Virus record (IMG/VR): IMGVR_UViG_3300011010_000049
Span: 1 to 26,409 of that record
DNA from: a virus
Reading direction: 5' to 3' (one strand)
DNA length: 26,409 bases
Under the pieces are notes generated by a model. The model ran no database searches. It was not told the origin of the DNA and saw only the letters and a program-made list of their open reading frames with translations. Position 1 is the first letter of the stretch; the number at the start of each line of letters is the position of its first letter. Shown in pieces: positions 1 through 26,409 of this stretch. The translations under genes were made by a program, and so were the position numbers.

Positions 1-673
1 AAGCCACATATGTGCCACCAGATGCGTTAACACTTGCATTAGTGCCTACGCTAAATACTGAGGATGTGGGAGTTGTGCTATTCCAATAAGTTGCACCTGT
101 GGCGGCAGCGGCTGTGGTGTTAAGAAGCAAATATTGTGTATTGGCTAAACTTCTGTGGTAAACCGCCCAATCAGCGGTTGTGTCTGTGCGCTTGACAATA
201 ATCCACCCAGGTACTGAACCAAGGTTGTGGGCGATAGTGCGGTTTGCCCCTGTTCCTGTGTAAGTCACAACATCAAAAAACTTTGCTTGTTCTCTAAACG
301 ACCATGAAGTGTAGGTAGCTGCACTGGTGTTTATTTTTGATAAAGTCCCAATAGAAAAACCAGTAGAATTAAATGAAGTTAAACCAGTAGCACGTGTAGT
401 TTGTGCCGCTGTACTGTTTGATACCAAATCAAAAGTTGCACCTCGTGCTGTGTCATATAGCGCATGGTCAGTAGCGGCAGACCTACTTTTAATCCATGTA
501 AGTCCACCCTTGCCAGACAAGTCAATGCCGTTTGTAATGGTCTGTGTAGCACCTGTGCCTGTGTAAAGGAATGTGCTAAACACATCCTCAATGTAGTTAA
601 CAGCAGTAGCCGCTTGAGCAAACTCACCAAAGCCTTGAGCAGATGCCGCACCCCTTGTTTGTACTAATGGCAT
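1..673 (-). CDS. Tail/fibre-associated protein, C-terminus cut by window edge (DUF7483-like)
   Basis: An open frame starts at an ATG at 673 and runs without a stop past base 1, giving 224 visible residues. The start MPLVQTRGAASAQGFGEF is followed by Thr/Ala/Gly-rich beta-type sequence with repeated phrases: TYTGTGA-type motifs, SFNSTGFSIG, and HNLGSVPGWIIVKR followed by WAVYHRS. I recall these phrases from a domain of aquatic phage structural proteins (DUF7483-like), but did not search. It is the last visible gene of the leftward late unit and follows the fibre-like gene at 683-1333 by 9 nt, so a role at the tail or fibre tip is likely. The function is inferred from context and composition. 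No catalytic motif is visible. Confidence 0.8.
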   Translation of the reverse strand, partial: MPLVQTRGAASAQGFGEFAQAATAVNYIEDVFSTFLYTGTGATQTITNGIDLSGKGGLTWIKSRSAATDHALYDTARGATFDLVSNSTAAQTTRATGLTSFNSTGFSIGTLSKINTSAATYTSWSFREQAKFFDVVTYTGTGANRTIAHNLGSVPGWIIVKRTDTTADWAVYHRSLANTQYLLLNTTAAAATGATYWNSTTPTSSVFSVGTNASVNASGGTYVA

Positions 674-682
674 GGTTGTCCT

Positions 683-1333
683 TTAAGCAAACTTGGTCTG
701 TGAAGCAAAGACAGTAAATGCCGCACTGCCCGTCTTGATGATCGTGTACATATAGACATCAACAGAACTTGCATTACCAGCCGTTGGTGCTGTACCGCCC
801 TGATACTTAGGAGTCACAGTTGAACCATCCACTTGCACCACAGAGTTGTAGTAAGCCGTAGCACCTTGAGTGACCAAAAAAGCCACAGTCATTGACTGAC
901 CTGTACTCATCAAAGTATCTAGTGATGTACCGCTAGAGCCTCTGAAGTTAACTGTCCAGTTAGCACTTGCAGAAGTTGTGTAGTACAGAACTGACTGAGT
1001 GGTAATGTCGTAGTTAATCGTGCCAGTAGCCGCTGTTGCTGATACTGTAGCCACTTCTGCCGCATCGTTTAGAACAATGGCTTGAGCAGACGATGTGCCT
1101 GAGAATGTCTGAGTACCAGTAAAGGTGTTGGCTACGTTGGTAACAGGAATGTTAGCCGCTGCCAAAGACGTTTGACCAGTGCCACCTTTAGCTGTTGTGA
1201 TGACGCTAAGACCTGGGGTAATGTCAGAGATAGCCAGTTTTACTGTAGTGCTACTTTGAACAATCGGCAATACTTCCGTGCCCGCAACGGGCGTGGTTGC
1301 GGCGGTTAGTGCAGAAATTTTTGTATTAGCCAT
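683..1333 (-). CDS. Tail fibre-like structural protein, 216 aa
   Basis: The protein begins MANTKISALTAATTPVAGTE, an N-terminus I recognise from many aquatic phage fibre proteins, followed by a Gly/Thr linker (TTAKGGTGQTS, about residues 47-57). That linker also occurs just before trimeric fibre modules. The rest is Ser/Thr/Ala-rich beta sequence with no transmembrane segment and a single small C-terminal domain. It lies in a run of small structural genes between a beta-helix protein and the DUF7483-like protein. GGAA upstream of the ATG is the likely ribosome site. A fibre or baseplate appendage role is inferred; receptor specificity cannot be read from sequence. Confidence 0.78.
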   Translation of the reverse strand: MANTKISALTAATTPVAGTEVLPIVQSSTTVKLAISDITPGLSVITTAKGGTGQTSLAAANIPVTNVANTFTGTQTFSGTSSAQAIVLNDAAEVATVSATAATGTINYDITTQSVLYYTTSASANWTVNFRGSSGTSLDTLMSTGQSMTVAFLVTQGATAYYNSVVQVDGSTVTPKYQGGTAPTAGNASSVDVYMYTIIKTGSAAFTVFASQTKFA

Positions 1334-1348
1334 GTCTTAATTCCTTAC

Positions 1349-1633
1349 TTAATAAGCAAATTCTACTTTAGCTGTAACAGGAACAGCCGCTGTAAAAGTA
1401 ACAGTTGTGGGGTTAGTTTCTGTGTAACTAGACGTAAAAGATTGTTTAACTCCGTTGATGTAAACAATTAATCTTTTAGTGCCAACTGCATATGAAAAGG
1501 GAAGGTTAAAAACTGTTTGTCCAGATGTAGCAGTGGTTTCAAACACTTGCTGTGGAGCATACACATATGTATTAACATCATTGAGCCAAGGAGACTCAAT
1601 AAGGGTTCCAGTTGTAAATACAGTTGAAGCCAT
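1349..1633 (-). CDS. Short fibre-like protein, 94 aa
   Basis: The sequence contains TGTLIESPWLNDVNTYVY near the N-terminus, a pattern I recall at the beginning of phage tail fibre and tailspike proteins. It is followed by a compact beta domain with SGQTVFNLPF and RLIVYINGVKQ (about residues 38-66) and ends VPVTAKVEFAY, as in small beta-sandwich modules repeated in fibres. In other phages similar modules are part of longer fibre proteins; here it is a stand-alone gene, 15 nt upstream of the next structural gene on the same strand. An attachment or adaptor role in the fibre is inferred. No enzyme motif is present. Confidence 0.72.
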   Translation of the reverse strand: MASTVFTTGTLIESPWLNDVNTYVYAPQQVFETTATSGQTVFNLPFSYAVGTKRLIVYINGVKQSFTSSYTETNPTTVTFTAAVPVTAKVEFAY

Positions 1634-1645
1634 AAATGTCCTAAA

Positions 1646-1834
1646 TTACAACAGAATATAACCGTTGTTTTCTTGCAACAATGCGTCACCTGTTTCCATT
1701 AACAACTTTTCTTCTACAGGTACGATTGGATTTGTGGTAACACCATACAAGTCTGTGGCTACGCCATACAAAGTAATGTCTACACTTCCAGGATTGTCAT
1801 AAGCTCCGTAAAAGTTTGTAGTAGTTACAGACAT
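1646..1834 (-). CDS. Small structural-region protein, 62 aa, unknown
   Basis: This short open frame fits tightly between its neighbours, with a 2-nt gap upstream and 12 nt downstream. The N-terminal half is rich in Thr, Tyr and Gly, with an internal near-repeat (DITLYGVATDLYGVTTNP, residues 19-36). The C-terminal half is acidic (VEEKLLMETGDALLQENNGY). The ETGDALLQEN phrase resembles short linker motifs seen in phage structural proteins, but I do not recognise a family. Its place among fibre-type genes suggests a minor virion or fibre-assembly protein. Coding status rests on spacing and amino-acid composition. Confidence 0.6.
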   Translation of the reverse strand: MSVTTTNFYGAYDNPGSVDITLYGVATDLYGVTTNPIVPVEEKLLMETGDALLQENNGYILL

Positions 1835-1836
1835 AG

Positions 1837-2199
1837 TTACACACCCATAATTATTTCAGCAGTAGCACCAGTACCAGTAACGTTAGTTACATTGGCTCGT
1901 ACATATCGCCAAGGACATATAGTAGTAAAACCATCTGTAGCAGTAGTTGTACCAGTCAATGTAATAGTACCCATAGTAATCCAATTAGCTTTAATACCAT
2001 TAAAGGTATCAGCCTCATTAGACACTTGGACAGCAATAGTTGCAGTCACAGCACCTGTGCCAGTAACAATAGCTTGGAAAGTGCCATAGGGACTTTCTTT
2101 GTAGATAGGTGAGGATGCTTGATTAGTAGTTGTGGAGTTCACACCACTAAAAGCAAAGTAGCGAGGTTGTTCGCCACTCTTAAGAAACATATCAGCCAT
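1837..2199 (-). CDS. Small beta-rich virion protein, 120 aa
   Basis: The protein is almost entirely Thr/Ala/Gly/Val-rich beta sequence with alternating hydrophobic residues (GTFQAIVTGTGAVTATIAVQ, then ITLTGTTTATDG) and WRYVRANVTNVTGTGATAEI near the C-terminus. This fits a small beta-sandwich, such as a head decoration or fibre module. It is the first gene after the intrinsic terminator at 2233-2267 and the first of the small fibre-type genes. No signal peptide or membrane segment is visible. I do not recognise a named family, so the structural role is inferred from composition and place. Confidence 0.68.
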   Translation of the reverse strand: MADMFLKSGEQPRYFAFSGVNSTTTNQASSPIYKESPYGTFQAIVTGTGAVTATIAVQVSNEADTFNGIKANWITMGTITLTGTTTATDGFTTICPWRYVRANVTNVTGTGATAEIIMGV

Positions 2200-2232
2200 A
2201 TTAAACTCCTACTTTGTAAAGGTTGTACCCAT

Positions 2233-2267
2233 TAAAAATACTAGGAGAAGATTACTCCCCTCCTAGT
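2233..2267 (-). terminator. Intrinsic terminator after the beta-helix gene
   Basis: On the minus strand an 8-bp perfect stem (ACTAGGAG with CTCCTAGT, plus-strand 2240-2247 and 2260-2267) closes a 12-nt loop and is followed by a U-rich tract (A-run at 2234-2238 on the plus strand). It lies 17 nt after the stop of the gene at 2284-3267 and 34 nt before the start at 2199. The long loop makes it weaker than an ideal terminator, so partial read-through is plausible. Confidence 0.7.
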
Positions 2268-2283
2268 AAAACTATTGCACAAA

Positions 2284-3267
2284 TTAATCAGTACCAATAG
2301 CAGGAAGTACAAAGCCAGAGAAGCCTACATCTCCAATGTACAAGTTGTTAAACAACCCATACTGAACGGCAGCAGCGGTAATCATCAAAGCACCAGCAAC
2401 ATCTAGACCACGAACTACGTTGTTTTGAATAATACCTGAGCCAGTAGTGGCAGAAGTAGTAACCAAGAAAGCACCAGTAGCACTATCAGTATTAACGCTA
2501 TACACCTTGTTACCTGTAATCAAAGCAGCAGTCATTACTAGTGCTGCATGACTCAAGAATTGAGACACGTTGTTCTGAGCAACAGTTTGAATTACAACGT
2601 TATCAGTTAATGTTAGACCAGTCATTGTGTTGAGCACAACAATAGGAGCAACAGACTTGGTTGTAGCATCAGATTTAATAAAGCAATTAGATACTTGCAA
2701 GAAGTCAGAATTAGTAGATACAGTAGTTTTAACTGCTGACAAGAAACCAAGAATGGCACTTGTATCAGTAAACGAACAATTGTCAATGGTAAAGTATGCA
2801 GCAGCAGCTACTGTAAAAGCAGAAGTGATGCCTAAAAAATTACCAATAAAACGACAATTAGAGATTGATATGTTATCAGCAGAAACAGCAATAGTAGTTG
2901 TAGCTGCTGTATCAAGAGTAAACGTAGGACGCTTAGTACCAGTACCTAAGCCAACAATTGCTATACCAGCAACGTCAAAAGCTAAAGCAGTTGCGGTAGA
3001 AATAGTTTCAGCGTGACCTGGTTTAATAAAAATAATGTCTCCACGATTAGCAGTACAACTAGTAACGGCAAACTCAAGAGTACCAAAGGGAGCATTAAAA
3101 GTACCTGGATTGCCATTAGAACCACCAACTTGTCCAGGCAAAGTTGGGGTAGCGTTTGATACCCAATACACTTGCCCAGGATGGGACTGGGTGATTGGAA
3201 CACCACGGATGGTTACATTATTAAAACCACCTGGGTAGTTGGAAGCGGGGGATTGAGGTAAAGCCAT
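2284..3267 (-). CDS. Beta-helix virion protein, 327 aa (spike/appendage-like)
   Basis: After an N-terminal stretch (residues 1-60) with a PGTFNAPFGTLEFAV phrase, the sequence becomes a ladder of short repeats of the right-handed parallel beta-helix type: ISISNCRFIGN, FTIDNCSFTDT, LQVSNCFIKSD, LTLTDNVVIQ, ALITGNKVYSV and SGIIQNNVVRG, each about 25-35 residues apart. Asn ladders and small turn residues are typical of pectate-lyase-like folds. Such folds occur in tailspikes, but catalytic carboxylates cannot be assigned here. The gene follows the capsid gene and the small Met/Lys-rich gene and is followed by a terminator. It could be a capsid-attached appendage rather than a tail protein; position favours a virion component. 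Confidence 0.8.
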   Translation of the reverse strand: MALPQSPASNYPGGFNNVTIRGVPITQSHPGQVYWVSNATPTLPGQVGGSNGNPGTFNAPFGTLEFAVTSCTANRGDIIFIKPGHAETISTATALAFDVAGIAIVGLGTGTKRPTFTLDTAATTTIAVSADNISISNCRFIGNFLGITSAFTVAAAAYFTIDNCSFTDTSAILGFLSAVKTTVSTNSDFLQVSNCFIKSDATTKSVAPIVVLNTMTGLTLTDNVVIQTVAQNNVSQFLSHAALVMTAALITGNKVYSVNTDSATGAFLVTTSATTGSGIIQNNVVRGLDVAGALMITAAAVQYGLFNNLYIGDVGFSGFVLPAIGTD

Positions 3268-3369
3268 TTTAAAACTCCTTGATTGACATAAGTGTTACAT
3301 AAACAACACTACCTGTTAGGTAGCGTCATCATTAAGGTTAGCACAACATTGTGCTGCTTGCATTCTACT

Positions 3370-3546
3370 TTACATTTTCTTTTTAGGCATAGTCTTTTTT
3401 GCAGCCGTTTTCTTCATAGCAGAATCTTTCATCATTTTTCCGCCAGGCATCTTGTGCATTCCACCAGCCATGCCACTTTTGCCCATTTTAGATTGGACAG
3501 TAACATTAGGACGCTTACCTTTTTCTTTTTCACGTTCGTAGCTCAT
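3370..3546 (-). CDS. Met/Lys-rich small protein, 58 aa
   Basis: A short frame starts at the ATG at 3546 and ends at TAA at 3370. It begins MSYEREKEKGKRPNVTVQSK and then becomes a Lys/Met/Gly-rich tail (MAGGMHKMPGGKMMKDSAMK, ending KKTMPKKKM): 15 Lys and 10 Met in 58 residues. AAAGGA upstream is a fair ribosome site. It lies 17 nt after the terminator of the capsid gene and about 100 nt before the beta-helix gene. Short basic proteins of this kind occur in aquatic phage head modules, with unknown function. DNA or capsid binding by charge is inference. Confidence 0.72.
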   Translation of the reverse strand: MSYEREKEKGKRPNVTVQSKMGKSGMAGGMHKMPGGKMMKDSAMKKTAAKKTMPKKKM

Positions 3547-3562
3547 TTTAAATTCCTTTGAT

Positions 3563-3595
3563 TAAAAAAAGAACCCCCTCCTTTTGGGAGAGGGC
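3563..3595 (-). terminator. Intrinsic terminator after the major capsid gene
   Basis: Reading the minus strand, CCC(T)CTCC and GGAGGGG pair around a short A-rich loop (one bulged base), followed by TTCTTTTTTT. On the plus strand the stem lies at 3574-3594 and the T-run complement at 3564-3570. It begins about 17 nt after the capsid stop at 3612. A terminator directly after the capsid gene is a common way to limit expression of later genes relative to capsid. Confidence 0.8.
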
Positions 3596-3611
3596 TTGTT
3601 ACTAATAACAA

Positions 3612-4532
3612 TTACGGACCATTAGAGCCAAAGATGGCACGGGGATCAGACCAACCGAAACTATAACGCTCGTAGCCTTTGGCTTTAACGTTCATAGTGT
3701 CGAAGTCATTGTCCTGATCAAACGTGACAGCGTGACGCTCATAGTACTTTAAACCAGTACCACCAGGGATGGTGTTACGGATAAACCAAGCGTGTGGGCT
3801 TGTAAAGTAGTGATTCACTTTAAAACCACCAGGCAAGTAGTGACCAGTTGCAATGACGTTAATGTCATTGTTGGCATTACCTGTTTGGTATTGAGAGTGA
3901 AGAATACGTTGAGCATTAAACACTTCTTGACGAGCAATGTGCAAGCTGTTAGGTTGAATAGCAACTAGCAAACCACGATCATTTTGCAGACCCATGATTG
4001 CGATTACTGCATCTTCCAAAGCAGCTTCTGACAAATCAACGTCAACTGTAGGTTTGTTAGCAAACGTTCCACCATTAGTATTAGGGTGACTAACAGAGCA
4101 TAAAGCAACTCCATCACCACCTTTATACGTGCTGTTAAAAGCACGGTTGTACACGTTAGCAGCAATGTTTTCTTTCGTTTGACGGAAAGACATTGCCAAA
4201 GCTGAAGCTCGTTTCTTAGAGATTTGCTCGTACAAGTTGTCATCCAACTCTTCTTTAGTCACGATATAACCCATTGCGTAAGCAACGTGTGTGTAGCGTG
4301 TGGTAAAGCCTTGGATTTCAGAGTCGTATGCAGTGCCTTGACCTTCAGACTTCACAGGAACTAGACCGAAACCAGACAGTTGAACGTCTTCTTCGTAGTT
4401 CTGAGTAGAAGTATCTTTGTCAAACAGATCAACATACTCTTCTGGATGCTCATTGTAGACTTGTCCCCACCAAGCTTTAACGCCAGGCCATAGAGCCTTG
4501 GGGTGGGATGCGGTAGAAATTACACCAGCCAT
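3612..4532 (-). CDS. Major capsid protein (Mu gpT-like / HK97 fold)
   Basis: The 306-residue protein begins MAGVISTASHPKALWPGVKA and continues with EEYVDLFDKDTSTQNYEEDV (about residues 31-50), the N-arm and E-loop region typical of Mu gpT-like major head subunits. YAMGYIVTKEELDDNLYEQI (about 85-104) followed by a long helix (RASALAMSFRQTKENIAANV) matches the spine helix, and SHPNTNGGTF with LLVAIQPNSLHIARQEVF is the usual P-domain/A-domain stretch. Length is normal for the family. The gene sits downstream of the scaffold-like gene and directly before a strong terminator, as expected for the most abundant late protein. No N-terminal protease or maturation delta domain is evident, consistent with a separate scaffold. 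Confidence 0.9.
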   Translation of the reverse strand: MAGVISTASHPKALWPGVKAWWGQVYNEHPEEYVDLFDKDTSTQNYEEDVQLSGFGLVPVKSEGQGTAYDSEIQGFTTRYTHVAYAMGYIVTKEELDDNLYEQISKKRASALAMSFRQTKENIAANVYNRAFNSTYKGGDGVALCSVSHPNTNGGTFANKPTVDVDLSEAALEDAVIAIMGLQNDRGLLVAIQPNSLHIARQEVFNAQRILHSQYQTGNANNDINVIATGHYLPGGFKVNHYFTSPHAWFIRNTIPGGTGLKYYERHAVTFDQDNDFDTMNVKAKGYERYSFGWSDPRAIFGSNGP

Positions 4533-4548
4533 AATTTATTCTCCTTAA

Positions 4549-5214
4549 TTAAACTGCAAGGTAGTTAACGACTGAGCCAGAGGCAGAGGCGATAGTACCG
4601 TACTCATGATAGTTAAATTTGCACAACACACGGATATAAGGACTAGCAGCAGTAGTTACTTCGTTATCAATACGTTGAACAGCACCAAGCAAACGAATTG
4701 GCAAAGTAGCCGTAACTGCAGGACCTGAAAGGACCATATCAGAGAACGGTGAACTTGTAGACAAAGAGGTTTGATTAGCAGCGGAGATTGTTACGGCAGC
4801 ATTCATAGACAGTTGAGCTGCGGTTGCACCCGTAGAACCAAACTGAGCTTCAAACAAGACGAAAGGATCATCCACAACAAACACATAACGAGTGTCGGTA
4901 CGAGTACCAGCAGCAATATATGTTTGTGTTAGGTTTAAAGTAGTACCAACCAAGCTTACGCCAGGATCAGCAACACGAATACCCACAATAATGCCCAAAG
5001 GCAAAGCAGAGGTAGTTGTAGCACCGCCCCACTTCTGGATGTTACGAATACCAGTGGCATCCGAACCAGAAGCAGACATTACACAATCACCGATTGCATA
5101 GCTATTGGTAGTGTCAGAGGTAGGGATAGCGTATACACGACCCTGCTCATTCCACTTGCTACCTAGCAAGTTACCAACAGGACTGAACCCGTTGGGTTTG
5201 TTTACGTTAGCCAT
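4549..5214 (-). CDS. Capsid-associated (decoration-like) structural protein, 221 aa
   Basis: The sequence begins MANVNKPNGFSPVGNLLGSK and includes VYAIPTSDTTNSYAIGDCVM, then a beta-rich body (LPLGIIVGIRVADPGV, TLNLTQTYIAAGTRTDTRYV, VVDDPFVLFEAQF, residues about 73-125). In other phages proteins beginning with this KPNGFxPVG pattern sit next to the major capsid gene and are annotated as virion or capsid decoration proteins. Here it lies 16 nt upstream of the capsid gene on the same strand. The beta-barrel-like composition without charged helices supports a head surface or stabilising protein. The precise role is inferred. Confidence 0.75.
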   Translation of the reverse strand: MANVNKPNGFSPVGNLLGSKWNEQGRVYAIPTSDTTNSYAIGDCVMSASGSDATGIRNIQKWGGATTTSALPLGIIVGIRVADPGVSLVGTTLNLTQTYIAAGTRTDTRYVFVVDDPFVLFEAQFGSTGATAAQLSMNAAVTISAANQTSLSTSSPFSDMVLSGPAVTATLPIRLLGAVQRIDNEVTTAASPYIRVLCKFNYHEYGTIASASGSVVNYLAV

Positions 5215-5235
5215 TTAAGACTCCTTAATAAAACA

Positions 5236-5748
5236 TTAGTTAAGTTTGATACCATCACGAGGAGTGTAGAAAGATGGATCATCTCCAGTAATCTTACCCT
5301 TGCGAATGGCAGCGTCAATGCGATTGTTTTTAGCTTGAAGTTCAGCTTGATCTTCCTCGTACCATTCTTGCCGAATCTTCATTAAATATCCGTATTGCTC
5401 TGTGCCTTCTGCACGAGGATTTACAAGATATCTAATTCTTTCTCCAAGATCACCATTACGGCTGACCACATTTTCACTCACGCCTCCCACTTCATCGGGT
5501 CTTACGAATTCATAGCCGCTATCCACAGCCTCTTTAATTCGTCCTCCAGTATCTGTAAAGACATGGAGGTGATAACCTTCTATCTGTGTTCGAACACCTA
5601 TCTTAGCTTCTGTTCCATTAAAAACATTTCTACGTTTTCGAGTTGTACCATCTTCAGCAGGTTTAGGAGTATTAGCTACTGCTTGTTTATCTGCTATTTT
5701 CTCTAAAAGACGATCACGTTTTTCAAACTCGTTTAGTGCGCGGGGCAT
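5236..5748 (-). CDS. Head-module protein of unknown function, 170 aa
   Basis: This hydrophilic protein starts MPRALNEFEKRDRLLEKIAD with a charged helix, followed by a small folded region containing EGYHLHVFTDTGGRIKEAVD and SGYEFVRPDEVGGVSENVVS (residues about 58-97). A helical charged C-terminal part (YLMKIRQEWYEEDQAELQAK) precedes the end GDDPSFYTPRDGIKLN. The HLHVFTDTGGRIKEAVDSGYEFV pattern is familiar from phage head modules beside scaffold and capsid genes. It lies between the scaffold-like and decoration-like genes with 21-28 nt gaps, so a role in head assembly is likely. I cannot assign an activity. Confidence 0.7.
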   Translation of the reverse strand: MPRALNEFEKRDRLLEKIADKQAVANTPKPAEDGTTRKRRNVFNGTEAKIGVRTQIEGYHLHVFTDTGGRIKEAVDSGYEFVRPDEVGGVSENVVSRNGDLGERIRYLVNPRAEGTEQYGYLMKIRQEWYEEDQAELQAKNNRIDAAIRKGKITGDDPSFYTPRDGIKLN

Positions 5749-5776
5749 ATTAATTTCCTTTAATGTAAGTTAAAAA

Positions 5777-6610
5777 TCAGTTCCAGTCAAAGTCTGCAAC
5801 ATATTGTTCACGGGTCATAAGCTTTTGCTTAACAAACCGATCACATGCAGCTTTAGCTTCAGAAGGGAGATTGTCATAAGACTGAGTGTTGGTACTACCA
5901 CGACTCTGCCTACCTGATCCAGATTCAACCCGACTACGTAAATTCTGTTTTTTACCAAACTTATTTGGGAATTCTTCTGCTAACACTTCGTCAAGCTTAT
6001 CTAGAAATGGCTGTCCCTTAAGCATAGGAAACTCTACTCGAAGACTTTCACCAATACCATTAACTACAGCAGTCATTCGTTTGTCTTCGCCAAACCAAGT
6101 GTTGCGATCTAACCATGCTTGTAAGCCTGGTTCAATTTCAACTGGTGCTGGCTCAGGTGTTTTAACAACATCTGCATCTTTAACGGCTTGTTTAGCCTCT
6201 TTGTATTCTTCTTTTGCAAGGTCTAATGCATCATCTAGGGCATTGACTTTCTGACCATCCCCATCGCTTATAGCTTGAGCACGGCTTTCTTTAATCTCTT
6301 GAATGCGTATTTCGTACTCATTAACTTTACGTTCATAAGTTTCACGTTGAAACTGTTTAAACTCTTCTGCTGCTTGTCTAAACTCTTTAAGTTGTTCTTT
6401 TGTAGCGTTAAGGTCTTTAACAAGGTTCTCATTATTCTTACGCAGAATAGGAAGAATCTCTCGACCACGTTTTACAAAAACATCAGCATCTACCCAATCA
6501 GCTTCGTTACCACGAAATTTTTCTTTAGGAACCCAACCTTGAGATTCAGCCTCGTGTTGAACTTCTGAAGCAGCTTCGTTACTAGTAACATTATCATTTT
6601 CTTCACTCAT
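5777..6610 (-). CDS. Scaffold-like head assembly protein, 277 aa
   Basis: The protein has an acidic N-terminus (MSEENDNVTSNEAASEVQHE), then QGWVPKEKFRGNEADWVDAD, a motif seen in phage scaffold-like proteins. A long coiled coil covers about residues 57-145 (with KEQLKEFRQAAEEFKQFQRE). A linker with PEPAPVEIEPG leads to a small C-terminal helical region with WFGEDKRMTAVVNGIGESLR and a final helix near VKQKLMTREQYVADFDWN. Highly charged, coiled-coil, Cys-poor proteins directly upstream of the capsid gene are usually internal scaffolds that guide procapsid assembly and leave before or during packaging. No protease motif is visible. Confidence 0.8.
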   Translation of the reverse strand: MSEENDNVTSNEAASEVQHEAESQGWVPKEKFRGNEADWVDADVFVKRGREILPILRKNNENLVKDLNATKEQLKEFRQAAEEFKQFQRETYERKVNEYEIRIQEIKESRAQAISDGDGQKVNALDDALDLAKEEYKEAKQAVKDADVVKTPEPAPVEIEPGLQAWLDRNTWFGEDKRMTAVVNGIGESLRVEFPMLKGQPFLDKLDEVLAEEFPNKFGKKQNLRSRVESGSGRQSRGSTNTQSYDNLPSEAKAACDRFVKQKLMTREQYVADFDWN

Positions 6611-6624
6611 ATCTTACTCCTAAT

Positions 6625-6972
6625 TTATTTCTTTGCCAAATAAGGATCAACAAGATCAACATCAGCATCAAGAGTGCCTGTAATGTCTTTATCATTAATC
6701 ATGCGATATTTAAACCCATCTTTACCTAAATACAGTAAACCTGCATATTTAGCAAAAATAACTTTGTCGCCCACCACACACCAAGGTGTAGGTTCATCGG
6801 CATAGCATTGGTTGCCCATAGCTACAACAACGCCAGTGGTATTACCCATCTGTTCACGATCTTTAGTTACTTCAGTAGTAAGGATAATGCCTCCTTCGGA
6901 GACTTCTCTTACTTCTTGTGGCTTGATAAGTACACGCCACCCTACTGGGTTAATGCCTGATTCATTACTCAT
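6625..6972 (-). CDS. GroES-like co-chaperonin, 115 aa
   Basis: The fold signature of Cpn10 is visible: PVGWRVLIKPQEVREVSEGG at the start, a mobile-loop tripeptide (GGIIL, about residues 27-31) followed by the loop region TTEVTKDREQMG, then GVVVAMGNQ and VGDKVIFAKYAG in the usual order. The length is slightly above that of bacterial GroES. I chose the ATG at 6972, because GAGAG lies just upstream and the family pattern starts a few residues later; an upstream ATG at 7011 would add 13 residues inside the previous gene. It overlaps the previous stop by 8 nt. It would cap host GroEL to fold capsid or other head proteins, like T4 gp31, which is inferred from the family and position. Confidence 0.88.
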   Translation of the reverse strand: MSNESGINPVGWRVLIKPQEVREVSEGGIILTTEVTKDREQMGNTTGVVVAMGNQCYADEPTPWCVVGDKVIFAKYAGLLYLGKDGFKYRMINDKDITGTLDADVDLVDPYLAKK

Positions 6973-7195
6973 TTGGTTCTCTCTTAATAGTTGCTTCAAA
7001 CAAATCTTCATATTCCAAATTTAGAATAATTGCAATTGCTCTACAGCGACCTTTTACTTCTTGCTCATCGTCAAACGTATTGTTGACTAGACCTTCTTTC
7101 ATGGCTTCCCTATCTGTACCAAGCATTTTCATCAAACGTTTAGTAACAGGATGGTATTTCCATTCATCAAAGTTGTCTTGGCTTACTGCTTCCAT
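6965..7195 (-). CDS. Small helical protein of unknown function, 76 aa
   Basis: The sequence is charged and helix-prone, with WKYHPVTKRLMKMLGTDREA near the N-terminus and a GRCRAIAIILNLEYEDLFEA helix near the end. It lies between the portal and GroES-like genes, 20 nt after the portal stop, and its stop overlaps the GroES-like start by 8 nt, indicating translational coupling. The WKxHPVTKxL pattern is familiar from short proteins next to phage portal genes, but I know no function. A head-assembly accessory role is only positional inference. Confidence 0.7.
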   Translation of the reverse strand: MEAVSQDNFDEWKYHPVTKRLMKMLGTDREAMKEGLVNNTFDDEQEVKGRCRAIAIILNLEYEDLFEATIKREPNE

Positions 7196-7215
7196 TCTCT
7201 CTCCTTTTTAAAACC

Positions 7216-9303
7216 TTACTGTGGTGGTACTTGGGGCATCATCTCCTGCGGCATTACTGGTTGTTCAGGAGACTGCTTCCCTAGGTCTAACTTCATTTTG
7301 TCGTAGACAGTGTTCATAGTTTGGATAGAATTAAGAACACCTTCTCTACGTTCACGTTGCAGACCAATTTGCATATTAATTTCTTGAATACGCATTCTTT
7401 CGCCCTCAGTCACAATGCCAATCTTGATAGCTTCTACTTCTGCTTCAAGTCTTTGGATTTGTGCTTGGTTTAGTTCTGCTTCGCCCATTAGCTTAAGCAG
7501 ACCCATCTTCATAGTTAAGTCCATTTCAGCCTGTTTAGTTTGCTGGCGCATCTGCTCAATCTGAATCTTAGGATCAGATGGTGAAGGTACAGCATTTGGT
7601 CCTTTAGGATCAGGAAGTATTTTGTCAATGTTTGTAACTTTCATTGCTCTTAAGAAAGTGTACTCAGCTTCATAACGATCATACAAACCAGGTGTTACAG
7701 CAACTCGTTGTGCAATAGCTGCAGCTTGGCTCATTCGTTGAACATCAGAAGTTATAGATGGATCAGAAGTAGGCATCACATCTGTAACAGGACCTTCGTA
7801 GTCAGAGGTTAATATAAGCCCCATGTTTTTGGCATTAGATACGTAAGGTGTATTTTCAGTTATAAAAATCTGGTTCAAACGATACAGTTTGCGGAACTCT
7901 TGTTTAAGACTGCGGTGAGTACGTTTAAAGATACCATTAAATATCTTCATGCCTTGCTCAGCCATTGTGCGTGTAGTTTCAGCAGGAGTGTTTTGTCCAG
8001 GATTTTGACCTGACAAAATATCTACAGAACCACCAATACGTTCACCATAGTTAATTAATAAATTTAACAATGTAAACATAACATTTGATGGCTCACGTAC
8101 TGGCAGTGGAACAATGCCTTTACGTAGATCATCACCTGTTGTGTCTACATGCTTCCACTCCATAGGATTGAAGGAGTAGTTGCCACCACGTAACTTGATA
8201 CCACGGCTAAGAAATCCACCAGCAGTATTAGCCATAGTGCCAGCGTCAACGAGCTGGTTGATGATTGTGTTAATTGACTCATTCAAAGGACCGAGAAGAA
8301 CACCAAAACCTAAGTCGTAAAAACCACCATCAGGTGAGGGTACAAAGGGATACTTAGTAAAATATTGCTCAGCTTTAATGCTAAGAATTACATTTTCATC
8401 ATTACGTTCTATGTCAGACTGGCTGTATCTAGCAACAATACGAGCAACTTGTTTGTTATCTCTACGCACATAAACAATATAAGGTTCAGCATAACCATCA
8501 TCATCAAAGTCAATGTGACAATGTTGTTCAAGCATTTCAACAGGAGTGCTTGAATCATTAGGCTCTGGGGGCATTAAACCTTGAGCATTATCTTGAGCAG
8601 ATTGTAAGTTGTCGCTTATTGAAACAGTTGCTTGTTGTTGTCTACGACCTTCAGATACATCTATCCATAACTTACGAGCTACTCGCTCATAAATTTCATT
8701 GGTAGACATTTGAAGAACATGGGTAACTCGTGGAGCAGTTTCTAGACTCTTAGTCCAGTAGTTAACCACCAAGTCTTTGGCTAACACATTCTCAGAAATA
8801 TTATGTTTTTTAACTGGATCATAATAAGTTTTCTTAAACGCACAACCAATAATAGGTTGAGTAATAAGAACCTTATCCATTTCGCTTTCCCAATCCTCAT
8901 CTTCTTCTAGGATTTGGTAGCTCATGTGTTCTTCAACACGAGTAGCACGAAGACCACGTAGCCCGTCTTTGTCATCACCTACAACACGGCACTTAACAGG
9001 CAAATCACTGTCTACTAAAACAGGGTAACTACGAGCATGGTATTGCAGTGCAGCAATAGTAATAAGGGGAAACTTAACATTACTGGCATTAGCCCAAGGA
9101 AAGTTTTTAGTTTCAGCAACTTGAAGAGCTAGTTTGAGAGAGGTTTCAGTACGTTTTTCCCAGCTCATTCGGGATAAAAGATCATTGTCAAAGTCTCTGA
9201 CAATCTGAACTCCAATAGTTGTTAGGTCTTCTTTGCACAGAAGCGTTGCAATATTGGCCTCATATACGAGGTCATCAATGTTAAACTTTTCTTTTAGGTT
9301 CAT
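7216..9303 (-). CDS. Portal protein (P22-like), about 695 aa
   Basis: The dodecameric portal forms the channel for DNA entry at one capsid vertex. The N-terminal region contains RTETSLKLALQVAETKNFPW and NVKFPLITIAALQYHARSYP. The clip and stem region has YPFVPSPDGGFYDLGFGVLL followed by NESINTIINQLVDAGTMANT and a GGFLSRGIKLRGG stretch, the pattern of P22-like portals (size also fits). A Gln/Glu-rich coiled coil near the C-terminus (QAEMDLTMKMGLLKLMGEAE onward) resembles the barrel or crown extension. I take the ATG at 9303, 4 nt after the TerL stop; a GTG at 9318 would add 5 residues and overlap TerL. The Pro/Gln/Met-rich tail is probably disordered. Confidence 0.9.
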   Translation of the reverse strand: MNLKEKFNIDDLVYEANIATLLCKEDLTTIGVQIVRDFDNDLLSRMSWEKRTETSLKLALQVAETKNFPWANASNVKFPLITIAALQYHARSYPVLVDSDLPVKCRVVGDDKDGLRGLRATRVEEHMSYQILEEDEDWESEMDKVLITQPIIGCAFKKTYYDPVKKHNISENVLAKDLVVNYWTKSLETAPRVTHVLQMSTNEIYERVARKLWIDVSEGRRQQQATVSISDNLQSAQDNAQGLMPPEPNDSSTPVEMLEQHCHIDFDDDGYAEPYIVYVRRDNKQVARIVARYSQSDIERNDENVILSIKAEQYFTKYPFVPSPDGGFYDLGFGVLLGPLNESINTIINQLVDAGTMANTAGGFLSRGIKLRGGNYSFNPMEWKHVDTTGDDLRKGIVPLPVREPSNVMFTLLNLLINYGERIGGSVDILSGQNPGQNTPAETTRTMAEQGMKIFNGIFKRTHRSLKQEFRKLYRLNQIFITENTPYVSNAKNMGLILTSDYEGPVTDVMPTSDPSITSDVQRMSQAAAIAQRVAVTPGLYDRYEAEYTFLRAMKVTNIDKILPDPKGPNAVPSPSDPKIQIEQMRQQTKQAEMDLTMKMGLLKLMGEAELNQAQIQRLEAEVEAIKIGIVTEGERMRIQEINMQIGLQRERREGVLNSIQTMNTVYDKMKLDLGKQSPEQPVMPQEMMPQVPPQ

Positions 9304-9307
9304 ATCT

Positions 9308-10828
9308 TTAGTACCCACAAATAGCAGATCGACCAGAGTCTACTACATTACTCTCACGAATATAAGCCTCGTACTCTTCTTCTTCAAACTCTTTTTCAGT
9401 TGGAGCTTCCCACATCCTATCAAGCATTAAGCCCAAATAAGCCCAAGCATCTACTTGGTCATCATGCTTATCCCTAGGAAATCTAAGTAGCTCGTCCTCA
9501 AAGTTTTGATACCAATCAGCTTCTTTGTCAAATCGACAAGCCCCACTTCTCATACGAGCTTGGATACTCCTAGCACGGGTAAGTTTGTCACCGCTTGGTT
9601 TTAACAACACTGTGTTGATAAACTCACCCCGCTTAAGCATCTCTTCGTTAAGATAGGGACCAATAGCTTTCTGAATAGTACCTTGTTCAAGTCCAAAGAG
9701 TACGGGCTTATAAATTTTTTGGATCATTAAGATTGTATCTACAATCTCTAAAGCGTCCATACGTTCTTTAATTACGTGTTTACAGTACAGCTTTCCGTCT
9801 TCATCCATGCCACCAACTACAAAAGCAGAGTAGTCAGCTCTTTGGGATTGGGATACAGCTAGGTCACAGGTAGCATAATAGACTAAGTTTTTCTTTTGTT
9901 CTTCAGGCTTCATAGCCACAAAGTCGGTTCTTTTGAAAAAAGTGTCGCTAATATCCAATGGAATGTTAAGCATCTCTTGGGAATAGATGTCTGCTAAACC
10001 CTGGCGCACATAGTCATCTTTGAGCATTTTAAATTGCTCAGCAGTTTTCATTTCAGGCCATAGCAAAGTTTCAAAGTCGTCTGTATGAGCACGATATTTA
10101 ACAGACTTCCAAGGTAGTATGTTTCTAGAATATTCTTTAAGGTCTTCTCGTACTAAGTCTTTAACTCCTCTATGGGTAGTTAATTGAGAATTAGGCATTA
10201 AGTTCTCTAATAAACTGTCTAAGTGTAAGATAGTTCCTACAATACGTATCTTTCCTGAAGATGATACGCAAGGAATAAGAGCACCATAGAACCAGCGTTT
10301 GAACTTCATACGCCTGTCTTTGTTCATTACAATCTCGTCATTTTCCATATCGTCACCAATAATTAAATCGGGACGTAAGTTAGCCCATTTCAAACCACGA
10401 AGTTTTTGTTCAGAACCTTTTGCTTGAATACGGAATGTGTACCCATCATCCATCTCAACAATTAAATCGTCTTCTGTATCTTTAGGAAATGGTCCGTTTT
10501 TAATTGAAAACAGGGATCGCAAATCCTCGTTATCAAGAAGTTCTTTTTTAATGTCCCCAAGAAACTGGATGGCTTGAGACACTGTATCTGAAACAATAAG
10601 TACATATCTAGACTCCCTAAATAATACTGAAGCTAACGTATAAGCATGGGTTACTGCTGTAGATTTGGCGTGGTAACGAGGAGCAGCTATGGCTACCTGC
10701 TTGCTGTTACTAGTAACAAGGTCCCAAATTTCTTTGTGAAATTCTGGGGTAGCAGCAGGTCTATCAAAGTTTTTACGAAGGACTGAATTGACAAATCCTT
10801 CCATAACGTCTGCATTAAGTTTAGACAT
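9308..10828 (-). CDS. terL: Terminase large subunit, 506 aa
   Basis: This is the packaging motor ATPase and nuclease. The Walker A region is AAPRYHAKST (K55), and Walker B with catalytic carboxylates is DLIIGDDMEND (D159/D160, E162). The C-terminal RNase H-like nuclease has YYATCDLAVSQSQRADYSAF (D322, with D332 nearby), GLEQG (E381) and the final HDDQVDAWAY (D457, D460). Order and spacing match the large terminase fold and the 506-residue length is usual. Its ATG overlaps the TerS stop by one base, so the two are translationally coupled. The packaging mode (headful or cohesive end) cannot be read with certainty from sequence alone. Confidence 0.95.
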   Translation of the reverse strand: MSKLNADVMEGFVNSVLRKNFDRPAATPEFHKEIWDLVTSNSKQVAIAAPRYHAKSTAVTHAYTLASVLFRESRYVLIVSDTVSQAIQFLGDIKKELLDNEDLRSLFSIKNGPFPKDTEDDLIVEMDDGYTFRIQAKGSEQKLRGLKWANLRPDLIIGDDMENDEIVMNKDRRMKFKRWFYGALIPCVSSSGKIRIVGTILHLDSLLENLMPNSQLTTHRGVKDLVREDLKEYSRNILPWKSVKYRAHTDDFETLLWPEMKTAEQFKMLKDDYVRQGLADIYSQEMLNIPLDISDTFFKRTDFVAMKPEEQKKNLVYYATCDLAVSQSQRADYSAFVVGGMDEDGKLYCKHVIKERMDALEIVDTILMIQKIYKPVLFGLEQGTIQKAIGPYLNEEMLKRGEFINTVLLKPSGDKLTRARSIQARMRSGACRFDKEADWYQNFEDELLRFPRDKHDDQVDAWAYLGLMLDRMWEAPTEKEFEEEEYEAYIRESNVVDSGRSAICGY

Positions 10829-11346
10829 TACTTGATCTCTACGACTTCAGCTTCAATAGTGTTGTATTTAGCATTAGCAAATCTAGCAAACTCTTCTGAT
10901 AACTTAAGTAGTCTATCGTCAATAGTTCTTTCAACTTCTTCTTTAATTGGGTTGTCTAGAAGCTTTTGTTGTTTAGTCATTAGGTCTGTTGTAATCTTTA
11001 AAGCTACGTGAGCTTTAACTGGAATACGAATAATCTCTCCAGTTTTTTGGTCAAACTGAGCATCTCCTGTATCTAGACGTTCTTCTGTAGCCTTAAGAGC
11101 TTTGTTAATAACCCGCTTTAAGTTGGAATCCATAAGCTGAATGTCTTCAGCCTGTAATTGCAAACAGTATTCTTTGAACCAGTCTGTGGTTTTCCAAGTC
11201 TTAAGGGTAGGCAAAGGTATGCCCGTAACTATGGCAGTCTCAGCCATGCTGCCTAGCATCAAATAAGTACTAACAGCTTGTAGTCTTTGATTCTGGCTCC
11301 AAACAGACTTCTTGTACCTGCGATCATGAGAGGTTTTTCTACGCAT
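10828..11346 (-). CDS. Terminase small subunit-like protein, 172 aa
   Basis: An N-terminal helix-turn-helix is visible (QRLQAVSTYLMLGSMAETAI, VTGIPLPTLKTWKTTDWFKE, residues about 20-59), suited to binding the packaging site. A long helical region follows (LMDSNLKRVINKALKATEER) and an acidic C-terminus that could contact TerL. Position directly before TerL with a one-base TAATG overlap supports the assignment, as does the basic N-terminus (MRRKTSHDRRYKKS). Small terminases diverge strongly, so the call rests on architecture and place rather than on a conserved catalytic motif. Confidence 0.85.
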   Translation of the reverse strand: MRRKTSHDRRYKKSVWSQNQRLQAVSTYLMLGSMAETAIVTGIPLPTLKTWKTTDWFKEYCLQLQAEDIQLMDSNLKRVINKALKATEERLDTGDAQFDQKTGEIIRIPVKAHVALKITTDLMTKQQKLLDNPIKEEVERTIDDRLLKLSEEFARFANAKYNTIEAEVVEIK

Positions 11347-11558
11347 TACTTAGCCATTTTCTTAAGAGTTTGTGCCATACGAGCACGTTGACCCATTTTT
11401 CCAGGTTTTTTAGAGGCTGCTTCTAGTTTGGCAGCAGGGATAGTTTCACCCTTCTTAACTCCTAATGACTCTCGTAGAGAACCTGGATTTTTAATAGCAC
11501 CAGCTATCCAATTCTTTGTAGCGTTAAGATTTTTCTTAACATTAGACTTAGTAGCCAT
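11346..11558 (-). CDS. Lys-rich small protein, 70 aa
   Basis: The sequence contains ATKNWIAGAIKNPGSLRESL and a GVKKGETIPAAKLEAASKK stretch, and ends ARMAQTLKKMAK. It belongs to a group of very basic short proteins I recall near the packaging genes of aquatic phages, without known function. It couples to TerS by a TAATG overlap. The GAGAATC sequence before the start is a fair ribosome site. A DNA-binding or virion-internal role is possible from charge, but there is no direct evidence. Confidence 0.75.
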   Translation of the reverse strand: MATKSNVKKNLNATKNWIAGAIKNPGSLRESLGVKKGETIPAAKLEAASKKPGKMGQRARMAQTLKKMAK

Positions 11559-11575
11559 AGGATTCTCCAGTAAGA

Positions 11576-11809
11576 TTAACGATACTTTGCAGTTTTAGCA
11601 GCAATTTTTTTAGGCTGAGCTACAAATTGTTTACCTTGTGCCTTACCTGCTCGCTTAGCTTTAGTTGTTGCAGCGTATTCAGAGGGACTTAGAGACTTAA
11701 TAGCAGCTTCTGGCAGATAACGTTCACCTGTTTTAGATGATGGTTTACCAGACTTGGTACGCCACTTCTGATCTCCCCAATCTTTTAAAGATTTTTGTGG
11801 AGTTTTCAT
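11576..11809 (-). CDS. Lys-rich small protein, 77 aa
   Basis: The protein contains SLKDWGDQKWRTKSGKPSSK, then GERYLPEAAIKSLSPSEYAA and a basic C-terminus (KQFVAQPKKIAAKTAKYR), a pattern I recall from short phage proteins of unknown function (possibly a named DUF; not certain). I start it at the ATG at 11809, one base after the stop of the gene upstream; a GTG at 11830 would add seven residues overlapping that gene. Together with its neighbours it forms a cassette of four small basic proteins before the terminase. Confidence 0.75.
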   Translation of the reverse strand: MKTPQKSLKDWGDQKWRTKSGKPSSKTGERYLPEAAIKSLSPSEYAATTKAKRAGKAQGKQFVAQPKKIAAKTAKYR

Positions 11810-11810
11810 C

Positions 11811-11996
11811 TTAATCTCTATAGCCGCCACCAGCGGCTTTGTATTTCTTAGCTACAAGTTGAGCTTTACGGGCAGACCACTGTCCAGCAGCAGTACCTTG
11901 GGTAGCTAAAGCTTTCACTTGAGACACAATTTTCTTACGAAGAGTGGGTTTAGTATAGTTACCAGCAGCATTTACTGTAGATTTTTTGGTAGCCAT
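11811..11996 (-). CDS. Lys-rich small protein, 61 aa
   Basis: The pattern NAAGNYTKPTLRKKIVSQVK, then GQWSARKAQLVAKKYKAAGG, is one I recall from small proteins in many cyanophage and freshwater phage genomes. It has about one-quarter Lys/Arg, no acidic patch and no Cys. It starts 1 nt after the previous stop codon and ends 1 nt before the ATG of the next gene. Function is unknown; binding of nucleic acid is suggested by charge only. Confidence 0.75.
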   Translation of the reverse strand: MATKKSTVNAAGNYTKPTLRKKIVSQVKALATQGTAAGQWSARKAQLVAKKYKAAGGGYRD

Positions 11997-11997
11997 A

Positions 11998-12288
11998 TCA
12001 GCATTTCCAAGCTCTGAGAGATTTATTAATACGACTGTTGGGGTCTTTAGCAGTCTTGGCAGAAGTCAGCTTCTTCTTCATGCCTTCCATCCTTGCACAG
12101 AAAGAGTCTCTTCGAGAACCACCTTCAGGTTGAGGAGCTTTAAGTCCAGGCTTACCTGGGTTAGCTGCATTATAAGAAGCACGACCTTTGGCGTTTAAAC
12201 CGCCACTGGGATTCTTACCTTCTTTACGTTGCCAAGCAGGGGATTTGGCTCCTGTACTCTTAGCACTACTCTTTTTAGCTGTAGCCAT
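11998..12288 (-). CDS. Lys-rich small protein, 96 aa (DUF6321-like)
   Basis: The first gene of the leftward unit. It contains SPAWQRKEGKNPSGGLNAKG, SYNAANPGKPGLKAPQPEGG, then SRRDSFCARMEGMKKKLTSA and DPNSRINKSLRAWKC. I recall this order from a phage family annotated as DUF6321; not searched. Two Cys (one near the middle, one as the last residue) are notable in this otherwise Cys-free run of proteins. AAAGGAG lies 7 nt before the ATG and is a strong ribosome site. It follows the candidate promoter at 12395-12424 with a leader of about 100 nt. Confidence 0.78.
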   Translation of the reverse strand: MATAKKSSAKSTGAKSPAWQRKEGKNPSGGLNAKGRASYNAANPGKPGLKAPQPEGGSRRDSFCARMEGMKKKLTSAKTAKDPNSRINKSLRAWKC

Positions 12289-12394
12289 ACAAACTCCTTT
12301 AGTTAAAAGGTGGGGTACTAGCTCTACACACGCTGTTTATTTGCAGATAAAAGTATATTGCTTAGCGTTGTTGGGTGTTCCCCCGATGGAGCAG

Positions 12395-12424
12395 ACTATA
12401 TCATCCTTTTAATCTTTGTGTCTT
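12395..12424 (-). promoter_or_regulatory. Candidate sigma-70-like leftward promoter
   Basis: On the minus strand TATAGT (plus 12395-12400) matches a -10 element at 5 of 6 positions, with AAGACA (plus 12419-12424) at 18-nt spacing matching a -35 at 4 of 6. It would start RNA near 12388, about 100 nt before the first late gene. The weak -35 is overlapped by a palindrome, as expected for a controlled promoter. Prediction by eye only. Confidence 0.4.
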
Positions 12425-12440
12425 GTCACATGCGTGACAA
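12423..12440. promoter_or_regulatory. Perfect 7-bp inverted repeat, operator candidate
   Basis: TTGTCAC-ATGC-GTGACAA is an inverted repeat with a 4-nt spacer. A related half site, TTGTCA, recurs at 12455-12460, and TTGACAAG (complement CTTGTCAA) lies at 12481-12488. The repeat overlaps the proposed -35 of the leftward promoter, so a dimeric regulator could control late expression. No obvious repressor gene is visible in the window; the regulator could be of host origin. Confidence 0.45.
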
Positions 12441-12751
12441 TAAATGAACTTTATTTGTCAGATGAATACTTTTGTTGGACTTGACAAGCTATTTTAAAAA
12501 TACGACACTGAGGGCTTCTTTCTTTTACTCTTTTCTTTCTTAGGTTCAGGTAAACAACAGCTATTGTTTTATGCGAGTCTTGTAAAGACGAGCACCTACC
12601 TTGAAACAACAACCCCCTCTTGTTTAAAAAGTTGTGGCAGCGTTATATGTTGCTAGACGTAATATATCTAACCAACACATTTGCCCCCTCCTACCCTTAC
12701 TAGGAACATATACCTATAGGAATGGTCTATATCTCACCCCTTATTGCATAG

Positions 12752-12777
12752 TTATCCACAGGTTATCCACACCTGTG
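12752..12777 (+). promoter_or_regulatory. Two perfect DnaA-box sequences, candidate replication origin
   Basis: TTATCCACA occurs at 12752-12760 and again at 12763-12771 in the same direction, 11 bp apart (one helical turn). This nonamer is the consensus high-affinity DnaA box of many bacteria. The second box is also inside a 7-bp inverted repeat (CACAGGT at 12757-12763 with ACCTGTG at 12771-12777). Being in the gap between divergent units, with an AT-rich tract near 12490-12503, it fits a replication origin. DnaA use is inference, since the phage encodes its own helicase and primase. Confidence 0.55.
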
Positions 12778-13039
12778 TATTCATACAGCTTATAGTGTAC
12801 CTAATGTAATCAACTACTTACATGACATCTGCCCCCAACTATCTAGCTCCTACTTGATCCTATTGTTCGGTGTAGATGTAGCTCTTGAAGCTATCTATAT
12901 CCTCCTTGGTTGCGTTATCTCCTACCAGTTGGTACTCAGATACTGCTGTCCTACATTTGTGCCTTGTAGGTCTACTAGTCTCCACTATCAAACCATTGGT
13001 CTTGTAGTTCTTGTGTACATACGCTCCCTACAACGTTAA

Positions 13040-13250
13040 CTTGCTCACGCTGGTCCCGCCCCCAGCTTCTTGTTCAGGTTGCCCCCGCTTCGCTCAGCAC
13101 AAACCACGCCAGTCGTCACTGCGTTCCTTGGTGGCATGGCTGCGGGCTTGCGCCTTTGTGCCTGGGCAATCCCTCCCTTCGGTCGGGACATCGGGCTGCG
13201 CCCTCGCCTTCACTCCCAGCTTCTGTGAGGGGGCGGTCCCCTCTTAGATC
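13040..13250. repeat. GC-rich noncoding island A
   Basis: The segment is strikingly GC-rich compared with its AT-rich surroundings and holds many short inverted repeats (for example GGGC-TGC-GCCC at 13193-13203, and CCC-TTCGGTC-GGG near 13175-13187). It shares the words ATCGGGCTG, GCTGCGCCCTC, GGGGGCGGTC and AACTTAACT with island B at 14231-14379, in a different order. It ends just before the ribosome site of the first rightward gene. No credible coding frame crosses it. It might form a structured leader RNA; function unknown. Confidence 0.6.
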
Positions 13251-13270
13251 AACTTAACTAGGAGCTTCAA

Positions 13271-13498
13271 ATGTCTACTCAAAACAACTTCGACTTCAAC
13301 GGCTTTAACGCTTTGACAGAACGTAAACCTGCTGGCTTACAAATCTTCTTGGCTCAGCAACTTCTCTCTAACGCACTCTGGTCTATGGAGAAGTACGACA
13401 ACCCTCGTCAGACAGAGGTTCGTGACGCTCTCAACGCTATCAAATCTCTCCGTGCTCAATTGAAATCTGACGCAGCAGCTCGTGCAATTGGCGAGTAA
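13271..13498 (+). CDS. First rightward gene, small protein of 75 aa, unknown
   Basis: The frame begins at an ATG preceded by TAGGAG (spacing 7) and ends at TAA at 13498. The sequence MSTQNNFDFNGFNALTERKP is followed by a helical middle (QIFLAQQLLSNALWSMEKYD) and a charged C-terminal helix (EVRDALNAIKSLRAQLKSDA). It is followed immediately by a perfect intrinsic terminator, so it may be expressed strongly as its own short transcript, as early or host-takeover proteins often are. I recognise no family. A regulator or host-binding role is possible but unsupported. Confidence 0.7.
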   Translation: MSTQNNFDFNGFNALTERKPAGLQIFLAQQLLSNALWSMEKYDNPRQTEVRDALNAIKSLRAQLKSDAAARAIGE

Positions 13499-13511
13499 TT
13501 CACCTTCAACT

Positions 13512-13543
13512 AAGGTAGTAGCTAACAACTACTACCTTTTTTT
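13512..13543 (+). terminator. Strong intrinsic terminator after the 75-aa gene
   Basis: A perfect 10-bp stem (AAGGTAGTAG at 13512-13521, CTACTACCTT at 13529-13538) with a 7-nt loop is followed by seven T (13537-13543). It lies 13 nt after the stop of the 75-aa gene and 25 nt before the next start, so the next gene needs read-through or an upstream promoter within this region. Confidence 0.88.
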
Positions 13544-13567
13544 ATGTTCATACTTGGAGATCAAATC

Positions 13568-13705
13568 ATGCTCATCAAACGAATCATCTTCTTACTAGCT
13601 ATTGTGTTTATCACAAACTTCTTTACGTATCATAGTTTTTCGTGTCATACAGATACTGAATGCGAAGCTGAAGAAGCTTTGAAGTGCTGGATTCTCTGCC
13701 AATAA
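13568..13705 (+). CDS. Small membrane or exported Cys-rich peptide, 45 aa
   Basis: From the ATG at 13568 (GGAG 10 nt upstream) the frame reads MLIKRIIFLLAIVFITNFFT and then a Cys-rich tail with CHTDTECEAEE and LKCWILCQ. Residues 3-19 form a hydrophobic helix after a basic start, as in a signal anchor or signal peptide. Four Cys in the last 20 residues could form disulfides or bind metal. It lies between the terminator and the 93-aa gene. Such peptides occur in phages as lysis, superinfection-exclusion or host-membrane proteins; which applies here is unknown. Confidence 0.62.
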   Translation: MLIKRIIFLLAIVFITNFFTYHSFSCHTDTECEAEEALKCWILCQ

Positions 13706-13721
13706 ACAACCAGAGATTCAC

Positions 13722-14003
13722 ATGGAATATCACGCAATTACTCACAACGACTACTGTGTCATTCGACCAGCCAATCATGGCATCAGTGACACAGAGTGGC
13801 TACTTGGTTGCCGCATCTTCTACAAACCAAACCACACAAAAGTACAGATAGAAGAGTTAACTGGTTCCTATTACGTTTGTGATGAACGTGAGTGGTCCCA
13901 ATACATCCTCTCTCTAGATGACCCCTCAAATGTTCCTAATAACAATTTCGTATCAACCAGAGTTGTCCGTGACAAATGGGACTCTGATCGTCCAATCTAT
14001 TAA
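13722..14003 (+). CDS. Small protein of unknown function, 93 aa
   Basis: The protein starts MEYHAITHNDYCVIRPANHG and holds mixed alpha/beta segments (ISDTEWLLGCRIFYKPNHTK, then VQIEELTGSYYVCDEREWSQ), ending RVVRDKWDSDRPIY. No transmembrane or enzymatic motif is visible. It follows the membrane peptide by 16 nt and precedes the zinc-ribbon protein by 14 nt, within an early-type run of small genes. The family is not recognised. Coding is supported by good spacing and normal amino-acid content. Confidence 0.65.
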   Translation: MEYHAITHNDYCVIRPANHGISDTEWLLGCRIFYKPNHTKVQIEELTGSYYVCDEREWSQYILSLDDPSNVPNNNFVSTRVVRDKWDSDRPIY

Positions 14004-14017
14004 GGGTAAACCCTATC

Positions 14018-14230
14018 ATGAATGAGAACTATCTTCCCATTTGTACTTGCTGTTACGCAGTAAGAGTAGAGCCACAACGAGCTAGAAAACCACGACCAAC
14101 GTGTGCTAGTTGTGGTGAAAAACTAGCTAGACAACGCACATTCACTGTCGTCAACAACAACAAACAAGGCTATGAACTTGTCACTGATCCAACCATCCTC
14201 AAACAACTTAACCCAAAGAGGACGATGTGA
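14018..14230 (+). CDS. Small zinc-ribbon-like protein, 70 aa
   Basis: Two Cys pairs suit a single zinc site: ICTCCYAVR (C9, C11/C12) and TCASCGEKL (C29, C32). The first spacing is irregular (CxCC) but a CxxC pair can be formed (C9 and C12). A basic segment (RVEPQRARKPRP) lies between them, and the C-terminus is basic and hydrophilic. It probably binds nucleic acid or a protein partner. The next gene is 160 nt away across GC-rich island B. It may be a transcription regulator, which would explain its place near the start of the rightward unit. Confidence 0.62.
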   Translation: MNENYLPICTCCYAVRVEPQRARKPRPTCASCGEKLARQRTFTVVNNNKQGYELVTDPTILKQLNPKRTM

Positions 14231-14379
14231 GTTGCTTGTTCGCTCCTCACCGCAAGCTGTGCGCCAGCTTCGCTGTCACTTGCTTGCAAGGTTCCTCGCT
14301 CACATTGGCAATCGGGCTGGCATCCCGCCGCCTAAGCGGGGGCGGTCTGGCTGCGCCCTCTACTTTGTGTAACTTAACT
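14231..14379. repeat. GC-rich noncoding island B
   Basis: Directly after the zinc-ribbon gene a GC-rich tract occurs with several short hairpins (CCCGC/GCGGG across 14324-14340, TTGC-TTGCAAGG near 14281-14291). It repeats four words of island A (ATCGGGCTG 14311-14319, GGGGGCGGTC 14338-14347, GCTGCGCCCTC 14350-14360, AACTTAACT 14371-14379) and ends 6 nt before the ribosome site or start region of the next gene. It looks like a mosaic copy of the same kind of element. No coding frame with a proper start is present. Confidence 0.6.
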
Positions 14380-14389
14380 GGAGAATGAT

Positions 14390-14590
14390 ATGACTGAACG
14401 TATTGATTTAGTAGATGAGATGAACTGGGAAGACAGTGACAAGGTAGAAATTATTTCTTTGGAAGAAGCTGGTTTTGAAGAAGCTCCTCTGGCTGAAGAA
14501 GTACATCTACATGGGACTGTGTTTCGTAGTGGTATTCATTCCTACTTGGACTGGTTCTATGAGGGTTCTGTAGAAGGCGGAGATTACTAA
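14390..14590 (+). CDS. Acidic small protein, 66 aa
   Basis: This strongly acidic protein (MTERIDLVDEMNWEDSDKVE, EEAGFEEAPLAEEVHLHGTV) ends with SGIHSYLDWFYEGSVEGGDY. TGGAGA lies just upstream of the ATG. There is no Cys and no membrane segment. Acidic small proteins in early phage operons often mimic DNA or bind host enzymes, but here that is an idea only. It is followed 1 nt later by a second small acidic gene. Confidence 0.65.
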   Translation: MTERIDLVDEMNWEDSDKVEIISLEEAGFEEAPLAEEVHLHGTVFRSGIHSYLDWFYEGSVEGGDY

Positions 14591-14591
14591 G

Positions 14592-14708
14592 ATGTGGGTC
14601 ATAGAAGATAACGGCTATGACTCTGTTCTTGTAAAGTTGGAGGATGATAATCCACAACCTGAAGAACAAGAACAACTGGAACTATTTGAACTTGATGAGT
14701 GTTACTAA
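14592..14708 (+). CDS. Acidic microprotein, 38 aa
   Basis: A short frame starts 1 nt after the previous stop and reads MWVIEDNGYDSVLVKLEDDN, then PQPEEQEQLELFELDECY. About one-third of residues are Asp or Glu. It is probably translated by coupling with the 66-aa gene and the next gene. The start of the next gene could even overlap its end if the upstream ATG at 14695 were used. Short length and absence of relatives known to me make this a modest call. Confidence 0.5.
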   Translation: MWVIEDNGYDSVLVKLEDDNPQPEEQEQLELFELDECY

Positions 14709-14784
14709 GAACTTTCATATTCCATTGGCAACAGTGGAATATGGAGGCGACTTGCCTAAACCCCTCAACAACTGGAGATACAAA

Positions 14785-15234
14785 ATGGATACTCCCATGA
14801 TGTCAACTCTGTATGCAGCAGCTACTGAAGCCTTGGTTTCAGATGCTTCTGCTACGAGTACATTCGAGAAGATGATACAGGTTGCGTTTACGCACAGCTC
14901 TGTAGAAACCTTCGCTAAAGACTTAAAAGATACTGAGAAACTCATTAAGAAAGAGTTCGAAGTAGGCTCTATGCCTGGTCCTTGGAGATCAGCTAAGTCA
15001 GTCATTCACAGTGCTATGAAGTTGGGCATTGGTTTAGTTGATGACAATGGTGGCTTTTATGGCAAAACGTTCTTGCAAAACAAGATCAAAGACTCTAAGA
15101 CTACTACGAAAGAACCAGAGACTAGTGAAGAGTATGGCAATCGAGTCATCAAAATGCTCATGTCTGTGCCTGAAGGCATTGATGCTGTTGCTGTTGTCAA
15201 ACAAGTCAAAGATTTCTTGAAAGTGGTTGACTAA
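14785..15234 (+). CDS. Protein preceding the VWA/AAA pair, 149 aa, unknown
   Basis: I start it at the ATG at 14785, where GGAG lies 7 nt upstream; in-frame ATGs at 14695 and 14644 would overlap the 38-aa gene and lack a ribosome site. The protein is helical, with MSTLYAAATEALVSDASATS, VETFAKDLKDTEKLIKKEFE, then SMPGPWRSAKSVIHSAMKLG around residues 68-87, and ends in a helix with VVKQVKDFLKVVD. It ends 1 nt before the ATG of the VWA gene, so it is coupled to it. A substrate-adaptor or partner role for the AAA/VWA proteins is inferred from synteny. No catalytic motif is seen. Confidence 0.68.
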   Translation: MDTPMMSTLYAAATEALVSDASATSTFEKMIQVAFTHSSVETFAKDLKDTEKLIKKEFEVGSMPGPWRSAKSVIHSAMKLGIGLVDDNGGFYGKTFLQNKIKDSKTTTKEPETSEEYGNRVIKMLMSVPEGIDAVAVVKQVKDFLKVVD

Positions 15235-15235
15235 A

Positions 15236-17029
15236 ATGCTGACACAAAGCATAGAAGTGATGCGGTACATACGGGCTAGTGCTGGTAGACAAGGCATTTC
15301 CGTTGTATTCGAGGACATAAATCAACCCAGACATGATGGCAAGACCATCTATCTGCCTAAAATTACGTCTTTGACCACTGAAATAGAGCTTAAAGAGATG
15401 ATGGCATCTGTTGACCATGAGGTTGCACATGATCGCTACAGTTCTTTTGTTGTTCTTAAAGAAAAATCTCCTGATCCAAAGAGTTTGCTTCTATTTGTTT
15501 GGAATTTTCTAGAGGATTCCAGGATAAACAACATAGAAGCTCGTGAGTACCAAGGTTTTAGAGAGAATTGGGACGAATCTAGTGCTATCTTGATCGACAA
15601 AATCTTTAGTCGAGCCAAAAAAGAAGGCACAACTATCTCAAAACTTACTACATCCTTACTCTATTGGGAATCTAATGTATCTGCAGGAGTGTTTCCAACC
15701 ATAGAATTTATTACGAGCAAAACAAAACCTAACAAAAAGGTTTTAGATGTTCTTAATAACTTTACTGATCGTCTTATAGATTGTCATTTTATCCTTGACA
15801 AAAGATTAGGCACGGAATCTACACACTCCTTAGCTGTAGATATTCTTGAAAAGCTACAAAAAGAGTGTGGCGAAGAGTTTAAACCAAAGCCTAAACCCAC
15901 TACGGGTACAGAGGATGAGGGTGGTAAAGACTCTACTTTAACTTCTAGCAAAGAATCAGGCGGAGGTGAAGAGAAATCTGATAAAGATGATCCTAGCCCC
16001 AAGAAAGATGATGAATACAAAATCATTAATTTAAAGTTAACTGAAGAAGATTTAGCCAAGTTCTCTATCACTTTGCCTGAACATGGTGAAGAGATGGGTA
16101 AGACTGGGATTAACTTTGAGCCTGTTGGATCATCTGAGAATCATTGGGACATCACAGACTACAGCAAGTTTATTGTTGTTGACTATCCCAAGAGCCTTGG
16201 TGATAAGAAGTATCTAGAGCCTAACTCTAAGACTAAAGAGTTCCTCAAAGAGTATGAGAAACGAGTAGAACCAAAGCTTGTATCTCAAGAAAACTTTGCT
16301 CAACAAGTTCGTAAGCTGATTCAAATCAGATCAAAAGCACAGATGCAATATGGTGTCAAGAGGGGAAAGCTCGATCAATCCCGTCTGTCTCGCATCTGTT
16401 TCAAAGCACCTGGTTTTAATGAGCGTGTTTTTAAGAACAAAATTGAAAACAAAATTCTTGATGCTGCAGTCACAGTACTTGTAGACATGTCAGGATCAAT
16501 GAATGGTACTAAGGTGCAATACGCATTGGCTTCTACATTATTGGTGAACGAAGTTTGTTCTACGTTAAACATTCCTGTTGAGATTCTAGGTTTCACAGAT
16601 GGATATAACGCAAGCATGGAAATTGCTCCTGTAATGTTTGTGTACAAAAACTTCTCTGACCTACGGATAGATAACGAGCGTATTAAAGGTTGCTTCTCAA
16701 TGAGCAGTCTTTTTATGTATGGTAATCCTGATGGTGAAAACATTCTTTGGGCGCATGATCGGTTGGTCAAGCGTAAAGAGAAGAAAAAACTGATGATCGT
16801 CATGTCTGATGGTTCACCAGCAGCAACTAAATCTTCTATTGGTTTAGAAAACTTTACTCTCAAAGCAATTCGAGAGATCGAAGCTTCTAAAAACGTAGAC
16901 ATTTATGGTCTAGGTTTGTGCTCTAACGCTGTCGAGTACTTTTACAAGTCACGTAGTGTAGTTAACAACCCAGAAGATATTCCTAGCAAGTTACTTGAAC
17001 TCATAGAAAGAAAGATAGTCAATGTCTAA
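15236..17029 (+). CDS. HExxH metallopeptidase-like plus VWA domain protein (CobT-like), 597 aa
   Basis: The N-terminal region holds SVDHEVAHDRYSSF (HEVAH at about residues 61-65), an HExxH zinc-binding signature, and FLEDSRINNI about 28 residues later (E93) could give a third ligand, as in gluzincins. A long acidic/Ser/Gly linker lies near residues 220-260. The C-terminal VWA domain has a MIDAS loop VLVDMSGSMNG (D417, S419, S421) and the later conserved acidic sites GNPDGENILW and VMSDGSPA. Similar proteins pair with MoxR-type ATPases, here the next gene, which overlaps by 8 nt. The start at ATG 15236 is one base after the previous stop; a TTG at 15227 is an alternative. The N-terminal activity is inferred. 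Confidence 0.8.
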   Translation: MLTQSIEVMRYIRASAGRQGISVVFEDINQPRHDGKTIYLPKITSLTTEIELKEMMASVDHEVAHDRYSSFVVLKEKSPDPKSLLLFVWNFLEDSRINNIEAREYQGFRENWDESSAILIDKIFSRAKKEGTTISKLTTSLLYWESNVSAGVFPTIEFITSKTKPNKKVLDVLNNFTDRLIDCHFILDKRLGTESTHSLAVDILEKLQKECGEEFKPKPKPTTGTEDEGGKDSTLTSSKESGGGEEKSDKDDPSPKKDDEYKIINLKLTEEDLAKFSITLPEHGEEMGKTGINFEPVGSSENHWDITDYSKFIVVDYPKSLGDKKYLEPNSKTKEFLKEYEKRVEPKLVSQENFAQQVRKLIQIRSKAQMQYGVKRGKLDQSRLSRICFKAPGFNERVFKNKIENKILDAAVTVLVDMSGSMNGTKVQYALASTLLVNEVCSTLNIPVEILGFTDGYNASMEIAPVMFVYKNFSDLRIDNERIKGCFSMSSLFMYGNPDGENILWAHDRLVKRKEKKKLMIVMSDGSPAATKSSIGLENFTLKAIREIEASKNVDIYGLGLCSNAVEYFYKSRSVVNNPEDIPSKLLELIERKIVNV

Positions 17030-18164
17030 AGAAGATAAAAAATCTGATAAGGTCGAAGACCTTGTTAAGAAAGCCTTGAAAGAAGCGTTAGATAAACGCA
17101 AAACATTAGCACCAGAATCCACTATGTTTGATCCTGAAAGCGAATGCGAAGAAAAATCAACAGTTGTAGCCAGTGCTCCTACAAGCCTTACAGATGGTTT
17201 GCGTAAGCTCAAGTCTAATCAACTGTGGTTTTCTGAAGTTGCATCCATTGATAAGATAGATGCAAGAGAAGACTTTGGTGTCACAGTCTTCATTGACCAT
17301 GAATGGGATGAACGTATTGCTTCGTTCATACCAGAGATTGACGACAGCTATGTCATTGACAAACAACTGTCTGCAGATATCTTGATGGCTTGGGAACTAA
17401 ATGAGAAGGTTCTTTGTTATGGTCCAACTGGTGCTGGTAAATCAAGTTTGATTGAACAGCTATGTGCTAGAACTGGTAGACCATTCGTTCGTGTCAACTG
17501 TACTGGTGACATGGACTCATCAATGATCTTTGGTCAACTAACAGCTAAAGATGGTTCAACAGTTTGGGTAGATGGTGCAGTCACAGAAGCAGTTAAGTAT
17601 GGTGCTGTGTTTGCATGGGACGAGTGGGACGTAACTCCACCAGAGATTTCAATGGGTCTGCAATGGCTCTTAGAAGACAATGGCAAGCTCTTCTTAAAAG
17701 AGATGCCAGGTAGCACCAAAGATAAACAAATCATTCCTCACGAACACTTCAGGATTGTTGCTATTGGTAACACTCAGGGTCAAGGTGATGACACAGGTGC
17801 TCATGCAGGTACTAACGTTCAAAACTCTGCAACTCTAGATCGCTTTGGTACAGCAGTGTTTGTTGACTATCTACATCCATTGATCGAAGAGAAAATGCTC
17901 ACAAACAAGTGGCCTGACACAATCAATGGTAGAGCAGCTAAAGAGCTAGTTAAGCTTGCAAACCTTATTCGTCAAGGCTACAAAGCTAATCAGTTTAATT
18001 TGACTATCTCTCCACGTTCTTTGTTTAGTATCTGCAGGAAAGTTTCTGCTGGTAACACACTGAAAAAAGCATTTGCTCTTGTGTATCTAAACAAACTCAA
18101 CGACACACAACGTAGAGTTGCTGATGAATTATTTGGTAAGGTTTACGGAACCAAAGAGTCTTAA
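17022..18164 (+). CDS. MoxR/CobS-like AAA+ ATPase, 380 aa
   Basis: An AAA+ core starts near residue 110: Walker A GPTGAGKSS (134-142), a substrate loop with GDMDSSMIFGQL, Walker B VFAWDEWD (D200, E201), sensor 1 AIGNTQGQGDD (N250) and arginine-finger region LDRFGTAVF (R274). The order is that of MoxR and CobS-type ATPases, which act as hexamers with a VWA partner to remodel proteins or insert metals. The N-terminal 100 residues are charged and poorly conserved, perhaps for partner binding. Its ATG overlaps the VWA gene. Ni, Mg or Co chelation would be a role if true CobS homology holds; no cobalamin genes are in the window. A terminator follows. Confidence 0.87.
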   Translation: MSKEDKKSDKVEDLVKKALKEALDKRKTLAPESTMFDPESECEEKSTVVASAPTSLTDGLRKLKSNQLWFSEVASIDKIDAREDFGVTVFIDHEWDERIASFIPEIDDSYVIDKQLSADILMAWELNEKVLCYGPTGAGKSSLIEQLCARTGRPFVRVNCTGDMDSSMIFGQLTAKDGSTVWVDGAVTEAVKYGAVFAWDEWDVTPPEISMGLQWLLEDNGKLFLKEMPGSTKDKQIIPHEHFRIVAIGNTQGQGDDTGAHAGTNVQNSATLDRFGTAVFVDYLHPLIEEKMLTNKWPDTINGRAAKELVKLANLIRQGYKANQFNLTISPRSLFSICRKVSAGNTLKKAFALVYLNKLNDTQRRVADELFGKVYGTKES

Positions 18165-18177
18165 AGCATAAAACCAT

Positions 18178-18210
18178 ATAGCCTTCCCTCTGTGGAGGGC
18201 TATTTATTTT
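18178..18210 (+). terminator. Intrinsic terminator after the MoxR-like gene
   Basis: ATAGCCTTCC (18178-18187) pairs with GGAGGGCTAT (18194-18203) around a 6-nt loop; one G-U pair is needed. It is followed by TTATTTT. It lies 13 nt after the MoxR-like stop and only 15 nt before the primase start, so it probably trims or attenuates rather than ends the unit. Confidence 0.82.
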
Positions 18211-18225
18211 GCGTTTTAAAACAAA

Positions 18226-19023
18226 ATGATAGATAAAAAACTAATTCAAAACAATGCTCCTAGTAACATTGGGGAGCAAGTACATGTTAACCACATCGGC
18301 TGCGAAGCAGGTGAGGATAAGAAACGTAGGTTGTACATCAAGCGTACAGAGAAGGGTGTGGTAGCTTATTGCCACCATTGCAATGAGTCTGGCTTTGTCA
18401 AAGACAATGCTGGCAGACTATCTACATGGACACATAAAGCAACTGCGTCAGCAGCAATGCAAAGCAACAAACCAATACTAGCAGCACTCACAACAGAGGG
18501 CAAAGTGTGGTTACATGACAACTACTGCAACGCAGAAGACAAATTATTTAGCGGTGTTATAGGTGAGCAATCAAAGGTAGCTCTTACACTATGCAACCCG
18601 CAAGGGGAGCATGTAGGATGGCAGGTAAGAAACTTGCTTACTAATGCTACACCTAAGTATACAACGTACTACAGCAACAACGATTACAAAGGTGATCCAA
18701 GCTGGTTCCACATAGCAAGCAAAACACTCGTGATAACCGAAGACTATCTCAGCGCATACAGAGTACACAAGAACACAGGCTTCAGCTCTGTAGCGTTACT
18801 AAGAACATCTTTGTCAGACAGGACATTGATGCAAATACACGACCTCAACTTTGAAGCTGTGGTCATTTGGCTAGACCCTGATGAAGCAGGAATACAAGGA
18901 GCAAAGAAAGCGTACAAAAAACTCAATCACTTTTTACCAACAACAACAATGGTAGCCATATATGGTTGCGACAAAGAACCCAAAGAATGTACACCAGCAG
19001 AACTGGCAACTATACTTATCTAA
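18226..19023 (+). CDS. DNA primase (zinc-binding plus TOPRIM), 265 aa
   Basis: The N-terminal zinc motif reads HIGCEAGEDKK ... VVAYCHHCNESG (ligands H23, C26, C49, C52). A TOPRIM core follows: LVITEDYLSAYRV (E172) and AVVIWLDPDEAGIQGAKKAY (D217, D219), then KEPKECTPAEL near the C-terminus. These are the metal-binding acidic residues of T7 gp4-type and DnaG-type primases. It makes RNA primers at the fork. Unlike T7 gp4, it is not fused to the helicase, which is the next gene (9 nt downstream). The length is typical of a stand-alone phage primase. The start is poorly supported by a ribosome site (A-rich), but no better start exists. Confidence 0.88.
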   Translation: MIDKKLIQNNAPSNIGEQVHVNHIGCEAGEDKKRRLYIKRTEKGVVAYCHHCNESGFVKDNAGRLSTWTHKATASAAMQSNKPILAALTTEGKVWLHDNYCNAEDKLFSGVIGEQSKVALTLCNPQGEHVGWQVRNLLTNATPKYTTYYSNNDYKGDPSWFHIASKTLVITEDYLSAYRVHKNTGFSSVALLRTSLSDRTLMQIHDLNFEAVVIWLDPDEAGIQGAKKAYKKLNHFLPTTTMVAIYGCDKEPKECTPAELATILI

Positions 19024-19032
19024 AGGAAGTAA

Positions 19033-20298
19033 ATGGACTATGACGTTCTCTATCTTTGCAGTCAAAGCAAAGAGAACTTAACAAAGTACAGACGCTACAT
19101 AAAGCCACACGTAGTAGTCAAAGAAACAAACACCATCCTTGATGGGATGGACAAGTATTACAAAACGTTCCCAGGAGTTACAGACTTTAGTTGGGATAGT
19201 TTTTCTGCATTTCTTATTGCAGATCAAAGCAAACGATTGACTGATGATTCTATTGTGAAGCTTCGTATGACGCTCACTAAAGCAAGATCGTTTGTACCAC
19301 ACCATGCTCATGAAGAAGTAGTAAAAACTCTTATTGAGTTGGATTACTTAGCTCAGATCATGGAAGAATGCGAGAAAGTAAAGGAAGGTGAAAGTGACTT
19401 AGAGCACGTTCACATACTTGCAACTAACGCTTTAAAAGATGTGGAGAGATACATTGAAAAAGATGAGCTTTTTGTTAGTGCTGATCTCAGCGTCATTGCA
19501 GATCGGATTACTAGTTCTGGTTATGAATGGAGGCTCGATGCGCTTAATCGCTCTCTCGGTCCTCTTCGCACAGGTAATTTTGTTATTGTGGCTGCTAGGG
19601 TCGAAGTAGGTAAAACAACATTCTTAGCAAGCGAAGTAAGCTACCTTGCACAACAACTGCCCAAAGACAGACCAGTTGTATGGGTCAACAACGAAGAGGA
19701 ATCTTCTGTTGTGTTCTTCCGTATTGTTCAAGCAGCACTGGGTGTAGAAAGCAAAGTAATCATTGCTGACTCAAAGAAAGCAATGGTTGACTACACAACA
19801 ATAATGGGTGGCAACAAAGACAAGATACGTGTAACTAAAGACTTGAACAATGTGCGTGACCTTGAGACATTGTTTAGAGAAGTTAATCCAGGACTCATTG
19901 TATTTGACCAGCTTGACAAAGTAGATGGCTTTAACAAAGGAGATGAACGTGAAGACCTCAAACTTGGAAAAATCTACAAGTGGGCAAGGGAACTTGCTCG
20001 TACTTATGGCCCTGTCATTGCGGCTTCTCAGCTCAGTGCTTCGGTTGTCGATCTTAAGGACCCTCCGTTTATCGGCATGGATGCTCTCCGTGGAAGTAAG
20101 ACGGACAAACCAGGTGAGGCGGATGTGGTCATCACAATTGGCAAGTATAAAGAACCGAAGTCTCCTGAAGAAGAGATGATCCGCACCATCAATGTTCCTA
20201 AGAACAAACTGCCAGGTGGCGGAAGTAAACAAGTAGAGTCTGATCGTCATGGTCAGTTTCTTGTAACCATTGATCCAATCAGAGCTAGATACGAGTGA
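19033..20298 (+). CDS. DnaB-type replicative helicase, 421 aa
   Basis: A RecA-like core follows an N-terminal helical domain of about 160 residues: Walker A AARVEVGKTTF (K194, T195), EEESSVVFFRIVQAALGVES, Walker B LIVFDQLDKVDGF (D292), then KWARELARTYGPVIAASQLS and MDALRGSKTDKPGEADVVIT, an order matching DnaB and T7 gp4 helicases. The P-loop is AxxxxGKT rather than GxxxxGKT, since A188 is where Gly is usual. It lies 9 nt after the primase gene and provides the fork motor. AAGGAAGT upstream is a good ribosome site. The altered P-loop should still bind ATP but deserves testing. Confidence 0.88.
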   Translation: MDYDVLYLCSQSKENLTKYRRYIKPHVVVKETNTILDGMDKYYKTFPGVTDFSWDSFSAFLIADQSKRLTDDSIVKLRMTLTKARSFVPHHAHEEVVKTLIELDYLAQIMEECEKVKEGESDLEHVHILATNALKDVERYIEKDELFVSADLSVIADRITSSGYEWRLDALNRSLGPLRTGNFVIVAARVEVGKTTFLASEVSYLAQQLPKDRPVVWVNNEEESSVVFFRIVQAALGVESKVIIADSKKAMVDYTTIMGGNKDKIRVTKDLNNVRDLETLFREVNPGLIVFDQLDKVDGFNKGDEREDLKLGKIYKWARELARTYGPVIAASQLSASVVDLKDPPFIGMDALRGSKTDKPGEADVVITIGKYKEPKSPEEEMIRTINVPKNKLPGGGSKQVESDRHGQFLVTIDPIRARYE

Positions 20299-20305
20299 GG
20301 TAAAT

Positions 20306-20653
20306 ATGTGGACAGACAGCATGAAAGACATTCGAAGAGTTGGCAGCAGAGTTACTTGTGATCCTGCACCGACTGATACTGATGAAGATTATCTTGTCTA
20401 CACAGAAGATTTATCAACGCTCGTAGGCGATTGCATAGAGCATAGCTTTACACATGAAGGTAGCTACGCAGGTAGTGCTTTTGTTTCATTAAGAAATGGA
20501 ACAACTAATTTAATCATCACAAATAGAAAGGAGTTCTTTGATAAATTTGTTCTTGCTACACACGTATGCAAGACCCTTAACGTGCTTGATAAACAGGACA
20601 GGATTGTTGTGTTTCAAGCTATTCTTTATGGAAAGGAGTATGGAAAACCATGA
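20306..20653 (+). CDS. Small replication-region protein, 115 aa, unknown
   Basis: I start it at ATG 20306 with GAGG five nt upstream, 7 nt after the helicase stop; a TTG at 20270 would overlap the helicase. The protein begins MWTDSMKDIRRVGSRVTCDP and has YLVYTEDLSTLVGDCIEHSF, then NGTTNLIITNRKEFFDKFVL in mixed alpha/beta arrangement. No motif is recognised. It overlaps the polymerase ATG by 4 nt (ATGA), so it is co-translated with it. A polymerase or helicase accessory role is positional inference. Confidence 0.68.
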   Translation: MWTDSMKDIRRVGSRVTCDPAPTDTDEDYLVYTEDLSTLVGDCIEHSFTHEGSYAGSAFVSLRNGTTNLIITNRKEFFDKFVLATHVCKTLNVLDKQDRIVVFQAILYGKEYGKP

Positions 20654-22590
20654 CCATACCAATTTTTGTAGCTATTGATGTTGAGACTACTCTCAATGGA
20701 AATGAAGATGTGGGACTAGCTCACCCTATGCACCCAGACAATGAAGTCATAGCGTTTGGATTGTGCTATGACGAACGCAGACCATACACAACGTATGACA
20801 AAGAATGTTTTGTAACTCACGTTTGTGAAATGCCTCCAGGGGCTATTGTCTGTGGACATAACTTAGCATTTGATTTGATGTATCTGTACAAAGAAAGTAT
20901 CTTTTTAAAAGAAGAGCTGCAAGGCAGACGTATCTGGGATACGCAACTAGCTGAGTATCTTCTCAGTGCTCAACAAACTAAGTGGTCAAGCCTTGACGAG
21001 TTGTCTCTGCAGTATGGCTTGCCAGTAAAAGACGACAAGATTAAGAAATACTTTGAGAAGGGCTTAGGTTCTGACAAGATTCCTGCTGCAGAATTGATTC
21101 CCTATTTAGAGCAAGATGTTACTAATACTGTCAAGATTGCTCGGCTGCAGTATGCAAAAGCAATTGGAGAAGGTCAACTAACATTGATTCAAACTCAGAT
21201 GGAAGCTCTCCATGCGACAGCAGAGATGCAGTTCAATGGTTTGCACATTGATAAGGCAAGACTTGATAACTACACAGTTGAAGTTGTAAACAAATATGTT
21301 GAAGTAAAACTTGACTTGCAAGAGTTAGCTGAAGATCATCTTATTGAAGACATCAACAGTCCTAAGCAATGGTCACAGTTTTTCTTTGGTGGTACTAAAA
21401 AAGTAAAAGTCAAAGAAGAAATTGGTGTCTACAAAAACGGCAACACTAAATACAAACAAGTAGAAAAGAAAATCAAAATAGAACCATTCATTCGTTATGT
21501 ACCAGACCCAGATAAAATATCTGAAAAGACAGGCCAGGTGTCAGTAGACGATGCTGTGCTCAATGATATGTTGAAGCACACATTTGATCCTAAAGCAATT
21601 GCAATTATCAATGCACTGTTGAAGTATCGTGAGTTATCAAAGCAACTCTCTACGTATGTACAAGGCTTGAGTAAGCACATCATTGGAGACTTCATACATG
21701 GTAAGTTGAATCACACAGCAACTGTTACAGGTCGTTTGTCTTCAACCAATCCTAACTTACAAAACATCAGCAATAACCCAATCAAACAAATCTTTACATC
21801 AAGGTTTAAAGATGGTGCTATTGTTGAGGTTGACTTTAATCAGCTTGAGGTTGTTGCTCTTGCACACGTTACTAAAGACTTGCAACTGATACATGACATC
21901 TCATCTGGCAAAGACATTCACTCTGAGCTGTACAAAGATATGTTTGGTAGGTATCCAACCAAAGAAGAACGTAAGCCATTCAAGGCTAGAACGTTTCAAT
22001 TGATCTATGGTGCAGGAGCTAAAGCTATTAGCAAACAAGCTGGCTGCAGCATTGATGAGGCTAAGAAGTTTGTTGATGTGTTCTACACTCGTTACTCAGG
22101 TGTAGCTGATTGGCACAAGAACTTTGCAGAAGAAGTTGAGGCTAAGTCTACTTATGGATTTGATGACGATGGCTTTAAAGAAAAAGTTAAGACGTACATT
22201 TTATTCACAGAGACTGGGCGTAAATTTTGCTTTAAAGAATACTATAGCGATAGTTCATGGTCTGCAAGAACCTACAATTTCAGTCCAACTGAATTGAAAA
22301 ATTATCCTATACAAGGTCTAGCTACTGGTGATATTGTTCCAATGATGTTGGGTATTATCTTCAGGCAGCTAAAAAACAGAGATGATGTAAAAATGGTTAA
22401 CACCATTCACGATTCTCTAATGTTTGATGTAAAGTTAGACTCAGTAGAGCCATTTTTAAAGGAGATTATAGAAGTATTGAAGCAGACACACAGTTATTTT
22501 GAAGATATATTTAAGAAGCCACTGGCTCTCAAGCTCAATGCAGGAGCATCAGTTGGTATTAATTGGTTTGATATGAAAGAAATCGTATGA
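20650..22590 (+). CDS. Family A DNA polymerase with 3'-5' exonuclease, 646 aa
   Basis: The exonuclease motifs are FVAIDVETT (D10, E12), GHNLAFDL (D75) and YLEQDVTNT (Y152, D156). Polymerase motifs are TGRLSSTNPNLQNI (360-373), motif A IVEVDFNQLEVVALAH (D395, E400), motif B R441-K445-F449-Y453 within RKPFKARTFQLIYG, and motif C TIHDSLMFDV (H587, D588). F449 aligns with E. coli Pol I F762. Unlike Pol I, motif A lacks the Arg after QxE, motif B has Gln after Phe, and motif C ends in Ser instead of Glu. No 5' nuclease domain is fused; that is a separate gene at 23252. It replicates the phage genome. Starts at an ATGA overlap with the previous gene. Confidence 0.94.
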   Translation: MTIPIFVAIDVETTLNGNEDVGLAHPMHPDNEVIAFGLCYDERRPYTTYDKECFVTHVCEMPPGAIVCGHNLAFDLMYLYKESIFLKEELQGRRIWDTQLAEYLLSAQQTKWSSLDELSLQYGLPVKDDKIKKYFEKGLGSDKIPAAELIPYLEQDVTNTVKIARLQYAKAIGEGQLTLIQTQMEALHATAEMQFNGLHIDKARLDNYTVEVVNKYVEVKLDLQELAEDHLIEDINSPKQWSQFFFGGTKKVKVKEEIGVYKNGNTKYKQVEKKIKIEPFIRYVPDPDKISEKTGQVSVDDAVLNDMLKHTFDPKAIAIINALLKYRELSKQLSTYVQGLSKHIIGDFIHGKLNHTATVTGRLSSTNPNLQNISNNPIKQIFTSRFKDGAIVEVDFNQLEVVALAHVTKDLQLIHDISSGKDIHSELYKDMFGRYPTKEERKPFKARTFQLIYGAGAKAISKQAGCSIDEAKKFVDVFYTRYSGVADWHKNFAEEVEAKSTYGFDDDGFKEKVKTYILFTETGRKFCFKEYYSDSSWSARTYNFSPTELKNYPIQGLATGDIVPMMLGIIFRQLKNRDDVKMVNTIHDSLMFDVKLDSVEPFLKEIIEVLKQTHSYFEDIFKKPLALKLNAGASVGINWFDMKEIV

Positions 22591-23114
22591 CAATGCAAAC
22601 AGGTATCGTAGAAGCAGTTTCTACAAAAGATGTGACAACTAAATTTGGCACTAAACCCACCTATTCAATTAAGATTAATGGCAGTTGGGTTAAATGTGGG
22701 TTTAAAAATCACAACGCAAATGCTGGTGACGAAGTAGAATTTGATGGCAACACAGGTGCTTATGGTTTAGAGACTAAAGCAGTAACTGTTCTCCGAAGAG
22801 GAGCTACTACTGCTGTTACTAGTAGCGCACCACCAACTGCGTCAGCAGCTCCTCAAGTTAAAACGTTTGGCGGTTATAAAGATAAAGTATTTCCTATCCC
22901 AGCATTGCATGGTGACAGAGCTATTGTTCGTCAAAATGCTTTAGCACGGGCTACAGACATTTACATTGCAGCTCGTGGTGGTAAACCATTTGAGTTGGAA
23001 GCAGAGAATTTAGATTTTGTTATTAAGCTTGCTCGTAAGTTTGAGGCTTATACAGCAGGTGATATTGATATGATGGAAGCAATTCAAGAAGATGAAACTG
23101 ATCCCCTAGTGTAG
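22587..23114 (+). CDS. Putative single-stranded DNA-binding-like protein, 175 aa
   Basis: Residues 1-70 look like an OB-type beta barrel: VEAVSTKDVTTKFGTKPTYS, IKINGSWVKCGFKNHNANAG, then GDEVEFDGNTGAYGLETKAV. A Thr/Ala/Pro linker (TTAVTSSAPPTASAAP) leads to a C-terminal helical part (NLDFVIKLARKFEAYTAGDI) with an acidic end, EAIQEDETDPLV, as in ssDNA-binding proteins that recruit partners through acidic tails. The start overlaps the polymerase stop (ATGA). Fold assignment is by eye, so the function is tentative, but place and architecture fit. Confidence 0.68.
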   Translation: MTMQTGIVEAVSTKDVTTKFGTKPTYSIKINGSWVKCGFKNHNANAGDEVEFDGNTGAYGLETKAVTVLRRGATTAVTSSAPPTASAAPQVKTFGGYKDKVFPIPALHGDRAIVRQNALARATDIYIAARGGKPFELEAENLDFVIKLARKFEAYTAGDIDMMEAIQEDETDPLV

Positions 23115-23129
23115 TTGCCATGTGGGTTT

Positions 23130-23228
23130 GTAAGGACTGTTAAGCCAGCATTCGAGGATGTTTCTGTAGGGATTTTCTGGCTTTCCCCCCTACCTAGACG
23201 AAACCAAATCGAGGTCCTTACTTTTTTT
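23130..23228 (+). ncRNA. Structured intergenic RNA with pseudoknot potential and terminator tail
   Basis: An 8-bp closing stem (GTAAGGAC 23130-23137, GTCCTTAC 23214-23221) is followed directly by seven T. Inside, AAGCCAG (23142-23148) pairs with CTGGCTT (23177-23183), and GTAGGG (23166-23171) pairs with CCCTAC (23188-23193); their order crosses, giving an H-type pseudoknot. GTTTC (23160-23164) with GAAAC (23200-23204) could extend the second helix. It lies 16 nt after the SSB-like gene and its T-run ends 23 nt before the exonuclease start. The long folded interior makes it more than a simple terminator; regulatory RNA or attenuator are possible. Not matched to any known family. Confidence 0.55.
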
Positions 23229-23251
23229 GATACCAATACAGGAGATAGTTT

Positions 23252-23977
23252 ATGAGAGCATTGATAGATGGTGACATCGTGGTATTCAGAGGTGCTTGTA
23301 GTGCAATTGGAGAAGAAACTTGGGTAGCTCTAGCAAGAGCTGACAAGATGATCCAAGACATACTAGAAGAAACTGGAGCTACAGACTACCAAGTGTACCT
23401 AACAGGATCAAACAACTTTCGTAGAGAGCTAACACCTACCTACAAAGCGCACAGACCAGAAGAAAAGCCAGATCATTGGCAAGCAGTACGAGAGTTCCTA
23501 GTAACACAACACAAAGCAATCATCTGCAATGGATGGGAAGCTGACGATCAAATGGGTATTGACCAAGACAAAGAAGGTAGTACCACAGTTATCTGCAGCA
23601 TAGATAAAGACTTATTACAAATTCCAGGTAGACATTACAACTTTGTTAGAAAGGAAGCACAGCAAGTAGATACAGAACAGGGTAAAAAGTTTCTTTATCT
23701 TCAGAGTTTGATTGGTGATAAGAGTGACAACATTATCGGGGTAGCTGGCATTGGCCCAGTAAAAGCAGGTAAGGCTTTAGCAGAGCTTTTCACTGAAGAA
23801 GAGTGGTATGAGAAGTGCCGTGAACTCTATAACGATGATGAACGCTATCACCTTAACCTACAGCTGCTATACATCTGGCAAAAGCCCAACGACAGTTGGC
23901 AACCACCGCAGGTGGCAACAACAACAACTGACTCGCCCCAAGGCGAGGAGGCAACACAACAACAGGAACAACAATGA
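23252..23977 (+). CDS. 5'-3' exonuclease / flap nuclease, 241 aa
   Basis: The FEN/PIN-like fold is shown by acidic metal sites MRALIDGDIV (D6, D8), WEADDQ (E96, D98, D99), CSIDKDL (D118, D120) and the GDKSDN loop (D156, D159), followed by the helix-hairpin-helix element GVAGIGPVKA (163-172). The arch has TYKAHR with K65 and R68. This is like T7 gp6 and the N-domain of Pol I, which remove RNA primers and process flaps. The Thr/Gln-rich C-terminus (TTTTDSPQGEEATQQQEQQ) is low complexity and probably disordered. GGAG lies nine nt before the ATG. It overlaps the next gene by 4 nt. Confidence 0.9.
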   Translation: MRALIDGDIVVFRGACSAIGEETWVALARADKMIQDILEETGATDYQVYLTGSNNFRRELTPTYKAHRPEEKPDHWQAVREFLVTQHKAIICNGWEADDQMGIDQDKEGSTTVICSIDKDLLQIPGRHYNFVRKEAQQVDTEQGKKFLYLQSLIGDKSDNIIGVAGIGPVKAGKALAELFTEEEWYEKCRELYNDDERYHLNLQLLYIWQKPNDSWQPPQVATTTTDSPQGEEATQQQEQQ

Positions 23978-24174
23978 CACAAGACATCAACATGCAACAC
24001 ATGACTATGAAAGAGTATGTGGCTATAGCAATCCTTAGCGATCTGGCAACTAAAGATGCTGTATTAACAATGATTGGAGATGGGCAGACTACTGCTACAA
24101 AAGTAGTTGAGTCTGCTTTTAATTGGGCAGAAGCATTTATGCAAGTGAGAGCTAATCGTAATGCCAAGACCTAA
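23974..24174 (+). CDS. Small helical protein of unknown function, 66 aa
   Basis: This protein couples to the exonuclease gene by an ATGA overlap and its end overlaps the resolvase gene by 14 nt. It begins MTQDINMQHMTMKEYVAIAI and has a helical stretch (ATKVVESAFNWAEAFMQVRA) near the C-terminus. No motif is recognised. It might be an accessory protein to either nuclease; only the tight overlap supports a connection. Amino-acid composition is ordinary. Confidence 0.65.
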   Translation: MTQDINMQHMTMKEYVAIAILSDLATKDAVLTMIGDGQTTATKVVESAFNWAEAFMQVRANRNAKT

Positions 24175-24562
24175 GAGACACAATCCTTCAGAGTATCGCA
24201 GTGGTTTAGAAGTAAAGTTTCAAGCTGCTTGCGAAGAAAAGGGGTGGAGTTTATCTTACGAAACCGACAAGATTAAGTACACCATACCTGCAAGCAACCA
24301 CACATACACACCTGACTTCACTGTTACTGAGAACATTTACATAGAAACTAAGGGTCTATGGACAGGAGCAGATAGAAAGAAGGCTGTGTTAATTAGCCAG
24401 CAACACCCACACATAAAGATTTTATATGTGCTGCAGCGTAACCAGGGACTGTCCAAAAAAAGTAAGACCACCTACTTAGACTGGGCAGCTAAAAACCAGT
24501 TGGATGCTTGTGTCTTCTCAGACAAACAGCATTGGACTGACTACATCATGAGATACATATGA
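24161..24562 (+). CDS. T7 endonuclease I-like Holliday junction resolvase, 133 aa
   Basis: Catalytic residues appear in the order and exact spacing of T7 gp3: E17 (SGLEVKFQ), D52 (YTPDFTV), E62 and K64 (IETKG). In T7 these are E20, D55, E65 and K67, so intervals of 35, 10 and 2 residues agree. The basic N-terminus (MPRPKRHNPSEYRSG) and WTGADRKKAVLISQ helix also fit. Length is close to T7 gp3 (149 aa). It forms a dimer that cuts branched DNA before packaging. It overlaps both neighbours by 14 and 4 nt within the compact replication unit. Confidence 0.92.
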   Translation: MPRPKRHNPSEYRSGLEVKFQAACEEKGWSLSYETDKIKYTIPASNHTYTPDFTVTENIYIETKGLWTGADRKKAVLISQQHPHIKILYVLQRNQGLSKKSKTTYLDWAAKNQLDACVFSDKQHWTDYIMRYI

Positions 24563-25194
24563 GCTATATTATTGCTTCACTGCCTCCTATCAAATGTTTT
24601 GTTAAGAGAGAATTTTTATACAACGACCATAAAGGACACGGAGAATTAGAACCTGCAGTTTGGGTTAGCATTAAAGCTTTACGAGGACAAGTGTTTCGTA
24701 TTGAATCTCTTCTTCCTGCTTATGGTGCTTTGTACGACAAGCTGCCTATACATGCTTATGTTTGGCACACAGATGTTACTGGTAACTTGCCTATTGATGT
24801 CCTACAACTATGGGATTGCATGGGTTATCAGTTCACAATTGTTGAAAAGATTGGTTTACGTAACCTGGGTGTAAAGTTTTTAGGTAAAGACAGAGAGTGG
24901 CACTTTGGCAAGTACCTGTTTACTGTTGATTTCTGTGCTGATGGTATGGATATAAACACAGGTTTTACAGAGCAGTCTGAAGAACACAAGAGTTTTAACT
25001 TCATAGCACTAGACAATGGGCAGTTTGCAACACAACCTAACAACAGGTGTTTATGGTATGACCAGAGCCTAATACCTGCAGAAACAAAATACCCTGACTT
25101 CCAAGCTGCAAAAAGAATGTGGTCAGTTGATGGAACACGCAAATGGTCTGCGGGTGATGATTGGTTTTACGATATTAAGGAGAAAAAAGAATGA
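24559..25194 (+). CDS. Phage protein of unknown function, 211 aa
   Basis: The sequence begins MSYIIASLPPIKCFVKREFL and contains HGELEPAVWVSIKALRGQVF, HAYVWHTDVTGNLPIDVLQL and MGYQFTIVEKIGLRNLGVKF in a beta-rich N-terminal half. The other half has EWHFGKYLFTVDFCADGMDI and SEEHKSFNFIALDNGQFATQ, then NNRCLWYDQSLIPAE near the end. I recall similar proteins in replication modules of podoviruses, always of unknown function. It starts by ATGA overlap with the resolvase gene and overlaps the next start likewise. No catalytic motif can be named. An accessory replication or host-interaction role is inferred from the unit. Confidence 0.75.
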   Translation: MSYIIASLPPIKCFVKREFLYNDHKGHGELEPAVWVSIKALRGQVFRIESLLPAYGALYDKLPIHAYVWHTDVTGNLPIDVLQLWDCMGYQFTIVEKIGLRNLGVKFLGKDREWHFGKYLFTVDFCADGMDINTGFTEQSEEHKSFNFIALDNGQFATQPNNRCLWYDQSLIPAETKYPDFQAAKRMWSVDGTRKWSAGDDWFYDIKEKKE

Positions 25195-25364
25195 ACATTA
25201 GAAGTAATCGCAAACGTATCTTAGCTAAACTTCAAACAAAGAAAAAGTACCACTGGTATGTTCAAACAATTATCAAAGACTCAGAAAAAAGAACAGTTTC
25301 TCGTCTTAAAATTCAAGCATTAATTGATAAATCATTCCCAGAACTAGTGGGAGTGAAGGCGTGA
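25191..25364 (+). CDS. Basic small protein, 57 aa
   Basis: A short frame with ATGA overlap at 25191-25194 reads MNIRSNRKRILAKLQTKKKY, then HWYVQTIIKDSEKRTVSRLK, and ends PELVGVKA. AAGGAGAA lies just upstream, giving a good ribosome site. It is strongly basic and helical, so nucleic-acid binding is possible. It overlaps the next gene by GTGA, so it fits the chain of coupled genes. No family is recognised. Confidence 0.66.
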   Translation: MNIRSNRKRILAKLQTKKKYHWYVQTIIKDSEKRTVSRLKIQALIDKSFPELVGVKA

Positions 25365-25648
25365 GCAAACTCAAAAGTCATGGTACAGATTGTTGCAATT
25401 ACAACTGCAATCAAGGACGCAACTGTCCTGTACGCACCACAACATTAAAAAAGAAAGTTGTCAATATGTTAGAAAAACCACCTTACTCAAAGATTAGCTA
25501 CCCCTCTGTGGCAAACAAAGACTTTAAATGGTCTTCAGGCTCAGACGTTCAAGCTATTTGGAGAAAGTTTGGATGGACTCCGCCATCTGAGAAAATGTTA
25601 CCTCCACCTCCTGAGAAGTTTCAAGAGCCTTTAAGAAGGGTCAGATAA
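25361..25648 (+). CDS. Cys-motif small protein with GTG start, 95 aa
   Basis: Its GTG start sits inside the previous stop (GTGA). The N-terminus contains DCCNYNCNQGRNCPVR (residues about 10-25), a Cys-rich motif I recall from small phage proteins and which may bind zinc. The remainder has KWSSGSDVQAIWRKFGWTPP, then Pro-rich MLPPPPEKF and a basic end. The WRKFGWTPPSE phrase is a tell-tale of such short phage proteins. Function is unknown; regulatory or nucleic-acid binding is likely by type only. Confidence 0.7.
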   Translation: MSKLKSHGTDCCNYNCNQGRNCPVRTTTLKKKVVNMLEKPPYSKISYPSVANKDFKWSSGSDVQAIWRKFGWTPPSEKMLPPPPEKFQEPLRRVR

Positions 25649-25649
25649 C

Positions 25650-25901
25650 ATGAGAGCTTCTAGACATGCAAAAATTAGAGAGCTGTTAAAAACATCAGAA
25701 GATGGACTAACACTTAAACAATTAGAACAATTGTTGCAATCACCTAAGAATAGTTTAAAAAAAACTATGCCTAATGTGTGGGGTGCTTACATAGACAGGT
25801 GGCAACCAGTTAGTCGAGGACAGTTTGCATCAGTATGGATGTGTGTAAATGTTCCTGATAACACTCCTAGTCCCAGGAAGACTAAAATATGTACGCAATA
25901 G
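25650..25901 (+). CDS. Small winged-helix-like protein, 83 aa
   Basis: The N-terminal part (SRHAKIRELLKTSEDGLTLK, QLEQLLQSPKNSLKKTMPNV) resembles a winged helix-turn-helix with recognition helix around residues 32-40, followed by YIDRWQPVSRGQFASVWMCV, a wing-like strand pair. I recall the DAYIDRW-type phrase in related small phage proteins. The start is 1 nt after the previous stop, and AGAAGG lies upstream. It may regulate transcription or bind DNA; the target is unknown. It overlaps the next gene by 13 nt. Confidence 0.7.
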   Translation: MRASRHAKIRELLKTSEDGLTLKQLEQLLQSPKNSLKKTMPNVWGAYIDRWQPVSRGQFASVWMCVNVPDNTPSPRKTKICTQ

Positions 25902-26074
25902 CATTGGGTCACAAACCCCAACCAGTACATAAACTAAAGCTTTGCCACAAATGTGATTTAAACAAACCCCCAGAAGGAGGTTTAGATTTGGGACAGAAGT
26001 GGATATGTCAGTCGTGTTGGATACTAAGAGCAACTGGCGGGCAGCTAAAACAATATAAAAAATTAACCAGTTAA
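25889..26074 (+). CDS. Zinc-ribbon small protein, 61 aa
   Basis: Two CxxC pairs are visible: LCHKCDLN (C19, C22) and ICQSCWIL (C40, C43), separated by a loop with PPEGGLDLGQKW, the arrangement of a small zinc ribbon. The C-terminus is basic (LKQYKKLTS). AGGAAG lies upstream of the ATG. It is the last gene of the rightward unit and its 3' end overlaps the opposite-strand lysin by 12 nt. Nucleic-acid binding is probable by fold, function unknown. Confidence 0.72.
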   Translation: MYAIALGHKPQPVHKLKLCHKCDLNKPPEGGLDLGQKWICQSCWILRATGGQLKQYKKLTS

Positions 26075-26409
26075 AACTGCGTGTGCATGATTGATGTGTT
26101 TGATTCTGTCATCCAAACCAATTGTGCCACCATTAATTTTTTTAGTCATTGTTATGTAGTCTTGTTGATCTGCATATTGATTTAGTTTATGTGTATTCCA
26201 AAACCACCCAGCAGTTAGTGCGGCATACATAGGAGTAGCCACCAACTCTGGTTGCATCACAAAATCAACCCCTAGAGCCTGACCCGCATGAAAGTAGTTT
26301 GCATGGCCTGTCAATTGGATACATCCTCTTCCCTTGAAACGCCACCCATCCCCTGAAGCCTCATCTCTGTTGCCCATACGATTCGAGTAAACAGTATTGG
26401 CAATCAACT
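26063..26409 (-). CDS. GH19-type endolysin, C-terminal part (N-terminus beyond window)
   Basis: The visible 115 residues contain YSNRMGNRDEASGDGWRFKG, then GRGCIQLTGHANYFHAGQAL, hallmarks of GH19 chitinase-like lysins, and LTAGWFWNTHKLNQYADQQD, MTKKINGGTIGLDDR (NGG motif) near the C-terminus. The catalytic Glu near the family's N-terminal HE(S/T) motif would lie beyond base 26409. The frame is open at the edge, so the TTG at 26407 is not taken as the true start. It cuts peptidoglycan during lysis. It is transcribed toward the rightward unit and ends inside its last gene. It could be a late gene wrapped round from a circular map. Confidence 0.88.
   Translation of the reverse strand, partial: LIANTVYSNRMGNRDEASGDGWRFKGRGCIQLTGHANYFHAGQALGVDFVMQPELVATPMYAALTAGWFWNTHKLNQYADQQDYITMTKKINGGTIGLDDRIKHINHAHAVLTG

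Follow-up and report, generated by a model that had tools for sequence, protein, structure and literature searches.

A small pseudoknotted RNA shared by unrelated phages, best read as a horizontally exchanged accessory RNA gene

We analysed a stretch of 26,409 nucleotides of viral DNA (IMG/VR record IMGVR_UViG_3300011010_000049), here called the window, and found in it a structured RNA of about 95 nt that matches no catalogued RNA family. Covariation shows that the fold consists of four stacked helices (P1-P4) and an H-type pseudoknot, which joins the insertion between P1 and P2 to the apical loop of P4. Comparison of genomes shows that the RNA is shared by unrelated phages, its carriers being T4-like, exonuclease-bearing and terminase-type phages. 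The RNA class itself is well supported, and on the present sequence comparisons it is best read as a horizontally shared, accessory small RNA gene. We give about even weight, for and against, to the proposal that this is an autonomous phage gene whose RNA acts in trans, by its fold, on a host factor. The parts of the element and the neighbouring genes are listed in Table 1.

Table 1. Positions in the window of the RNA, its helices and the adjoining genes
Feature	Position	Strand	Basis or remark
Structured RNA	23130..23221	+	P1 first to last nucleotide; covariance-model match 23128-23223, 91.8 bits, E 5.8e-24
P1 5' strand, GTAAGGAC(T)	23130..23138	+	partner 23213-23221; 9/9 P1 pairs covary
Pseudoknot 5' strand, AAGCCAG	23142..23148	+	within 13-nt insertion between P1 and P2
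P2 5' strand, TCGA	23152..23155	+	covaries TCGA/TCGA, TCAA/TTGA, TTGA/TCAA
P3 5' strand, GTTTC	23160..23164	+	partner 23200-23204; covaries
P4 5' strand, GTAGGG	23166..23171	+	partner 23188-23193; every P4 pair covaries
Pseudoknot 3' strand, CTGGCTT	23177..23183	+	within apical loop of P4
P4 3' strand, CCCTAC	23188..23193	+	covariation
P3 3' strand, GAAAC	23200..23204	+	covariation
P2 3' strand, TCGA	23209..23212	+	covariation
P1 3' strand, (G)GTCCTTAC	23213..23221	+	covariation
U-tract, seven T, immediately 3' of P1	23222..23228	+	sequence
Upstream neighbour, 175-aa ORF	22587..23114	+	phrog_18140 (unknown function), no Pfam match
Downstream neighbour, 5'-3' exonuclease	23252..23977	+	Pfam PF02739, E 3e-13

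An earlier note, made from the sequence of the window, had proposed a closing stem, an H-type pseudoknot and a nested extension at 23130-23228, a structure beyond a simple terminator. All the pairings it named are present, with the pseudoknot crossing and P3 nested, and the core of P1 can be read directly as GTAAGGAC (23130-23137) pairing with GTCCTTAC (23214-23221); its helix list lacked P2. In the window phage the internal loop between P2 and P3 sets GGAU against CAAA, the bulge on the 3' side, separating P4 from P3, is CTAGAC, and the apical loop of P4 is made of TTTT, the 3' strand of the pseudoknot and TC. On geometric grounds, contact between this loop and the insertion would require P4 to bend back alongside P2-P3, turning at the 3' bulge. 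The note's suspicion that the pseudoknot might be strained did not hold up, as the same loop layout is found throughout the family. Five members (L004, L005, L023, L047 and L080) carry an extra hairpin within the 3' bulge, which shows, by comparison of members, an insertion-tolerant site of the fold.

Minimum-energy folding, which cannot represent the pseudoknot, was therefore unremarkable (z of -1.27 for the element and +0.43 with flanks), so that the window sequence alone would not prove a structure; comparison does. We sampled 80 IMG/VR loci with relatives of the exonuclease, independently of the RNA, and found the element after a homologous 175-aa ORF in about half of them. Loops were strongly conserved in these exonuclease-anchored loci, and stems varied freely. 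A scan with the core pattern showed that the element extends far beyond the phage group of the window, and the anchored loci and IMG/VR pattern scans together gave 196 distinct members; at least six P1 pairs were required for this set, on which P1 is not evidence. The conservation of GUUA, AGGAUG, UUUU, UUC and CNRAAUY is partly imposed by the search pattern in divergent members, but not in the exonuclease-anchored loci.

Two alignments were used to assess the helices. In the first (A1), 72 sequences were aligned with MAFFT without any fitting to structure. Paired cells made up 92.8%, compared with 75.5% after shuffling, the covariation score reached 0.549 (shuffled 0.210, slid partners about 0.10), and both-sided changes were seen in 22 of the 32 pairs; the pseudoknot was almost invariant. 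The second alignment (A4) held 99 members and used a model fitted to P1-P4 without the pseudoknot, and gave 89.2% paired cells (60.0% shuffled) and a covariation score of 0.784 (0.227 shuffled). Double changes were found in 29 of 32 pairs, the pseudoknot being among the compensated helices, with double changes in six of its seven pairs and 95.3% of its cells paired. The pseudoknot was further examined by scanning with the frame of the element while only bases other than G were allowed at the third position of the apical strand and the 5' strand was left free. Of 80 loci listed from the first such scan, about 25 proved to be true members, as did nearly all of those from the second. Divergent members had compensated pseudoknots such as AAACAGG/CCUGUUU, AAGCAAG/CUUGCUU, AGGCAGA/UCUGCCU, AACCAGC/GCUGGUU and AAACUAC/GUAGUUU, among others, and members differing in the sequences of P1, P3 and P4 retained pairing. 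These results back the architecture proposed in the earlier note: across related sequences, compensating changes preserve each of the helices and the pseudoknot as well.

On the strand read, G-U pairs far exceeded A-C mismatches (94:17 in A4 and 101:2 in A1), indicating that function resides in the transcribed strand and that the element is an RNA. Inverted repeats and a copy number of at most one per genome would also suit a DNA element, such as an origin, a recombination site or an attC-like site; we consider this hardly credible, because the strand asymmetry already contradicts it and promoter placement is strand-specific. An attC/integron site, raised by P1 stems of the form GTTGGG/CCCAAC, was rejected, as the sequence of P1 is free. 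A tRNA-like T-loop (TTCRA) was likewise rejected, as this segment covaries as helix P2.

We then searched catalogues and genomes for the RNA. Rfam 15 gave no match in the window above the gathering threshold and nothing meaningful at E values up to 10, and only tRNAs in divergent members and arrays. By blastn, whose sensitivity is below that of a covariance model, cultured phages and plasmids gave chance matches only; the match in Streptomyces phage BillNye lay inside an annotated gene and was discarded. A pattern scan of prokaryote genomes returned 88 matches, of which the true members were only L203 and L265, both on MAG contigs, and neither 300 genomes from the centre's family nor 397 from its phylum contained it, apart from the centre itself. 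The RNA is common in environmental viral contigs and was undetected in the cultured-phage collections, so it has probably been missed so far. A published survey reportedly contains numerous candidate structured RNAs from viruses and phages, so that the family, although absent from Rfam 15, may already have been catalogued.

Where the RNA begins and ends was assessed from promoters and U-tracts. Strong sigma-70 -10 boxes with their ends 5-9 nt upstream of P1 were present in 22 of 196 members, compared with about 1.2 expected. TAAATA, the core of T4-type late promoters, stood just before P1 in 10 members and at 0 of 772 control positions; among the records concerned is one with a T4-type major capsid gene (E 9e-146). 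A recognisable promoter was thus present in about 16% of members (32, some perhaps counted twice), and at least six T within 9 nt after P1 in 53 of 196 (about 27%). The transcript ends implied by these signals were shown to coincide with P1. A search for a T7-type RNA polymerase, whose control was silent, found none, which makes the host polymerase likely. The string AGTTGCC upstream of the RNA was no more frequent in the window than expected by chance.

In the window phage, P1 with its U-tract looks like an intrinsic terminator. The "loop" of such a terminator would be a conserved, pseudoknotted domain of 75 nt, and most members have no U-tract. Relatives that lack the RNA usually have a plain terminator at its spot, after the upstream stop codon, of the form GTGAGAGC-CGTAAAAA-GCTCTCAC-T8 or GGGGGC-GTAGCAATAC-GCTCCC-AT7. 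The RNA-bearing locus L009 reads GTGAGAGC-[core]-GCTCTTAC-T6, from which it follows that the core occupies the loop of the terminator in the exonuclease phage group.

These observations bear on a role in cis, in which P1 would be a terminator dependent on the core (an attenuator), or the RNA would modify the host RNA polymerase for downstream read-through in the manner of put. The plain terminators with a similar stem at the same place in RNA-less relatives, the U-tracts, and the probable use of the host polymerase all agree with it, as does the fact that the RNA is transcribed first where a promoter is present. The put RNAs of HK022 are about 70 nt long with two stem-loops, lie next to early promoters, near the start of the early transcript, in two copies per genome, and bind RNA polymerase, causing antitermination in cis through the zinc-binding domain of its beta' subunit (PMC9378689). 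Like put, the present RNA would act by its fold near a transcript start with no dedicated protein. Unlike put, for which PMC9378689 mentions no pseudoknot, it is one enclosed pseudoknotted domain, and its location is not confined to early promoters but varies freely, with some copies antisense to the genes around them. Many members are without a U-tract, the downstream gene is inconsistent, and at four loci (L437, L445, L324 and L110) an opposing gene ends within a few nucleotides downstream, where attenuation or read-through has no obvious use. We regard the cis role as unlikely.

Promoters that start exactly at P1 also speak against a self-cleaving ribozyme that processes phage transcripts, since they leave no upstream part to be processed, and P1 is intact in every context. 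The small size, the pseudoknot, the strongly conserved loop nucleotides and the horizontal spread in phages recall pistol, which consists of P1-P3 with a pseudoknot joining the P1 loop to the P2/P3 junction (PMC4604425) and has conserved nucleotides of its own. Both are small RNAs near phage genes with a pseudoknot formed through a hairpin loop. In the present RNA, however, the apical loop of the P2-P4 hairpin pairs with an insertion after the enclosing P1; the strand order and layout differ from those of pistol, and no Rfam ribozyme family matched. We therefore judge cleavage to be rather improbable.

The genomic settings of the RNA were highly variable. Same-strand neighbours fell into 31 clusters upstream and 44 downstream, and the exonuclease was one among more than 40 downstream neighbours; this speaks against a riboswitch, which would be the 5' leader of a consistent gene set. 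Upstream clusters included several unrelated SSB-type families (Enc34-type PF10991 and DUF669/phrog_6015), as well as nucleases, HNH proteins, terminases and endolysins. The RNA was found after SSB genes, in lysis cassettes, beside terminase genes, in replication modules and antisense within tRNA clusters. Both flanking genes lay on the opposite strand in three lysis cassettes (L110, L117 and L195) and at L324, L437 and L445, and the downstream gene was opposing in more than 40 members, although some of these calls are spurious ORFs. L511 has a promoter, the RNA and a U-tract, with no co-directional downstream gene called, and in L370 the RNA is antisense between two tRNA genes of a cluster. 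This tRNA cluster (L370 2998-4972) is dense, with at least 10 tRNA genes.

Taken together, the contexts, promoters, U-tracts and opposing neighbours fit an autonomous RNA gene rather than the leader of one gene. Of the three functions offered in the earlier note, a small RNA with its own terminator thus fits best, with promoters placed at P1, U-tracts at its end and copies opposing both neighbours; no support was found for attenuation or mRNA processing linked to the exonuclease gene, since the downstream genes vary and are often on the other strand. Counted against an autonomous gene are the low shares of members with a recognisable promoter or a U-tract, and also the same-strand upstream gene in 153 of 196 members, which would be expected equally from a role in cis at the 3' end of mRNAs.

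Such a role would be that of a 3'-end or intercistronic element shielding mRNAs, chiefly those of SSB genes, against 3'-5' decay. The upstream stop codon often lies 0-6 nt before P1, the element follows several unrelated SSB-type genes, and it replaces a terminator. Shielding leaves unexplained the copies with their own promoter, the antisense copies and the limit of one copy per genome, as well as the conserved loop nucleotides, for which a plain hairpin would be sufficient. We hold this explanation to be improbable, to much the same degree as cleavage. In the window, the 175-aa ORF occupies the site that Enc34-type and DUF669 SSB genes occupy in other phages, and may thus represent an SSB-like family not described before; the ORF is a candidate, not proven, single-strand-DNA-binding-like protein. 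Its predicted structure is beta-rich at low confidence, and the predicted structures of two SSB-like neighbours were too poor for use (pLDDT 57 and 47).

We next considered the distribution of the RNA among phages. One match per record was found in 32 of 32 records, and with a broader model all 29 positive records, some as long as 136 kb and 174 kb, likewise had a single match. None was found in eight near-complete relatives of 42-50 kb. Nearly identical exonucleases occurred with the RNA (L047) and without it (L044, L054, L055 and L062), and presence or absence changed five times on the exonuclease tree. Close relatives do without the RNA, which indicates an accessory function.

This distribution also weighs against a packaging RNA like the pRNA of phi29, in which the "pseudoknot" would be an intermolecular contact forming a ring. 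Covariation reads alike for a bulge-loop pairing within one molecule and a contact between molecules, and the RNA appears autonomous, is present once per phage, has late promoters in some phages and adjoins terminase genes in others. The phi29 pRNA is defined by a three-way junction with complementary left and right loops and by gp16 and gp10 homologues (PMC12670572). It resembles the present RNA as an autonomous phage RNA of conserved structure and variable sequence, but the latter has no junction, being a single unbranched hairpin with a pseudoknot (model R1, 0 branch points; covariation), and no obligate partner. It is also found in replication modules, and near-complete sister phages lack it, so it is not an essential motor part there. 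A packaging role is very unlikely.

A search for a partner gene in eight RNA-positive and eight RNA-negative genomes found no gene that tracks the RNA across these 16, which makes a host factor the simplest partner. The best-associated gene was a 76-aa ORF (window 6965-7195, minus strand, and homologues), present in 8/8 RNA-bearing and 3/8 RNA-less genomes; this association is probably phylogenetic, and no function was assigned to the ORF.

In the proposed mechanism, the gene would yield an autonomous RNA, about 95 nt long, that ends at P1. In the window phage, transcription probably comes in from the upstream gene and stops at the RNA's own P1 and U-tract, where relatives have an ordinary terminator. 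The RNA would act in trans by its fold rather than by antisense pairing, as nearly all of its sequence lies in conserved structure, which makes protein binding the likelier mode. It may bind a protein or complex of the shared hosts, which would then be inhibited or redirected; candidate targets are a defence protein or a part of the RNA or transcription machinery. The idea of a host factor is drawn from the accessory distribution together with the absence of a partner gene. A more specific version is tentative and somewhat doubtful as a whole: the RNA would form a new class that acts in trans, either as a protein-binding decoy or as an inhibitor, on a host factor of antiviral defence or of the RNA machinery, and its stand-alone gene would pass between T4-like phages and smaller, unrelated ones that share their hosts, and could settle inside terminator loops.

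The known phage sRNAs covered by a 2025 review (PMC12197685) work by base pairing or through Hfq. PreS and VpdS are, as proposed here, small trans-acting phage RNAs, and of similar size, but they act with Hfq on mRNAs, whereas the present RNA has little free sequence for pairing with a target. None of put, pistol, pRNA and these known phage sRNAs fits. Stand-alone structured phage RNAs without a known target are few. Here the fold is proven by covariation, the ends are defined and RNA-less sister phages offer natural controls; if the proposal is true, the target is a host factor that is worth binding for all the unrelated phages with these hosts in common.

Like the present RNA, GOLLD and further large lake RNAs linked to phages are structured RNAs of lake phages (PMC12286853), and some group B arrays of the present RNA also hold tRNA. 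The present RNA differs from GOLLD in being about 95 nt rather than giant and in having no Rfam match. A second element, T (ACGCATG-RGGATTG-N24-75-CAGTCCY-CAGYCGTG), was observed in 21 copies, at L094 (minus strand), L103 (1019-1412), L193, L190, L170, L090, L152 and other loci. Its stem covaries (GGGATTG/CAGTCCC, AGGATTG/CAGTCCT, GAGATTG/CAGTCTC and ACCTTTC/GAGAGGT), and it directly adjoins the pseudoknotted RNA in terminase-type phages. A third element, U (GTTGGTGAATGCGNAGGCTGAT...GGCCACCAAC), was present in L094, L103, L193 and L483. The elements form arrays in the order T-RNA-T-U-tRNA in L094 and T-U-T-RNA in L103.
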